From: Rhodothermales bacterium
GTDB taxonomy: Bacteria > Bacteroidota > Rhodothermia > Rhodothermales > VXPQ01
NCBI GenBank assembly: GCA_022821845.1
Contig: JAJECT010000029.1
Coordinates: 1-64,000 of the forward strand
DNA length: 64,000 nt
Reading direction: 5' to 3'
Below, one piece after another: positions 1-64,000 of this stretch. The position numbers were made by a program, and so were the translations under genes. The notes under the pieces are model-generated. The model had not been told where the DNA came from, made no database searches, and saw nothing but the letters and a program-made list of their open reading frames with translations. The number at the start of each line of letters is the position of its first letter. Positions within the stretch are counted from its first letter, which is position 1.

Positions 1-2987
1 TATCGCTTGATATCTCGCCCTCGCAATACTGGCTTGATGATTTCAGCGGAACGAGGATCTTCGGCAACCAGTGCTTCTTTAGTTTCGTTATCAATGATAA
101 AAGCGGCGTTTAGTCCCGTAGTTATTCCTCTGTAAATATCAATATCCCATTCTTTCAGTGGTGTTCCTATAGCTTCCATCTTTTCCATAATTGACCATTC
201 GGTCATGGACAACCCTATCCAAGGCTTTTGTCCTTTTAAGCGTAATCTTCCCCATAAAGGTATCGATGGGGGGAAAGTTTTATCTGATAAACGATCCATG
301 TCTATAGCCTTGCCATTAATATTATGACGTCCAGCACGTAGTATCAATATGTTGGTGTCAACAATAGCATTGGCAAAAACATCCTTACCCATCTCCAATA
401 GAGAAAGTGGTGTATGTTCTTCAGAAAAATAATGTCGCAAAAATTTTCCATATTCTGCCTTAAGCCAACTATTAGAAGTAATGTAAACCAAAACACCTGT
501 GTTAGATTTTAGTAATTGAGATCCACGTTCATAGAAGAGTTGATATATATCACCAGTTCGAGCAAATGTCTTGTAATCAATATCTTTATAATATTTACCC
601 AGCTTACCGCTATTTTTTTGTAACTGAATATAAGGAGGATTCCCAATTATTATATCGAATCCTTTCTTCATTCCAAACATATATTCCGGTTCAAACCAAT
701 CTGCGCAAGTGTTTTGATCATAGGGATTCCAATGAGCTATTTTTTCTGCGACGGCGGATAAAAAACCAGCATTTTGTAATTCCATTGCCAATTTTTTACG
801 GAGTTTCTTATCCGTTTTTCTACATTCAACTTTTTGTTGGCGTGTGGTAGCATGAAAATGTCGTTCGCGATTTTCATTCAGATCCTGTTCCAGTTGGTTT
901 ACGATATCCGATTGAAGCCCCAATTGTGCTGGCTTGTCGAGACGCAACAGGGTATCTGCCGCTACGAAACGGGTTTCCAGGTTGGGTAGAGGCCGAATGC
1001 CATAGTTGTCCGCAGCGCTGTCGGTCGATTCCTGGTCGATTGCCAAGGATATGAAGAAGCGCAACTTGGCGATCTGAGTAGCGATTGGCTGAATGTCCAC
1101 ACCATAAATACCATTCTGGATGAGATAGAGTTTTCGCCCGAAGTCAGAGTCGCGATAGCGCTCAAAAGTGTCACTGATTTCGCACAGTTCGGCATCACGT
1201 TCAGATTGATCAGAGGTATCAAAGGCGGATTTAGCTCGTTGGGAAGCCAATTCCTGTTGAAATTTTTCCCATAATTCGTTTCTGGGATCTAAACGCCGCA
1301 AGGCCAAAGTCAGCTTGTGCAATATACCCATTGGAAATGCACCGGAACCGACTGCGGGATCTAGTACTTTGATTTCTGCAATTGCCCGTACAATGCTTTC
1401 CTTTTCGGAATTCTCAAAGAGATCATTGGCATCTTCGAAGGCATCGGCATAATCCAACAGATACCGCAACCGATCTTGCAAAAAATTCGCATCGCCAACG
1501 GCAGGATGAACCTGCTCAGACAGCACTGTTATCAAAGCCTCATCCACCATATAGTCCACCACCGCGCCAGGTGTGTAATAGGAACCGGTCTGCCTGCGAG
1601 CGGTATCTCGTGTTTCCGGGTTATAGGCTGCCAGCAAATTTTCAAAGACCTTTCCGAGCAATTCGGGATCCAAGGCGACTTCTTGCTCTACTGGCGTGTT
1701 CTCCTCGACGGTAAATTTGTAACGGTCCAGCAGAGGGAAGAGTCCATAAGTATTATCGAAAAACAAAGCATCAGGAACATTTAACTGATGCCATGCCTCG
1801 CGGCGCGCTTCCGCCGCCCTCAGGCCATCGTGCGGGTTTGGATCGCTAAACATGTCGATACGTTGGCCACCAGCACTTTGTGATTCTTCATCGTCCAGGC
1901 AGTCGAACAGGCCACCGTTAATGAAAGGGGTTTGTCCCATCAAGGTTTCAAAGCGATTCCTATCTCGGATAAGCGATTCGTAGCGAAAACGAGAGAAGAC
2001 TCGATGGCTTGGTTCTGTTCGAGTACTGAAACCACGTACATCTATCTCAGTATTGAGTGCTGCAAAGAAAAGATTTTGCAAGACGGCGCGGTAATAGTCA
2101 GAACCTCCAAAATTGTATAGCAAATTTTTTATTTCGGAGAGAACAAACCATTCTTTTGACACCAGTCCCTTTTCCTTGATGAACCATATGAAGAGTATCC
2201 GAGTGATCAGGCGGATGACCTGTTGTTCAATCGAGGTGCTTTTATCAATGGGGAATTTTGCATCCGTCACTGCCTTGTTGAACCAATCGAACAACTCCCT
2301 GTAGAAGCGGCGGTTTAGTTCCTCAGTATTTAGTGCATCCAACCAAGCATCCAAAAGACCATCAAAATTTTTGGACTTGTCATGCGTATTCATCCACCGT
2401 AGCCTCTCCGCCAAATGCAATTCTGCAAGAATATCCAAGTGAGCCCGATGGGGCCTGATTGGATCAATTTCGCGTATCAGGGACACGTGGCCTAATACAT
2501 CTCTCTCCGGATTTCGCTTGTGCTCACGTCGATGCACAAAGGCCAAGGTTAGCCGACAATCGGCAGTTTTGAAAAGAACGATAGTAGGTATTTGCGAGCC
2601 TTTGTTTATCTCTCGGGTGAAAGCGGCGTAACGTCCGCGAGGATAAGTAGTACCACTCAATTCCACTGATACAAAAAGGAAGCTGCGGGCATTCCCGGTA
2701 TTAAGCTGCAAGGTGTCAGCAAACAGACTCGTATTATCTTCTTGGATTGCGGCATCGGTAAGCTGATAGAGGATATGCACAAACCGTGCGTTTATTAGAA
2801 AATCTTTCTCTGATTGCGTACCGGGGTTAGTTGACCGGCGTGCTATGAAGTCGTGAGACGAACCAGACCAGAGAACGGGATTCTGATACCGGTAACCCAG
2901 AGCGCCCAACAGGTCACCGGAAGTTTCCGCGAAGTTACTGTTGGTTATGCCAGCAAGCGCGTTTTGGATATGGGTCTTGGTAGTCAT
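1..2987 (-). CDS. Eco57I-like adenine DNA methylase / restriction enzyme, 3' end outside window
   Basis: This ORF is missing from the ORF track because it has no stop inside the window. Read from an ATG at 2987 it stays open for 995 codons to the left edge. It should methylate adenine in DNA and choose the target site itself. Visible are an N-terminal alpha-rich region, SAM motif I DPAVGSGAF near residue 542, catalytic motif IV GNPPY near residue 782, and a C-terminal part with ITTGLNAAF and VLRGRDIKRY, typical of a TaqI/Eco57I-type target-recognition domain. The gene lies 75 bp downstream of the PLD-helicase on the same strand, so the two are probably co-transcribed. Base composition is more AT-rich than the core genes, suggesting transfer. 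Type IIG enzyme, BREX/PglX-like and DISARM-like methylase are all possible; the family call is firm, the system call is not. Confidence 0.88.
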   Translation of the reverse strand, partial: MTTKTHIQNALAGITNSNFAETSGDLLGALGYRYQNPVLWSGSSHDFIARRSTNPGTQSEKDFLINARFVHILYQLTDAAIQEDNTSLFADTLQLNTGNARSFLFVSVELSGTTYPRGRYAAFTREINKGSQIPTIVLFKTADCRLTLAFVHRREHKRNPERDVLGHVSLIREIDPIRPHRAHLDILAELHLAERLRWMNTHDKSKNFDGLLDAWLDALNTEELNRRFYRELFDWFNKAVTDAKFPIDKSTSIEQQVIRLITRILFIWFIKEKGLVSKEWFVLSEIKNLLYNFGGSDYYRAVLQNLFFAALNTEIDVRGFSTRTEPSHRVFSRFRYESLIRDRNRFETLMGQTPFINGGLFDCLDDEESQSAGGQRIDMFSDPNPHDGLRAAEARREAWHQLNVPDALFFDNTYGLFPLLDRYKFTVEENTPVEQEVALDPELLGKVFENLLAAYNPETRDTARRQTGSYYTPGAVVDYMVDEALITVLSEQVHPAVGDANFLQDRLRYLLDYADAFEDANDLFENSEKESIVRAIAEIKVLDPAVGSGAFPMGILHKLTLALRRLDPRNELWEKFQQELASQRAKSAFDTSDQSERDAELCEISDTFERYRDSDFGRKLYLIQNGIYGVDIQPIATQIAKLRFFISLAIDQESTDSAADNYGIRPLPNLETRFVAADTLLRLDKPAQLGLQSDIVNQLEQDLNENRERHFHATTRQQKVECRKTDKKLRKKLAMELQNAGFLSAVAEKIAHWNPYDQNTCADWFEPEYMFGMKKGFDIIIGNPPYIQLQKNSGKLGKYYKDIDYKTFARTGDIYQLFYERGSQLLKSNTGVLVYITSNSWLKAEYGKFLRHYFSEEHTPLSLLEMGKDVFANAIVDTNILILRAGRHNINGKAIDMDRLSDKTFPPSIPLWGRLRLKGQKPWIGLSMTEWSIMEKMEAIGTPLKEWDIDIYRGITTGLNAAFIIDNETKEALVAEDPRSAEIIKPVLRGRDIKR

Positions 2988-3062
2988 AGAATGTTGTGGT
3001 TGTGATTAGCAGTCTTCAATAGATTGCTTGACGTAATTATATGTATGCTGTTGTCCAATCGC

Positions 3063-6000
3063 CTACTTGATAACCAGCCATGTAATTAATTCGAAGCCAC
3101 TGGGACCATTGAAATTTTCAAAAGTTCCCGAGAACACAAAATCTCTTGGCCCCCCGGGTCGCAGTGCACGATGCTGGGCATCGGTGTGTGCTTGGCGGAT
3201 GTGGGCGATAACGCCAGCAAGTGGCTTGTCGTACAGTGACATATTGCTTCCATGTTTTGTTTCGCGGTCAAACTGATCGCAAAGGTCGGTAATTGCAGAA
3301 GTCTTTCCGCTGGTCACTTCCTCAAACACGGACAGAATCTGCCGGGCATTACCACAACCGAGTCGAATATTCCCGTCAGTGTGAATATACACCAGGTAAA
3401 AGGGGTGTACCTGACTTGCAACTCGCTGGCGTGAACTAACCTTGCTGGCGTTTCGTTGGCGCAGGCAGAAGATTACGCCGGGCTGGACATTATTACTGGC
3501 ATCAGAAATGGCATATACGCCAAGGGGCATTGCTTCCAGCACGGCCCGATTGCGTTCCAGATAGCGCAGTAGTTGGGCCAGGAAGTGCTCCATTGTGAAG
3601 TCGCTCAGTGTCGGGCCGTCGTCCAGATCGTCCATTGTGAGGGCTTCATCTCGTAGTTTGAGCAACTGCTTATCGCGAAAGGAGAGCTCCAGTTGCGCAT
3701 CCTCTTCGGTGAAAGGGTCACCGTCGCCAGTCGCCGCCAAGTCTGCAAGAGCCATGCGCGCCTGCACCCGGTGCTCCAATTTTAGGTACACATCCATATC
3801 CGAAGTGGGCCAGTAATTTACCATACGCACGGCTCTGTTACGACTGCCTATGCGATCAATACGCCCAAAACGCTGGATGATACGCACCGGATTCCAGTGT
3901 ATGTCGTAATTGAGCACCGTATCGCAGTCCTGCAAGTTTTGCCCCTCGGAAATGCAGTCGGTAGCAATAAGCAGGTCAATGTCCGTATTGCCCTCATCTC
4001 GATTGCGGGCAATGGGAGCAAAATTAGTCAAAATGTCGTTGAATTCATTAGAGCCAGCAGTAGTATGGGTTTCGTCGCCGGAAACCATGGCCATATTTAT
4101 GGCAAGTCCATCGATTATATCCTTAAGATTATCATAGAGATATTTTGCTGTATCCTTGAATGTAGTAAACACTAATATCTTTCGGTTTATATTGCCATCA
4201 AGAGTAAAAGTAGGATTGTTTGCTTTGTAATTTATTGTCTGTTTTATTTTGTACAATTTACCATCGCGTTCTGGCGATATATTGGCCACTTGTTTATGTA
4301 CTTGCGCCAATGTTTTTCGGTCTTGCTCTAAATCTCCTCGCCATTGGATCAGGTCAAGTTCCTGTAGATGATATGGATGACGGCCTCGATTGACAAACAA
4401 TTCATCGTCTTCGTCTTCTTCATGCTCTTCGGGGAGCGTGTCTGTATCAGAAAGGCCGATAGAACTTTGGCTGTTTTGCTCATAGCGGTCTATCTTGCTC
4501 AGAAGGCCATCAATTTTACCGATGGTGCGTTGCAGTGTCAGGGCAAGAGAATGTGCAGAACTTTCCAGCCGCTTGAGAAAGTTGGTACGCATCATCCCCA
4601 CCAGAAAACGCTCGCTGTCCAACTGATTAAAATTATGCTGCGTACGGATCTCTTTCAGTTTTTGTAATCGTTCCGGATCAATAACATACATACTGGGTCT
4701 ATATACAGACAATTTAAACTCGGCTATGCGGTTGGCCAGTTCTGTGTAGGAAAGTTTTTCCAATAGGTCCGTGTGAGGATAGTTATTCTCGGGTTTTTCA
4801 TGCTTTGGAAATTGTCCAACTCGTTCCATTTCGGCGGCGTAAAAGTGTTCGATATGACGACGGGATCGAGAGATGGAAACACCGTCCAGCAGCCGTAGAA
4901 AATCGGAGCCGAGATTTTCCAGGAGTTTTGCCTTGTCCCTATGATCCTGACGAACTTGCCCTGTTTCCCACTTCTTGAATTGGTGCTGGGCGTTCTTCAT
5001 CAAATAGCGAATATTACCCACGCCAAGACTTTCACTAAAATCGTTCTCGCGCCCCTCAGTCATCAGATAAATCTGGTTGCGCAGATCCATCAGCGATGTG
5101 TTTACTGGCGTTGCCGATAACATCAGAACCTTAGTCTTCGCTCCAGATTTAATGACCTCATCCAACAATCTTTGGTAGCGTTTTCCCCCATCGTTGCGAA
5201 AATTGTGCGATTCGTCAATGACTATCAGATCGTAGTTGCCCCAAGTGAAGTTCGATAGATCAACACTACCTGATTTTCCAGTATCTCGGGACAGATCAGT
5301 GTGTGCCAAAAGGCTATAAGCAAAGCGATCTTTAGGAAAGGGATTCTGGCGATGCCCATTGGTGATTGGATAAAGCGACCAATTGTCGTAAAGCTTACGG
5401 GGACAAAGCACCAGAACTCGATCATTATGTTGCTCGAAATACTTGATAACTGCCAGTGCAGTGTAGGTTTTTCCCAAACCTACATTGTCAGCCAGAATGC
5501 AGCCATTGTATTTTTTCAACTTTGTAATGACACTCAATGCCCCATCTTTCTGAAATTCGTATAGCGTGTTCCAAATCTGGCTTTCCTTACAACCAGTGGC
5601 GACAATGATACTGTCCCCGACGAGGCGATTATTAATATCCTGGTGGAATAGTTCATATAGAGTCTTGTAATAAACAGCTTCGGGTGAATAATCGTGACCC
5701 AAACGGGCTAAAGCATCCAATACACGTTGTTTAATATTTTTAGTGGCTTTTCCGTCATTCCATAATTCTTCAAACCATTGCAATAATTCATCAAGAGTTA
5801 TCTTATCATCTGTGGCAAGGTTTATTTCCAAATTTGATTGTTCGTTTCCACCAAGGCCACGTTTAGTGAAATTAGAACTGCCAATCACGCCTGCTGTTGT
5901 TCCATCAGAAGATTCAGTAAGGTACATCTTTCCGTGCAGAAAATTCGCCTGCTTGACGCAGCGTACTTGCACTGAGTCCTTGCTTATCCACTCGGCGCAT

Positions 6001-6293
6001 GCTTTGGCTAAGGCTTTCTGCTGTAGCGTGTGGTTGGGGGTTAAGCCTTTTTCAGTAAAATCGAAGGATTTGGATTCGTTTCTCCCGGGATCGACACCCT
6101 CTACTGATGAGGAATCGCCAAAAAGAAACCGGATATTGCCCACGCTGTCCAATTCGTCAGCAAGCAGTTCGTAACCATAAATAGTAAAATAGGCGGATAC
6201 CATGCTTAGAGCATTTGCGCCATGCAGTTCGCGTTTCAGGTGGTCGACGACGCTGGCGCGATGGTTATCCAGGATGCGATTCTGCAGGGGCAT
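3063..6293 (-). CDS. PLD-nuclease-like / SNF2-type helicase fusion protein
   Basis: A 1076-residue protein that should couple ATP-driven movement on DNA to a phospholipase-D-type nuclease or binding domain. Residues 1-180 form a PLD-like domain with the H-x-K motif at HGK 120-122 and the downstream GSSNFTKRGL at 138-147. Helicase lobe 1 has Walker A ADNVGLGKT (268-276), Walker B DESH (360-363) and motif III SATP. Lobe 2 carries LIATDCISEGQN and motif VI QRFGRIDRIG. A charged acidic linker (EEHEEDEDDE) sits between the lobes, and the last 200 residues are unrecognised. It is the first gene of a pair with the Eco57I-like methylase. Such fusions occur beside methylases in restriction and DISARM-related loci; an anti-phage role is inferred. 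One PLD motif suggests dimerisation is needed for catalysis. Confidence 0.88.
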   Translation of the reverse strand: MPLQNRILDNHRASVVDHLKRELHGANALSMVSAYFTIYGYELLADELDSVGNIRFLFGDSSSVEGVDPGRNESKSFDFTEKGLTPNHTLQQKALAKACAEWISKDSVQVRCVKQANFLHGKMYLTESSDGTTAGVIGSSNFTKRGLGGNEQSNLEINLATDDKITLDELLQWFEELWNDGKATKNIKQRVLDALARLGHDYSPEAVYYKTLYELFHQDINNRLVGDSIIVATGCKESQIWNTLYEFQKDGALSVITKLKKYNGCILADNVGLGKTYTALAVIKYFEQHNDRVLVLCPRKLYDNWSLYPITNGHRQNPFPKDRFAYSLLAHTDLSRDTGKSGSVDLSNFTWGNYDLIVIDESHNFRNDGGKRYQRLLDEVIKSGAKTKVLMLSATPVNTSLMDLRNQIYLMTEGRENDFSESLGVGNIRYLMKNAQHQFKKWETGQVRQDHRDKAKLLENLGSDFLRLLDGVSISRSRRHIEHFYAAEMERVGQFPKHEKPENNYPHTDLLEKLSYTELANRIAEFKLSVYRPSMYVIDPERLQKLKEIRTQHNFNQLDSERFLVGMMRTNFLKRLESSAHSLALTLQRTIGKIDGLLSKIDRYEQNSQSSIGLSDTDTLPEEHEEDEDDELFVNRGRHPYHLQELDLIQWRGDLEQDRKTLAQVHKQVANISPERDGKLYKIKQTINYKANNPTFTLDGNINRKILVFTTFKDTAKYLYDNLKDIIDGLAINMAMVSGDETHTTAGSNEFNDILTNFAPIARNRDEGNTDIDLLIATDCISEGQNLQDCDTVLNYDIHWNPVRIIQRFGRIDRIGSRNRAVRMVNYWPTSDMDVYLKLEHRVQARMALADLAATGDGDPFTEEDAQLELSFRDKQLLKLRDEALTMDDLDDGPTLSDFTMEHFLAQLLRYLERNRAVLEAMPLGVYAISDASNNVQPGVIFCLRQRNASKVSSRQRVASQVHPFYLVYIHTDGNIRLGCGNARQILSVFEEVTSGKTSAITDLCDQFDRETKHGSNMSLYDKPLAGVIAHIRQAHTDAQHRALRPGGPRDFVFSGTFENFNGPSGFELITWLVIK

Positions 6294-6470
6294 TTAGAGA
6301 GTATCGAGGCTGTATGTATGTCTACACGCCGTTGAATTTGCTTGGACGGTTTTTCAATGGTTTGGCCTGTGCCGCGTGAGGTTATGCCCTTCAGGGGGCT
6401 TTGCCTGTTTGTAGAATATGGAAATGTGGCGTTCTTGTCAAGGCCCTGTTAATAAAACCACCGCTCCAGG

Positions 6471-8708
6471 CTATTTCTGCCCCAAAATCCACGCCCGCCG
6501 CTCCAGCAGGTCGGGGTTGTCCGGGTACGACGCAAGGAGGCGGTCTGTGTATTCGAGGGCCTGGTCCCAGGCGGCCTGCTGGGCGTAAAAAATGCTCAGG
6601 GCGTTCAGGTAGTCCGCATGGTCCGGGGCGAGGCGCAGCGCGCGGGACAAAAACCGTTCGGCTTGTTCGGCGTCGCCCAGTTGCTGGTAGGCGAGGCCGG
6701 CGTTGTACTGCATGCGGGCGTTGGACGCGTCCAGCAGCGCCGCCTGTTCGAGGCGGCCCGCCGCTTCCGGGAGGCCTTCCGGCGTTTCCCCCAGAAACAG
6801 GCCCAGGGCGTACTGCGCCTCGGCGGCGTCCGGCTCCAGGCGCGCCGCCGCCCGCAGCGCCGTTTCCGCTTCGGCAGCCAGCGCATCCGCCTCCGCGCCA
6901 CCCGCCCCCCGCAAGCGATTGAGCAACATGGCCAGATTCAGATACGCCGGAACGAAACTGGAATCCACGCGGACCGCCGTGCGATAGGCCGCCACGGCAG
7001 AATCCGGCTGTCCAAGCTGCTCGTGCAAAATGGCGAGATTGAGGTGCGAAGCCCCCTGATCGTTCAAGGCGCGCTGCCCCTCCCGATACTCGTTCAGCGC
7101 ATTCCGCCAGGCGGCCGCCGTTTCGCCCGCCTCGTTTCGGACATACCGTTCCGGCGCAATATGGGCCAGCGCGCGGGCCGCCTCCATGCGCACCAGCCGT
7201 ACAGGATCGGCCAAGAGGGCTTCCAACTGCGGAATGACCGACCGGTCGCCATCGCCCTCCGACACGAAACGACGGACGGCCGCCGCCCGCACGAGCGCCG
7301 CCTCGTCCCCCAGCGCCCGGACTGCAATCTCCGAAGCCCGCACGGTGGCGTACCGATCCAGCAAGGTCAACGCCGTCGCCCGCACGATATCCGGCGCGGC
7401 AGGGTCTTCCGTCAGGCGAACCAGTTCCGGCTCCGCTTCGGGATCGCCCGCCCGCCCCCCGGCGAACGCCGCCGCGAACGAAGGCGGACGATCCGGCCCA
7501 TGCCAGTCCGCCACGCGGTCGGCGGCCCACTGCGCAGAACGGTCCGCATGGCACCCTTGACACGAGTTCGGCGCCCCCGTCCGGTCAGACAAGTCGGGTC
7601 GGGGAACCTTGAAACCGTGATCCCGCCGAGGGTCCACGCCCATATACGTCCGTTCGGGCATATGGCAGTCCACGCACTGCGAACCTTCCGCGTCCTCCGG
7701 ATGCCGGATATGCTCGAACGTATCGTAGACCGCCGCGTCGTGGCATTGGCCGCACAGCGCATTCCCCTCGAATTTCACCCGGGTCGTATGCGGGTCGTGG
7801 CAATCCGTGCACGCCACCCCCTCCGCATACATACGGCTTTGCACGAACGAGCCGTACACATACACCTCGTCGCGTATCTGTCCATCGGCGAAGTACAGCC
7901 CTTCCTCCAGCAGTTCGGGATTGTAATGGTCCAGAAACGCATTGCCGGCGATATGATTCGGATACGCGACGCGGCGGCGGGAATGGCACGGCGCACAGGT
8001 TTCTACCTGTTCATGCGGCGTCGCAAAGGACGCCGTCAGGCCGGACCGGGCGGAATCGTACCTCCCGGACCCGGCCCTTTCCACATGGTCCGACCCCGGG
8101 CCGTGACACGTTTCGCAACTTACGTCGATTTCCGCAAAAGCCGTCTCGTACGCGCCTTCGGCCAGATTGAAACGGCGTTGCAGGTCGGTGGAATGGCAAT
8201 CGGCGCACATATAATTCCAGTTCATCCCGGCGCCGGTCCAGTGCAGCCAGTCCGGGGGCTCGATGCAGTCGTCTTCCGACAGCGAGAACCACCGTTCGCC
8301 CTCCGTATCCCAGGCCACGGTGAACGCCTGCAAACGCCCCTTGTCCACAGGAATGAGATATTGCTGGAGCGGGGCGTAGCCGAACGTATAGGCGATGGGC
8401 CAGGTTTGCATGGTTCCGTCGGCCCCCTCCGCGCGAACGAAGAATCGATCCCCCTCTCGAAAAAAGCGCGTCTGGGCGCCGCAACGATCAAACGCCGCGT
8501 CGTCGAAATCCCCCAGCACGGTTTCCGGCGTGGCCTCTTCCATGGCCCGATCGTGGTCCGATCCTTCCCAGGAAAGCGCCGCCTCCGCATGGCATCCGGC
8601 GCACGTTGCGCGGCCCACGTAGGTCGGGGGAGAAGCGCGCTGCGAGCCGCATCCGCTCGCGGCCACGCCCATTGAAAAAACCAGACAGACCCGGAATATT
8701 CGACCCAT
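6471..8708 (-). CDS. Octahaem cytochrome c lipoprotein with HEAT-like and TPR repeats
   Basis: An electron-transfer protein of the cytochrome c554/c-prime-like multihaem group, anchored outside the inner membrane as a lipoprotein. I prefer the ATG at 8708 over the longer ORF start at 8876 because it begins a signal peptide with lipobox ending at Cys20. Eight CxxCH haem sites are visible: CAGCH (36-40), CADCH, CETCH, CAPCH, CTDCH, CGQCH, CVDCH and CQGCH. After the haem region come helical HEAT-like repeats rich in Ala-Leu-Asp, then four or more TPR repeats to the C-terminus. The domain order cytochrome-HEAT-TPR is known from Planctomycetes and related bacteria, where the substrate is undefined. 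It stands alone, transcribed away from the structured repeat at 8942. A redox partner is not obvious nearby. Confidence 0.85.
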   Translation of the reverse strand: MGRIFRVCLVFSMGVAASGCGSQRASPPTYVGRATCAGCHAEAALSWEGSDHDRAMEEATPETVLGDFDDAAFDRCGAQTRFFREGDRFFVRAEGADGTMQTWPIAYTFGYAPLQQYLIPVDKGRLQAFTVAWDTEGERWFSLSEDDCIEPPDWLHWTGAGMNWNYMCADCHSTDLQRRFNLAEGAYETAFAEIDVSCETCHGPGSDHVERAGSGRYDSARSGLTASFATPHEQVETCAPCHSRRRVAYPNHIAGNAFLDHYNPELLEEGLYFADGQIRDEVYVYGSFVQSRMYAEGVACTDCHDPHTTRVKFEGNALCGQCHDAAVYDTFEHIRHPEDAEGSQCVDCHMPERTYMGVDPRRDHGFKVPRPDLSDRTGAPNSCQGCHADRSAQWAADRVADWHGPDRPPSFAAAFAGGRAGDPEAEPELVRLTEDPAAPDIVRATALTLLDRYATVRASEIAVRALGDEAALVRAAAVRRFVSEGDGDRSVIPQLEALLADPVRLVRMEAARALAHIAPERYVRNEAGETAAAWRNALNEYREGQRALNDQGASHLNLAILHEQLGQPDSAVAAYRTAVRVDSSFVPAYLNLAMLLNRLRGAGGAEADALAAEAETALRAAARLEPDAAEAQYALGLFLGETPEGLPEAAGRLEQAALLDASNARMQYNAGLAYQQLGDAEQAERFLSRALRLAPDHADYLNALSIFYAQQAAWDQALEYTDRLLASYPDNPDLLERRAWILGQK

Positions 8709-9417
8709 CCAGCCGACAAACCGCTCCGCGGCGGCGGATTCCGGATCGGAAAACCGCTCGCGGACCGCCCCGGCCCACCCGAACGATCCGCCGAACGATC
8801 CGCGGAGCGACCGCCGGGCAAGCGGCGCAAACGAGGCGCGGCGCAAGAAAAACGAACGCGGATCTGGAGAAGACATGGGCGCTTGTACAGGCGCTTGGAA
8901 GTACGCGGTATACTGTACGGTATACTTGAAGTATACTCTTCAGGATACTCTGATTAAATCCGCGAAGCTCAGAGGCATGCGAGGGGTGCGCTGGCAAGGA
9001 ATGACGAAGCAATGTGGTAGGTCCCACATAATGAGGAATGACACAGCCAGCGTGCCGCTCGCAGCCTCCCGAAGGGCGCGTCACGGACGCAACGTACCGA
9101 ATCTACTGTATTTTCTGCTGATTTCAATGATCCGGGCATGACGGTCTTTGCGGGCAATAGTGACGCGCTGAGCGAAGCGGATTTGATCAGAGTATCCTTC
9201 AGTATACCATTCGCCGGGGGTTCATGGCAGGCCGACCGCCTTCGCGGACCCGCCCATCGAACGGATCAAAACGCGTTATGTTGTGTCCGACGTCGTATTC
9301 TGTAGCGATTCGCAGGCGGTGCCCCTTGACACTGTCCGCCAGAAAACCTATTTGTTATTTGTAACCATGCTTTTTCGTACCCAATGCTTTCCCGATTCCC
9401 CGACCGTCCGTAAAACC
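8709..9417. other. Intergenic region holding the first structured repeat
   Basis: This divergent gap between the cytochrome and sulfatase genes holds no convincing gene. Its centre is the inverted-repeat element at 8942-9198. Flanking it on both sides are several GTATAC palindromes (8907-8936 and 9202-9207), which extend the terminal repeats. The part nearest the cytochrome could be an N-terminal extension if the ATG at 8876 is used instead. Confidence 0.6.
8942..9198. mobile_element. MITE-like structured repeat, copy A
   Basis: A 257-bp non-coding element bounded by inverted repeats: left GGATACTCTGATTAAATCC, right (reverse complement) GGATACTCTGATCAAATCC. A near-identical copy lies at 23489-23746. 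Inside, GCGAGGGGTGCGCTGGC and GCCAGCGTGCCGCTCGC pair as a long internal hairpin enclosing a smaller stem ATGTGG/CCACAT. There is no ORF of note, so it would have to be mobilised in trans, as for a MITE. It may also supply promoters to the divergent cytochrome and sulfatase genes. Confidence 0.75.
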
Positions 9418-10887
9418 ATGCGTCTTTTTGCAAACGCCTTCCTGCTTTTCCTGTTCGCGTCCGGCGGCGCGCTGTCCGCCCGGGCCCAATCTGGCGACGC
9501 GTCCGGCGACGCGCCCCGCAACGTCGTGTTCATCCTGAGCGACGACCATCGGTACGATTTCATGGGATTCCATGAACGAGCCCCCGAGTTTCTCGAAACC
9601 CCCCACATGGATCGCATGGCTCGCGAGGGGCTGCATCTGCGCAATGCGTTCGTAACCACGGCGTTGTGTTCGCCGAGCCGCGCCTCCATCCTGACCGGCC
9701 AGTACGCGCACAACCACGGCGTGGTGGACAACCAGCGGCTGGTGCCGGAAGGCACGACCTTTTTCCCGGAATTGCTCCAGGAATCGGGCTACCAGACCGC
9801 GTTCGTAGGCAAATGGCACATGGGTTCTTCCAGCGACGCGCCGCGTCCGGGTTTCGATTACTGGGTGAGTTTCCGGGGGCAAGGCGTCTATATGAACCCC
9901 GATTTGAACGTGAACGGGACGCGGAGTCCGCACGCGGGACACACGTCGGACCTGCTGACCGACTACGCGCTCGAGTGGCTGGACAGCCGGGAGGCGGATC
10001 GCCCCTTCTTCCTGTACCTCTCGCACAAGGCCGTGCACGCCGAGTTCATCCCCCCGGAGCGCTATGCGGGCCGGTATGCGGATACGCCGCTGGAGTATCC
10101 CGTCACCATGGCGAATACGGAGCAAAACTATCGCGCCAAACCCAAGTGGGTCAAGGAGCAACGCTATAGCTGGCACGGCGTCGATCATATGTACCATGGC
10201 GACCTGGTGTACGATCAGTTCTATCGGCGGTACGCGGAAACCTTGCTGAGCGTCGACGACAGCATCGGGCGCGTGCTGGACTATCTCGAAGCACAGGGCC
10301 TGGCGGAAGAAACGCTGGTCGTATACATGGGAGATAACGGGTTTTTGTTCGGCGAGCACGGGCTGATCGACAAGCGGAATGCGTACGAGGAATCCATGCG
10401 CGTACCCATGCTGGCCTGGGCGCCGGGGCACGTTGCGCCGTCGAGCGAACTGGATCAAATGATCCTGAACATAGACGTGGCCCCGACTTTCCTGGCCCTC
10501 GCAGGCCTCAATACGCCGGAGCGCATGGACGGGCGTTCGTTCCTGCCGCTGCTTGGCGGCGCGTCCATTCCCGACTGGCGGACGGAGTTCGCGTACGAAT
10601 ACTTCTGGGAATTTCCCTTTCCGCACACCCCCACGGTGTACGCGCTGCGCGGCGACCGGTACAAATACATGTTCTACCATGGCGTATGGGACATGAACGA
10701 ATTGTACGATCTCGAAAAAGACCCCTTCGAACAGCACAACCTCATCGACAGCCCGGACCATCAGGAACGCATCCTCGAAATGCAAACCCGGCTTTTCGGC
10801 ATCCTGGAGGCGGACGATGCGGTAGACGTGCAATTCCGCCCGCCGGGACAGTGGCAAGCCGACGAGCGCCTGCTGGACGCGGAATAG
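9418..10887 (+). CDS. Secreted S1-family sulfatase
   Basis: Hydrolyses a sulfate ester, probably from a sulfated polysaccharide, in the periplasm. I chose the ATG at 9418 because it opens directly onto a signal peptide ending around ARAQ; the track start at 9283 adds 45 residues without signal features. The metal-site signature SDDHRYD is at 41-47, and the formylglycine signature CSPSR with Cys84 is followed by ASILTGQYAHNHG. YMGDNGFLFGEHG supplies the second metal-binding segment. At 489 residues the protein has the usual length for the family. It needs a formylglycine-generating enzyme, not seen here. No SusC/SusD pair or glycoside hydrolase adjoins it, so the substrate cannot be stated. 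It faces the repeat copy A upstream. Confidence 0.88.
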   Translation: MRLFANAFLLFLFASGGALSARAQSGDASGDAPRNVVFILSDDHRYDFMGFHERAPEFLETPHMDRMAREGLHLRNAFVTTALCSPSRASILTGQYAHNHGVVDNQRLVPEGTTFFPELLQESGYQTAFVGKWHMGSSSDAPRPGFDYWVSFRGQGVYMNPDLNVNGTRSPHAGHTSDLLTDYALEWLDSREADRPFFLYLSHKAVHAEFIPPERYAGRYADTPLEYPVTMANTEQNYRAKPKWVKEQRYSWHGVDHMYHGDLVYDQFYRRYAETLLSVDDSIGRVLDYLEAQGLAEETLVVYMGDNGFLFGEHGLIDKRNAYEESMRVPMLAWAPGHVAPSSELDQMILNIDVAPTFLALAGLNTPERMDGRSFLPLLGGASIPDWRTEFAYEYFWEFPFPHTPTVYALRGDRYKYMFYHGVWDMNELYDLEKDPFEQHNLIDSPDHQERILEMQTRLFGILEADDAVDVQFRPPGQWQADERLLDAE

Positions 10888-10973
10888 CGGACGCCGCGCA
10901 GGCGCATGCCAAGCCGGGCGTTTCCCGAAGCGCAAGGAACGTATCGAGCGTATCGAACCCATTTTCCGTCCCC

Positions 10974-13073
10974 ATGTCGATAGGCCTTCTGGAGCAAGGC
11001 GTAGAGCGCGTGCAAGGGATCACGGGCCGCCGCGTGGAGGCGCTGGCGGAGGCGGGCGTACGGACCGTCCGCGACCTGCTGCATTATTATCCGCGGCGCT
11101 ACCTGGACCGGTCTTCGGTCGTCTCCATTCAGGAGTTGCGCGCGGACATGACGTCGGTTACGGTGGTGGGCACGGTCGTTGGCGCGAATACCGTGCGCGG
11201 GCGCACAGGCTACCGGTTCGAAATCGTCCTGCAGGATCAATACAGCCAGACGATGAAGTGCGTCTGGTTCAAGAGCGTACAGTGGATATCGAAACGCTTC
11301 GCCAAAGGCGACCGGGTGGCGTTCCACGGAAGGCCCCAACGCTACGGCGGCACGTTTTCGATGGCGCACCCGGATTTCGACAAGTTGGGCAAGGACAGCG
11401 CGGCGCTGGACACCGGGCGCATCATTGCCTTGTACCCGGGCGGGGCGGCGCTGTCGAGCGTGGGGCTCACCAGCCGGACCTTCCGGCGAATCATTCACGA
11501 ATTCTTCAAGGAAAACCTGGAGGCGTTGCCGGAACCGCTGCCTTCCGATATCTGCGAAGCGGCGGCGCTGATGGACGGCGCGACCGCGCTGCGGGCCATT
11601 CATTTTCCCGAAGACCGGGACGAACTCGAAGCGGCGCAACGCCGGTTGAAGTTCGAGGAACTCTTTTTCATTCAGACGATGCTGGCGCAGATGCGCCGGC
11701 GGCGAATCGTGCACGCCGGTCCCCGGCTCGAACCGCCGGGAACGCGGACGAAGCAGTTTGTCGCAGAGGGCCTTCCCTTTGAATTGACGGGCGCGCAGCA
11801 GGCCGCGCTGAAGGATATTGCGCGAGATATGCAGACCGGCAAGCAGATGCGGCGGCTGTTGCAAGGCGATGTGGGCAGCGGAAAGACCGTGGTGGCCGTG
11901 GCGGCGATGCTGCACGCGCTCGACAGCGGCTACCAGAGCGCATTCATGGCGCCGACGGAAATTCTGGCGGAGCAGCATTACGCCAATTTGCGCAAATACC
12001 TGGACCCCCTCGGCGTGCCGCTGCGCCTCCTCGTCGGGGGATTGCCCAAGGCCGAGCGTACGCGAATTCTTGACGACATAGCGGAAGGCCGGGCCAAAAT
12101 CGCCGTGGGCACGCATGCGCTCATTCAGGACGACGTAACCTTCCAGCGCCTGGGCCTGGCGATCGTGGACGAACAGCACCGGTTCGGCGTCATGCAACGC
12201 GCCCGCATGTTCGAAATGGGCGCCCGCCCCCACATGTTGCTCATGACTGCCACGCCCATCCCCCGTTCCCTAGCGATGACGCTCTACGGCGACCTGGACG
12301 TGTCGATCATGAAGGAAATGCCGGCGGGAAGGCGGCCGGTGCGGACGGCGCTGCGCTACGACAAAAGCCGGGAGCAGGTCTATGACTTCGTACGCAAAGA
12401 GATCGCAAAAGGCAGGCAATGCTACGTCGTCTATCCGCTCGTGGAAGAGTCCGAAAAAATGGAGCTCCGGGACGCCGAGTCGGGATACGCCGAGTTGAAA
12501 CAACGATTCGCCCCGCACAAGGTGGGCCTCATCCACGGACGCATGTCCCGGGGAGAAAAAGAAGACACGATGACCCTGTTCCGCCGAACCGATTTCAAGG
12601 TGCTCGTGGCTACCACGGTGATCGAGGTGGGCGTGGACGTGCCGAACGCCACCATCATGATCGTGGAGCACGCCGAACGGTTCGGATTGAGCCAGCTGCA
12701 CCAGTTGCGGGGGCGGGTCGGACGGGGGGGCGAGCAGAGTTACTGCATCCTGATGGCGGACTACAAGTGCACCCACGAAGCCCGCAAGCGCTTGCAGGTA
12801 ATGGTGGACACGAACGACGGCTTCCGCATCAGCGAAGCCGACCTGAAAATCCGCGGGGCGGGCGACTTTTTCGGCACCCGGCAAAGCGGCCTGCCGGAGT
12901 TGAAAATGGCCGAACTGCCGGAAGACGTGGCGCTCCTCTCGCAAGCCCGCGACCTGGCTTTCGATCTGGTGGCGCGCGATCCCGACCTGAAGGAATCCGG
13001 GCACGCAGCGCTACGGGAGCATCTCCATGCTGCGTACAGGGACCGGGGGCTGGGGCTTTCCCGCGTCGGGTAG
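10974..13073 (+). CDS. recG: ATP-dependent DNA helicase RecG
   Basis: Remodels stalled replication forks and branch-migrates recombination intermediates. At 699 residues from the ATG at 10974 the length is right for RecG; the ORF track start at 10686 lies inside the sulfatase gene. The N-terminal wedge/OB domain includes HYYPRRYLDRS, followed by Walker A GDVGSGKT, the DEQH box and SATPIPR, with the C-terminal helicase lobe containing VATTVIEVGVDVPNA and QLRGRVGRG. Its 3' end overlaps the convergent DUF2480 gene by 63 bp. Function is certain from the family. Confidence 0.97.
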   Translation: MSIGLLEQGVERVQGITGRRVEALAEAGVRTVRDLLHYYPRRYLDRSSVVSIQELRADMTSVTVVGTVVGANTVRGRTGYRFEIVLQDQYSQTMKCVWFKSVQWISKRFAKGDRVAFHGRPQRYGGTFSMAHPDFDKLGKDSAALDTGRIIALYPGGAALSSVGLTSRTFRRIIHEFFKENLEALPEPLPSDICEAAALMDGATALRAIHFPEDRDELEAAQRRLKFEELFFIQTMLAQMRRRRIVHAGPRLEPPGTRTKQFVAEGLPFELTGAQQAALKDIARDMQTGKQMRRLLQGDVGSGKTVVAVAAMLHALDSGYQSAFMAPTEILAEQHYANLRKYLDPLGVPLRLLVGGLPKAERTRILDDIAEGRAKIAVGTHALIQDDVTFQRLGLAIVDEQHRFGVMQRARMFEMGARPHMLLMTATPIPRSLAMTLYGDLDVSIMKEMPAGRRPVRTALRYDKSREQVYDFVRKEIAKGRQCYVVYPLVEESEKMELRDAESGYAELKQRFAPHKVGLIHGRMSRGEKEDTMTLFRRTDFKVLVATTVIEVGVDVPNATIMIVEHAERFGLSQLHQLRGRVGRGGEQSYCILMADYKCTHEARKRLQVMVDTNDGFRISEADLKIRGAGDFFGTRQSGLPELKMAELPEDVALLSQARDLAFDLVARDPDLKESGHAALREHLHAAYRDRGLGLSRVG

Positions 13074-13604
13074 CGTGGCGGGCGCGGCGCGCGGCTTGCG
13101 CCACAGCGGCACGGACGAACACGCCTCGCCGTACATCAACTTTGCGGCCACCTGCTGTAATTTGGTCGTGGCCAAGAGGTAGGCGGCAGGCGGTACGACG
13201 TCGCTGCCGCATCCCTTCACGACCACCGGCTTGCCTTCGTAGCGAGACCAGTCCAGGGATTCCAGGGCGCGCGCGAAGCGCTCTCGAATCAGGTCTTCCC
13301 GACGCCCAAGGGCCACGGAGCGCGCGACGGGTTCCAGTTTCGAGGCAACGAGCATCCACGCCCAGGTGGGAATGATCGCGTCCGCCGAGCAAAAGACAGC
13401 CACATGGGCATCGGCGTATTGCGCCCAGTCGAACGCCTTCATGCTGGCCCGAAAGTCCTTTTCGCGCAGGACCATCTCCCGGAACAGGAACGGGGCCAGG
13501 TCGAATTCCGCGACGGGCCGCTGGTCCCACAGGTCTTCAAGGTTGAACGTGACCAGGTCGCTCTGGGCTACGCGATTTACGATGTTTCCCGAAATCGATT
13601 CCAT
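13011..13604 (-). CDS. DUF2480 family protein
   Basis: A 197-residue protein of unknown function belonging to a family found almost only in Bacteroidota and relatives. It starts MESISGNIVNRVAQSD, matching the conserved family start 'IVNRVA.S.LVT.DLE'; the longer track ORF to 14039 is an upstream extension overlapping the desulfurase gene. It has no signal peptide or membrane segment. The conserved middle contains QYADAHVAVFCSADAIIP and the later KGCGSDVVPP has cysteine and acidic residues. The C-terminal 30 residues are proline/arginine-rich and overlap recG on the other strand, so the tail may be a lineage extension. It follows the cysteine desulfurase by 41 bp, hinting at a shared operon; DUF2480 genes are often near iron-sulfur genes in this phylum. 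Confidence 0.85.
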   Translation of the reverse strand: MESISGNIVNRVAQSDLVTFNLEDLWDQRPVAEFDLAPFLFREMVLREKDFRASMKAFDWAQYADAHVAVFCSADAIIPTWAWMLVASKLEPVARSVALGRREDLIRERFARALESLDWSRYEGKPVVVKGCGSDVVPPAAYLLATTKLQQVAAKLMYGEACSSVPLWRKPRAAPATLPDAGKPQPPVPVRSMEMLP

Positions 13605-13645
13605 GCGGAACAGGAAGGCAGATGGATTTTGCCGGATAGAACCCG

Positions 13646-14812
13646 TCAGGCGGAAGGCAGGGCGGCGCGAGGGGCGGCCTGGACGGCGGCTCCGATCTGG
13701 TCGGCGGCGCGGTCTGCCTCTTCCTCTGTAGTGAATCGTCCAAGGCTGATACGCAGCGTGGACAGGGCTTGTTCGCCGGAGAGGCCCATGGACCGAAGCA
13801 CATGACTCGGTTCGCCGCGCCCGCTGGAACAGGCGCTCCCGGCGGAAAAGGCCAGGTTGCGGCAGGCCGCCATGAGCTTCGCGCCCCGGACGCCTTCGAA
13901 CCGGATGCTGGACGTTTGCGGAAGGCGAGGAATCTGCGGCGGCACATTCGCATGCGCGCCGGGGAGCTGGAGCAAGCGACGCTCCAGGCGATTTCGCAGG
14001 CGCTCCATGCGCTCGCCGAAATCCTCCATTTCCCGGCAAGCGATTTCAAGGGCCTGGCCCATCCCCACAATGCCGGGCACGTTCAGCGTACCCGAGCGGC
14101 GCCCGTTTTCGTGGCCGCCGCCGTCCAGAAGCGGCGCGAGGCGGACGCGGGGATTCCGACGGCGGACGTACAAGGCCCCCGCGCCCTTCGGGCCATAGAA
14201 CTTGTGCGCCGAGCAGACAAGCAAGTCTGCCAGCGGGGCGCGAATGGGAATCTTGCCCGCCGCCTGGGTGGCGTCCGTCATGAACAGTACGCCCCGGGCG
14301 CGGGCTATTTCCGAAATGCGCTCTATGGGCTGGATGGCGCCCGTCTCGTTGTTCGCCCACATCACGGAAACAAGTATCGTGTCGTCGCGCAGGGCGTTTT
14401 CCAGCGCGCGCGGATCGATGCGTCCGCCGCCGTCCACGGGCAGGTAGGCGACTTCGTATCCCTTGCGCTCCAGCGCGCGGTGCGCGCGGAGGACGGCCTG
14501 ATGTTCGGTCTGCGCGGTAACAAGGTGCCGCCCCCGGGACCGGTACGTCTCCGCTACGCCCTTGATGGCCGCATTGGCTCCTTCGGTAGCGCCGGAAGTG
14601 AACACGATCTCCCCCGGCTCCGCGCGCAGGGCGGCGGCCACTTGCTCCCGGGCCTGTTCGCACGCCTCCTCCGCCGCCCAGCCCAGCGGATGGCCCTGGC
14701 TCGAAGGATTGCCGTACTGCTCGCGAAACCAGGGCAGCATGGCCCGCAGAACCCGTTCGTCCACGGGCGTGGACGCATTGTAATCGAGGTAAACGACGCC
14801 TTTCATAGCCAT
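13646..14812 (-). CDS. Cysteine desulfurase (NifS/IscS family)
   Basis: A PLP-dependent enzyme that removes sulfur from cysteine and passes it as persulfide to iron-sulfur cluster assembly, tRNA thiolation or other acceptors. Visible are the N-terminal YLDYNAST, the PLP lysine in SAHKFYGPKG (Lys204) and the catalytic cysteine in SAGSACSSG (Cys328), followed by the substrate-binding RISLGRFTT. The catalytic loop length is of the IscS/NifS (group I) type rather than SufS. At 388 residues the length is normal. It is followed closely by the DUF2480 gene. No IscU or other scaffold gene is adjacent. Confidence 0.95.
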   Translation of the reverse strand: MAMKGVVYLDYNASTPVDERVLRAMLPWFREQYGNPSSQGHPLGWAAEEACEQAREQVAAALRAEPGEIVFTSGATEGANAAIKGVAETYRSRGRHLVTAQTEHQAVLRAHRALERKGYEVAYLPVDGGGRIDPRALENALRDDTILVSVMWANNETGAIQPIERISEIARARGVLFMTDATQAAGKIPIRAPLADLLVCSAHKFYGPKGAGALYVRRRNPRVRLAPLLDGGGHENGRRSGTLNVPGIVGMGQALEIACREMEDFGERMERLRNRLERRLLQLPGAHANVPPQIPRLPQTSSIRFEGVRGAKLMAACRNLAFSAGSACSSGRGEPSHVLRSMGLSGEQALSTLRISLGRFTTEEEADRAADQIGAAVQAAPRAALPSA

Positions 14813-15014
14813 CCTTGCGGAGCGCAGGCCGAAGCGCCTGCTGCGCGGTTGACGGACGCGGGATTGAGGAGAACGCTATCCTGTAACGCAGCCGAACGGA
14901 TATATGTCCCCCACAAGATAAAACCCGGGATGAGAAGCGCGATATTTCTTCTTATACTGTATCTGCAAGATCGCTGCGGGATGCGGCGAAACGAAACCGG
15001 AGCACAGGCATGCC
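14813..15014. promoter_or_regulatory. Divergent intergenic promoter region
   Basis: This 202-bp gap between the divergent desulfurase and ATPase genes must hold promoters for both. The stretch TTCTTCTTATACTGTAT near 14945-14965 is AT-rich and lies about 50 bp before the ATPase start; the opposite end contains GCTATCCTGTAAC, similar to the GTATCCT boxes found upstream of other genes here. I see no clear operator. Confidence 0.35.
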
Positions 15015-16337
15015 ATGCTAAATCGTATTCGAATTACAGGGTACAAATCTCTTCTGGACGTAGAGGCTCGCATCAAACCCCTTACCGTGCTTTTTGGCCC
15101 GAATGCCGCCGGCAAGAGTAATTTTCTCGATGCGCTGCAATTGTTGTCCAGGCTGGGGGCCAGCAAAACGCTGAAAGACGCCTTTGATTCATCGTACCGG
15201 GGAAAACCCCTCGAATCGTTCGCGATGGGAGCAGGCGGGCTCAAGGAACTCGTCTCCAGGGACGAACTGAGGTTTTCTTTCGAAGCCGACCTGCATCTTT
15301 CGGATCCGGTGGTTGCCGCCGTGAATCAGGAAATACGGGACATGCGACGACCGGGCCGCGACGCGCCGGTTCCTGCAAACGGCAAGGAACGGTTGCCGCA
15401 AGTGCGCGAACGAGACTTGCGCTACCGCATCGAGGTGGAAATGCTGCCGAAGTCCGGCACGCTCCGCGTGGCCGACGAATCCCTGACCGCGCTCAATAAC
15501 AAAGGCGAGCCCAAGGGTACGCGCAGGCCATTCTTCGGACGAGAGGGCGAAAAAATACATCTGCGACTCGAAGGCCAGGCGCATCCAACGTACTATGATC
15601 GTTTTCTGGATCGCAGCATTCTGTCGATGCCGCATTACCCGCCGCATTATCCGCATGTTACCGCGGCTCGCCGCGAACTGGAAAGCTGGTTGTTTTTCTA
15701 CTTCGAGCCTCGCGAACGTATGCGCGCCGCCACGCCAGTCAAGGAAGTGCGCCACATTGGCTTGATGGGCGAAGAGCTGGCGGCCTTTCTGAATACGCTC
15801 AAGGCCGCGGATCCCCACCGGTTCCAGGGCATCGAAAAAGCGCTGCATACCCTCATGCCGAACATCGACGGGATTGACGTGGGCGTTAACGATTTTGGCG
15901 AGGCCGAATTGCACCTGCGCGAAGGGGGCGTGGCCATGCCTGCCCGCGTACTCTCGGACGGGACGTTGCGCATGCTTGGACTACTGGCCCTGGTCGGAGC
16001 CCGGGAAGCGCCTGCGCTCGTAGGATTCGAAGAGCCGGAGAACGGCGTCCATCCCCGGCGCATCCAGCTTATTGCGGAACTGCTGAAAACGCAACAAAGC
16101 CTGCAACAGACTCAATACATTGTCACTACGCATTCGCCGATCTTGCCCAATTTGCTTCCTTATGGTTCCTTGTTTGCCGTCCGGCGGCGCGAGGGCGTCA
16201 CCCGAATCGATCCCGCGTCAACCTGGGGTCCGACAGGGCCGCTGGGACGGAAGGCGGATATCGATCAGGCGCTTTCCGACGAAGCGGAGGATGCGTCGAT
16301 ATCGCAGCGGATTTTACGGGGGGATTTCGATGCTTGA
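15015..16337 (+). CDS. AAA/ABC-type ATPase (AAA_21-like), first gene of a two-gene module
   Basis: A 440-residue SMC/RecF-like ATPase without a long coiled coil. Walker A GPNAAGKSN is at 28-36, preceded by the family-typical IRITGYKSL. The signature-like LSDGTLRMLGL lies near 315-325, Walker B LVGFEEPENGVHP near 335-345, and the H-loop VTTHSPILPNLL follows. This set defines the AAA_21/AAA_15 family used by OLD, PARIS (AriA) and related defence ATPases. There is no fused nuclease domain; instead the next gene, overlapping by 8 bp, encodes a TOPRIM-like protein. The pair is therefore a probable sensor/effector unit. The cellular target is unknown. Confidence 0.85.
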   Translation: MLNRIRITGYKSLLDVEARIKPLTVLFGPNAAGKSNFLDALQLLSRLGASKTLKDAFDSSYRGKPLESFAMGAGGLKELVSRDELRFSFEADLHLSDPVVAAVNQEIRDMRRPGRDAPVPANGKERLPQVRERDLRYRIEVEMLPKSGTLRVADESLTALNNKGEPKGTRRPFFGREGEKIHLRLEGQAHPTYYDRFLDRSILSMPHYPPHYPHVTAARRELESWLFFYFEPRERMRAATPVKEVRHIGLMGEELAAFLNTLKAADPHRFQGIEKALHTLMPNIDGIDVGVNDFGEAELHLREGGVAMPARVLSDGTLRMLGLLALVGAREAPALVGFEEPENGVHPRRIQLIAELLKTQQSLQQTQYIVTTHSPILPNLLPYGSLFAVRRREGVTRIDPASTWGPTGPLGRKADIDQALSDEAEDASISQRILRGDFDA

Positions 16338-16980
16338 GATCGCCTTTTTTGTGGAAGACGATGCGCACAGGCAAATTATTGGCGCGCTCGTGAGCCGGAT
16401 TGCGGAAGAGTTCGAACTCGAAGTGCGTTCGGAATGGCGCAATGCAACCGGCGGCTATGCCCAGGTAGTCGGAGAATTCAGGAAATATCTGGGAGATATC
16501 GAGCGTCAAGGCGGCTTCCCTGATTTGATTCTGGTGGCCACGGACGCCAACTGCAAGGGTTTGAATGAACGCGCGAAGGAAGTGGCGGGTCAAGCGGGAA
16601 GGCGAGATTTCCCTGCGCATATCGTCTACGCCATTCCCGATCCGCATATAGAACGCTGGCTCTTGCTGGATGGCGCCGCCTTCAAGGCCGTTTTTGGGCA
16701 AGGCTGCTCGCCGCCTGATCAAAAATGCGAGAGGAACCGCTACAAACGCAGGCTGGTCGAAGCGATACGGGCGACGGGGGCGTCGCCTATACTTGGCGGC
16801 ATTGAATACGCAGAAGACATCGTGCGCAAGATGGACATGGACCGTTCTGCGCGGGCGGACAGGTCGCTTGGACGCTTTCTGGAAAGCCTGCGCGACGCGT
16901 TTAAAAAGCGAACGCGGCAAGAAGCAGGGCCCGCGCCCGTCCCGCCCGGCGCCGGGAACGGGCCAAAACAGGGCGCCTAA
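16330..16980 (+). CDS. TOPRIM-like protein (DUF4276/DUF4435-like), effector candidate
   Basis: A 216-residue protein translated from an ATG that overlaps the stop of the ATPase gene (ATGCTTGA), implying translational coupling. The track start at 16120 is inside the ATPase gene in another frame. Features fitting a TOPRIM fold are the N-terminal strand with acidic tip FFVEDD (6-11), a second acidic segment VATDANCKG (69-77) and IPDPHIERWLLLD (102-114), which resembles the 'P..IEaWLLaD' motif of DUF4276 proteins. The C-terminal 25 residues are proline-rich and probably disordered. By analogy with AriA/AriB or OLD-type pairs it could be a nuclease released or activated by the ATPase. Family assignment is from motifs alone. 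Confidence 0.7.
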   Translation: MLEIAFFVEDDAHRQIIGALVSRIAEEFELEVRSEWRNATGGYAQVVGEFRKYLGDIERQGGFPDLILVATDANCKGLNERAKEVAGQAGRRDFPAHIVYAIPDPHIERWLLLDGAAFKAVFGQGCSPPDQKCERNRYKRRLVEAIRATGASPILGGIEYAEDIVRKMDMDRSARADRSLGRFLESLRDAFKKRTRQEAGPAPVPPGAGNGPKQGA

Positions 16981-17020
16981 AAAATTAAATCGATGAATTT
17001 CGCCGCCTTAATTTTTTAGG
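16976..17020. terminator. Perfect 13-bp inverted repeat over the TOPRIM stop codon
   Basis: CCTAAAAAATTAA (16976-16988), which contains the TAA stop, and TTAATTTTTTAGG (17008-17020) are exact inverted copies around a 19-base loop. The T-rich descending arm makes it a plausible bidirectional terminator or mRNA-stabilising hairpin, although the stem is AT-rich. Confidence 0.5.
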
Positions 17021-17153
17021 AAAGGGGCGATTTGGTCGAGTGTTTCGCGCCTTCATAATATTTTCGCATCTTCAAAAGAAACTATTACAGGCAGGATAGT
17101 ACACTAATCTATAGCGAAGCCCCCGGTTTCACCTTATTTTTTTAAGCAAACCC

Positions 17154-17642
17154 ATGAATTCTCCTTATACCGATACGGTGAGCGGCGCCATGGCCGTCTG
17201 CATCGCATACCGAGGCAGCAAGGAATGGCAAGCCGTGAAAGCCATTCGCACCCGCGTCTTTATCGAAGAGCAAAACTGTCCGGGCGAACTGGAATGGGAC
17301 AAGTACGAAGAGATCAGCCGCCATGTGCTGGGCTCCGTGGACGGCGTGCCGATGGCGGCGGCGAGGTGGCGGCTGATAGCCTACGAGCAGCGTCCCACGG
17401 CAAGGCTGGAACGTTTTTCCGTGCTGAAAGAGTACCGGGGGAAGGGATACGGCAAGGCGCTGGTCTCCTGGGTGATCGAAGACGCCCGGCGGGCCGGACT
17501 GGGAGAATACCTGCTCCATGCGCAGCTGCGCCTTGAAGCGTATTACCGGTCCCTTGGCTTCGATACCGTCGGGGACCCCTTCGAAGAAGTCGGCATCCCG
17601 CACATCCTGATGCGCCGCCACGACAGCGACGCGCTGCGGTAA
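17154..17642 (+). CDS. GNAT family N-acetyltransferase (YjcF/ElaA-like)
   Basis: A 162-residue acyltransferase that should move an acetyl group from acetyl-CoA to an amine. The N-terminal TRVFIEEQNCP is the hallmark of the YjcF/ElaA-like branch. The acetyl-CoA pyrophosphate loop is in LKEYRGKGYGKAL, and HAQLRLEAYYRSLGF forms the C-terminal part of the fold. The start gives a normal N-terminus; a second Met at residue 13 (AMAVCIAY) is an alternative. It stands alone, convergent with the parvulin gene. Substrate unknown. Confidence 0.88.
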   Translation: MNSPYTDTVSGAMAVCIAYRGSKEWQAVKAIRTRVFIEEQNCPGELEWDKYEEISRHVLGSVDGVPMAAARWRLIAYEQRPTARLERFSVLKEYRGKGYGKALVSWVIEDARRAGLGEYLLHAQLRLEAYYRSLGFDTVGDPFEEVGIPHILMRRHDSDALR

Positions 17643-17661
17643 GGATACGGGCTGCGGCGCG

Positions 17662-18726
17662 CTATTCTTCGGTTGCGTTCAGATCGATGTCCGCTACGTC
17701 CGGGTTGAGGCGCACGGTTGCGCGGGCGCGAAGCTGGTTTATCCCCTCTTCGACGGCGTCTCGCTGGCGTTCCCGCAGGATCCGCTGACGGACCACGGAG
17801 GAATCCATGGGCGTGGCGGCGCGGCGGCCGGTCAATCGGATGATGTGGTATCCGAAATCGGATTCGACGGGCGCTTGCGTTACGTCCCCGGAATCGCTGA
17901 GGGCATAGGCGGCCTCTTCGAAAGGCGCCACCATATCTCCCCGGTTAAAAAAGCCCAGGTCGCCCCCGGCAGGCCCCGAAGGTCCCTGCGAATGCAGGCG
18001 GGCCATTGCTGCGAAGTCCGCGCCGGCGCGAACGCTGTCCAGCACCGCTTCGGCCTGTTTCAGGGTGGAATCTTTCTGCGCGTCGGTTGCGCCCGGCGGA
18101 GGAATGAACAGAATATGCGACGCCCGCACTTCCTCCTCCCGCTCTTCAAGGAACGCCTCGATGGCTTCGGGATCGGGTGCTGCGGCGTTGTCCGCAAGAT
18201 GTTCGATAAACTTGCGCTGCGTGACGTCGTCGCGGATCTGCTCGCGGAGCGTTTCTTCCGTCAGGTTATCCCGCGCCAGGGCCTGGCGGTACGCTTCCTC
18301 TTCGGGAAATTGCGCCCGGACTTGCTGCATTTGCCGGTCCAGGTCCTCTGCCGTGGCGACAAGGCCGAGCCGATCCGCTTCGCCGAAGATCAGATGCCGC
18401 AACAGTACGAATTCTTCCACGATGCCTGTGCGAAGGCGGTCCATTTCGTCCGGATTGGCCATAATGCCGAATTGCATCGCCATGGACAGCGCTTGCTCCT
18501 CGAAGGCTTGCGTAAAGAGCGTGTCCGTTCCGAACTCGGACTGTACAACGACCGCAAGCGTGGGGTCGGACAAGGGTTCGCCCATAACGTAGGCCCCCTC
18601 CCCGGTCTGGGCAGACGTTTCTTCGCCGGATCCGCAGGCGGCGAACAAAAGCAGCGAGCCCAGGACGGCGCCAACGCGAACCGGCGCGAAAAAAGAGCGG
18701 ACGAAAGACAGGAAAGGAGCGTTCAT
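17662..18726 (-). CDS. SurA/PpiC-type peptidylprolyl isomerase lipoprotein
   Basis: A periplasmic chaperone that isomerises prolyl bonds of secreted or outer-membrane proteins. It begins with a signal peptide ending in the lipobox LFAAC (Cys31), so it is a lipoprotein. A SurA-like N-terminal helical region (residues about 60-190) precedes one parvulin domain starting at VRASHILF and including GGDLGFFNRGDMVAPFE and FGYHIIRLTG. At 354 residues with one parvulin domain it is closer to PrsA/PpiC than to E. coli SurA, which has two. Convergent with the GNAT gene, 19 bp apart. Confidence 0.92.
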   Translation of the reverse strand: MNAPFLSFVRSFFAPVRVGAVLGSLLLFAACGSGEETSAQTGEGAYVMGEPLSDPTLAVVVQSEFGTDTLFTQAFEEQALSMAMQFGIMANPDEMDRLRTGIVEEFVLLRHLIFGEADRLGLVATAEDLDRQMQQVRAQFPEEEAYRQALARDNLTEETLREQIRDDVTQRKFIEHLADNAAAPDPEAIEAFLEEREEEVRASHILFIPPPGATDAQKDSTLKQAEAVLDSVRAGADFAAMARLHSQGPSGPAGGDLGFFNRGDMVAPFEEAAYALSDSGDVTQAPVESDFGYHIIRLTGRRAATPMDSSVVRQRILRERQRDAVEEGINQLRARATVRLNPDVADIDLNATEE

Positions 18727-18872
18727 GATCGGTGCGATTCGTAAGGGATGCGGCAGGCGCGCGCAAGGCGTTCGCTGGCGCTTTCTGAAACTCTTCAGGC
18801 GTGTTTGCGTTGCAAGCAGTCTGGCGACGGTCGTTATGGCAGTATGGTTTTTCCGGCTGTCGCCCGCTGTCC

Positions 18873-18945
18873 GCCGCGTTCGTCTAGGGGTTTAGGACGC
18901 CAGCCTCTCACGCTGGTAACACGGGTTCGAATCCCGTACGCGGTA
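18873..18945 (+). tRNA. tRNA-Glu (CUC anticodon)
   Basis: A full cloverleaf can be drawn. The acceptor arms GCCGCGT and ACGCGGT pair, with a G-U first pair; the D arm is GTC/GAC; the anticodon stem CCAGC/GCTGG encloses the loop CTCTCAC with CUC at positions 34-36; and the T arm is ACGGG TTCGAAT CCCGT. The discriminator base is A and CCA is not encoded. It reads GAG codons. Confidence 0.92.
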
Positions 18946-19003
18946 CGCAATATATTGCCGGCGTCTCTTCCCCGTATCCTGACGCACAGGCATTTCGCGG
19001 CGC

Positions 19004-19729
19004 TTATTGCTGCGCGTCGGCGTCCTTTGCCGTCTGCTGGCGGTCCAGCACATTGTCCACGACGCCATAGTCCTTGGCTTCCTGGGCGCTGAGCCAGTAA
19101 TCCCGGTCCGCGTCGTGTTCGATTTGCTCCATCGACTTGTTCGTGTGCCGGGCAAGCACTTCGTACAACAACCGCTTCAGGCGAATAATTTCCTTGGCCT
19201 GGATTTCAATATCGGACGCCTGCCCTTGCGCGCCGCCCAGCGGCTGGTGCATCATGATGCGGGAATTGGGCAAGGCCCCGCGCTTGCCGGGCGCCCCGGC
19301 GGCCAGCAAGATCGCCCCCATCGACGCGGCGAGCCCCACGCACGTCGTGGCGATCGGAGCGTTGACCCATTGCATGGTGTCGTAGACGGCCAGCCCGCTG
19401 TAGATGACGCCCCCCGGCGAGTTGATGTACATGTTGATGTCCCGCTCGGAGTCCTCGCTCGTCAGGTACAGGAGTTGCGCCACCGCAAGGTTCGCAATCT
19501 GGTCGCTCACCGGCGTTCCAAGGATAATGATGCGTTCTTTCAGCAGTCGGCTGAAAATGTCGTAGGCGCGCTCGCCCCGGTTCGTTTGTTCGACGACCAT
19601 CGGCACGAGGGTCGCGATGGAATCCTCGCGAAAAGGGCCGCTGTATATGCTGCTCGGAACCGAGAGGTCCTTCGCGAACTTGACGAAATCTTCTACCATG
19701 TACGACGAGGGGATTACGGGATGAGACAC
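19004..19729 (-). CDS. clpP: ATP-dependent Clp protease proteolytic subunit
   Basis: Serine peptidase forming the double-heptamer chamber that degrades substrates delivered by ClpX or ClpA/C. The catalytic triad is visible: Ser136 in [11 protein letters not shown], His161 in MMHQPLGG and Asp210 in DADRDYWL. Two N-terminal features differ from E. coli ClpP: an extension of about 35 residues with Ser/Pro-rich sequence, and a possible internal start at Met11 (MVEDFVKFA). It lies 73 bp downstream of tig, the conserved tig-clpP order, but clpX is not next in this window. Confidence 0.96.
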
Positions 19730-19802
19730 TGAGGGCGACGATGCTACCGTATCCCCGGAAGGGAGTTCCGCCGCGGGCGTTTTCGATCAGGGCGCAGGAT
19801 AC

Positions 19803-21146
19803 TCACATCGGGAGAAATATCCGGGATCGGCTCGGGGACGTCGGATCCGTTGGCTGTTCGTTGTCGTTGCCCTCGGCCCTGTCTTCGATCTCGAACATTT
19901 CGCCGAGGCGGGCGAAAAATTTCTGATGCAACAGGCTCCCCCGGACTTCTTCGATGTCGCCTATGCGTTCGTAGTACCGTCGCAGCGCTTCGCCAGAGAT
20001 CTCCTCGTGCTCTGCGGCGGCTTTGTCGAACCAGTCGTCCAGATTGTCCTCGGTTACTTCCAGTTGCTCCTGTTCGATATACGCGTCGCGGAGCAAGCCC
20101 CACTTGGCGTGCCGGGCGGCCAGGTCGCGCTGCGACTCCCTGAACGCCTGCACGTCGAAATGCTCCGGGAACTTGCCGCCGCGGTTTCTTTTCACGGAGT
20201 CGAGAAAATCGTCCAGGTGCAGTTCCACCGCCGATTCGGGGACGGGTATGTCGTGCAATTCCAGTATGCGTTCGACCATGTTTTCGGCAAGCAATCTTTG
20301 CTTTCGTTCGTTCGCCCGCTCGACGAGTTCTTCGCGCAGCTCGTCTTTCCATTCGTCCAGGGAAGCGATGCGCCCGTTCGTGATCTCTTCTGCAAACGCG
20401 TCGTCGAGGTCGGGCAGGTCCCGGCGCAACGTTTCCCGAATCGTGGCCTCGTACCGCCGCGCAGGGCCCTCGGCGTCTTCTTCGGGGGGCAGTTCCACCA
20501 TGCAGGTTTCCCCGGCCCGTTTGCCAAGAACAGCTTCCCGAATCTCTTTTAGCAGACTCCTTTGGTCCATGAAAAAGGTTACGCCCTCCCGCTTCTCTCC
20601 GATGACGGGCGCGCCGGTGGCGTCGTCCAGGCGCTGCATATCGAGAACGACCTGAAAATCGTCCTTGATTTCTTCGTCTTCGAGCGGAACGAGCGTAGCG
20701 TGCGCCTTCCGGTATCGCGTAATGTTTTCCGCCAGGTACTCGTCCGTAACCTCGCGCTGGAAACGCAGGATTTTTTCGCGGGACAAATCCTTGAGCGCGA
20801 TGTCCGGCCGGATTCCAAACCGGACCACGGCGCGCAGGTCCCCGTCCATTTCATACTCCATCGACGTAAGCATGGGGCGGCCTACCACATCGTAGTCTCC
20901 TTTTTCGACGATTTCCGTATGGAACGTCTCCATCACCTTGTTGTGGGCAAGCAGGCTGGCAAGTTCTTCTCCATGGAGTCTTTTGACGAGATGCAGGGGG
21001 ACCTTGCCGGGGCGGAAGCCTTTCATTTCCGTGCGGGCGCGCCGGCGGCGCAGGGCGGCGTTGAAGTCGGACGCAAGGTCTTCCGCCGCAGCTTCGATCT
21101 CAAGGTCGAGGGTTACTTCGCTGATTGAATGAATATTCGTTTGCAT
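19803..21146 (-). CDS. tig: Trigger factor
   Basis: Ribosome-bound chaperone and prolyl isomerase that meets nascent chains at the exit tunnel. The ribosome-binding signature is present near the N-terminus as KGFRPGKVPLHLVKR. A degenerate FKBP-like middle domain and a long helical C-terminal arm follow, with a terminal low-complexity tail. The 447 residues match the family. It is upstream of clpP in the same orientation, as in most bacteria. Confidence 0.95.
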   Translation of the reverse strand: MQTNIHSISEVTLDLEIEAAAEDLASDFNAALRRRRARTEMKGFRPGKVPLHLVKRLHGEELASLLAHNKVMETFHTEIVEKGDYDVVGRPMLTSMEYEMDGDLRAVVRFGIRPDIALKDLSREKILRFQREVTDEYLAENITRYRKAHATLVPLEDEEIKDDFQVVLDMQRLDDATGAPVIGEKREGVTFFMDQRSLLKEIREAVLGKRAGETCMVELPPEEDAEGPARRYEATIRETLRRDLPDLDDAFAEEITNGRIASLDEWKDELREELVERANERKQRLLAENMVERILELHDIPVPESAVELHLDDFLDSVKRNRGGKFPEHFDVQAFRESQRDLAARHAKWGLLRDAYIEQEQLEVTEDNLDDWFDKAAAEHEEISGEALRRYYERIGDIEEVRGSLLHQKFFARLGEMFEIEDRAEGNDNEQPTDPTSPSRSRIFLPM

Positions 21147-21230
21147 GGCGTCGTGTTTGTGCGCTTCGCGCGCAGGAGATAATCGCTTTCGTCCAGTAGC
21201 CGCAGGGGCCCGTTGCGCCGTTTGCCGGCG

Positions 21231-21539
21231 TTATATCGTGGCCAGCCTGGTTTGGGAAATCGGAATAAGGTAATGGTGTTCAAGCACGTCTTCGTGGACG
21301 CCGAACTCGCCGGTGCCGCGGAAATCCACCGCGACATACCGCCCCACGATTTGTTTGACTTCTCCGATCCCGTAATACGGCGGATGCGGGCCGTAATATA
21401 CCAGTTGGCCTTCCCGGAAGGCTTTTTTGTACCGGGCGCGTCGGTGAAACGAGGGAATCACCGGGAGCAAGTCCAGTCGATATGGAAGCGTTTTTTTCAA
21501 GAGGGCGTTCTCCGGACGTCTTTCCGAAAGGTAGGGCAT
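21231..21539 (-). CDS. Hypothetical protein with small beta-barrel-like C-terminus
   Basis: A protein of about 102 residues from the ATG at 21539; a GTG at 21557 would add six residues. It is basic at the N-terminus (SFHRRARYKKAF), then has EGQLVYYGPHPPYYGIGEVKQIVGRYVAVDFRG broken into short beta strands with glycine turns, which recalls DUF3553/CarD-like or SH3-like small barrels. There is no signal peptide. It lies downstream of nothing obvious, between tig and DUF4290. The coding call rests on a clean ORF and reasonable composition; the function is unknown. Confidence 0.55.
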   Translation of the reverse strand: MPYLSERRPENALLKKTLPYRLDLLPVIPSFHRRARYKKAFREGQLVYYGPHPPYYGIGEVKQIVGRYVAVDFRGTGEFGVHEDVLEHHYLIPISQTRLATI

Positions 21540-21709
21540 GCGCGGAATCTCTGCCACCTATCGATAAAAGTTCACGACGGCGCCCTGTCGGTTTGGTTGT
21601 CGTTCCGGCATTCGTTATTATTGCAATCCCGAATTATCGCGATCCGGAAGCATTGGTTCCCGGATGGCCTGTTCGGGCCGTACCCTAACGCGATGCGATC
21701 CCCAACGGC

Positions 21710-22021
21710 ATGAGCTCCACCGAATTCGACACGAAAATGGTTGACCGCCAGGTCGGCCGCAATGCAGAGCTGTTCGCCCGAGCGCTCAATAAACTGGATA
21801 CCGCGGAGCAGCGATATCCTTATCTGCGCATTCTGGTCAGCATTGTGGAGCAGGCGCATCCCGAGTGGAACCAGGCGCCGCAAAAGGACCTCCAGATCGC
21901 TCGGCTGGTCATGGAGATGGGCGCGCGCGTCGAGGAAAGCGAAATCGTCGAGGTCGTGCGCGTCCGGGACGAGGAGCGCGGCTATTCCCACGACGGAGCG
22001 GGGGCTGCGCCTACTCGATGA
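21710..22021 (+). CDS. DUF4290-like protein
   Basis: A 103-residue protein resembling the N-terminal half of DUF4290, a family largely confined to Bacteroidota. The region VGRNAELFARALNKLDTAEQR matches the family pattern 'YGRnvqkmv.....D..eR'. It is mostly alpha-helical, with no signal peptide. The family is usually longer (about 150-200 residues), so this may be a short variant. Its end overlaps the convergent ruvC end by 11 bp. Function unknown. Confidence 0.65.
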   Translation: MSSTEFDTKMVDRQVGRNAELFARALNKLDTAEQRYPYLRILVSIVEQAHPEWNQAPQKDLQIARLVMEMGARVEESEIVEVVRVRDEERGYSHDGAGAAPTR

Positions 22022-22562
22022 CGATATGCGGGTTCGCCCGCAGGAAACTTTTCCAGCTGGCGGGTCTTCGGGCGCCGCCTTCCGCGCGGCGATGTATGTG
22101 GCATAGCCCGACGGCAAGCGCGTCGGAGGCGTCGGACCCCATGGCGTCCGCATCGCATTCGTCCCGAATCGAGAGGAGGGCGCGCACCATATAGCGAACC
22201 TGTTCTTTCGAGGCGTTGCCTCGTCCGGTGACGGCCTTCTTGACCTGCTTCGGGGTATACTCGGTAACCGGAACCTCCCGGTTCAGCATGGCGATCATGG
22301 CGGCGGCCTGGGCGCGTCCAAGCTTCAGCATGGACTGCGGATTGCTGCCGTACACCGGCATCTCGATGGCGCATTCGTCCGGGCAATGGCGTTCTGCGAT
22401 CGCTGCGACGCCGTCGTAGATTTTTTTGAGGCGCAGCGCATGGTCCTCGCACCGGTCCAGGCGCAACACGCCGTAGTCCAGCATACGCTCGCCGGCGCTG
22501 TCGCAGGCGATCACGCCATACCCTGTGCATTGCGATCCGGGGTCGATGCCAAGCACGATCAT
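22011..22562 (-). CDS. ruvC: Crossover junction endodeoxyribonuclease RuvC
   Basis: Cuts Holliday junctions during recombination, working with RuvAB. Visible are the first catalytic Asp in GIDPGSQCTGYG, the acidic residue in CAIEMPVYG (the common form is AIE.vF), KKAVTGRGNASKEQV, and the C-terminal DASDALAVGLCH with the last acidic residues. The 183-residue length is normal. It is followed upstream by yebC in the same direction, 24 bp away; this yebC-ruvC order is common. Confidence 0.95.
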   Translation of the reverse strand: MIVLGIDPGSQCTGYGVIACDSAGERMLDYGVLRLDRCEDHALRLKKIYDGVAAIAERHCPDECAIEMPVYGSNPQSMLKLGRAQAAAMIAMLNREVPVTEYTPKQVKKAVTGRGNASKEQVRYMVRALLSIRDECDADAMGSDASDALAVGLCHIHRRAEGGARRPASWKSFLRANPHIVIE

Positions 22563-22586
22563 TGCAGGGGCTCCGCAAAAGGTTTT

Positions 22587-23342
22587 TCAGAAGGACAGGT
22601 CGGCAAGGAGTTCCTCGTTCAAGTCCAGGGTGGTGAAGACCGCCTGCACGTCCGGATGGTCGTCTATGCGTTCGATCAAGCGCAATACTTTCCGGGCGGC
22701 GTCGTCGGGAAGCGCGACGGCGGCGGAGGGTTCCCGAATCAACTGCGCCGCGGCGATCTCGACGCCCGCCTGTTCAAGCGCCGCGCGCACCGCGTCGAGC
22801 AAGTCGGGCGGCGTTGCGACGACATAGGCGTCGCCTTCCTGTTGCATATCCTCGGCGCCTGCTTCCACCACAATGTCGAACAGGGCCAGTTCGTCGCGCG
22901 GCTGTCCGGCAGCGGCAATTTCTATCATGCCTTTGCGTTCGAACAGATACCCCACCGAGCCGGACTTGCCCAGGCTGCCGCCCCCCTTGCCGAAAAGGTG
23001 GCGCAGGTCCGCCACCGTCCGGTTTCGGTTGTCCGTCAGCGTTTCCACGAACACCGCCACGCCATGCGGGCCATACCCCTCGTAGGTCGCCTCTTCGTAG
23101 TCTTCTCCCTGAATTTCCCCGGTGCCCCGCTTGATGGCGCGCGCTATATTTTCCTTGGGCATGTTTTCGGCCTTGGCCTTCTCGACCGCAAGCGCCAGCG
23201 CGGCGTTCATGGCGGGATCGCCTCCGCCTTCCCGGGCGGCTATCGTAACGTCACGAGAAATCCGCGCCCATACTTTCGACTTGCGCTGATCGGTTTTGGC
23301 TTTCTGCCGCTTGATTTTGGACCATTTATTGTGACCGGCCAT
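22587..23342 (-). CDS. yebC: YebC/PmpR family protein
   Basis: Begins MAGHNKWSKIKRQKAKTD, the near-invariant family start, and contains ENMPKENIARAIKRG and YEGYGPHGVAVFVE. Members act as transcription regulators (PmpR) or, as shown more recently, as ribosome-associated factors aiding polyproline translation; which applies cannot be told from sequence. It heads a yebC-ruvC operon. A repeat-family terminus sits about 35 bp upstream of its start and might carry its promoter. Confidence 0.94.
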   Translation of the reverse strand: MAGHNKWSKIKRQKAKTDQRKSKVWARISRDVTIAAREGGGDPAMNAALALAVEKAKAENMPKENIARAIKRGTGEIQGEDYEEATYEGYGPHGVAVFVETLTDNRNRTVADLRHLFGKGGGSLGKSGSVGYLFERKGMIEIAAAGQPRDELALFDIVVEAGAEDMQQEGDAYVVATPPDLLDAVRAALEQAGVEIAAAQLIREPSAAVALPDDAARKVLRLIERIDDHPDVQAVFTTLDLNEELLADLSF

Positions 23343-23376
23343 GGGAAACGCTGCGTACGGAATAGCATGTATTTAT

Positions 23377-23486
23377 GGATACGCGGATCAAAACCTGACG
23401 TACCTGCTACCGCGCCAGGGGCGATATTGTTCTGGCGACTTCTTCGCATCGTTTCGCAGCAGATCCGGACAGAACGCAGCGTATCC
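23377..23486. repeat. Short inverted-repeat element abutting repeat copy B
   Basis: A 110-bp stretch framed by GGATACGC and its exact inverse GCGTATCC. The left 18 bases GGATACGCGGATCAAAAC recur exactly at 44947. The right end sits against the left end of repeat copy B, forming the palindrome GTATCCTTAGGATAC. It may be a deleted relative of the larger element. It also covers the yebC upstream region. Confidence 0.55.
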
Positions 23487-23488
23487 TT

Positions 23489-23746
23489 AGGATACTCTGA
23501 TTAAATCCGCGAAGCTCAGAGGCTGCGAGGGGTGCGCTGGCAAGGAATGACGAAGCAGCGTGGCAGGCCCCACGTAATGAGGAATGACACAGCCAGCGTG
23601 CCCCTCGCAGCCTCCCGCAGGGCGCGTCACGCCCCCTGCCACCCGAATCTACGGTGTTTTTCTGCTGATTTCTAACGATACAAGCATGACACCCTTGACA
23701 TGCGACAGTGACGCGCTGAGCGAAGTGGCTTTAATCAGCGTATCCT
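23489..23746. mobile_element. MITE-like structured repeat, copy B
   Basis: A 258-bp non-coding copy of the element at 8942-9198, clearly alignable along its whole length with short differing patches near 23630-23700. Terminal inverted repeats are GGATACTCTGATTAAATCC and (reverse complement of the right end) GGATACGCTGATTAAAGCC. The internal hairpin GGCTGCGAGGGGTGCGCTGG / CCAGCGTGCCCCTCGCAGCC is better paired than in copy A and encloses GCGTGG/CCACGT. No ORF supports self-mobility. Small ORFs in the track here are artefacts. Confidence 0.75.
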
Positions 23747-23888
23747 TAACAAATGGGCTGCATAATGGCTATCTTCAGGGATAATCTTCGATTTCCTTGC
23801 GGCGGACGCCATGGGCGGCCCCCGACGTCCGCATTCCGCCGCCAGACGCGACAAATACTCCGAAGCAGGCGAAACAGCCTGTTCGGCC

Positions 23889-24500
23889 ATGCCTGAAAAG
23901 AACGCCCAGACAATCCCTTCGGAATCCGCCGAGCAGGACAAGCGCTGCGTGGCCCGCGCCCTCGCGGGGGACCAGAGGGCGTACGCCGAACTGCTTGAAA
24001 AGTACCACAGCGCGATTCGCCGCCACATCCAGAAAATTATTCGGGACCGCATGATCGTGGACGATCTGGTCCAGGAGGTTTTCGCGAAGGCGTTCGCGGC
24101 GCTGTCGTCGTATTCGTCCGCGTACGCCTTTTCCACCTGGTTGTACAAGATCGCCCAGAACCATGCGATCGACTATAACCGGAAGAAAAAACTCCCTACG
24201 CTGTCCATCGACCAGCCCGTCGAGACGCGCGATGGAGAAATGAAGATAGAATTGCCGGATACGACGTACCGACCGGACCGGCACATCGTGCAAGACGAAC
24301 GCAAAACGCTGATTCAGGAAGCCATCGACGCGCTTCCGGCGAAATACAACCGCGTCATCGTATTGCGCCATCAGCACGAAAAAAGTTACGAAGAAATCGC
24401 GCAGGAGCTCGATTTGCCACTGGGCACGGTAAAAGCGCATCTTTTCCGGGCGCGCCAGGCGCTCAACAAATACCTGCGCGATCGCCGCGACCTGCATTGA
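23889..24500 (+). CDS. ECF-type RNA polymerase sigma factor
   Basis: A sigma-70 family member with only regions 2 and 4, so of the extracytoplasmic-function type. The ATG at 23889 (MPEKNAQ) gives a compact N-terminus of 203 residues; the ATG at 23811 would add 26 Arg/Ala-rich residues. Region 2 includes [12 protein letters not shown] and [18 protein letters not shown]; region 4 is [42 protein letters not shown]. No anti-sigma gene follows; purB starts 29 bp downstream. Its stimulus and promoters are not visible. Repeat copy B lies just upstream. Confidence 0.92.
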
Positions 24501-24529
24501 CGCCCGCATTCGCCTTTTCGGCCCGAACC

Positions 24530-25828
24530 ATGATACCTCGATACACCCGCCCCGAAATGGGGGCACTGTGGAGCGAAGAAAACCGCTTTCAAGCCTGGCT
24601 GGACGTCGAACTGGCTGCGTGCGACGCCTGGTCGAAACGGGGCGCGATTCCCCGGGAGGACGTGGATTTGCTGTACGCGAAGGCCTCGTTCGACGTGGAT
24701 CGCATACATGAAATCGAGCGAACGACGCGGCACGACGTGGTGGCTTTTACGCGCGCGGTAAGCGAATCGCTGGGACCCGAAAAGAAGTGGGTGCACTATG
24801 GACTTACTTCTTCTGACGTGGTCGATACGGCGCTGATGGTCCAGATCAAAAAAGCCAACGATCTTTTGCTGGCCGCCATCGACCGGATGCTGCGGGCGCT
24901 GGCGGAGGCGGCCCGCAAGCACCGGCGGACGCTTATGATGGGTCGGACGCACGGCGTCCACGCCGAACCCACGACCTGGGGCCTGAAAATGGCGTTGTAC
25001 CATACGGAAATGGTCCGCAACCGGCGACGGTTCGCCGCGGCGGCCGAGGAAATGGCCGTGGGTAAATTGTCGGGCGCCGTGGGCACGTTTGCGCACATCC
25101 CGCCCGAGATCGAGCAGACGGTGTGCGAAAAGCTGGGCTTGCGCCCCGCGCCGGTCTCGACGCAAGTGCTCCAGCGAGATCGGCACGCGCATTATTTGTC
25201 CGTGCTGGCGCTCATCGGCGCGTCGCTTGAAAAAATGGCGGTGGAAGTGCGGGGCCTGCAAAAGAACGAGGTCCGCGAAGTCGAGGAGGCGTTCGGAAAG
25301 GGACAAAAAGGCTCTTCCGCCATGCCGCACAAACGCAATCCGGTAGGATCGGAAAACATCACGGGATGCGCCCGCCTGCTGCGCGGCTATATGATTTCGG
25401 CCTTTGAGAATGTGGCGCTCTGGCACGAGCGCGATATTTCTCATTCGTCCGTGGAACGGGTCGTTATTCCCGACGCGACCACGATTTTGCACTATGCGCT
25501 CCACCGGTTCGCTGGCATTCTGGAAACGCTGGTCGTCTATCCCGAAACGATGCGCGCGAACATGGAGCGGACGCACGGGCTGTACAACAGCCAGCGGCTC
25601 ATGCTTATGCTGATCGACAAGGGGTTGTCCCGCGAGGCGGCGTACGATCTGGTGCAACCGGCAGCGATGCGGGCCTGGGAGGCGGGGCGCCCGTTCCAGG
25701 AGATCGTCGCCGAAGATTCTGCCCTCATGAAGCATTTTTCACCGAAAGAAGTGGAACTTGCTTTCGATGCGTCGTACCACATGCAACGAATCGACTTCAT
25801 TTTCGAGCGCGCCGGCCTCGGCGATTAA
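24530..25828 (+). CDS. purB: Adenylosuccinate lyase
   Basis: Catalyses two fumarate-releasing steps of purine synthesis: SAICAR to AICAR and adenylosuccinate to AMP. The ATG at 24530 ([15 protein letters not shown]) matches the usual family start better than the track start at 24497. The fumarase/aspartase signature is [25 protein letters not shown] and [12 protein letters not shown] form the other conserved blocks. 432 residues, of the short B. subtilis-like type. It may be co-transcribed with the sigma gene upstream. purL lies elsewhere in this window, unlinked. Confidence 0.96.
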
Positions 25829-25890
25829 GATTCCGTAACAAAAACTACATTTCGCAACGCTGCGCCTTCGCACAATTCGACATTTTCCCC

Positions 25891-28707
25891 ATGAACGCCA
25901 TGCTACGCCCTCTTTCTGTATTGCTGCTTTCCTGTTTCCTCGCCTTCGCCGCAAGCGCCCCCCGATCGGCGCAGGCGCAAGCCACGGCGTCTGTTCGCGG
26001 CGTCGTTACGGACGCGGCGGAGGCGTCTCCCCTGCAAGACGCCAACGTGGCGTTGTTGCTGGACGGCGTCGTGATCGCGGGCGCGGCCTCGGAGGCGGAC
26101 GGAGCCTACGAAATCACCGGAGTTCCTCCGGGAGAGTATGTGCTTTCGGCGCGTTTCGTGGGCTACGAGGAGGCGCAATCCCTGATATCCTTGCGGCCCG
26201 GGGCATCGTTTACGGCAGACCTGGCCTTGCGCCCGACGGGTTTCAATCTCAACGCCGTGATTGTGAGCGCCTCCCGCGGGTCCGAAAAGGTTCTGGACGC
26301 CCCGGCCTCGATTTCCGTGTTGACCGCGCGGGACATCGAAACCGACGCCTTGCCAGATCCGGTCATGTTGCTTCGGAACGTAACGGGGGTGGACATGGCG
26401 CAAACCGGCGTCAACCGGCACGAGGTGGTGCTGCGCGGATTCAATAACGCCTTTAGCGGCGCCACCCACGTCATGATCGACTACCGGCAGGCGTCCCTGG
26501 CGTCGCTGGGCGTGAACGATTACAGCATGATGCCGCTCTCGCAGATCGACCTGGAGCGCGTCGAGGTGGTGCGGGGTCCGGGGTCGGCGCTTTTCGGCGC
26601 CGGCGTCGACGCCGGGGTGATCCATTTCATCAGCAAGGATCCGTTTGCGCATCCGGGGACGACCGTGCAGCTGGGAGGCGGGCTGCGCAACGCCCTGAAG
26701 ACTTCCGTGCGCCATGCGGGCGTGGCGGGCGGCAAACTGGGATACAAAGTCGTCGCGGATTTTACGCGGGCCGACGATTTCGCCTTTGATCCGAACGACG
26801 CCGCGGACGCCGTGCAATTGGCCACGTTCCGGGAATCGGCGCTGCCCGTCGATTACGATAACCACAACTATACGATGTCGGGGCTGCTGGCCTGGCGATT
26901 TCGCCCGAACGCAACCCTGACAGCCAATGCGGGGCGTTCGGTTACCAAAACCATCGGGCTTTCGGCGATCGGCACGGTGCAAGGGGAAGGATTCGGATAT
27001 ACGTACGGTCAGCTTCGCCTGAACGCCGGAGGTTTTTTCGCCCAGGCCTACGCGAATATCAACGATGCGGGCGATTCCTTCGTCTATCGCGCCGGATCGG
27101 TGGAAGACGTGGTGGACCACTCCACCGTAATGAACGTACAGGGGCAGTACGACTTCGACCTGCTGGAAGAGCGCCTCCGTTTGATTCTCGGCGCGGAATA
27201 CGAGCGCACCAATCCGGTTACGAAGCGCACCATTTTCGGACGAAACGAGGACGAAGATCAGTTTTACGAGGCGGGCGCGTATCTCCAGAGCGTCGTGCAA
27301 CTTGCGCCGTCGCTCAGCGCAACGCTCGCCGTGCGCGCAGACAAGCACGAGCTGTTTGACGATACGCAGGTTTCGCCTCGCGCCGCGCTGGTTTTCAAGC
27401 CGAATCCCTCGCATAGCCTTCGCGCTACGTTCAACCGGGCGTTTGCTTCGCCCAGCACGAACAACCTGTTTCTGGACATCAACGCAGGTTCCGCCGGGCC
27501 GCTTTCTATTCAGGCCCGAGGGGCGCTGGACGGGTTCCATTTTCAGCGCGACGGGCAAGGCAACCTCATCGCCTCCAGCTTGATTCCGGATATTTTCGGG
27601 GCGCCTGTGCCCACAGGCGTTCCGCTCGACTTGCTGTATGCGCAGGTGTACGCAGGCCTTGCGAGCACGCCGACGACCGAACTGCAAGACCTGCTGGCCA
27701 TGCAAGGCTTCAATATTCCAGCGTTTGTCATCGAGCAATTTATCGGGCTGCTTGGCCCGGAGGGCGGCACGGTCGTAACAGGCCTTACGCCGTCCAGCCT
27801 CGGCTATCTGGATCCGAATACGGGCAGCGTGGATCCAAGCAGCATCACCCGGGACGTAGTGGACGTGCCGCCGCTCGAACATACCGTTAGCGAGACATAC
27901 GAATTGGGATACAAGGGGTTGATCGGAGAGCGTCTGCTGTTCGCCGTGGACGGATACTACGCCCGCCGCCGCAATTTCGTAAGTCCGTTGCGGATAGAAA
28001 CGCCCTTCGTCCTGGTCCCGGATCACGAAACGTTGTTCGGCGACCTCGCTGCGGCGCTCGCCGCCGGCATTGCAGGCAACGCGGCCCTGAGCGGGGTATT
28101 GCCGCTCGTGGGGCTGTCCCCGGAGGATGTGGCAGGGCTTATCGTGAACTTGTCGGAACCGGGCCTGGCGGCGGAGTTGCCGGCGAATTCGCCGATCGGC
28201 ATCGTGCAGCCTGCGGAAAACGCGACGCCTGGCCAATTGCTGCTGGCGTACCGAAGCATGGGCGACATCGCGTACTATGGGCTGGACGTATCCGCCGAAT
28301 GGCTGGTTGGCGACGGGTTCCGCGTTTTCGGGAACATGTCCTGGCTTAGCGACAACTTTTTCGACGCCGACGAACTGGGCGAAGAGCAGCAGTCGCTGGA
28401 ATTGGCCATGAATGCTCCCGAAATAAAGGCCAAGGGCGGATTGTCCTATGCATCGTCCGGGGACTGGAGCGTGCACGCCTCCCTTCGACATACCGGGGGT
28501 TTCGAGGTGCGCTCCGGTTTGTACACGGGGGCCGTGGAGGATCATACGCTGCTGGACATAGGCGGCGGATACGATCTCGGGGACTATGTTTCCGGATTGC
28601 GCCTGAATTTGTCCCTGTTCAACGTACTGGATCAGCAGCACCGCGAATTCGTTGGCGCGCCAAAAATAGGTCGCACGGGGATTCTGCAATTGACCCTCGA
28701 TATATAA
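25891..28707 (+). CDS. TonB-dependent outer-membrane receptor with carboxypeptidase-regulatory-like domain
   Basis: A 938-residue outer-membrane import channel. A signal peptide ends near AQAQA. Residues about 33-115 form a carboxypeptidase-regulatory-like beta-sandwich (VRGVVTDAAEASPLQDANV), then a plug domain with VLDAPASISVLTARDIE and VEVVRGPGSALFGAGVDAGVI, and a 22-strand barrel. The C-terminus ends in LQLTLDI rather than the common aromatic. Unlike SusC there is no partner SusD gene, and no iron or B12 regulatory site is visible in the 62-bp upstream gap, so the ligand (siderophore, vitamin or glycan) is unknown. A patch of alanine/proline-rich insertion lies in an extracellular loop region near 690-800. 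Confidence 0.92.
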   Translation: MNAMLRPLSVLLLSCFLAFAASAPRSAQAQATASVRGVVTDAAEASPLQDANVALLLDGVVIAGAASEADGAYEITGVPPGEYVLSARFVGYEEAQSLISLRPGASFTADLALRPTGFNLNAVIVSASRGSEKVLDAPASISVLTARDIETDALPDPVMLLRNVTGVDMAQTGVNRHEVVLRGFNNAFSGATHVMIDYRQASLASLGVNDYSMMPLSQIDLERVEVVRGPGSALFGAGVDAGVIHFISKDPFAHPGTTVQLGGGLRNALKTSVRHAGVAGGKLGYKVVADFTRADDFAFDPNDAADAVQLATFRESALPVDYDNHNYTMSGLLAWRFRPNATLTANAGRSVTKTIGLSAIGTVQGEGFGYTYGQLRLNAGGFFAQAYANINDAGDSFVYRAGSVEDVVDHSTVMNVQGQYDFDLLEERLRLILGAEYERTNPVTKRTIFGRNEDEDQFYEAGAYLQSVVQLAPSLSATLAVRADKHELFDDTQVSPRAALVFKPNPSHSLRATFNRAFASPSTNNLFLDINAGSAGPLSIQARGALDGFHFQRDGQGNLIASSLIPDIFGAPVPTGVPLDLLYAQVYAGLASTPTTELQDLLAMQGFNIPAFVIEQFIGLLGPEGGTVVTGLTPSSLGYLDPNTGSVDPSSITRDVVDVPPLEHTVSETYELGYKGLIGERLLFAVDGYYARRRNFVSPLRIETPFVLVPDHETLFGDLAAALAAGIAGNAALSGVLPLVGLSPEDVAGLIVNLSEPGLAAELPANSPIGIVQPAENATPGQLLLAYRSMGDIAYYGLDVSAEWLVGDGFRVFGNMSWLSDNFFDADELGEEQQSLELAMNAPEIKAKGGLSYASSGDWSVHASLRHTGGFEVRSGLYTGAVEDHTLLDIGGGYDLGDYVSGLRLNLSLFNVLDQQHREFVGAPKIGRTGILQLTLDI

Positions 28708-28945
28708 GCGTTACCCTGAGATCAAGCCTGTCCGTTTTGCGCGTCGCACCTGATTCACGCCTCTTGACCGGATATTCACGGGCGTTTTGCGTTGATTGCC
28801 CTGCCTGCGTGGGGTATTTTTACTGCGTAGCGCGTTTATGCTGCGTTCGGCGGGACTTTCCGGCGGGCGGGCGCAGGAAGCCTGCTTTGTTTCCTGAACG
28901 CGCGCCGGGCGCATCGTCGTCGTAATTCATTTGCCTGTAGGAACC
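28708..28945. promoter_or_regulatory. Intergenic region upstream of the nuo cluster
   Basis: This 238-bp gap precedes nuoA and should contain the cluster's promoter. It includes the G/C palindrome-rich stretch GGCGGGACTTTCCGGCGGGC and the AT-richer GGGGTATTTTTACTGCG. I could not define a -33/-7 pair or operator with confidence. Confidence 0.3.
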
Positions 28946-29317
28946 ATGCCTGCGGATTTTATTCCCCTGCTGATCATGATGGCGCTTGCGTCGGGGATGG
29001 CGTTGTCGCTCCTGAAAGGGGCGGACTTGCTGGGCCCGCGCCGCCGCAACCTGATCAAGCAAAGCAGTTACGAGAGCGGAATGGATCCGATCGGCACGGC
29101 GCGGGAGCGCTACTCGGTGAAATTTTACCTCGTGGCGATGATCTTTATCGTATTCGACGTGGAGGTTGTTTTCTTGTATCCCTGGGCCGCAAGTTTCCGC
29201 GAATTCATGGATGCGGGCGTGGCCCCGGGCGCGCTTGCGGTGGTTTGCCTGTTTATTCTTATCCTTGGCGTGGGGCTGCTGTACGACATCAAAAAAGGCG
29301 GACTGGAGTTCGATTGA
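28946..29317 (+). CDS. nuoA: NADH-quinone oxidoreductase subunit A
   Basis: Small membrane subunit of complex I, 123 residues with three transmembrane helices. I use the ATG at 28946 (MPADFIPLLIM) rather than the TTG at 28931. The conserved loop YESGMDPIGTARERYSVKFYL, FDVEVVFLYPWA and the C-terminal hydrophobic helix are all present. First gene of nuoABCDEFGH. Confidence 0.95.
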   Translation: MPADFIPLLIMMALASGMALSLLKGADLLGPRRRNLIKQSSYESGMDPIGTARERYSVKFYLVAMIFIVFDVEVVFLYPWAASFREFMDAGVAPGALAVVCLFILILGVGLLYDIKKGGLEFD

Positions 29318-29367
29318 CCTTGGATCTCCTGCTCGTTTCGTTTTCCAACGACAAATAACTGCATAGC

Positions 29368-29886
29368 ATGGTTTCTCCAGACGCGCGCAACGAAGGGTTC
29401 CTTACCACCAGGGTGGACGCCGTGCTGAATTGGGCCCGCTCCAATTCGCTGATGCCCATGCCCATGGGGCTGGCCTGCTGCGCAATCGAAATGATGGCGT
29501 TTGCAGGCCCCAAATACGACGCTGCCCGTTTCGGCAGCGAAGCCATGCGTTTTTCGCCGCGGCAGGCCGATCTGATGATTGTGGCGGGCTGGGTATCGTA
29601 CAAGATGGCGCACGCCATTCGGCGGGTATGGGACCAGATGGCGGACCCCAAATGGTGCATTTCCATGGGGGCTTGCGCTTCGACGGGCGGGATGCACCGT
29701 TGCTACGGCGTGGTGCAGGGATGCGACAATTTTCTGCCGGTAGACGTGTATATTCCGGGCTGCCCGCCTCGCCCGGAGGCGCTGCTGCACGCCTTGATGG
29801 ACATTCAGGAGAAGATTCGCAACGAATACTCCGTGACGCAGGATTATGCGCAGGGACCCGTGCTGACTCCAGAGCAAATCGGCTAA
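29368..29886 (+). CDS. nuoB: NADH-quinone oxidoreductase subunit B
   Basis: Peripheral-arm subunit that holds cluster N2, the last iron-sulfur centre before quinone. The ligands are visible: adjacent cysteines in [10 protein letters not shown], the cysteine in MGACASTGG and that in [13 protein letters not shown]. The 172-residue length is normal. It ends one base before nuoC starts. Confidence 0.97.
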
Positions 29887-29887
29887 A

Positions 29888-30598
29888 ATGCCCGTAGACG
29901 TCGAACATACCTCGTCGCCGCAGGAAGGCGCGCCGTTTCGCAAGGCGCTGGATTTCTTTTTTACGGCGGCGGACGAAGCGTCTCCCGGCGAGAAGAATCC
30001 GCTGACCCAGCCCACGACGCATCTCCCGGAAATTATCCGGGCGTTGGCCGAGCAGTTCGGCGAAGCCATTCTCGGCGTGGAAGAATACGCCGGCGAACAA
30101 ACGGTGCTGGTCGAAGCACAGCGCATAGCGGAGGTGTGCCGCTTCCTCAAGGACGAGCAGGGATTCCGGTATCTGGCGGACGCAGGCGGCGCGGATCGAT
30201 TCGCGGACGAGGAGCGCTTCGAAGTATTCTATAATCTTGTGTCTTTCGAAAAGAAAAAACGCATTCGGCTGAAGATTCGCGTGGACGAGGCCGCCTTGAC
30301 GGCGCCCACGGTAACGGGCGTGTATCGCGCCGCCAACTGGAACGAGCGCGAAGTGTACGACATGCTGGGCATTCGCTTCGAGGGGCACCCGGATATGCGG
30401 CGGATGTTCATGCCGGAGGATTTCGAATACTATCCGCAACGGAAAGAATTCCCGCAACTGGGCATTCCCGGCTCGTTGCCGCTGCCTCCCCGAACGCCCG
30501 AAGGACCGCTTCAGCGCGACCCGTTCCCGACGGCCCACGAAGGCCCGACGCCGAAGAGTTACGAAGAACCTCCTTCACAAATCGCCCGGGAAGCATGA
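29888..30598 (+). CDS. nuoC: NADH-quinone oxidoreductase subunit C
   Basis: The 30-kDa hydrophilic subunit of complex I that packs against NuoD. The family signature WNEREVYDMLGIRFEGHPDMRR is near residue 150, followed by EDFEYYPQRKEFP. An N-terminal segment of about 45 residues is less conserved, and a proline-rich C-terminus extends past the core. It overlaps nuoD by four bases (ATGA). Separate nuoC and nuoD genes are present, not the fused form of E. coli. Confidence 0.95.
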   Translation: MPVDVEHTSSPQEGAPFRKALDFFFTAADEASPGEKNPLTQPTTHLPEIIRALAEQFGEAILGVEEYAGEQTVLVEAQRIAEVCRFLKDEQGFRYLADAGGADRFADEERFEVFYNLVSFEKKKRIRLKIRVDEAALTAPTVTGVYRAANWNEREVYDMLGIRFEGHPDMRRMFMPEDFEYYPQRKEFPQLGIPGSLPLPPRTPEGPLQRDPFPTAHEGPTPKSYEEPPSQIAREA

Positions 30599-31914
30599 GT
30601 GCCGCATCGGGTTTTCGGACGGCGGAAGCGGAATCGGTCTTCCGTTTCTGGCCCCGCCACAACGAGGCGATCTACGAACGCCTCGAAAGCAAGCACGTAT
30701 GGCTCGAGCAGGCGCGGCGCGGCGCGGCGAACGGAGCAGATCCGCTCGAACACGAGATGATCCTGAATATCGGGCCGCAGCATCCGGCCACCCATGGCGT
30801 ACTCCGGTGCGTGGTCAAAATGGATGGCGAAACCATTGATAAATCGGTGCTGGATATCGGGTATTTGCACCGAGGCATCGAGAAATTGGCCGAACACAAG
30901 ACCTATCAGGAATTCATGCCCTATACGGACCGCATGGATTACCTGTCGCCGTATTCCAACAATGTGGCGTGGTGCCTGGCCGTGGAGAAACTGGCGGGGA
31001 TCAAGGCGCCCGAGCGGGCGCAATGGCTTCGGATGATTCTGTGCGAACTGGCCCGCATTTCGTCGCATTTGCTTTGGCTGGGCGTCGGCCTGATGGACGC
31101 CGGCGCGGTTTCCGTTTTTCTGTGGACGTTCAAGGGACGCGAGGATCTGTATCGTATTTTCGACGAAGTGGCGGGCGCCCGCTTCACGGTGTCGCATAGC
31201 CGCATCGGGGGGCTGGCCGCCGACCTGACCCCGGAAGCGTTTCGCCTGATACGCCAGTTCACGGACGAATTCGGAAAGGAAATAGCAGGCTGGGAAGCCT
31301 TGCTCAACCGGAATCGCATCTGGATCGACCGGAACCGGAATGTGGGTACGCTGACCCGCGAGGAAGCCGTGGAAATCGGCCTCACCGGACCAAACCTGCG
31401 CGCAAGCGGCGAACCGTACGATATTCGGCGGTTCGAACCCTATTTGTTTTATGGAGACGTAGCATTCGACGTCCCCACCCGCGAAGAGGGGGATTCCCTG
31501 GCGCGGTACTTCGTGCGACTCGAAGAAATGAAAGAAAGCCTTCGGATTATCCGGCAGTGCCTGGAACGTTTGCCGGATGGCCCCATTCGCGCCGACGACG
31601 CCAAGCGGGCCTATCCCTCGAAAGACGAAGTGTATTACTCCATGGAGGGCATGATCCACGATTTTCTGTACACCGACGAGGGCGTCGCCCCGCCAAAGGG
31701 CGCCGCCTGTTATCAGGCCATCGAATCGCCGAAAGGCGAACTGGGCTGGTACCTTCAGTCCGACGGGACGGGCAACCCCTGGCGGGCCAAGGTCAATGCG
31801 CCTTCTTTCACGAATTTGCAAGGCCTCGAACACATGATGGAAGGAGCGCTGGTCGCCGACGCCGTCATTCTCATTGGTTCCATCGACCCGGTCATGGGCG
31901 AAGCCGACAAATAA
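30595..31914 (+). CDS. nuoD: NADH-quinone oxidoreductase subunit D
   Basis: The 49-kDa subunit, which with NuoB forms the quinone-binding pocket. Visible are NIGPQHPATHGVLR (quinone-site His), DIGYLHRGIEKLAE, and the C-terminal GSIDPVMGEADK ending in the conserved R/K. At 439 residues it carries an extra N-terminal section of about 45 residues before the conserved core. The ATG overlaps the nuoC stop, suggesting coupled translation. Confidence 0.96.
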   Translation: MSAASGFRTAEAESVFRFWPRHNEAIYERLESKHVWLEQARRGAANGADPLEHEMILNIGPQHPATHGVLRCVVKMDGETIDKSVLDIGYLHRGIEKLAEHKTYQEFMPYTDRMDYLSPYSNNVAWCLAVEKLAGIKAPERAQWLRMILCELARISSHLLWLGVGLMDAGAVSVFLWTFKGREDLYRIFDEVAGARFTVSHSRIGGLAADLTPEAFRLIRQFTDEFGKEIAGWEALLNRNRIWIDRNRNVGTLTREEAVEIGLTGPNLRASGEPYDIRRFEPYLFYGDVAFDVPTREEGDSLARYFVRLEEMKESLRIIRQCLERLPDGPIRADDAKRAYPSKDEVYYSMEGMIHDFLYTDEGVAPPKGAACYQAIESPKGELGWYLQSDGTGNPWRAKVNAPSFTNLQGLEHMMEGALVADAVILIGSIDPVMGEADK

Positions 31915-31921
31915 TCCGGCC

Positions 31922-32596
31922 GTGAGCGATTTTATCAAACATCCCGTGGTTTCCTTGCCGGACCGTGCTCCGGAACCCGTCTTTTCCAAAAAGGAACTGG
32001 TCTTCACGGAGGCGGAAAAGGAACAGATCGAGACCTTTCGGGCGCAGTACCCCACGCCGGAAAGCGCCGTCATGAAAACGCTTTGGCTTGCCCAGGAAAA
32101 GTTCGGCTTTTTGCCGCCGGAAGTCATTCGCCTCGCAGCCGATACGCTTGGCATTCCGTTTTCGCTTGCGTACGGCGTGGCGACATTCTATACGCAGTAC
32201 TACAAGGCACAGCAGGGAAAGTACGTGCTGGACGTATGCACCTGCTTCAGCTGCCAGTTGTGCGGGGGCTACGACATGGTGCGCTACCTGGAAGAAAAGC
32301 TGGATATTCGGGAGGGAGAAACCACCGAAGACGGGTTGTTCACGATTCAGGGCGTGGAATGCCTTGGCGCCTGCGGCACGGCGCCCATGCTTCAGGTGAC
32401 CAACGGTCCGTACGTGCATAATCTTTCCAGGGAAAAACTGGATGCGCTGATCGATGCGCTCAAGGCGGGCAAAAAACCGCCGTTCGTATCCGTTACTTTG
32501 CCGCAGGACGAAGACGACCTGGGCGGAAACCGGCGGTCGGATGCAGAAGCGACCGAGGTCGGACAAACCCCGCCCGCCGCCGAAACCTTCGAATAA
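31922..32596 (+). CDS. nuoE: NADH-quinone oxidoreductase subunit E (GTG start)
   Basis: The 24-kDa subunit with a thioredoxin-like fold holding [2Fe-2S] cluster N1a. Ligand cysteines lie in VCTCFSCQLCGG and ECLGACGTAP. I assign the GTG at 31922 (MSDFIKHP), seven bases after nuoD; the track start at 31874 is a TTG inside nuoD. The C-terminal 40 residues are acidic and non-conserved. It sits between nuoD and nuoF, the common order. Confidence 0.94.
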   Translation: MSDFIKHPVVSLPDRAPEPVFSKKELVFTEAEKEQIETFRAQYPTPESAVMKTLWLAQEKFGFLPPEVIRLAADTLGIPFSLAYGVATFYTQYYKAQQGKYVLDVCTCFSCQLCGGYDMVRYLEEKLDIREGETTEDGLFTIQGVECLGACGTAPMLQVTNGPYVHNLSREKLDALIDALKAGKKPPFVSVTLPQDEDDLGGNRRSDAEATEVGQTPPAAETFE

Positions 32597-32650
32597 CCGT
32601 TCCGGGAGCTTTTTTCGAAAAGCCCGCATCGCGACCGCAGAAAAAATTCA

Positions 32651-33976
32651 ATGGAGATGGCCTTGTTCGGCGACAACGGATCCGGCAAAACCGACGCCTG
32701 GCGCAGTTACGAGCGCGTGCTGTTGCCCCCGGTTCGCGATTTGCACCGGTTCGATACGTACGTAGGCCACGGCGGCTACGAAGCGTTGCGCGCCGTGCTG
32801 ACCCGCGAAGAATGGACGCCGGGCAAGGTGATCGAAGCGACGAAGGCCAGCGGCTTGCGCGGACGAGGCGGCGCAGGATTCCCGACCGGGCTGAAATGGA
32901 GCTTCATGCCCCCGGTCGAGCCCGGAAAACCCCGCTACATCGCCTGCAACGGCGACGAAAGCGAGCCGGGGACGTTCAAGGACCGGCAGCTCATGGAATA
33001 CAACCCGCACCTCGTTTTCGAGGGCATCCTGATTGCGGCCTGGGCCATGCAGATCGACGCCACGTACCTGTACGTGCGCGGGGAATACGCCGACTGGATT
33101 CGTCATATGGAAAGCGAACTGGCCATGCTGTACGACAAGGGCTATGCGGGCAAGCGCATCCTCGGAACGGATTTTTCCAGCGACATCGTGATTCACAAAG
33201 GCGCGGGCGCGTACATCTGCGGCGAGGAAACCAGTTTGCTCGAATCCGTTGAAGGGAAGCGAGCCTATCCGCGCATCAAGCCTCCGTTCCCCGCGCAAAA
33301 AGGACTCTGGGGTTGCCCCACCACGGTCAATAACGTGGAAACCCTCGCCTGCGCGCCGCTGATTATTAACCGGGGCGCCGAATGGTTTGCGGGCGTCGGC
33401 GCGGAAAAACACCCGGGGCCGGTGCTCTACGGCATATCGGGGCATGTGGAGCGGCCCGGCGTATACGAATACCCGACCGGCATGTTGATAACCGATTTGA
33501 TCGAGAAGGTAGCCGGCGGCGTGCGGGGCGGCAAAAAACTCAAGGCGATCGTGCCGGGCGGCGCGTCGGTGCCTGTTTTGCGCGCAGACATGATCGAGGG
33601 CGTTACCATGGACGCCGAATCGTTGCGCGAAGCGGGTTCCATGATGGGAACGGCCGGGATGCTGGTCATGGACGAGGATACGGACATGGTCAAGTTTCTT
33701 CGCCGGGTCACCCGGTTCTATCATCACGAAAGCTGCGGACAGTGTACGCCGTGCCGCGAAGGCACCGGATGGATCGAGAATCTTGTTACCCGCATCGACG
33801 AGGGGCAAGGAACCTTGCGCGACCTGGATATCCTGCTGGAGCTGTGCGATCAGATGGAAGGCCGAACGGTGTGCGCGCTGGCCGACGCAGCGGCCTGGCC
33901 CGTTCGCAACACGATCCAGCGTTTCCGGGAAGAATTCGAAGCCAAATGCCGGCAAAGCATATACGCGGTGGCGTAA
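32651..33976 (+). CDS. nuoF: NADH-quinone oxidoreductase subunit F
   Basis: Binds FMN and NADH and carries [4Fe-4S] cluster N3, the electron entry point of complex I. The FMN/NAD loops are GLRGRGGAGFPTGLKW and GAGAYICGEETSLLES, and N3 ligands are in SCGQCTPCREG plus a later cysteine. 441 residues, of usual length. Confidence 0.97.
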   Translation: MEMALFGDNGSGKTDAWRSYERVLLPPVRDLHRFDTYVGHGGYEALRAVLTREEWTPGKVIEATKASGLRGRGGAGFPTGLKWSFMPPVEPGKPRYIACNGDESEPGTFKDRQLMEYNPHLVFEGILIAAWAMQIDATYLYVRGEYADWIRHMESELAMLYDKGYAGKRILGTDFSSDIVIHKGAGAYICGEETSLLESVEGKRAYPRIKPPFPAQKGLWGCPTTVNNVETLACAPLIINRGAEWFAGVGAEKHPGPVLYGISGHVERPGVYEYPTGMLITDLIEKVAGGVRGGKKLKAIVPGGASVPVLRADMIEGVTMDAESLREAGSMMGTAGMLVMDEDTDMVKFLRRVTRFYHHESCGQCTPCREGTGWIENLVTRIDEGQGTLRDLDILLELCDQMEGRTVCALADAAAWPVRNTIQRFREEFEAKCRQSIYAVA

Positions 33977-34001
33977 CAAGCGCCGCGCCGCACGTTGAAC
34001 C

Positions 34002-35732
34002 ATGCCGAAAATTACGATAGACAACAAAGCGTACGCGTTCGAAGGGCAGCCGAAGCTGCTCCAGTTTTGCCTGGATCACGGGGTGGAACTGCCGCATTTC
34101 TGCTATCACCCGGCGCTTTCCGTACCGGCCAACTGCCGACAGTGCCTTGTGGAAGTGGGGATGCCGGTTCGGGACCGGGAGACGGGCGAGATCGCGCGGA
34201 ACGACGACGGGGAGCCAATCATCCGTTGGGGTCCGAAAATGACCACGAGTTGCTCCGTGGATATGGCGGACGGCATGGCGGTCCGTACGCATCGGAGTAG
34301 CGAACTGGTGGAGCAAGCCCAGAAAGACAATCTGGAGTTCTTGCTCATAAACCATCCGCTCGATTGTCCCATTTGCGATCAGGCGGGCCACTGTCCGCTG
34401 CAAAACCAGACGTACAAATATGGCCCCGAGGGGTCTCGTTTCGAATTTCGCAAAGTCCAGAAGCCCAAAAAGGTGGTATTAGGCCCGCGGGTGATGCTGG
34501 ACGGCGAGCGGTGCATCAACTGCACGCGGTGTACGCGCTTTACCGACGAGGTGTCGAAGAGTCATCAATTGACCATCATCGAACGCGGCGTAAAAAATTA
34601 TCCCATGACGCCGCCGGGCGAGGTATTCGACGACCCGTATTCGATGAACGTCATCGACATTTGTCCGGTCGGCGCGCTCACGTCCATCGATTTCCGGTTT
34701 CGCGCCCGGATATGGGAAATGAGTTCTGCCCCATCCATCACCGTGACCAACGCCAGGGGAGCCAATTGCTCCTACTGGGTGCGGGACAATCTGGTGCTGC
34801 GCATCACGCCCCGCGCAAACCCGCATATCAACGACTATTGGCTGCCCGACGAGGATCGCGCAACGTATCCGCGGTTCAACGAACAGCGTCCCGACGGGCC
34901 CCGGATCCGCGGCGACGAGGGATTGCAACCGGCGGACTGGGAGACGGCGTACGCCCGCGCGTCCGAACTGCTCGGCGCGGCGGACGGATCGAACATCCTC
35001 TTTCTCGGCTCGCCGTACGCCACCGTGGAAGACAATTATCTCCTGTGCAAGCTGGCGGCGGCGCTGGGGGCTTCCCCGCCCGCGTACATTCCCCATATCG
35101 AACCGGGAGCCGGAGACGGCTGGCTGATTACGGACGACAAAACGCCGAACGCCGAGGGGTGCCGACGGCTGGGCGTCCACCCCGTCGATCCGGCGCTTGT
35201 CCGCGCCAGGCTGGAGGCGGGCGAGATCGCCGCCCTCTATGCGCTGGAGGACGACCCTGTGGCCAGCGGACTGTTCCAGCGAGAGGAAATACAGGACATT
35301 CCGGTTGTCCTGCATACGTACCATACGACCAACGAAACGCTGGCCGCCGCAGACGTGGCGCTCCCCGCCGCGATGGTCGTGGAAACGGTGGGAAGCTACG
35401 TAAGCGAGGACGGGCATGCGCAACGCGTGTGGCCCGCCAAGGCCATCCGGGGCGTCAACCGAACGCTCCGCATGGAAATGGGCGTCAGCCGGCTGGATTC
35501 GCACGGGACCCCCTTCGACCGCTGGCATAATGCGGCGAATCAGGTACATTGCAAGCCCAGCTGGGAAATGTTGCCGAACATTGCGCGGGGCCTGGGCCTC
35601 GAATGGGCCGACGCTTCTCCGAAAGAAATTATGCGGGAAATCGCGCAGCATATTGGCGCCTTCGAAGGGGCTACCTACGAAAACATGGGGTCGAGCGGGG
35701 TTCGCCTGACAGAAATCGGAACGCTTGCGTAG
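34002..35732 (+). CDS. nuoG: NADH-quinone oxidoreductase subunit G, short form
   Basis: The largest usual peripheral subunit, here only 576 residues against about 780-900 in T. thermophilus and E. coli. The N-terminal [2Fe-2S] region (PHFCYHPALSVPANCRQC), the His/Cys3 site (HPLDCPICDQAGHCPLQ) and the two [4Fe-4S] sites (CINCTRCTRF; ICPVGALT) are all intact. A shortened molybdopterin-oxidoreductase-like domain follows, which is non-catalytic in complex I. It is in frame with a normal stop, so this is a lineage-type truncation and not a broken gene. Confidence 0.93.
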   Translation: MPKITIDNKAYAFEGQPKLLQFCLDHGVELPHFCYHPALSVPANCRQCLVEVGMPVRDRETGEIARNDDGEPIIRWGPKMTTSCSVDMADGMAVRTHRSSELVEQAQKDNLEFLLINHPLDCPICDQAGHCPLQNQTYKYGPEGSRFEFRKVQKPKKVVLGPRVMLDGERCINCTRCTRFTDEVSKSHQLTIIERGVKNYPMTPPGEVFDDPYSMNVIDICPVGALTSIDFRFRARIWEMSSAPSITVTNARGANCSYWVRDNLVLRITPRANPHINDYWLPDEDRATYPRFNEQRPDGPRIRGDEGLQPADWETAYARASELLGAADGSNILFLGSPYATVEDNYLLCKLAAALGASPPAYIPHIEPGAGDGWLITDDKTPNAEGCRRLGVHPVDPALVRARLEAGEIAALYALEDDPVASGLFQREEIQDIPVVLHTYHTTNETLAAADVALPAAMVVETVGSYVSEDGHAQRVWPAKAIRGVNRTLRMEMGVSRLDSHGTPFDRWHNAANQVHCKPSWEMLPNIARGLGLEWADASPKEIMREIAQHIGAFEGATYENMGSSGVRLTEIGTLA

Positions 35733-35770
35733 CCGCGCCCGCGCCGGAAATCATTTTATCAAAACCACGC

Positions 35771-36805
35771 ATGGATATACCGCTTTACTGGACGGCTATC
35801 GTGGCGTTCGCCGTACTGAACCTGATGATGCTCTCGGCGTCCGTACTGGTGTACGCCGAGCGCAAGGTGTCGGGGTACATCCAGCTCCGGCCCGGCCCCG
35901 ACCGCGTTGGGCCGCTCGGCTTTTTGCAACCGTTCGCCGATGTCCTCAAACTGCTTTTCAAGGAAGATATACGACCCTTCGCCGCGAATCCGTTTGTCCA
36001 TTCGCTGGCTCCGGTCCTCATGGTGGTCGTGGCCATGTCCGTCCCCGCCGTGATTCCCTTCGCCCGCGGGGTGGTTATCGCCGACGTCGGGCCGGGCGTC
36101 CTGGTCATCCTTGCGCTTACGTCCATCAGCGTGTACGGCATTACCCTCGCAGGCTGGAGTTCGAATAGCAAATATTCCCTGCTGGGCGGACTGCGTTCGG
36201 CGGCGCAAATGATTTCGTACGAACTGACGATGGGCCTGGCGGTGGTGTCCGTGATTTTGCTTGCGGGCACGCTCAACGTAACGGGCATCGTGGAGGATCA
36301 GGCGGACGGCTGGGCGATTCTGGGGTGGAACGTATTTCGCAATCCCGTCGGCGCTGTTCTTTTCGTGGTGACGGCGTTCGCCGAAACGAACCGCGCCCCG
36401 TTCGATTTGCCGGAGGCGGAACAGGAACTGGTGGGCGGGTATCACACAGAATACAGCGGAATGAAGTTCGGCATGTTTTTTCTCGCCGAATACGTCAACT
36501 GGTGGGTGGCGTCCTTTGTCATCGTAACCCTCTTTTTCGGGGGATATCTGGTGCCGTTCGAACCCTTGCTGGTGCAGGCGTTTCCCGAACTTGCCGGAAG
36601 CATACTGCTTGGGGCGCTTCAGGTCCTGTCCCTCCTGGCCAAAGTGGCCTTTTTCGCCTTTTTGTTCATCTGGGTGCGGTGGACGCTGCCCCGATTCAAA
36701 TACAATCAGCTCATGCAACTGGGCTGGAAGGTTTTGCTCCCTGTCGGCCTGGTCAATGTCGTGCTCGTTGCGCTCGGCATGATCGTTTTCCGCGTGTTCT
36801 CTTGA
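35771..36805 (+). CDS. nuoH: NADH-quinone oxidoreductase subunit H
   Basis: Membrane subunit of eight or so helices that completes the quinone chamber next to NuoB/NuoD. The ATG at 35771 (MDIPLYWTA) opens the first helix; the track start at 35549 lies in nuoG. Conserved loops ERKVSGYIQLRPGPDRVGP and ETNRAPFDLPEAEQELVGGYHTEYSGM are present. Last nuo gene in the window. Its stop TGA overlaps the TTG start of rpe. Confidence 0.96.
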   Translation: MDIPLYWTAIVAFAVLNLMMLSASVLVYAERKVSGYIQLRPGPDRVGPLGFLQPFADVLKLLFKEDIRPFAANPFVHSLAPVLMVVVAMSVPAVIPFARGVVIADVGPGVLVILALTSISVYGITLAGWSSNSKYSLLGGLRSAAQMISYELTMGLAVVSVILLAGTLNVTGIVEDQADGWAILGWNVFRNPVGAVLFVVTAFAETNRAPFDLPEAEQELVGGYHTEYSGMKFGMFFLAEYVNWWVASFVIVTLFFGGYLVPFEPLLVQAFPELAGSILLGALQVLSLLAKVAFFAFLFIWVRWTLPRFKYNQLMQLGWKVLLPVGLVNVVLVALGMIVFRVFS

Positions 36806-37470
36806 TTCTGTCCGCCTCCATCATCGCCTCGGACGCCGCCCGCCTTGGGGCGCAAGCGCGGGAAGCACTGGACGCTGGCGTGGACTGGCTCCATATCGAC
36901 GTGATGGACGGGCGTTTCGTGCCGAACATTACCGTGGGCCCTTTCGTGGTGAACGCGCTGCGCCCGCTGGCGGACGAAACCGGGGCCAAGCTGGACGTAC
37001 ACCTGATGATCGAGGAGCCGCGCCGGTACGTGGACGATTTCATTGCGGCGGGCGCCGACCTCGTTACGGTGCACGTGGAAACCTGTAAGCGCCTGCATCG
37101 CGTCCTGGCGCATATTCGATCGCGCGGCGCGATGGCGGGGGTCACCCTGAATCCCGGAACGCCGCTCAGCGCCATCGCGGCGGCGCTCTCCGGCGTGGAT
37201 ATGGCGCTGGTCATGTCGGTCGATCCCGGATTCAGCGGCCAGAAATACATTCCCGAATCGACGGATAAGATTCGACGACTCAGAGACATGCTCGATCAGA
37301 CGGCGTCCCGAGCCTGGTTGCAAGTGGACGGCGGCGTCTACGCAGGCAACGTACGCGAAGTGGTCCAGGCCGGGGCCACGGTCGTGGTGGCGGGCAACGC
37401 CGTGTTCGGCGGCGCTTCCATAGCCGACAATGTGCAGGCGCTTCGGAAGGCGGCTGCTCCTGAAGCCTGA
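36802..37470 (+). CDS. rpe: Ribulose-phosphate 3-epimerase (TTG start)
   Basis: Interconverts ribulose 5-phosphate and xylulose 5-phosphate in the pentose phosphate pathway. No ATG fits; the TTG at 36802 gives MILSASIIASDAARL, which aligns with the standard start 'aPSILsaDfarL'. It overlaps the nuoH stop as TTGA. Metal and catalytic motifs are LHIDVMDGRFVPN, DVHLMIEEP, MSVDPGFSGQKYIPE and VDGGV. 222 residues. The tight coupling with nuoH suggests co-transcription with the nuo genes. Confidence 0.93.
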   Translation: MILSASIIASDAARLGAQAREALDAGVDWLHIDVMDGRFVPNITVGPFVVNALRPLADETGAKLDVHLMIEEPRRYVDDFIAAGADLVTVHVETCKRLHRVLAHIRSRGAMAGVTLNPGTPLSAIAAALSGVDMALVMSVDPGFSGQKYIPESTDKIRRLRDMLDQTASRAWLQVDGGVYAGNVREVVQAGATVVVAGNAVFGGASIADNVQALRKAAAPEA

Positions 37471-37474
37471 TCGC

Positions 37475-39721
37475 ATGTTCGCCGAGGTGGCATTTCCCCT
37501 CCCGCTGCCCCAACCCTTCGTATACCGCGTTCCGGAAGATATGGCCGGCGTGGCCGTCGGGTGCCGGGTGCGCGCTCCATTGGGTTCGCGCCGCATGATC
37601 GGCGTCGTAACCGCCCTGCGCCGGGAAGCCCCCGACCTCGAACGCACCAGGGACTTGCTTGAGGCGCTGGACGCCTTGCCGTCGATTTCCGCCGAGTTGT
37701 TCGATCTGGTCCGGTGGATGGCGGACTACTACGTATGTTCCTGGGGCGAAGTGTTTCGCGTCCTGCTGCCGGCAGGCATGCTTTCGGGCAATCCGGCCAG
37801 CGTACGGATGGAACGGCGCGTCCGGTTCGCTCCTGCATGGCGGCATCCCGAAGCCGTGGAAACGTTACGCGCCGAATTGCGCGGCGCCCGGCAAAGGGCG
37901 GTCGTCGAAGCCCTCGCCGACTACAGGGCCGAAGGCTTCCCGGAACCCCGCCAGGCCGATGTGCTGGCCCGCGCAGGCGCCGCGTCCCCGACGCTCCGAA
38001 GTCTTGCGCAGCGTGGCGTACTTGAAATCGTAGAGGCGGAAGCGATTCGCGGCGGGATCCTCGACGCGGGCCCGCCAGCCGCGCTCCCGGAGCGTACGTT
38101 GCATCCTGCGCAGGCCGAAGCGCTGCGGGCCGTTTCGGAATGTATCGAGGCCCGCCGCTTTCGCGCGTTTCTGCTGCACGGCGTAACGGGCAGCGGCAAA
38201 ACGGAAGTGTACATCGAAGCCCTGAAGCAAACCATTCGGCAGGGCCGCACAGGCATCGTGCTCGTTCCCGAAATTGCGCTCACGCCCCAGATCGTACGGC
38301 GTTTCCGGGCGCATTTCGGCAACCGCGTCGCGGTGTTGCACTCCGGCATGAGCGCCGGCGAACGGTTCGATACGTGGCGGCTTTTGCGGGCGGGCCGCTT
38401 CGCCGCCGTCGTAGGACCGCGATCCGCCGTGCTGGCGCCCTTGTCGAACCTCGGGTTGCTGGTGGTGGACGAAGAGCATGGACAATCCTACAAGCAGCAA
38501 GACCCGGCGCCCCGCTATCATGCCCGCGACGTAGCCGTCCTGCGCGCGCGCATGAACGACGCTGCGTGCATTCTCGGATCGGCGACGCCCAGCCTGGAGA
38601 GCCATTACAATGCGCAAACCGGGAAATATACCTTGTTGTCCTTGCCCGAACGGGCCCCCCGCGAAGCAGGCCAATCGGTTTCCTTGCCGCGCGTACGCAT
38701 TATAGACCTGCGCGGCGCGCCTTCGTCCGCCTCGCTGTCCCCCGGACTCGAAGCCGCGATAGAAGAACGGCTTGCGCGTTCCGAACAAGTCATTCTCCTG
38801 CAAAACCGCCGCGGCTACGCCCCCCTGCCCGAATGTACGCGTTGCGGCTGGTCCCCGGAATGCCCGGACTGCTCGATCACGATGGTTTTTCACAAGAGCG
38901 GGCATTGCTTGCGGTGCCATTACTGCGGGCACACAGAGCCGTTTCGCATCGACTGCACAGCGTGCGGGGGAACGGGAGTGGAGGTGTTTGGCGCCGGTAC
39001 GCAGCGCGTAGAAGAGGAACTGGAAACGCGTTTCCCGGAAGCGCGCATCGTGCGCATGGACCTGGACGCCACCGCTGCGAAAGACGCGCACCAAACGCTG
39101 CTCCGCCGCTTCGAAGAAGGCGAGGCGGATATTCTCGTGGGGACGCAGATGGTTGCGAAAGGCTTCGACTTCGAGCGCGTCACGCTGGTCGGGGTGATCA
39201 ATGCGGATATCGGCCTGCTGCTGCCTGATTTTCGGGCCGAAGAACGCGCCTATCAGTTGCTTTCGCAGGTAGCCGGACGCGCCGGACGCGCCTCGCTGCC
39301 GGGCGAAGCAATTATTCAGACCCGGAATCCTGATCGGGCCGTGCTGCGCTATGCGCGGGATCACGACTACGCAACGTTCGCCGCGCGGGCGTTGGCGGAA
39401 CGCCGCGCGCTGGGTTACCCGCCGTTCGGACGGATGGCGGGCGTCGCGTTCCGGGGACCTCGCGCCGGAACCGTCGCCGCGCTGGCCCGCCGCTGGACGG
39501 AAGCCCTGCGGCAAGCCCTGCCCGCCGCCGAGGTCATGGGTCCGGAAGAAGCCTTCGTAAGCCGGGTAAAAAAGCAGTACCGGTATCATTCGATCGTGAA
39601 GCACCGCCGCGCGGGGGGCATGTCCCTGCAAAAAGCCTTGCGGACGGTAGAAAACGACATGCGTTCGCTTCCGACCGGCTGCCGCGTAAACATCGACATA
39701 GACCCGGTCGGATTTTTTTAA
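37475..39721 (+). CDS. priA: Primosomal protein N' (PriA helicase)
   Basis: Restarts replication forks by recognising branched DNA and loading the replisome. The ATG at 37475 (MFAEVAFPLPLPQPF) starts the fork-binding domain, four bases after rpe. Walker A GVTGSGKT, the DEEH box, the two zinc-binding pairs CTRCGWSPECPDC and CLRCHYCGH...CTACGG inserted in the helicase, and QVAGRAGRA are all present. 748 residues, normal. Confidence 0.96.
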   Translation: MFAEVAFPLPLPQPFVYRVPEDMAGVAVGCRVRAPLGSRRMIGVVTALRREAPDLERTRDLLEALDALPSISAELFDLVRWMADYYVCSWGEVFRVLLPAGMLSGNPASVRMERRVRFAPAWRHPEAVETLRAELRGARQRAVVEALADYRAEGFPEPRQADVLARAGAASPTLRSLAQRGVLEIVEAEAIRGGILDAGPPAALPERTLHPAQAEALRAVSECIEARRFRAFLLHGVTGSGKTEVYIEALKQTIRQGRTGIVLVPEIALTPQIVRRFRAHFGNRVAVLHSGMSAGERFDTWRLLRAGRFAAVVGPRSAVLAPLSNLGLLVVDEEHGQSYKQQDPAPRYHARDVAVLRARMNDAACILGSATPSLESHYNAQTGKYTLLSLPERAPREAGQSVSLPRVRIIDLRGAPSSASLSPGLEAAIEERLARSEQVILLQNRRGYAPLPECTRCGWSPECPDCSITMVFHKSGHCLRCHYCGHTEPFRIDCTACGGTGVEVFGAGTQRVEEELETRFPEARIVRMDLDATAAKDAHQTLLRRFEEGEADILVGTQMVAKGFDFERVTLVGVINADIGLLLPDFRAEERAYQLLSQVAGRAGRASLPGEAIIQTRNPDRAVLRYARDHDYATFAARALAERRALGYPPFGRMAGVAFRGPRAGTVAALARRWTEALRQALPAAEVMGPEEAFVSRVKKQYRYHSIVKHRRAGGMSLQKALRTVENDMRSLPTGCRVNIDIDPVGFF

Positions 39722-39800
39722 GGATACGCTGATCGGAAGCATTTGGGTCTTGCGATATTTTCGATTGGAACCCAGCCGGTTCGTACGGGTATCTTCGCAA

Positions 39801-39899
39801 GGGCAAGTTCCGCACGGTCTGCTCCCTGCGAATCCTGTCAGGGCCGGAAGGCAGCAGCAGTAAGCAGGTCGAAGCGACGCGATGCGGGGAGCTTGCCCC
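39801..39899 (+). ncRNA. ffs: Signal recognition particle RNA, small bacterial type
   Basis: Contains the near-universal apical motif GTCAGGGCCGGAAGGCAGCA (39838 on), with the closing stem GGGCAAG at the 5' end and CTTGCCC at the 3' end. The RNA pairs with Ffh to target membrane proteins. It ends in a terminator hairpin. The size of about 99 nt is the 4.5S type without an Alu domain. Confidence 0.93.
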
Positions 39900-39907
39900 T
39901 CTTTTTT
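39885..39907 (+). terminator. Intrinsic terminator of the SRP RNA
   Basis: GGGGAGCTTGCCCC forms a short GC hairpin, followed by TCTTTTTT. It doubles as the 3' end of the SRP RNA closing stem. Confidence 0.7.
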
Positions 39908-39935
39908 CACCCCGCCGCCATACACAGCTCCATCT

Positions 39936-40241
39936 ATGCCGCTATACGAAACGTTGTTGCCGCTGGCGCAGGCCACCGGCGGTCAGAATCCGATGGCCAT
40001 GTTGCTCCCGCTGATTCTGATTTTTATCGTTTTCTACTTTTTCATTATCCGGCCGCAGCGAAAAAAGGACGCGGAGCGCAAACAGATGATCGCTGCCGTC
40101 CGCAAGGGGGACAAAATCATAACGGTAGGCGGCGTACACGCCTCGGTGACGCAGGTAGACGAGCGGAGCGTACTCGTTCAAGCGGATACGAACGTCAAGT
40201 TGCGCATCGAAAAGACCGCGATCGCAAGCGTAGCGCAGTAA
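39936..40241 (+). CDS. yajC: Preprotein translocase subunit YajC
   Basis: A 101-residue single-span membrane protein that associates with SecDF. From the ATG at 39936 the transmembrane helix is MAMLLPLILIFIVFYFFIIRP, directly followed by the conserved QRKKDAERKQM and the small cytoplasmic domain VRKGDKIITVGGVHA. It sits just after the SRP RNA, so two protein-export components are neighbours. secD/secF are not adjacent. Confidence 0.94.
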   Translation: MPLYETLLPLAQATGGQNPMAMLLPLILIFIVFYFFIIRPQRKKDAERKQMIAAVRKGDKIITVGGVHASVTQVDERSVLVQADTNVKLRIEKTAIASVAQ

Positions 40242-40356
40242 CGCAGGCGGGATACCAGGAAGTAATGGTTTCGACGCAGAACGGCGCAGGCGGTTTTGAA
40301 GGAATTTTTCGCTGAAACCGTACGGAATTTCGAACCGGACGACAGCACAAGGCGTC

Positions 40357-41634
40357 ATGGGAAAGACACCGGATACGGACTGGATGAAGCGCGGTTTCGA
40401 CACGGTCGAAGACGCTGTTCGAGCGTTGGCGGCGGGACGGCTCGTTATCGTAGTGGACGACGAGGACCGCGAAAACGAGGGGGATTTCATAGGCGCCGCG
40501 GACAAGATTACCCCTGAAACCGTCAACTTCATGGCGACGCACGGGCGGGGGCTCATTTGCGCGGCGCTTACCCGGGAGCGGGCGGCGGCCCTTGACCTGG
40601 ACATGATGGTCGATGCCGACACGTCGCTCTACAACACCCCCTTTACGGTATCCGTCGATTGCAAAAACGGCGTCACGACGGGCATTTCGGCGCCGGATCG
40701 CGCCCGGACCTTTCGCGCGCTCGCCGATCCGCAAAGCGCGCCCTCGGATTTTGCGCGTCCGGGCCATGTATTTCCCCTTCGCGCACAGGACGGCGGCGTG
40801 TTGCGGCGGGCCGGACATACCGAAGCGGCGGTAGACCTGGCCCGCATGACCGGCGGCCCCCCGGTGGGCGCGCTGGTGGAAATCATGACCGAAGAAGGCA
40901 TGATGGCGCGTACGCCCGACCTGATGGACATGGCGGACCGGTTCGGCCTCCGCATTATTACGATCAAGGACCTTATTGCGCACCGTATGAGGACGGAATG
41001 TCTCGTACGGCGGGTGGTGGAAGTGGATATGCCCACGCGCTACGGAGATTTCAAACTGATTGCGTACCAGGATACGCTCAACGAGGAAGCCCACCTGGCC
41101 CTGGTTAAGGGGACCTGGTCGGAAAACGAACCCGTCCTCGCGCGCGTTCATTCGCAATGCGTCACAGGAGATATTTTTGGTTCGATGCGGTGCGACTGCG
41201 GGGAGCAACTGGCCATGGCCATGCAACAGGTGGAAGCCGAAGGGCGCGGCGTGGTATTGTATATGAAACAGGAGGGACGAGGCATTGGCCTGCTGAACAA
41301 ACTGCGCGCCTACAAACTGCAACAGGAGGAGGGCATGGATACGGTCGAGGCCAACGAGGCGCTTGGTTTCCGAATGGATCACCGCGATTACGGCATCGGA
41401 TGCCAGATTTTACGCGACCTGGGGATTCGCAAACTTCGGCTCCTGACGAATAATCCGACCAAACGGGTGGGACTCGCCGGCTACGGACTGGAAATCGTGG
41501 AACGCTGTCCCATAGAAGCCTGCCCGAATACGCTGAATCATCATTATCTCAAAACCAAGCGGGATCGCATGGGGCACCTGATCCTGGGCGCGTCGGACGA
41601 ACACGACGCCGCCATGCTTCGAAAAGTGCTGTAG
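40357..41634 (+). CDS. ribBA: Bifunctional DHBP synthase / GTP cyclohydrolase II
   Basis: Makes both precursors of riboflavin: the four-carbon unit from ribulose 5-phosphate and the pyrimidine from GTP. The N-terminal RibB domain (1-215) has [11 protein letters not shown] and the acid-rich metal site with [11 protein letters not shown]. The C-terminal RibA domain has [21 protein letters not shown], which binds zinc, and [11 protein letters not shown]. 425 residues. No FMN riboswitch is visible in the 115-bp upstream gap. Confidence 0.96.
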
Positions 41635-41744
41635 CGCAGGCCCTCGCATGCGGGGCCGCTGCGCTGCTTCGTCATCGCGCCCGCGCACTCCGCAGAGCCT
41701 CCCCGTCTTGCAGGCCTGGCCAGCCAGCGTACCCGCGCAGGGGG

Positions 41745-42341
41745 TCAGGAGGATGTCATATCCCGGTACAACTGCTCCACCTGCTGGCGCAGCCGCGCCA
41801 GGTCGCCGTCGTTTTCGAGCACGACGTCGGCGCGACGGCGCAGCGCGGACGGATCGGCCTGGCGCGCCATGCGAGCGGTTACGTCCTCGCGCGAAACGCC
41901 GTCTCGCTTGCACACCCGCTCAATGCGCGCCGCTGCCGGGGCGTCCACGACGACCACCGCATCCAGCTGCCGCTCGGCGCCCGCTTCGAAAATAAGGGCG
42001 GCCTCTTTTACCATAAGGGTTACGTACGCTCGCGCCGCTTGTTGCGCCGCCTCCTCGAATCGGTCCAGCACCCGGGGATGGATCAGGGCGTTCAGCTGAT
42101 CCAGCAGGGCCTGGTCGGCAAACGCCCTGCGGGCCAGGAAGCGTCGGTTCGGAGCGCCGCCCGGCAGGTAGCTTTCGGGACCGAACAAGCGGACCACGCC
42201 TTCGCGCACCGAGGCGTCTTCCGCAAGCAAGCGTTTCGCTTCGTCGTCTGCGTAGAACGCCTGCGCGCCGAGTGCTTCGAGCATGCGGCATACGGTGGTT
42301 TTGCCGCTTCCGATGCCGCCCGTTACGCCAAGTCGTTTCAT
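41745..42341 (-). CDS. coaE: Dephospho-CoA kinase
   Basis: Phosphorylates dephospho-CoA in the last step of coenzyme A synthesis. Walker A GGIGSGKTT is at 9-17, with the family motif ADDEAKRL and the lid region KRDGVSREDVTARM. 198 residues, normal. It follows the outer-membrane protein gene in the same direction, 13 bp apart. Confidence 0.95.
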   Translation of the reverse strand: MKRLGVTGGIGSGKTTVCRMLEALGAQAFYADDEAKRLLAEDASVREGVVRLFGPESYLPGGAPNRRFLARRAFADQALLDQLNALIHPRVLDRFEEAAQQAARAYVTLMVKEAALIFEAGAERQLDAVVVVDAPAAARIERVCKRDGVSREDVTARMARQADPSALRRRADVVLENDGDLARLRQQVEQLYRDMTSS

Positions 42342-42354
42342 AGTTCCGGGATGG

Positions 42355-44439
42355 TTACAAGCGCCAGGAAGCGGTCATGGAAATGTTCGGAATGATTTTT
42401 CGATCCCCGGACCATGCGGCTTGCCGTATATCGTCGGCGCGCGCTTCCGGGAGCGCCCCGTAGAGGCGACGCCGGATGCGCTGCACATTGAGCCAGCCAT
42501 TCAACCGGAGCGTAGACCGGTTCGGCATGGGCCAGGAGATCGAGCAAATAGGACCCGCTTGCTCGATTATGGTTCGTCCCGGACGCACGATGCTTGCCGT
42601 GACCGGCTTCCCGGCGGCGTCCAGCGGGCGCGTTCCGTCTTCGTTGCGGATATCGTACCGTACGGTCGCCGCCCGCTCGAAGTCGCTCCGAATGAAGAGG
42701 CGGGCGCCAATAGAAGCCGTAACGCCTTTTCGGGTACGCACTTGCAAGCGCAGGCGCGCGCTGTAGGTGCGCAACGTATCGAACGGAATTTCCGCAAAAC
42801 GATCCCACAGCAAATTCCCCAGGCGCAATTCGCTGAAACTGCCGTCCGCGTACAGGGCGGGACCGCTTCGGAAACGGTGTTCTCCGTCCAGTTCGTACCG
42901 CAATTCTCTCGCCGACTGGTCGACGGCCCTGCGGTTGGGCGTCGTAAAGTCGTGCACGGTATAGGTGGCCCGGATTTCCGTTCCCATGCGAAGCCGCGTA
43001 CGCTCCCCCGGCGTCCAGGAAAAAGCGGGCCGCAAACGCAGGGAACGGCGGATATTGTTTTCCACGGAGCGCGCGGCGTTGAGGTACACGGTATGATACC
43101 AGGTGCCCAGCAAACGCATCTCGGCGCTTGCCCTGCGGTTTATCGCCACGCGCATGCCCATTTCGCCTGTGTGGTACACTTCGTCCCGGTCGTCCAGATT
43201 CGCTTCGGGGGTATCGTGTCGGAGGATGCTGCTGCTGCCGTCGAACGTCGCGGTAAGTCGTCCGAATCCGGCCCGCCCGCGGGCATGCAGCGCGAACAAC
43301 CCCTGATCGTAATCCGCCTGCTGAAGCAGGTTGGTTTTTTGCGCCACTTGCGTCCGGGGCAGGTCTTCCCGGTTCGTCAGGCGGCGGCGTTCTGTTTCGG
43401 CGCCGGTTCGGACCGAAAGGTTCGCCATGAAACGACCCGCGTTCTGCGCGCCGTATCCAATGCCGATTTGCCCGTCCAGCAGCCGCCGATTGAACGCGGT
43501 ATCGAAAAAGATGGCGTTTTCCGGCGCGCCCAGCGTACGGATCCGCCGCTGGTTCGTCCCTGCGTTCAGGCTGCCCGTCAGTCGTATGGATCGGTAAATC
43601 GGGGCTTCGATCTCCATGCTTACCAGCAACGTATCCCCCGCAGTCGCTTCCACGGTTTCCGAAACGCGATTTTCCGTGGTTCTGTTCAGAAACGAGGCGG
43701 CCTGATAGGCGTCGCGGCGATAATTGCTGTACTGCACATTCGTTGCGATGCGCAGGCGGTCGAGCGTACGGACCGCATCCCCGTGCATGTGCAGGGCCCG
43801 CCCCCGGCGCGGATCGATGAACTGGTACGCCGCGTCGCCCGCCACCCGGATGCGGTAGGCGTCTGTAGACGCAGGCGACCATGTTACGCCAAGGGCGTAC
43901 GCCGGACCGATATCCATGCGGAGCGGCGGTTCGGCGGTTCCGGTCCCGATTCCGGGCCGCCGATCCCAGGCCAGCCCGGCCGCCGGTTCGATGCGAAGAC
44001 TTCGCTTCGGCTGAAAAAGCGCCCCGGAGTACACTTCCTGCGAAAATACGCGGCTCTGCGTGTACCAGTGGGAGCGTCCGCGCGCCTGCGCCGCCCACCG
44101 CGTTCCCAGCGGGCGATCAATGCGCCAGCGAAGGATATTTTCGTCCCGAAAACTGAGCTGACCTCCGAAAAGCGCGAACGCATCCGACCGAAACCGGTTA
44201 TCGAGCGTGGCGGTCCATTTCCCGACTTCCTCGGAAAGCAGGGTCCGCGCGGTCCAGCGATACCGGTTGATATCCCGCTCGAAGCCCGTCTCGATCCGGG
44301 GCCCTTCGCGAGGCGCTTGCAATCCAGCTTGTTCCAGGGCCTGCGCCTGGGCCGAAGACGCGACGAACAAGGCCGACAAACCCGCAAGTACGACGCCCCC
44401 GGCGGCGCCGCAAAAAGCAATTCGAAGGAATGCGCGCAT
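42355..44439 (-). CDS. Uncharacterised outer-membrane beta-barrel protein
   Basis: A 694-residue protein starting at the ATG at 44439, which opens a signal peptide (MRAFLRIAFCGAAGGVVLAGL...AQAQA); the track start at 44700 lies within the HIT gene. After the signal peptide come alternating hydrophobic/hydrophilic strands rich in Arg, Thr and Tyr, ending NISMTASWRL, consistent with an outer-membrane barrel. There is no TonB plug, no OmpA domain and no enzyme motif. It lies upstream of coaE, which may share its transcript. The role could be transport or structure; the family is unrecognised. Confidence 0.7.
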   Translation of the reverse strand: MRAFLRIAFCGAAGGVVLAGLSALFVASSAQAQALEQAGLQAPREGPRIETGFERDINRYRWTARTLLSEEVGKWTATLDNRFRSDAFALFGGQLSFRDENILRWRIDRPLGTRWAAQARGRSHWYTQSRVFSQEVYSGALFQPKRSLRIEPAAGLAWDRRPGIGTGTAEPPLRMDIGPAYALGVTWSPASTDAYRIRVAGDAAYQFIDPRRGRALHMHGDAVRTLDRLRIATNVQYSNYRRDAYQAASFLNRTTENRVSETVEATAGDTLLVSMEIEAPIYRSIRLTGSLNAGTNQRRIRTLGAPENAIFFDTAFNRRLLDGQIGIGYGAQNAGRFMANLSVRTGAETERRRLTNREDLPRTQVAQKTNLLQQADYDQGLFALHARGRAGFGRLTATFDGSSSILRHDTPEANLDDRDEVYHTGEMGMRVAINRRASAEMRLLGTWYHTVYLNAARSVENNIRRSLRLRPAFSWTPGERTRLRMGTEIRATYTVHDFTTPNRRAVDQSARELRYELDGEHRFRSGPALYADGSFSELRLGNLLWDRFAEIPFDTLRTYSARLRLQVRTRKGVTASIGARLFIRSDFERAATVRYDIRNEDGTRPLDAAGKPVTASIVRPGRTIIEQAGPICSISWPMPNRSTLRLNGWLNVQRIRRRLYGALPEARADDIRQAAWSGDRKIIPNISMTASWRL

Positions 44440-44527
44440 GGCGAAGCCTGTAGAAACGGCGAGACGGAAGAGGCAAGGCCGAAACACGGGCTTGCGCGTC
44501 CCCGGAAAATATGCAGGGGCGGCGAGA

Positions 44528-44875
44528 TCAGCCTGGCGGCCAGCCCAGCGGTCGTCCGCCGAGCAGGTGCAGGTGGATATGGTCCACCGTTTGCCCGGCC
44601 GCCGGTCCGCAATTGAAAACCGTTCGGTACCCTTCCGCCAGCCCTTCCCTCGCGGCGAGTTTCCGCGCCACGGTAAAAAGGCGTCCAACCAGCTTTTCAT
44701 CCGCTTCGGTGAGGTCGTTCAACGAGGGAACGGGCTTCCGCGGAACGATCAGGATATGTACGGGCGCCTGCGGCGCAATGTCCCGGAAGGCGAAACAGTG
44801 TTCGTCTTCGTACGCCATATCGGACGGAATGTCTCCATCCGCAATTTTCTGAAAAAGCGTTCTGGTATCGGCCAT
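44528..44875 (-). CDS. HIT family protein (HINT-like nucleotide hydrolase)
   Basis: A small protein of the histidine-triad family that hydrolyses nucleotide phosphoramidates or related adenylates. I start at Met 44875 (MADTRTLFQKIADGDIPSDMAYEDE), the standard HINT start. The histidine triad is DHIHLHLLGG near the C-terminus; HILIVPRKPVPSL precedes it. 115 residues. A repeat-family end is about 70 bp upstream. Confidence 0.93.
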   Translation of the reverse strand: MADTRTLFQKIADGDIPSDMAYEDEHCFAFRDIAPQAPVHILIVPRKPVPSLNDLTEADEKLVGRLFTVARKLAAREGLAEGYRTVFNCGPAAGQTVDHIHLHLLGGRPLGWPPG

Positions 44876-44946
44876 GCTGGTGGAAACGTCCGGTCGCCCG
44901 GAATATTTTCTGTAGAGCGTTGCTTGGAATCCTCTCATCGAATATA

Positions 44947-44971
44947 GGATACGCGGATCAAAACCGCTTCG
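44947..44971. repeat. Solo terminus of the structured-repeat family upstream of the HIT gene
   Basis: GGATACGCGGATCAAAAC is identical to the left end of the 23377 element and continues CGCTTCG, similar to the TIR interior of the larger copies. No matching opposite end is visible within 200 bp, so it is a solo end or a promoter-like box for the minus-strand HIT gene. Confidence 0.5.
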
Positions 44972-45107
44972 CCCGGAGTGCCGCTCCACCGTTTTCGCCC
45001 GTATTAAACGAACATTGGAGCGAGTTTAACGTCCAATAGAAGGCCGAGGCATGCCTTTCGCCATGCCCGACAAGCGTTTCTGACCTGCACGAGAAGTCCT
45101 TTTCCCT

Positions 45108-45521
45108 ATGGCGCGCGTTTACGTAACCCGTACCGTGCATTTTAACGCGGCGCACCGGCTGCACAATCCCGCAAAGTCCGACGCCTGGAATCGCCGTACG
45201 TACGGTCGGTGCAACAATCCGAACGGACACGGGCACAACTACGCGCTGGAAGTGACCGTGGCCGGCGAACCCGACAAGGATACGGGGTACGTGCTCGACT
45301 TGTCCGATCTGAAGCGGATCGTGCAGGAAAAAATCGTGGACAAGTGCGACCATGCCCACCTGAATATGGACGTGGAGTTCATGCAAGGCGTTTTGCCGTC
45401 CACCGAGCAATTCGCCATAGCGATCTGGCGCGAACTGGAAAACGCCCTTCCGGCAGGCGCATTGCATAAGATCCGCCTCGCAGAAACGAACAACAACTCG
45501 GTGGAATACTTCGGCGAGTAA
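45108..45521 (+). CDS. 6-pyruvoyl-tetrahydropterin synthase-like protein
   Basis: A T-fold enzyme that should convert dihydroneopterin triphosphate to 6-pyruvoyl-tetrahydropterin, or a related pterin. Zinc ligands are His16, His41 and His43; the catalytic cysteine is Cys35 in CNNPNGHGHNY. That motif, and LAETNNNSVEYFGE at the end, closely resemble animal PTPS, and the Cys-x5-HGH spacing differs from the Cys-x3-HGH of QueD. Its neighbours are folE (36 bp) and an SDR gene, fitting tetrahydrobiopterin synthesis better than queuosine synthesis. 137 residues. Confidence 0.87.
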   Translation: MARVYVTRTVHFNAAHRLHNPAKSDAWNRRTYGRCNNPNGHGHNYALEVTVAGEPDKDTGYVLDLSDLKRIVQEKIVDKCDHAHLNMDVEFMQGVLPSTEQFAIAIWRELENALPAGALHKIRLAETNNNSVEYFGE

Positions 45522-45557
45522 CCCGCATTTATTTTCGAATACATCCTTTGCGCAACA

Positions 45558-46220
45558 ATGCCCGCACCCTCTTCGAACAACCAGGATACGACGCAGCCTG
45601 CCGCCTCCGACCTTGCGAAACCGGTTCCTGTCCGCTACCGGAGAGAGGACATCTACGACGAGGCCACGACGGAAACGCTGTCCCGGTACGTAGCCGACAT
45701 GATTCCCTTGCTGAACGAAGACCCTGTCCGCGAGGGACTGGTCAAAACGCCTGAGCGCGTGGCCCGGGCGCTCCAGTTTCTTACGAAAGGGTACGGGATG
45801 GATCCGGAAGCCATTCTGAACTCCGCGCTGTTCGAAGAAGATTACAGCGAAATGATTCTGGTGAAGGACATTGAGGTGTTTTCCCTGTGCGAGCACCATA
45901 TGCTTCCTTTCCACGGGCGGGCGCATGTGGCCTACATTCCGAACGGAAAGATTGTGGGCCTGAGCAAGATTCCGCGCGTGGTGGAAGTGTTCGCGCGACG
46001 CCTTCAGGTGCAGGAGCGGCTGACCTTGCAGATACGGGATGTACTGTCCAGTGTGCTGAAACCGCTGGGCGTCGCGGTCGTGATCGAGGCGATTCATTTG
46101 TGCATGATGATGCGGGGCGCAGAGAAGCAAAATGCGGTTACGACGACCAGCGCCATGAGCGGCGAGTTCATGAACACCCCGACGCGCGCCGAATTCATGC
46201 GGCTGATCAACAAATCCTGA
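45558..46220 (+). CDS. folE: GTP cyclohydrolase I
   Basis: Opens GTP to dihydroneopterin triphosphate, the start of folate and tetrahydrobiopterin synthesis. Zinc and substrate motifs are [20 protein letters not shown] and the later cysteine in [14 protein letters not shown]. The N-terminal 30 residues are non-conserved. 220 residues. It lies between the PTPS-like and SDR genes in the same direction. Confidence 0.96.
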
Positions 46221-46269
46221 CGGCTTGCCGCCGGATTCCTCCAAACGCATCCAGAGATACCCCCTTTCC

Positions 46270-46971
46270 ATGCCGACCATCTTGATAACCGGAGCAAGCC
46301 AGGGCATTGGCCGGGCCGTCGCCCAGGCGTTTGCAACCTTGCCCGATGCCCGCCTCGTCCTGGTGGCGCGGAGCGAAGAACGCTTGCAAGAAACCTGCGC
46401 GCTGGCCCGGGGGCAGGGCGCGGAAGCCCATGCGTTTCCTTGCGACGTAGCGGACGAAGCGGCGGTGGAAGCGATGGCGCAGTCCGTACGGGACGCGCTG
46501 GGCGCGCCGGACGTGATCGTAAACAATGCGGGGCTTTTCAGGACGGGGCCCGTGCTTGATACGACGGTCGAGGATTTTGGCCGCCAGGTGGCGGTAAACC
46601 TGACCAGCGCCTTTATGGTTACCCGGGCCTTTCTTCGAGAGATGCTGAACCGGGGCAGCGGACATATTTTCTACATGGCGTCCGTAGCCTCGTTGCGAGC
46701 GTACCCCGGCGCGGCAGCCTATTGCGCCGCCAAACATGGGTTGCTTGGGCTGGCCCGCGCCATGCGGGAAGAAACGCGGGCGGGCGGGCTGCGCGTTACG
46801 GCGATCTTGCCGGGCGCCACCTGGACGCCCAGCTGGTACGGCAGCGACACGCCGCCGGAACGGCTCATGCCTCCCGAAGACGTTGCGCAAGCCATCCTGG
46901 ACGCGTGGCGCATGAGCGACCGCACCGTGGTGGAGGAATTGCTACTCCGTCCGCAGGAAGGGGACATTTAG
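46270..46971 (+). CDS. Short-chain dehydrogenase/reductase, possible sepiapterin reductase
   Basis: A 233-residue classical SDR. Start at ATG 46270 (MPTILITGASQGIGRA), placing the NAD(P)-binding TGxxxGIG motif at residues 7-14; the track start is a TTG at 46225. VNNAG and the active-site YCAAKHG (Tyr/Lys) with the upstream Ser (ASVAS) are present. Arg residues after the second strand (VARSEERL) suggest NADPH. Coming directly after PTPS and folE, it may be the sepiapterin-reductase step of tetrahydrobiopterin synthesis; a fatty-acid or sugar substrate cannot be excluded. Confidence 0.85.
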   Translation: MPTILITGASQGIGRAVAQAFATLPDARLVLVARSEERLQETCALARGQGAEAHAFPCDVADEAAVEAMAQSVRDALGAPDVIVNNAGLFRTGPVLDTTVEDFGRQVAVNLTSAFMVTRAFLREMLNRGSGHIFYMASVASLRAYPGAAAYCAAKHGLLGLARAMREETRAGGLRVTAILPGATWTPSWYGSDTPPERLMPPEDVAQAILDAWRMSDRTVVEELLLRPQEGDI

Positions 46972-46982
46972 CAGAGAACCGA

Positions 46983-48044
46983 ATGCGCAGATTGTCCATG
47001 CGCCGCAAGCGCCTCATTGCGCAGATCGTGCTTGTCCTGACGGCCGCAAGCATGGCGCTTCTTGGGACGGCGACATGGATTGCTTTTGCGCCGAACACGC
47101 CCGATTTCGAGGAGCGGCGCACGGTGCGCATTCCACCGGATACCCCCTTCGAAGCCACAGTCGATTCGCTCCGGGCCCGCGGCGTGCTCCGACGGACCGG
47201 CGCGTTCCGTTTCATGGCGCGCGCTACGGGTTGGGGCGATCAGATCAAGGCGGGGCATTACGCCTTTGCCGCGGGCGCGTCGAACCACGATATGCTGAGC
47301 GCGTTGCGCCGCGGATTGCAAGAACCGGTGCGCCTCACGATCCCCCCCGGCGTACGCCCCGAAACGGCGGCCTCGGCAGCGGCCCGAAACATGTTCTTTG
47401 CTCCCGAAGATTTTACCGCCGCGCTGGCCGATACGCAGCTCGCCGCCGCGTTGCGGACCGATACTTCCGCCCTGTTCGGTTACATACTGCCGGAAACCTA
47501 CCATTTCTACTGGCTTGCCAGCGCAGAACGCGCCGTGCGCGCCATCGCCGAAACCTTCGATGCGTTCTTCGAGCGCGAACTGCGGGCCGGCGCAGACAGT
47601 CTCGGCATGTCCAGGCAGGACGTGGCGACCCTGGCCAGCATTATCGAATGGGAAGCCCTGCGCGAAGAGGAGAAACCCATGATATCCGGCGTGTATCACA
47701 ACCGCTTGCGCATTGGCATGAAGCTGGACGCCGATCCCACCATACAGTACATCGTACTGCAACAGGAAGGCAGCAAACGCCGCCTGCTCTACCGCGATTA
47801 CCGCATTCCGCACCCGTTCAACACCTACCTGCGCGCGGGATTGCCGCCCGCGCCGCTGAACAATCCGTCCTCTTCGTCGCTGCGCGCCGCGGTGCGTCCG
47901 GCTCGCCACGATTTTTTATACTTCGTTGCGACGGGCGACGGTACGCACCATTTCAGCAAAACGCTTGCAGAACACATCCGGGCCGCCCGGCGCTACCATG
48001 CGCTGATGCGACAACGCCGCGCCGAGCAAGAAGAAACCGGATAA
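46983..48044 (+). CDS. mltG: Endolytic murein transglycosylase MltG
   Basis: An inner-membrane lytic transglycosylase that cuts nascent glycan strands and sets their length. From ATG 46983 there is an N-terminal transmembrane helix (LIAQIVLVLTAASMALLGTATW), then a LysM-like segment and the YceG catalytic domain with IIEWEALREEEKPMISGVYHNRL (catalytic Glu) and DPTIQY. The ending LNNPSSSSLRAAVRPARHDFLYFVA is the family's substrate-groove signature. 353 residues. It follows the SDR gene by 11 bp, probably in the same transcript. Confidence 0.95.
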   Translation: MRRLSMRRKRLIAQIVLVLTAASMALLGTATWIAFAPNTPDFEERRTVRIPPDTPFEATVDSLRARGVLRRTGAFRFMARATGWGDQIKAGHYAFAAGASNHDMLSALRRGLQEPVRLTIPPGVRPETAASAAARNMFFAPEDFTAALADTQLAAALRTDTSALFGYILPETYHFYWLASAERAVRAIAETFDAFFERELRAGADSLGMSRQDVATLASIIEWEALREEEKPMISGVYHNRLRIGMKLDADPTIQYIVLQQEGSKRRLLYRDYRIPHPFNTYLRAGLPPAPLNNPSSSSLRAAVRPARHDFLYFVATGDGTHHFSKTLAEHIRAARRYHALMRQRRAEQEETG

Positions 48045-48109
48045 TTTGCGCCGCGCCGTCGCGGCCCGCGTAAATTGCCGCTGCCCTTCGGGGACGTAAT
48101 AGCGTATCC

Positions 48110-48751
48110 TTACGGCGCAAGGCGCTCCACCCGCCACGCCCCTGCCTCGTCAAGACGGTACGTTATACGATCGTGCAGGCGGTTCGGGCGGCCTTGCCAG
48201 AACTCCAGCGCATGGGGCCGCAAAAGGTATCCGCCCCAATGTTCGGGACAAGGCACGTCGCGCCCGGCGTATTCCTTCCGCGCCGCTTCCAGAGCAACGA
48301 GCAGCGCCGCCCGGTCCGCAAGCGGACGACTTTGCGCGGAAGCCGCCGCCGCCAGTTGGCTTTCCCGCGGTCGGGACGCAAAATACGCCGCCGAAGCAGC
48401 CCGATCCGTCTGTTCCGTCCGCCCCTCGACGCGCACCTGCCGATCCAGCTCGTCCCACCAGAACGTCAACGACGCCCACGGATTGGCCTCCAGCTCGCCC
48501 GCCTTGCGGCTGCCGTAATTCGTGTAGAACACGAAGCCCCGCTGGTCGAACCCTTTGAGCAGCACGATCCGGCAGGAAGGGCGCCCCCGGGCGTCGGCGG
48601 TGCCAAGCGCCATCGCATTCGGATCGCGGCCCTTGCCTTGCATGGCCCGCGCCGCTTTCTCGAACCATATGCCGAACAACGCCATCGGATCGCTGCCGAC
48701 CGCATCGAAATCGCCCCCCTCATACTCTCGGCGCAACGTGCTTACATCCAT
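48110..48751 (-). CDS. pdxH: Pyridoxamine 5'-phosphate oxidase
   Basis: FMN enzyme that oxidises PNP and PMP to the cofactor PLP. The ATG at 48751 (MDVSTLRREYEGG) gives the normal 213 residues; the track start at 48928 is upstream. Motifs include MALGTADARGRPSCRIVLLKGFD, GFVFYTNYGSRKA and the C-terminal FWQGRPNRLHDR with RVERLAP, the typical ending. Convergent with mltG. Confidence 0.96.
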   Translation of the reverse strand: MDVSTLRREYEGGDFDAVGSDPMALFGIWFEKAARAMQGKGRDPNAMALGTADARGRPSCRIVLLKGFDQRGFVFYTNYGSRKAGELEANPWASLTFWWDELDRQVRVEGRTEQTDRAASAAYFASRPRESQLAAAASAQSRPLADRAALLVALEAARKEYAGRDVPCPEHWGGYLLRPHALEFWQGRPNRLHDRITYRLDEAGAWRVERLAP

Positions 48752-48773
48752 TGTATTATCCTGTATTATCCAC

Positions 48774-48794
48774 GGATACTTGACGATCAAAGCC
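48774..48794. promoter_or_regulatory. Repeat-family-like box upstream of pdxH
   Basis: GGATACTTGACGATCAAAGCC lies 22 bp upstream of the pdxH start and resembles the terminal sequence of the structured repeats (GGATACnCnGATnAAA) with two extra bases. Read on the minus strand it contains TTTGATC and GTATCC, which might be promoter elements. Confidence 0.35.
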
Positions 48795-48951
48795 GGATCC
48801 CTCTCCGCCCCGAACGTTAAAGGCGCTGTATTGAACGAACAGATGGGCAATAGGAGCCCGCAATGCTTGCGACGCAAAACGCGCCCCCTTGCCCTCCGGT
48901 CATGCCGCATATCGTATCCGCCGCGCACAAAAGAGGGGAGTGCTCCGCCCG

Positions 48952-49815
48952 ATGCGTTTTCCGTATTTTCTGGCCCGTCGCTTCGTTGCGGGAGAATCCT
49001 TTCAGGAAGCGCTTCCCGCGATCCAGACCCTGAACAACAAGGGGATGCGCGTCACCCTCGACCTCTTGGGCGAACGCGTCACCCGGCGCAAGGTCGCCGA
49101 AACAAGCCGGGACGCCTACATACGCCTGGTTCGGATCATCGCCAGGGAACGGGAGCGCCGCGCCATGCAGGCCGGCATATCCATCAAACTCTCGATGATC
49201 GGGCAAAAAATCGACGAAGAATTTTGCCTGAAAAACCTGCGCATGCTGCTTGAGGCGGCCAAAGCGTGCAACGTATTCGTCCGACTGGACATGGAAGGCA
49301 GCGACGCGACCGCCTCCACGCTATCCCTCTTTGAGGAAACCTTTCCCGAATACCCGGACCATACGGGGATCGTGTTGCAAGCATACCTGAAACGCACGGA
49401 ACGCGACGTGGAACGCATGTGCGCGCTGAAGGCCCCGGTCCGGCTATGCAAGGGCGCCTATAAGGAACCCCCGGAGATCGCCTGGCGGCATATGCCTGTC
49501 ATCCGCGAGCGTTTCATGGCCTGCGCGCAAGAACTCATGACGCGCGGACGGCATCCGGCCATCGCCACGCACGACGACCAACTGATTTCCGCCACGAAAA
49601 TCCTTGCGGCGAACGAGGGAATAAGCCGGGATCGGTTCGAATTTCAGATGCTCTACGGCATGCGCCCGCAGACCCAGCAACAGATCGTCCGGGACGGGTA
49701 CAGGATGCGGGTGTACGTACCCTTCGGAACGCAATGGGCGCCCTATTTCGCCCGCCGGCTGCGCGAGCGAAAAGAGAACGTATGGTTCGCGCTTCGGAAT
49801 CTCGCCCGGGGATAG
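48952..49815 (+). CDS. Proline dehydrogenase
   Basis: FAD enzyme that oxidises proline to pyrroline-5-carboxylate. From ATG 48952 (MRFPYFLARRFVAGE) there is an RBS-like AGGGGAG 10-15 bases upstream. The barrel motifs SIKLSMIGQKID, NVFVRLDMEGS, GIVLQAYLKRTERD, LCKGAYKEP and FQMLYGMR are those of the monofunctional PRODH family. 287 residues. The P5C dehydrogenase partner is not adjacent. Confidence 0.94.
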   Translation: MRFPYFLARRFVAGESFQEALPAIQTLNNKGMRVTLDLLGERVTRRKVAETSRDAYIRLVRIIARERERRAMQAGISIKLSMIGQKIDEEFCLKNLRMLLEAAKACNVFVRLDMEGSDATASTLSLFEETFPEYPDHTGIVLQAYLKRTERDVERMCALKAPVRLCKGAYKEPPEIAWRHMPVIRERFMACAQELMTRGRHPAIATHDDQLISATKILAANEGISRDRFEFQMLYGMRPQTQQQIVRDGYRMRVYVPFGTQWAPYFARRLRERKENVWFALRNLARG

Positions 49816-49876
49816 CGAGGAATACGCCGAGCAAGGCCGTCAAGGCGGGCGCCCTGCCGCCGCGTCGCAGGGCCGA

Positions 49877-50608
49877 TCAGCGAATCCGCAGCTGTTGCCC
49901 CGCGCTGATGGCGTCGGACGTTAACCCGTTCAGGGCCTTGATCCGGTCCACGCGCACGTCGTACCGCCGGGAAATGGTCCAAAGGCTTTCGCCGCGCGCA
50001 ACGGTGTGATACGCGGGGCCTTCCGCACCGCCTCCAGGCAAGGCCTCGCGTTCGGGCGGCCGGTCTTCTGCGCCGTCCGGCGCCGCATTCGAAACATTCC
50101 CGGAACCTCCAGCGGCTTCCGCAAGCGCCGCGGGCCTTTGCTCCGTGGAAGTGAGCTCGTTCGCAACGGACGTCACGCCCGATACGCCCGCCGCCACGGC
50201 AGCCGCCCGCTCGCGTTGCGCCCAGGTCGCCACATGTCCGCGAAGAATCACATGTCCGTCCGCCGCCTGCGGATCGAACGCGTGCGCCCGCAAACCGCGC
50301 GTGCCCGCAAGCGCCAGCTGCACCCTCGCAGCCAACGAAGCGTCGCGTATTTTCCGGGCGACCGCCCCTTCCGCAACGCGGCCTGGCGCGCTATCGGGAG
50401 CAGAAAACGCTTCCGTCGGCGTTACGGGCAACGTCTCTGCGGAAACCGTTTCTTCGACGCCCGCAGGAAACGGCGCATCTTCTTCGGACGGCGGCCCGCC
50501 CGCGCAGCCGGACCATACCAGGAGGAGCCACGCGCCGCCGCACAGCGCAGCCGGAACGAACCCTCGCGACGGTATCGAATGCGCTCGCATCCAGGACGTC
50601 GTACGCAT
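49877..50608 (-). CDS. BON- and LysM-domain lipoprotein
   Basis: A 243-residue envelope protein. I start at the ATG at 50608, five bases after the trxB stop, giving a signal peptide with lipobox VWSGC. A low-complexity Pro/Ala/Glu linker leads to a BON domain (about 85-155; ARVQLALAGTRGLRAHAFDPQAADGHVILRGHV), another linker, and a C-terminal LysM domain (HTVARGESLWTISRRYDVRVDRIKALN). BON binds lipid or solutes and LysM binds peptidoglycan, so it may link the outer membrane and the wall. Probably co-transcribed with trxB. Confidence 0.87.
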   Translation of the reverse strand: MRTTSWMRAHSIPSRGFVPAALCGGAWLLLVWSGCAGGPPSEEDAPFPAGVEETVSAETLPVTPTEAFSAPDSAPGRVAEGAVARKIRDASLAARVQLALAGTRGLRAHAFDPQAADGHVILRGHVATWAQRERAAAVAAGVSGVTSVANELTSTEQRPAALAEAAGGSGNVSNAAPDGAEDRPPEREALPGGGAEGPAYHTVARGESLWTISRRYDVRVDRIKALNGLTSDAISAGQQLRIR

Positions 50609-50613
50609 GGCGC

Positions 50614-51615
50614 TTACCCGCTCCCGGCGACCTCGGCGTGTTCCGCAAGCCAGCGCTCCGCATCGATGGCCGCCATACATCCCGTGCCGGCCGCCGTAAC
50701 CGCTTGCCGGTATACATGATCTTGCGCATCGCCGCAGGCAAACACGCCGGGAATATTGGTATGCGTGGATTTACCCTCCGTCAAAATATATCCCTGCGGA
50801 TCCATATCGAGCCATCCCTTGAATACCTGCGTGTTGGGCGTATGCCCGATGGCCACGAAAAACCCGCCTGCCGCCAGTTCAGAGACCGCGTCCGTTTTCC
50901 GGTTGCGCAAGACAAGGCCCGTTACCTCGTCGTCGCCCAGCACGTCCTCCACCACCGTGTTCCAGATAAATTCGATCTTTTCGTTGGCGAACGCCCGATC
51001 CTGCATGATCTTCGAGGCGCGCAAGCGGTCCCGCCGGTGAATAACATACACCTTCGACGCGAAACGGGTCAAAAACATCGCCTCCTCCATAGCGGAATCG
51101 CCGCCGCCCGCGACCGCCACCGGCACGTTCCGAAAAAACGCGCCGTCGCAGGTTGCGCAGGACGACACGCCGCGCCCCAGCAAGCGTTTCTCGTTTTCAA
51201 GGCCCAGGTACCGCGCAGAAGCGCCCGTAGACACGATCGCCGTTTCTGCCAGCACAGGGGTTTCGCCATCCACAAGCAACCGAAACGGACGCTGCGAAAA
51301 GTCCACCGCATTCACCGTGCCGTACCGAAGATCGGCCCCGAAACGGGCAGCCTGTCCGTCGAAGAGGCCCATCATGTCCGGTCCCAGCACGCCCTCGGGG
51401 AATCCGGGATAATTCTCCACGTCCGTCGTGGTCATCAACTGCCCGCCGGGCTCCGGCCCCTGAAACACCACCGGCTCCAGGTTCGCGCGCGCCGCGTACA
51501 GCGCCGCCGTCAATCCGGCGGGTCCCGTCCCGATAATCACAACGCTCCGCCGTTCCGCAGCGGAGAAATCGATCCCGTCGAAAGCGGACAGATCCCGCTC
51601 GCCGCGCTCAGCCAT
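50614..51615 (-). CDS. trxB: Thioredoxin-disulfide reductase
   Basis: FAD/NADPH enzyme that reduces thioredoxin. FAD-binding GTGPAGLTAALYAAR is at 29-43, the redox-active pair is CATC (Cys153, Cys156), the NADPH-binding loop is AGGGDSAMEEA with HRRDRLRAS, and FACGDAQDHVYRQAVTAAGTGC closes the fold. 333 residues. It follows trxA by 42 bp in the same operon. Confidence 0.97.
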   Translation of the reverse strand: MAERGERDLSAFDGIDFSAAERRSVVIIGTGPAGLTAALYAARANLEPVVFQGPEPGGQLMTTTDVENYPGFPEGVLGPDMMGLFDGQAARFGADLRYGTVNAVDFSQRPFRLLVDGETPVLAETAIVSTGASARYLGLENEKRLLGRGVSSCATCDGAFFRNVPVAVAGGGDSAMEEAMFLTRFASKVYVIHRRDRLRASKIMQDRAFANEKIEFIWNTVVEDVLGDDEVTGLVLRNRKTDAVSELAAGGFFVAIGHTPNTQVFKGWLDMDPQGYILTEGKSTHTNIPGVFACGDAQDHVYRQAVTAAGTGCMAAIDAERWLAEHAEVAGSG

Positions 51616-51657
51616 GGGAAAAAGCGGTCAGGGATATAAAAACCATCGAAAAAGCCG

Positions 51658-51999
51658 TCAGGCCGGTTGCGCAACCAGCGCGTCAAGCCGATCCGCCAAG
51701 TCTTTCTTCGACGAAACCCCGACGAGCTGGTCCGCAACGTTTCCATCCTTGAAAAACAGCAAGGTTGGAATCGACCGGACGCCGTACTGCATGGGGGTTT
51801 CCGGATTCTGGTCCACATCCACCTTGACCACTTTGGCGCGTCCGTCGAATTCTCCGGCCAGCTCCTCGACGGTCGGCGCGACCATGCGGCACGGCCCGCA
51901 CCAGGCAGCCCAGAAATCCACCAGGACCGGTACGTCCGCGTCGAGCACCTCTTCTTTGAAATTGCTGTCCGTAACCGCCAGCGCGTTATGCGTATTCAT
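51658..51999 (-). CDS. trxA: Thioredoxin
   Basis: Small disulfide reductase. Active site WCGPC (Cys34, Cys37) sits after FWAAW, with the cis-Pro motif SIPTLLFF. 113 residues, with no signal peptide, so cytosolic. First gene of trxA-trxB-BON/LysM. Confidence 0.97.
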
Positions 52000-52122
52000 G
52001 TTGTTTCTCCGGGAAATGAAGCGACTTCAGGGATGCGTTCGCGGGCGCGACGCCGAAACGCATTGCAGAACATGCTAACAAAAAAAGACCCGCCTGGTTT
52101 CCCGCGCGCGACGTATTTTCGC

Positions 52123-54402
52123 CTATCGGTCCATATAGTCGGGGATGGCGCATTCGTACGGACGGCGCAGCGCGTCTGCGGACAGGTCGATGACCGGTTC
52201 GCCTTCCAGACGAATCGTCAGGTTGCCGGGGCGGACCGCGCCGAGCCGCGTCAGGCGCGTCGGCCTCCCCTTGAGGGCGCGTTCTATTTCGCCGCCGCGC
52301 TGCGGCGACGCGCTGAATACGATGCGGGATTGCGCCTCGCCGAACAAGACCGCGTCCCGCCGCATACCCGGCGCCTCCAGATCGATCTCTGCGCCCAGCG
52401 CTTCCGCATGCAGCACGCATTCGGCCAGGGCCACGGCCAACCCGCCGTCGGAAACGTCGTGCGCGCTGCGCGCCAGGCCTGCCCGTATAAGATGGAGCAT
52501 CGCTTCCTGCACCGCCGCTTCCTCCGCAAGCAGCATGTACGGAGCGCCGCCGCGCGTCACCCCGCGCAGCCCGGCCAGATACTCGGAACCGCACAGATCC
52601 TCCCGGTGCGCCCAGGCCGCAGGACTCAGCAAATAGACCGCGTCGCCCGCCGCCCGAAACGGCGCCGTCGCACTATCCGTCTGGACATTCTCCACGATGC
52701 CAAGCATGCCAATCACCGGGGTCGGAAAAACAGCCCCGTCCGGGTTTTCGTTGTAGAAAGAGACATTGCCGCCGGTCACAGGCGTGCCCAAAGCCCGGCA
52801 GGCGTCGCCCATGCCCCCCACCGCCTCCGTAAAGGTCCAGTAGACTTCCGGCTTGTAGGGATTACCGAAATTAAGACAGTTTGTGACGGCCACTGGCTTG
52901 CCGCCGGCGCACACCACGTTGCGGGCCGCCTCCGCCACGGCGATGCGCCCGCCTTGCCGCGGGTCCAGATACGCGTACCGGCCATTGCAATCCGTCTTGA
53001 CGGCCAACCCCTTGTTCGTCCCCTTGATGCGGACCACGGCGGCGTCGCTTGGTCCCGGCCCCGCCAGCGTATTCGTCCGCACCATCGTATCGTATTGCTC
53101 GAACACCCAGCGTTTCGAGGCGATATTCGGAGAACCCAGCAAATCGAGCAAAACCGCGGCGGCGTCCGCCGCCGACACATCCGGCACGGCAGCAAGGTCC
53201 AGTTCCTGGTCGTCGAGGCGGGCCGGACGGCGCGTTTCCCGGCGATACACAGGCGCCCCGCCTCCCAGCACAAGATGGTCGGCTTCCACGTCCGCAACCA
53301 GCGCGCCATGCCAGAAAACCCGGACGCGGGGTTCGCGAATCACCTCGCCTATGCACTCCGCGTGCAGGTCCCATTTTTGGAAAATAGCCTCTATTTCCTC
53401 CTCCCGGCCCTGCTTGCACACAAGCAACATGCGCTCCTGACTTTCCGAAAGCATGATTTCATAGGGCGTCATGCCCGTCTCGCGTTGCGGCACCTTGTCC
53501 ACGTGCAAAATCATGCCGCAACCGCCCTTGGCGCTCATCTCGCAGGAAGAACAGGTAAGCCCGGCGGCGCCCATGTCCTGAATGCCCACCAGCGCGCCGC
53601 TCCCGATCGCTTCCAGCGTGGCCTCCAGCAAAAGTTTTTCGGTGAACGGATCGCCCACCTGCACGCTGGGCCGTTTCGCCTCGCTCCCTTCCGCAATCTC
53701 CTCGGAGGCGAACGTAGCGCCATGGATGCCGTCCCGCCCCGTCGAGGACCCCACGATGTACACCGGATTCCCCGGGCCCTCGGCGATGGCGGAAGCCGTT
53801 TGCCCGATTTTCGCCACGCCCACGCTCATCGCGTTGACCAGCGGATTCCCCTCGTACGACGGATCGAAATACACCTCGCCCGCCACCGTGGGCACGCCAA
53901 AGGAATTTCCGTAGTCCCCGATGCCGCGCGCCACCCCGTCGAAGAGATAACGTACGCGGGGGTTGTCGAGCGAACCGAACCGGAGCGAATTGAGCGAACA
54001 AATGGGCCGGGCGCCCATCGTGAAGATGTCCCGCTGGATGCCGCCCACGCCCGTTGCGGCCCCCTGATAGGGTTCCACAGCCGACGGATGGTTGTGGGAT
54101 TCTATTTTGAACGCAACCGCAAGCCCGTCTCCTATATCCACCAGGCCGGCGTTTTCCTCTCCGGCTTCCGCAAGGAGCGCGTCCCCCTCTCGGGGCAGCG
54201 TTTTCAGGAGGGCAATGGAATTCTTGTAGGAGCAGTGCTCGCTCCACATAACGGAATAAACGCCCAACTCGACAAAGGTTGGCGTACGCCCGAGCTTGTC
54301 GCGTATCCAGCCATATTCCTCGTCTGTCAACCCGTGGTCCCGGGCCATTTCCAGCGTGACTTCCGGGGTTGCGAGCGGGTGATTCGGCGTTGTTTGGGCC
54401 AT
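52123..54402 (-). CDS. purL: Phosphoribosylformylglycinamidine synthase, PurL subunit
   Basis: Large subunit of FGAM synthase, which amidates FGAR in purine synthesis using ammonia from PurQ. The ATG at 54402 ([25 protein letters not shown]) is the standard start. Visible are [64 protein letters not shown] and [13 protein letters not shown]. At 759 residues it is the small PurL type needing separate PurQ and PurS; neither is in the window. Confidence 0.96.
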
Positions 54403-54526
54403 GCCTGCGTAAATAAATATAACGTCTTTGATGCGTCCGCAACAATATACCGCTCCCGCGCCCGGTTTCATATGGAAAAATCGTTGCTTCGCCGTACTAT
54501 CTGCTATTCGTTATTTCCCGATTCGG

Positions 54527-54547
54527 TGGTATACTACAGGATACGAT
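54527..54547. promoter_or_regulatory. GTATCCT-AGTATACC box upstream of purL
   Basis: On the minus strand it reads ATCGTATCCTGTAGTATACCA, close to the AGTATCCTTCAGTATACCA found upstream of the sulfatase at repeat copy A. It lies 125 bp before the purL start and may be part of a shared promoter or a repeat remnant. Confidence 0.35.
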
Positions 54548-54598
54548 GCGCGCGCGGTACGCAAATAGCGAACAAGACCCGAATCTCCCTGGCGCTAC

Positions 54599-54985
54599 AT
54601 GCTGAAAATCATCCCGAACATCCCGGTGGCCAGCCTCGAACATTCCGTCGAGTTCTATCTTGACGTGCTTGGTTTCGAGATGGTGAACATACGGGGGCGC
54701 GGCGAAACGACGCGGGCGCACCTGCGCAGGGGCGGCGCAGAAATCATTTTTCGTTCTTGCGACCCGGAAGCGCCGCTTCCGTTTCCCGACCCGTTCCTGG
54801 CGAACCAGATCATCCTGCACATTCAGGTAAACGACATCCTGGCCTTGTACGACCGCATCAGGAAAAATCGGGTGGAGATCGTGCAGACGCTTGAACCCAC
54901 GCTGTTCGGAGCGGCCCGGTTCATGATTCGCGACATCGACGGGCGACTCATTTCCTTCGACCAGCCGGGCAACGTGCAAAGATAG
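54599..54985 (+). CDS. VOC superfamily protein (glyoxalase/bleomycin-resistance-like)
   Basis: A 128-residue protein with the paired beta-alpha-beta-beta-beta modules of the vicinal-oxygen-chelate fold: IIPNIPVASLEHSVEFYLDVLGFEMVN and LHIQVNDILALYDRIRKN...ARFMIRDIDGRLISFDQPG. Such proteins are metal-dependent lyases, dioxygenases or binding proteins; the substrate cannot be named. Convergent with the primary sigma gene. Confidence 0.85.
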   Translation: MLKIIPNIPVASLEHSVEFYLDVLGFEMVNIRGRGETTRAHLRRGGAEIIFRSCDPEAPLPFPDPFLANQIILHIQVNDILALYDRIRKNRVEIVQTLEPTLFGAARFMIRDIDGRLISFDQPGNVQR

Positions 54986-55052
54986 GCGCTTGGCCTGGGC
55001 GCCCCTCCCCCCGAAAAAGCGCGGGCGACGGCGTACGGCCCGCAAACCGCCG

Positions 55053-55892
55053 CTATCCGATGTGTATCTGCAATTCCTCGCGCCGGTGCTTCTGGCGAAG
55101 TTTGCGAAGGGCTTTTTCCTTGATCTGACGAACGCGCTCGCGGGTAAGATCGAAACGCTGGCCTATTTCCTCGAGCGTCAGCGGGTGCTCGCGTCCGATT
55201 CCGAAATACAGGCGGGTAATCTCCGCTTCCCGCTCCTGCAAGAGGTCCAGCGCGTATTCGATATCGATTTTGATGGAATCTTTCAGGAGGGGATCGTCGG
55301 GCGTGTCGTCTTCGTCGTCAGCGAATATATCCAGTAAACTATTGTCGTCGTCTTCGTTGAACGGCGCATCCATCGAGAGGTGGCGCCCCGTATGCTGCAT
55401 GGCCTCGCGCACCTTGTGCACTTCTATGTCCAGGTCCTCGGCCAACTCCTCGATGTTCGGGGCGCGCTCGTACTCTTGCGAAAGCCGGGCGCTGGTCTTG
55501 CGAATCTTCGAAATCGTCCCGATGCGATTCAGCGGCAGGCGCACGACGCGGCTTTGTTCGGCCAGGGCCTGCAGGATGGCCTGGCGAATCCACCACACGG
55601 CGTACGAGATAAATTTGAAGCCCCGGGTCTCGTCGAAACGCTGGGCCGCCTTGATAAGCCCGTAGTTGCCTTCGTTGATCAGGTCGGCAAGAGACAATCC
55701 CTGCCCCTGATACTTTTTGGCCACGGAAACCACGAAGCGGAGATTCGCGCGCGTCAATTTGTGCAACGCTTCCTGGTCTCCAGTATGGATGCGCTGGGCC
55801 AGATATACCTCTTCATCCGGTTGAAGAAGCGGAATGCGACCGATCTCCTGGAGATACTGGTCCAGCATCCGCTGCTGACGAGGGACATACAT
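55053..55892 (-). CDS. rpoD: Primary RNA polymerase sigma factor (RpoD/SigA, Bacteroidota short type)
   Basis: The housekeeping sigma factor. It begins region 1.2 ([26 protein letters not shown]) directly, without region 1.1 or the non-conserved insert, as is typical of Bacteroidota. Region 2 has [39 protein letters not shown], region 3 follows, and region 4 ends with [40 protein letters not shown]. 279 residues. It would direct the -33/-7 type promoters of this phylum. Confidence 0.94.
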
Positions 55893-56131
55893 AGGTCAGG
55901 CTGGGTTGTAGCGGTAGTACGGGGGAGTTTGCCGTTTATTTGAAAAAACCTGAACGAGGCGTCCTGGGCGCCGCGAAGCCGGAAAAGCATACGCCTCGCG
56001 CGCGCCCTGTCGAATCGAATCGGTTATAATCCATGCCTGCAAGCGCAAAAAGTTCCAGGGATGTCCACGATTTCGACGCGGGCGGAGCGCATTTCGTTAC
56101 ACAAAGCGCATAATTATTGACTCCGAACATG
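55893..56131. other. Short intergenic region between rpoD and the GH3 gene
   Basis: About 240 bp with no convincing gene. It contains the rpoD promoter side and the downstream end of the GH3 gene. No RNA or repeat is recognised. Confidence 0.4.
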
Positions 56132-57742
56132 CTACCGGCGTTCCCCGGCGGGGGTTTCCATAGGATACAAGGCAAGCACGGCGTCGGCGATCTCGCGCCG
56201 CTCGGACATGCGCGGCACCTTGGTTTGACCGCTTACTTGCCGCCGCGTTTCCCGAAGCCACGCATAAAACGCGCCGGGAGGCAGCGCCACCACATCGGGC
56301 GCCCCGAAGGCTTGCGCTTCGCGACGAATCCGGTAGTGCCGGTTCGCCTCGTTGAGATAATCGTCTATGGCGCGCGCGAAACAATCCATGCTGTCCGGCG
56401 AACGTTCAAACTCCACCAGCCACTGATGCGCCGGAGGACGATCCGGCAACGGGAAATGCGGAGCGACATGGAAATCGCGTACGCGCGCCCCCGTACGCTC
56501 GCACGCCGCATGCAACGCGTGGCGGGCTTCCTCGCTGAAAACGGCTTCCCCGTACGTGTCCATCATCTCGCTCGTGCGTCCCGCCACAAGAATTTTATGC
56601 GGCGCGATGTCCGCGAAACGCACGATATCCCCGACAGGATAACTCCACAGCCCGCTGCACGTAGAAACGAAAAGGCCATACCGTACGTCGGTTTCCACTT
56701 CGCCAAGCGTATACCGGCGGGCATTCGGATCGTCGATTTCGTCCATCCGCACAAATTCGAAAAATACGCCGTTGTCGATGTGCAGCAGCATGGCCGGATC
56801 GTTCGCGTCGCTTTGAAAGGAAAAAAATCCTTCCGAGGCGCCATAGACCTCCAGAAAGCGCAGGTTCGGCAAGGCGATCTTTTCCCGGAGCAAGTCCCGA
56901 TAGGAGCTTAACGCCACGCCCCCGGCGATAAATACCTGCAACCGGGGCCATACGTCGGCCAGCGTCCTGGCGTCGGAGCCGAACTGTTCCCGATGTTGCC
57001 GAACCAGTTCGTCGAAAAAGGTCATGGACCAGGATGGAACCATGATCAGGCAGCGAACATCCATGCCGACGGTCCGCCGGGCCACCGTACGCAACTTCTC
57101 TTCCCAATTCGGCAGGAAGGCCATTTCGTTCGGGACAGCCTGGAGAATGTGGCGGTATAAAAACGGAACATGCTCCGCCTGAAGCCCGCTCACCTCCCCG
57201 ATTTTCGTGCCGGGATAGGCTGGATCCTCTTCGATGCGGCCGGGCAACGCGACATGCTTGCCCAGCAAATACCCGATATTGCCCGTCCGGGCCAGATACG
57301 TCAGACCCACCGAAAGCGTGAACCGGCGATTCGCCGCAAGCATGTCGGCGCTCACCGGGATGATTTTGCCGGCGGAGGTGGTCCCGCTGGATACCGCGAA
57401 GTGTCGAAACGCGCCGGGCCAGATCACATCGCGGGCGCCCTCCCGAATACGACGTATATCCTCCTCGAAATCGGCGTAGGCGTGCAACGGAACGCGCGCC
57501 TGGTAGGCAGCCACGGCGTCCCGGGCGCGGGCGATCTCCCCGAATCCGTAGCGACGGCCCCATTCCGTATCGGCGGCCCGCCGCAACAAACCGCGCAGCA
57601 GCGCTTGCTGAACCCGCGCCGGATGTTTCGAAAAACCGCCCATTTTGGAAAACGTACGAGAAAAAAGCCGGGGAGCCGACTTTTCGACGCGCCCCGTAAA
57701 ACGATCCGAATCGGCACCGTTTGCGCCAGACAAAGTAAACAT
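56132..57742 (-). CDS. GH3 family protein (acyl-adenylate/amide synthetase-like)
   Basis: A 536-residue protein of the GH3 family, which in plants joins amino acids to auxin or jasmonate through an acyl-adenylate. The ATP-binding motif SSGTTSAGKIIPVS is near residue 145, with the later YGASEGFFSFQ and the C-terminal YPVGDIVRF ... RTSEMMDTYGE that form the adenylate site. The start is set at ATG 57742; a later ATG at 57643 also fits and would leave a wider divergent promoter with folP. Bacterial members have no well-defined substrate. The longer track ORF to 58915 is antisense to folP. Confidence 0.85.
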   Translation of the reverse strand: MFTLSGANGADSDRFTGRVEKSAPRLFSRTFSKMGGFSKHPARVQQALLRGLLRRAADTEWGRRYGFGEIARARDAVAAYQARVPLHAYADFEEDIRRIREGARDVIWPGAFRHFAVSSGTTSAGKIIPVSADMLAANRRFTLSVGLTYLARTGNIGYLLGKHVALPGRIEEDPAYPGTKIGEVSGLQAEHVPFLYRHILQAVPNEMAFLPNWEEKLRTVARRTVGMDVRCLIMVPSWSMTFFDELVRQHREQFGSDARTLADVWPRLQVFIAGGVALSSYRDLLREKIALPNLRFLEVYGASEGFFSFQSDANDPAMLLHIDNGVFFEFVRMDEIDDPNARRYTLGEVETDVRYGLFVSTCSGLWSYPVGDIVRFADIAPHKILVAGRTSEMMDTYGEAVFSEEARHALHAACERTGARVRDFHVAPHFPLPDRPPAHQWLVEFERSPDSMDCFARAIDDYLNEANRHYRIRREAQAFGAPDVVALPPGAFYAWLRETRRQVSGQTKVPRMSERREIADAVLALYPMETPAGERR

Positions 57743-57773
57743 ACCGCTAAAACAACGTCCGAAACAGGCTTTT

Positions 57774-58697
57774 ATGTTTGAAATACGTCCGGTAAAAACG
57801 AAATTCGATCCGAATGCGTTCCGCTTGCGCGTACGCGGGCGCACGCTGGATTGTACGCCCGGCAAACCCGACGGAACCCATGTCATGGGCATTCTGAACG
57901 TAACCCCGGATTCGTTTTCGGACGGGGGGGCGTACGTTTCCGTGCCCGCGGCGGTGCGGCGCATGGGGGAAATGCTCGACGAAGGCGCTTCGATCATCGA
58001 TATCGGGGGAGAATCCTCCCGTCCGCGCGGCAAGGCGTACGGGGCGGGAGCCGCCGCCGTTCCGGCCCGCGAAGAAATACAGCGCGTACTTCCGGTGGTG
58101 GAAGCCGCGGCCCATCGCTTTCCCGAGGCTATCTTGTCTATCGACACATGGAAACCGGAGGTCGCAGAGGCGGCGCTCGCTGCGGGAGCGCACATCGTTA
58201 ACGACGTAACCGGGCTTCGATACACTACCGAAACGGCGACGGTGGCAGCCGGGTACAATGCTCCGCTCGTACTTATGCACGCTATCGGCAAGCCCGGGGA
58301 CATGCCCGCCCAGGGCGCGTACGCGGATGTCGCCCGCGAAGTCGCCGCGTCGCTGGCCGATAGCGTACGGCGGGCCGAGGAAGCAGGGGTCCGGCATATT
58401 GTCGTCGATCCCGGCTTCGGTTTCGGGAAAAGCCACGAGGAAAACTTGCAACTGCTTGGCGCGGCGGGCGATATATTGGAACTGGGACGGCCGGTCATGA
58501 TCGGCGTATCGCGAAAAAGCGCCATTGGCGCCCTGCTGGGCGCGCCCGACGACCCGGTCCCGATCCGGGAACGGCTTTTCGGATCGCTTGGCGCGACGGC
58601 GGTCGGGGTCCTTCGGGGCGCCTCCGTCGTACGCGCGCACGACGTCCGCCCCACGGTGGAATTCCTCCGGGGCATGTACGCCGTCCTGTACGCATAG
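57774..58697 (+). CDS. folP: Dihydropteroate synthase
   Basis: Joins pABA to dihydropterin pyrophosphate in folate synthesis; target of sulfonamides. From ATG 57774 (MFEIRPVKTKFDPN) the conserved MGILNVTPDSFSDGG, DIGGESSRP, SIDTWKPEVA, DPGFGFGKSHEENL and GVSRKS are all visible. 307 residues, with a slightly long N-terminus. Followed 12 bp later by cdaA, a common order in this phylum. Confidence 0.95.
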   Translation: MFEIRPVKTKFDPNAFRLRVRGRTLDCTPGKPDGTHVMGILNVTPDSFSDGGAYVSVPAAVRRMGEMLDEGASIIDIGGESSRPRGKAYGAGAAAVPAREEIQRVLPVVEAAAHRFPEAILSIDTWKPEVAEAALAAGAHIVNDVTGLRYTTETATVAAGYNAPLVLMHAIGKPGDMPAQGAYADVAREVAASLADSVRRAEEAGVRHIVVDPGFGFGKSHEENLQLLGAAGDILELGRPVMIGVSRKSAIGALLGAPDDPVPIRERLFGSLGATAVGVLRGASVVRAHDVRPTVEFLRGMYAVLYA

Positions 58698-58709
58698 ACC
58701 ACGCCGAAT

Positions 58710-59495
58710 GTGCAGATAACCGACTGGATCATACCGCTTCGCATCGTCGATTTCGTCGAAATCGCCGCCGTGTCGTACATCCTGTACAAGTTGTACCGGT
58801 TCATGCGGGGCACGATCGCCCTGCAAATATTACTCGGGCTCGTGGCGCTGTACGTCGTGCAGGTGATCGTGACTGCCGTGGACATGACCATGCTTCCGGC
58901 GCTTTTCGCGTCCATCGGGGAAGTGGCCGTCCTGGCGGTTATTATTCTTTTTCAGCCCGAAATACGGCGCGTGCTGCTCTTGCTGGGCCGCAACCCGCTC
59001 ATACGGCGCTTCGTGCGTTCGGCCGTACGGGAACAGACCATGAAAGAAGTCCTGGACGCCGTGGACAAAATGAGTACGAACCGGGTAGGCGCATTGATTG
59101 CGTTCGAACGCTCGTCGGGCCTGCGGAACTACACCGAAACGGGCGTCGCCGTCAAGGGCGCTGTTTCCTGCGACTTGCTCATCGCTATATTCCATGGACA
59201 AAACCCCCTGCATGACGGCGCCGTGATCATAAGCGGCGACCGCCTGGAAGCCGCCCGCTGCATCTTGCCGGTCTCAAGCAACATAAAACCGGGAGGCACC
59301 CTGGGGCTTCGCCATCGCGCCGCGGCGGGCCTTTCCGAACAGACGGATGCCGTCGTCGTCGTCGTGTCCGAAGAAACGGGCGCTATTTCCGTATCGGTGG
59401 ACGGCGAATTGCGGCGAAATCTGTCCGCCGACGCCCTGGAGGCAAGCCTCGCGGAGGCGTTTACCCATCGCCCCGGCCATGAACCGCCCGCGTAA
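58710..59495 (+). CDS. cdaA: Diadenylate cyclase CdaA (GTG start)
   Basis: Makes cyclic di-AMP from two ATP. The GTG at 58710 (MQITDWIIPLRIVDF) fits; the ATG two bases before it is out of frame. Three N-terminal transmembrane helices (about 12-95) precede a DAC domain with DGA at 169-171 and RHR at 201-203. 261 residues. In the operon folP-cdaA-pcm. A CdaR-type regulator is not adjacent. Confidence 0.95.
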   Translation: MQITDWIIPLRIVDFVEIAAVSYILYKLYRFMRGTIALQILLGLVALYVVQVIVTAVDMTMLPALFASIGEVAVLAVIILFQPEIRRVLLLLGRNPLIRRFVRSAVREQTMKEVLDAVDKMSTNRVGALIAFERSSGLRNYTETGVAVKGAVSCDLLIAIFHGQNPLHDGAVIISGDRLEAARCILPVSSNIKPGGTLGLRHRAAAGLSEQTDAVVVVVSEETGAISVSVDGELRRNLSADALEASLAEAFTHRPGHEPPA

Positions 59496-59497
59496 TC

Positions 59498-60166
59498 ATG
59501 CTATCTGACGGGGTATTCGACCGGCGACGGCAGCGGCTCGTGGACCAGATGCGAGAGCACGGCATTTCCGACGAACGCGTACTGGCCGCGATCGGCTCGG
59601 TGCATCGGCACCGGTTCGTAGAAAAAGCGTTCCGCCCGCGCGCCTACGAAGACGAGGCGCTGCCTATCGGGATGAAGCAAACCATATCGCAACCGTTTAC
59701 GGTGGCCTACCAGACCATGTTGCTGGACCTACAGCCCGGCGACCGGATTCTCGAAGTGGGAACCGGGAGCGGATATCAGGCCGCCGTACTCTGCGAAATG
59801 GGCGCGCGGGTATTTTCCATCGAACGACACCGACCGCTGCTTGCGCGTACGCGCGACATCCTTGCGTCGCTTGGCTACCGGGTTGCGCTCAAAACCGGCG
59901 ACGGGACGCTTGGGTGGGCATCCCAGGCTCCGTTCGACGGCGTCGTGATCACGGCGGGCGCATCGGAGGCGCCGGAAACGCTGCTCCGCCAACTGCGCAT
60001 CGAAGGCGAAGAGGACAAACCCGCTGGACGCCTGGTCGCGCCCGTCGGCGACCGGGAAACGCAAACCATGTGCCTGTACCGCCGCCTCGGCGAAGATCGC
60101 TACGAAAAAACGGCCAGTCGGCAATTCAAATTCGTCCCGCTGATCGGCCAGCAAGGCGGCTTGTAG
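59498..60166 (+). CDS. pcm: Protein-L-isoaspartate O-methyltransferase
   Basis: Methylates isoaspartyl residues in damaged proteins so they can revert. SAM motif I ILEVGTGSGYQAAVL is near residue 84, with the family signature RHRFV and QTISQPFTVA upstream, and VPLIGQQGG at the end. 222 residues. Starts two bases after cdaA. Confidence 0.95.
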   Translation: MLSDGVFDRRRQRLVDQMREHGISDERVLAAIGSVHRHRFVEKAFRPRAYEDEALPIGMKQTISQPFTVAYQTMLLDLQPGDRILEVGTGSGYQAAVLCEMGARVFSIERHRPLLARTRDILASLGYRVALKTGDGTLGWASQAPFDGVVITAGASEAPETLLRQLRIEGEEDKPAGRLVAPVGDRETQTMCLYRRLGEDRYEKTASRQFKFVPLIGQQGGL

Positions 60167-60181
60167 AACCGTCGGGGGAGG

Positions 60182-61588
60182 CTACCCGACGATGGTAGGC
60201 ATGCCCGTGGCGAACGCTTCCCTGAGCGCTTGCGTGGCCTCCCCCCGAAGCGCTTCCGCGCTGGCGTTGCCATCGTCCAGCACGGCAATGCCGATGCTCA
60301 CTGCGCCCCCTCCCGGCAATCTGGAATCAGCAAGCATATCCTGCTGGAGCCGGATCGCCCATTGCTCTACGGCTTCGCCCGCTTCCTTGAAAAATACGCC
60401 GAACAACAACTCGCCGAACCGCTCGACGCGCGCGCCGCGCACGGTTTCCCGCAGCCGCTGCACCAGCAAACTTTCCGCCTGCATAACCGCCCGTTGCCCT
60501 CCTTCGTCCGCAATATCCTCGGCGCAATTCAGGTATACGAGCGCCAGGGCAAGCGGCGTACCCTGGTCCTGCGCCCGCCATATCTCCTCGTCGACGATTT
60601 CGCTTCGCGGGCGGGCGTCCTCTTTCGCTTCCCGCAAGAGTTCGTCGCCAATCCCCGTCTCCAGAATATTGCCCAAAAGATGGGCGAAGTTAAGGGACAG
60701 GATTTGCTTCGCCTCGGAACGGAGCATATGCTCCCGCATCGCATCGGCAAGCAGCACGTACCGGGCCAGCGCGGAGGGCACAGGAACCGGAGCAAGAACC
60801 ACTTGCTTGATCGGAACCCGTTGCCGGTAGTATCCGCACACATTGCCTGCAAGCTGGTTCTTGTCCGCGCCAAGCATGCGCAGCCCCGGCCGGCGGCGCT
60901 CCCACTGCAAGAGCGGCGTTTTCGATACGAACGACCCGCTGCCGCGCGCGTTGCGATTCACGCTTACGATAGCCTCTATATAATATTGAGGCGCCCTGTT
61001 CGGCTGCCTCAAGAGGCACACCGTATCGGCTCGGGTAACGCCGCGGTACGCCTGCATATACGGCAGAAGCACTTCGCGCAGCGACTGGTGCGACGACTCG
61101 TTGACCGCGATCCGAACGCTTTGCGAAGACTCCTGAATGGAAAAATCCAGGGTCCCCTGCACGGGCGCGACCAACCGGGAAACCTTCGATGCCGCGTGCG
61201 GAGCGCCATTCGCGGCGGTCGCCTGCGAGCCATTCCCCGAAACGGCGTCTGTCCCGAGGCTTTCCTCATACTCTCCGTCTCCGCCCGCGGCGCCCTTCGG
61301 ACGAATGCCCAGAATACCCACCGCAGCGAGGTCCTTTTGTCGTTCGTCGCCAGGTTCTTCCTCGTCCGCGAACGTTTCCGGCGCCGCATCGGCCAGGGAT
61401 TCCGCCTTGTCCCGGCTGGATTGCTTGTACCGTTTGCGCCGCAGACGTCGCCGTACGACGTGCATGATCGCCATAGTCAGGGCTACGCCCAACGCAGCGC
61501 CCGCCACCCAAAAAAGAAGCGGCTGGTCAATAACCAGCGCCAGCGCGACGGCCACCACCGCCGCGATGACAAAAAGAACGCGCAACAT
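60182..61588 (-). CDS. Membrane protein with cytoplasmic GAF-like and degenerate GGDEF-like regions
   Basis: A 468-residue protein with two N-terminal transmembrane helices (MLRVLFVIAAVVAVALALVI and LLFWVAGAALGVALTMAIM), a basic then acidic low-complexity linker to about residue 135, and a globular cytoplasmic part. The middle (about 150-310) has the mixed alpha/beta look of a GAF or related sensor. The last 170 residues follow the GGDEF fold order: LALALVYLNCAED, RVERFGELLFGVFF at the place of the GGDEF turn, and GGGAVSIGIAVLDDGNASAEALRGEA at the end. The GG(D/E)EF residues are missing, so catalysis is unlikely. It stands next to pcm on the opposite strand. Function unknown. Confidence 0.65.
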   Translation of the reverse strand: MLRVLFVIAAVVAVALALVIDQPLLFWVAGAALGVALTMAIMHVVRRRLRRKRYKQSSRDKAESLADAAPETFADEEEPGDERQKDLAAVGILGIRPKGAAGGDGEYEESLGTDAVSGNGSQATAANGAPHAASKVSRLVAPVQGTLDFSIQESSQSVRIAVNESSHQSLREVLLPYMQAYRGVTRADTVCLLRQPNRAPQYYIEAIVSVNRNARGSGSFVSKTPLLQWERRRPGLRMLGADKNQLAGNVCGYYRQRVPIKQVVLAPVPVPSALARYVLLADAMREHMLRSEAKQILSLNFAHLLGNILETGIGDELLREAKEDARPRSEIVDEEIWRAQDQGTPLALALVYLNCAEDIADEGGQRAVMQAESLLVQRLRETVRGARVERFGELLFGVFFKEAGEAVEQWAIRLQQDMLADSRLPGGGAVSIGIAVLDDGNASAEALRGEATQALREAFATGMPTIVG

Positions 61589-62039
61589 TATGCTGTCATG
61601 TCCTGCCTGTGAACACGGAAACGAAAGCGAGGCAGCGGCGGCATTGCATTGGGTGGATACAGAATGCCGTAAGTAATCTACAAAAAAGGAAAGATAATGT
61701 CAACAAAATGTAAACACCGCGGCCCCCGCCGGATATCCGCAAGCCGTTCGAAGCAATTTCGCGGCGGGGCCGACCGAAAATCCGGAAGCGGAATTAACGG
61801 GCAAAAAGGGATAAAAACAATATTATAGCATAAAATCTTTTTACGTTATCCAGGGAATTGCCCGCCCTTATGCAGGCCGGTCGCTGGAAAAGCGAACGTA
61901 TGCCCGCCCTGTACACGCGCAACGAAGCCGCAGGACGGGGAGCCGTTGCCCGGTACTACAGGCAAGGGGAACACTACGCCACGCCGTGAGCGTATACCCT
62001 GAACGGATTCCTTTCAAAGCCCTTTCAAACCGAAAAGCC
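61589..62039. other. Gene-poor intergenic region with hairpin
   Basis: About 450 bp without a supported gene. At 61719-61772, CGGCCCCCGCCG and CGGCGGGGCCG can pair as an imperfect hairpin. Next to it (61810-61860) is a markedly AT-rich tract with AATATTATAGCATAAAATC, which could hold promoters. The ORFs 61868-62266 (minus) and the GTG start at 61986 are not convincing here. Confidence 0.5.
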
Positions 62040-62225
62040 ATGATCGAATACCTTGACACAATAGCCGTCGTTGTCGCGATAGCCGTTCCGGTTATACGCT
62101 TCTGGAGCATTCCGAAGCGTTTCGACAAACTGGAATCGAAGGTCGAAAACATGGATTTACGCCTTGCCCGCATTGAAGGGCATCTTTTCGGGGCCGCGCC
62201 CGCGCTTCCCGAACAGAAAGGATAA
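62040..62225 (+). CDS. Small membrane protein, hypothetical
   Basis: A 61-residue ORF starting MIEYLDTIAVVVAIAVPVIRFW: one likely transmembrane helix, then a short heptad-like helix (KRFDKLESKVENMDLRLARIEGHLF) suited to coiled-coil pairing. Such architecture is seen in small phage or stress proteins, but no family is recognised. The GTG at 61986 could extend it by 18 residues. Confidence 0.5.
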   Translation: MIEYLDTIAVVVAIAVPVIRFWSIPKRFDKLESKVENMDLRLARIEGHLFGAAPALPEQKG

Positions 62226-62286
62226 TCGAGCGCGCCCGGTCGATCCTGTAAATCTTTGCTGTGCATTGATTTATGGAGCGCGGAGA

Positions 62287-62405
62287 CCCCTGAAGCAAGC
62301 GAATAACAGGGGGGTGGGGAACCGGTGAAGGGGAGTCAGTGTAAAAGATTTGGCAGGTCCTTGCGCCTGCGTGTTCAAGCGTTAACCTCCTTCCCCTTGG
62401 TTCAC
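62287..62405 (+). promoter_or_regulatory. Structured leader or possible small RNA before the 62417 ORF
   Basis: Three possible hairpins lie in this gene-free stretch: CCCCTG/CAGGGG (62287-62312), GTGAAGGGG with CCCC and TTCAC across a four-base bulge (62325-62405), and the nested GCAGG/CCTGC (62353-62370). The last two enclose one another. It might be a leader element or a non-coding RNA; no known family is matched. Confidence 0.35.
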
Positions 62406-62416
62406 GGTGCGCCCGG

Positions 62417-62878
62417 ATGCGTACGGTATTTGAGCGCGAAGCTGCGCGTCTTCTGGCGCGTGAAGCAGATCTAAAAAAGCAAGCGGCGGTGGCGGAGGCG
62501 CGTAAAAGGGCCGCGCTGGCACGTACGGAAGCAAGGCGAAGAGAACAAGCGCGCCCGGTTGTTGCAGCGTACGAAGCGCAGGCGCGGGCATGGAATGCGG
62601 AAGCGGATTATGATTTTGTTGAATACGACGGTTTCAACGAACCCAAGCAAAGGCAAGCGGCGGGCGCGAGAATCAACGCTGCACGGGCGGAAGGGGGCGG
62701 TTCCTTTGCGCGTGAACAGGCTTCGCGGGCAAACCTGCACGCTTTGCGGGCGCGGGAGAATGCTTCAGATTGGCGGAGTACTGCAAGGCGTAAACCGGGC
62801 GGCCTGAAGGAACTGGCGAATAAGGCGGCGCAGGCGTGGGAAAGCGCAGCCCAGGCATGGGAAGAGGTAGGGGAGTAG
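62417..62878 (+). CDS. Hypothetical Ala/Arg-rich helical protein
   Basis: A 153-residue, strongly charged, alanine-rich ORF likely to be a long helix or coiled coil (REAARLLAREADLKKQAAVAEARKRAALA). A less helical middle contains EADYDFVEYDGFNEP. No signal, membrane segment or known domain. A stretch with the same sequence around GCAGCGTACGAAGCGCAGGC recurs at 63489 in degraded form. Not recognised. Confidence 0.5.
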   Translation: MRTVFEREAARLLAREADLKKQAAVAEARKRAALARTEARRREQARPVVAAYEAQARAWNAEADYDFVEYDGFNEPKQRQAAGARINAARAEGGGSFAREQASRANLHALRARENASDWRSTARRKPGGLKELANKAAQAWESAAQAWEEVGE

Positions 62879-62921
62879 CTCCGGGGCTTGTGCAGATCGA
62901 CGAGGCGGCGTATCTTGTCGG

Positions 62922-62944
62922 CAGGCGGAAACCCGTTTCGCCGG
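62922..62944. repeat. Repeated hairpin, copy 1
   Basis: CAGGCGGAAACCCGTTTCGCCGG folds as GGCGgAAAC/GTTTCGCC with one bulged G. It lies 28 bp before the 62973 ORF. A second copy lies 33 bp before the 63716 ORF. Each is preceded by GCTTGTGCnGATCG at about 35 bp. Confidence 0.55.
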
Positions 62945-62972
62945 AGCCTGATCAACGAAAACCCCGAATACA

Positions 62973-63206
62973 ATGGCAAGCAATGCACTAAAAGACGAAA
63001 TATGCTGTTTTGTTAAAGATAACCCCGGATGTCATTATGGAGATATAAAAACGGCTTTAGGGTTGGGTTATTATCCTGCTGAACCTGTTCACGAGCTTAT
63101 TCAAGAGGGTAGAATAGAACACCGGGGTTTCCCGAAAGCGCAGGCCAAGAATGCTAACTTGTTCATTACGTGGCAGGAGGCACAGGGCCAGGGCATCTTG
63201 AAGTAA
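62973..63206 (+). CDS. Small winged-helix-like DNA-binding protein
   Basis: A 77-residue ORF with the pattern of an ArsR/MarR-like winged helix: KDEICCFVKDNPGCHYGDIKTALGLGYYPAEPVHELIQEGRIEHRG, where GCHYGDIKTALGL would be the first helices of the HTH and the glycine/Arg stretch the wing. No effector domain. A role as a small regulator, possibly of an element in this region, is inferred. Composition is more AT-rich than neighbours. Confidence 0.6.
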   Translation: MASNALKDEICCFVKDNPGCHYGDIKTALGLGYYPAEPVHELIQEGRIEHRGFPKAQAKNANLFITWQEAQGQGILK

Positions 63207-63715
63207 GAGCCCGTTCTGCTGCTTTCCGCGCCGCGAACGCAGGTCGCATCAAGCGGGCAATTGACCGCAAGCGTAGGGGACCCCTGGCGCGAACGGACAG
63301 GGCGGCGAGTAGACCGGTGGGGGGCTTTACTCTCTATGATTATTTTGCTTTGGTGTTACCTTGTTAGGCGTGTAACCCTGACATAGACCGGAGACAAGCC
63401 GTGCCCTACGCGGACCCCGAAAAGCAACGCGAAGCGAATCGCGGAGAATACGGCTGCGGCTTTGACTCCCTTGCAACGAAAGATTATTGCAGCGTACGAA
63501 GCGCAGGCGGCGGCCTATGCTGCGGAGGCGCGGACTTCGACCGACCCGGCGCGTGATTAAAGGCGCGAACGGTTTCGGCGGGTGCCGACGCTTTCGGACC
63601 GTGCGGCCTGCATTCTGCGGGCGGCTTGTGCGGATCGGCTGCGGGGGGTACCTTTTCTACGGGCGGAAACCCGTTTCGCCCGATTCACGAAATCAGACAA
63701 CCACAGGAGGTAGCC
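63207..63715. other. Gene-poor stretch with decayed duplicate of the 62417 region
   Basis: No intact gene is supported. From 63483 a 25-codon stretch (IIAAYEAQAAAYAAEA) matches residues about 48-63 of the 62417 product and then stops, so it looks like a remnant. The upstream GTG at 63401 starts PYADPEKQREANR, similar to the start of small phage-type proteins, but runs into another frame. The hairpin copy 2 lies at the right. Confidence 0.5.
63660..63682. repeat. Repeated hairpin, copy 2
   Basis: CGGGCGGAAACCCGTTTCGCCCG: the same hairpin as copy 1, with two more base pairs at the foot of the stem. It lies 33 bp before the 63716 ORF. Confidence 0.55.
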
Positions 63716-63982
63716 ATGAATTTTGAGCAGAAAGTCCAAAACTTCGAGAACCGCTTTGCGGAGAACGAGCGCGAAAAGGTAGAGAAAAGCAAGAAGAATA
63801 TGAAGGATGAATTGGAGGCATTGAGGGCGGACGCCTCATCCCCGTTCCAAAAATCACTGCTCGATCTGATTGGAAAGTCCTTTGAAACAGCGGCAGCGGC
63901 GTGCCATTTTGGGATAAATGCGAACGTAACGGCGGACAAAGCGCTCAAAACAGCGAAAAAAGCGAAGGACGCGGCGAAGTAA
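63716..63982 (+). CDS. Hypothetical helical protein with strong RBS
   Basis: An 88-residue ORF preceded by AGGAGG eight bases before the ATG, the clearest Shine-Dalgarno in the window. It is helical and highly charged (KVQNFENRFAENEREKVEKSKKNMKDELEALRAD), with an alanine/lysine-rich end. The track start at 63626 is upstream. No family recognised. Confidence 0.6.
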   Translation: MNFEQKVQNFENRFAENEREKVEKSKKNMKDELEALRADASSPFQKSLLDLIGKSFETAAAACHFGINANVTADKALKTAKKAKDAAK

Positions 63983-64000
63983 GGATTCCCCGCTTCCGGG

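Follow-up and report, generated by a model that had tools for sequence, protein, structure and literature searches.

The window, the whole 64,000-nucleotide stretch of Rhodothermales DNA that we analysed, contains copies A and B of the same element of about 255 bp, which is bounded by terminal inverted repeats (GGATACTCTGAT..) with duplication of a 4-bp target. Copy B is located between a putative YebC-like gene on the minus strand and a putative sigma-70-like gene on the plus strand, and the interval in which the preliminary description had reported a nested hairpin is part of this larger repeat. The features are:

8943..9197 (+), 255 bp: full element, copy A, with TTCA on either flank as the target duplication
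8972..9068 (+): inner hairpin of copy A, from its predicted fold
22587-23342 (-): gene upstream of copy B, putatively YebC-like, as judged from its own sequence
23490..23745 (+), 256 bp: full element, copy B, covering repeat families D1-D3, with boundaries taken from the inverted repeats
23490..23508 (+): left terminal inverted repeat of copy B, GGATACTCTGATTAAATCC
23519..23614 (+): inner hairpin of copy B, from its predicted folds and a covariance model match
23542..23557 (+): near-invariant internal loop of copy B, 5' side, AAGGAATGACGAAGCA, conservation 0.94-1.00 in 164 copies
23558..23575 (+): nested stem and apical loop of copy B, GCGTGG caggcc CCACGT, with covariation of pairs 2 and 3
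23576..23591 (+): near-invariant internal loop of copy B, 3' side, AATGAGGAATGACACA
23727..23745 (-): right terminal inverted repeat of copy B, GGATACGCTGATTAAAGCC as read on the minus strand
23811-24500 (+): gene downstream of copy B, putatively sigma-70-like

Within the 3' side of the internal loop positions 14 and 16 are variable (0.66 and 0.64), the others being 0.98-1.00 conserved. Solitary GGATACGCGGATCAAAACC-type ends are present at 23377-23395, directly adjoining copy B, and at 44947-44965; these are possibly leftovers of related elements.

The inner hairpin of copy B is predicted to have a 23-bp stem, a 16/16-nt internal loop, a 6-bp nested stem and a 6-nt apical loop. Folded as RNA it gave -62.2 kcal/mol (z -8.7) and the copy A hairpin gave -52.6 kcal/mol (z -7.4); for each of them 0 of 200 shuffles reached the same stability. 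The whole element is predicted to form a single rod, the ends of which are paired with one another. The nested stem reads ATGTGG/CCACAT in copy A and GCGTGG/CCACGT in copy B, as originally reported, and the reported replacement of T-A by C-G at pair 2 is correct; of 164 copies, pair 2 is T-A in 129, C-G in 34 and another combination in 1. Pair 1 also differs, being A-T in copy A and a G.T wobble in copy B, a one-sided change absent from the preliminary description. The further statement that the outer stem of copy B is fully paired is correct only when two adjacent G.U wobbles are counted as pairs, and the outer stem of copy A has one G.G mismatch plus one bulged base. The Rfam 15 covariance models gave no match over the element up to an E value of 5. 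We also considered an intrinsic terminator and rejected that reading because no T run follows the stem.

The flanks of the copies record insertion. Identical 4-bp flanks were found for 50 of 165 copies versus 12.8 by shuffling (maximum of 22 in 500 shuffles), the commonest target duplication being TTAA, and sister species have empty sites with a single copy of the target (e.g., L044 versus L064 and L034 versus L213). When a block of sister genome G002 was compared with another genome of the genus, G004, 4 of the 17 full copies were full-length at the same site and 8 were missing from aligned flanks, with the remaining 5 assigned to neither class. Copies shortened by deletion to 57-188 bp, still with their ends, also occur (L108, L142, L160, L175, sample position 738280 and others), some of which, at 187-188 bp, have retained the hairpin and lost the right part.

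The target duplication together with the long inverted ends indicates a DDE transposase, and the 4-bp length fits the IS5 family. Three DDE_Tnp_1 relics of G004 (L230, L223 and L227) terminate in TTGATCAGAGTATCC, identical to the right end commonly found in the element, and L230 alone also has the left end GGATACTCTGATT; in L230 the DDE_Tnp_1 remnant is flanked by GGATACTCTGATTTAATCC at 1175 and by TTGATCAGAGTATCC, which ends at 1840. The relic family is IS5 (NF033581, E 5e-40 in NCBIfam; PF01609, E 1e-22 in Pfam). The element is short and multicopy, lacks a transposase gene and has terminal inverted repeats plus a target duplication of fixed length, as is characteristic of bacterial MITEs, and its ends are common to an IS5-family element, as in IS5-family-derived MITEs. 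Hence, given the ends held in common with the relics, we consider it very likely that the element, found in one genus of Rhodothermales, is an IS5-family MITE. Only one of the six genomes (G004) yielded IS5 relics with such ends, all of them broken; an uninterrupted homologue of 329 aa is present in another genus, with ends that do not clearly match. Nine intervals between end pairs 1.2-2.7 kb apart were considered as candidate autonomous elements and rejected, as they hold ordinary genes and no transposase. Other IS5-type genes (L224, L228 and L226) were also rejected because their ends, where seen, are unrelated and of the type TAGGGC.TGTTAACACTA. The gene L226 (G000:C3:65614-65988) is just beyond the window, and it is the L226 relatives in two sister genomes that have the TAGGGC.TGTTAACACTA ends, unlike those of the element.

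About 40 copies were scored in the genome of the window (G000), which contains at least that number, and all six genomes of the genus (G000 plus five others) carry dozens of copies or more each. BLAST searches of 60 genomes of the order found the element absent outside this one genus. A covariance model built on the inner hairpin matched 6 of 114 genomes of the order, all of the same genus, and 1 of 297 genomes in a draw from the phylum, for which scoring was limited to 14 candidates per genome. The named records carrying the element pattern are Rhodothermales MAGs, and Verrucomicrobia pattern matches (L090 and L094) were rejected because they are without the ends and resemble simple AATGACGAA repeats. 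Contigs C5, C10, C15, C20, C31, C37, C43 and C44 of G000 start or stop inside an element copy, so the element family also accounts for assembly breaks in this genome. The analysis used samples of 800 kb of G002, which contained 34 full copies, and 400 kb of G004. In the G002 sample, with gene calls from a simple hexamer method, 33 of the 34 full copies were intergenic and there was no orientation bias relative to genes (in tandem contexts, 9 same and 14 opposite), a result that speaks against a fixed role within a single transcript context.

Is the pairing maintained, as had been proposed from two copies? An R-scape-like G-test with a phylogenetic null gave no significant pair, the best helix pair having an E value of 0.1, by a statistic that is blind to how often a change recurred. 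We also counted branches changing at both columns of each of 31,375 column pairs, using an alignment of 151 distinct copies and a FastTree tree. This event-coincidence test was chosen after the G-test result was known, pair 2 having already been named in the preliminary description. Nested-stem pair 2 was the top coincident change of the 31,375 column pairs (10 observed, 0.65 expected, E 6e-5), and with pair 3 (8 observed, 0.53 expected, E 0.003) made up the only two pairs below an E value of 0.05. The helix pairs totaled 65 coincident changes versus 14.6 expected and the background pairs 0.89 times expectation, and nested-stem double changes exceeded those of all non-helix column pairs. In a separate 70-copy hairpin alignment 0 of 500 shuffles matched the covariation, all five measures being above every shuffle and every slid control. 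The covariation that the preliminary description anticipated in a larger alignment was thus seen by event coincidence and by shuffling and not by the G-test. The repeats are short and their tree is weak, and the event counts could be raised by conversion between copies; however, gene conversion cannot create new paired alleles, and the common nested-stem alleles are all paired. These comparisons of copies indicate that the nested stem is kept paired while its sequence changes.

Changes from Watson-Crick pairs indicated which strand folds. There were 159 steps to G.U versus 94 to A.C (p 5e-5), and unpaired sites were symmetric (C>T 250, G>A 245). In Fisher tests of the G.U excess against unpaired sites, G-C pairs gave p 0.005 and A-T pairs p 0.15, which is not significant. 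The excess of G.U steps favors the plus strand, which is probably the folded one, as RNA or as single-stranded DNA. The earlier suggestion that a folded RNA or single-stranded DNA matters is backed by this asymmetry insofar as it concerns plus-strand folding, with no tie to a host function.

No G.U intermediate was seen at nested-stem pairs 2 and 3 in 164 copies, which counts against stepwise selection on an RNA because such selection would predict one. It is rather what DNA mechanics without selection might give, hairpin-templated correction or conversion between copies swapping the nested stem as a block, and the double changes seen in a single orthologous locus with almost nothing else changed are of the same kind. 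However, the 23-bp stem, expected to be the better substrate, has more mismatches and less covariation than the 6-bp stem, and conversion leaves unexplained both the pairing of every common stem allele and the excess of G.U over A.C. We therefore regard this explanation as rather unlikely.

The most conserved part of the element is the 16 + 16-base internal loop, which exceeds both the stems and the transposition ends (copies diverge by 0.047 in the loop, 0.098 in the ends, 0.14-0.18 in the stems and 0.33 in the right part). In 14 clean orthologous pairs, summed, which have apparently stayed in place from the time the species separated, the loop differed at 3 of 448 bases and the right part at 6 of 995, and hence the loop has no special protection after insertion. 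A loop that is the most conserved part among copies and yet unprotected in orthologues suggests that it matters for spreading and not for the resident copy. As most insertions are also unshared between species, the fold is probably of use to the element in its own spread, a reading of sequence divergence that rests on few substitutions.

Copies shared by G002 and G004 differed at 8 of 998 bases, versus 56 of 476 in their intergenic flanks and 15% at third codon positions. This near-identity could stem from constraint in place or conversion, from gene flow between the species or from effects of assembly. Individual same-site copies, nearly identical in two species with intergenic flanks about 12% different, include L105:963/L142:6489 and G002 642152-642394, among others. 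In the shared copy L026/L315, two of the three differences are a compensated pair in the nested stem. That compensated double change at one site, the resemblance of the 8 of 998 figure to constraint in place and the almost exclusively intergenic setting would all suit selection for a function that the transcribed hairpin serves in the host at many sites, acting on mRNA stability or processing of neighbours as proposed for Correia/NEMIS and ERIC. We consider such a function improbable, to about the same degree as the DNA mechanics, because the copies have no preferred orientation to genes, most insertions are not common to G002 and G004, and the low divergence spans the whole element, including parts freely variable among copies, which is not predicted by a sequence-specific host function. 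A small peptide (MTKQCGRPHIMRNDTAS..) encoded by the core, with coding as the reason for its conservation, is highly improbable: an ATG in each loop does open a frame (median 46 codons among copies), but ORF length is mostly 13 to 71 codons, the nested stem swaps Cys, Arg and His codons freely with pairing kept, and third positions are only slightly more variable than the others.

The explanation we prefer, to which we assign a probability of roughly 0.5 with the role of the fold included, is an IS5-family MITE having the hairpin as its structured core. An IS5-type transposase supplied in trans would recognize the inverted ends of about 19 bp and insert the element at TTAA-like sites with duplication of 4 bp; the ends, the duplications and the empty sites are those observed above, and the transposase would be the agent that links them. 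The plus strand would form a long rod with its ends mutually paired and an inner arm that holds the 23-bp stem, the near-invariant, purine-rich internal loop and the 6-bp nested stem. Most simply, the folded strand would be RNA read through from neighbouring genes, or possibly single-stranded DNA during transposition. The fold may offer the loop to a factor of the host or of transposition, or may protect the element, with selection acting on spreading lineages and not on every copy in residence. Some derivatives with target duplications lack the hairpin and were counted against this explanation; they may be later deletions. The narrower proposal that a folded plus strand (RNA or single-stranded DNA) with the loop as a docking site is needed for the spread of an IS5-type MITE is doubtful.

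The element resembles other folded MITEs in how it works, such as BOX and RUP of Streptococcus pneumoniae, which are short, intergenic and of high copy number, with tightly folded predicted RNAs and paired ends (PMC3049150). The element is likewise short, intergenic and high copy, and its ends pair in the predicted fold. The RUP ends match a host IS element, IS630-Spn1 (PMC2229807), whereas those of the element match an IS5-family element, with 4 bp duplicated, a Rhodothermales host and no Rfam match. Relative to BOX and RUP the unusual features are the covariation and the near-invariant internal loop. The Porphyromonas gingivalis MITEs BrickBuilt, MITE293 and MITE700 also have ends that match IS5-family elements (PMC4596501) and in this the element is like them; BrickBuilt carries a 23-nt minisatellite, whereas the element carries a conserved hairpin in which a stem covaries. 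Correia/NEMIS and ERIC are mobile intergenic palindromes having a transcribed stem that has been proposed to influence the processing or stability of mRNA (PMC2229807). The element is also a mobile intergenic palindrome, but one that shows no orientation bias to genes. Like REP/REPIN it is a high-copy intergenic palindrome; unlike REP/REPIN with RAYT (Y1), it has a target duplication and long inverted ends and is without a Y1 transposase. As PF01797 was absent from all six genomes (controls positive), a REP/RAYT origin was rejected.

A limited literature search found no paper that tested covariation in a bacterial MITE. Folded RNA structures are often drawn for bacterial MITEs, and with about 160 distinct copies in related genomes, having both shared and unshared insertions, one can ask whether it is the host or the element for which the fold is maintained. 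Elsewhere in the window, two short direct repeat families of 61 and 47 nt lie within about 1 kb at 62559-63683 and are possibly duplicated gene segments, and a Bacteroidales small SRP RNA (Rfam RF04183, 81.6 bits) is found at 39794-39902.
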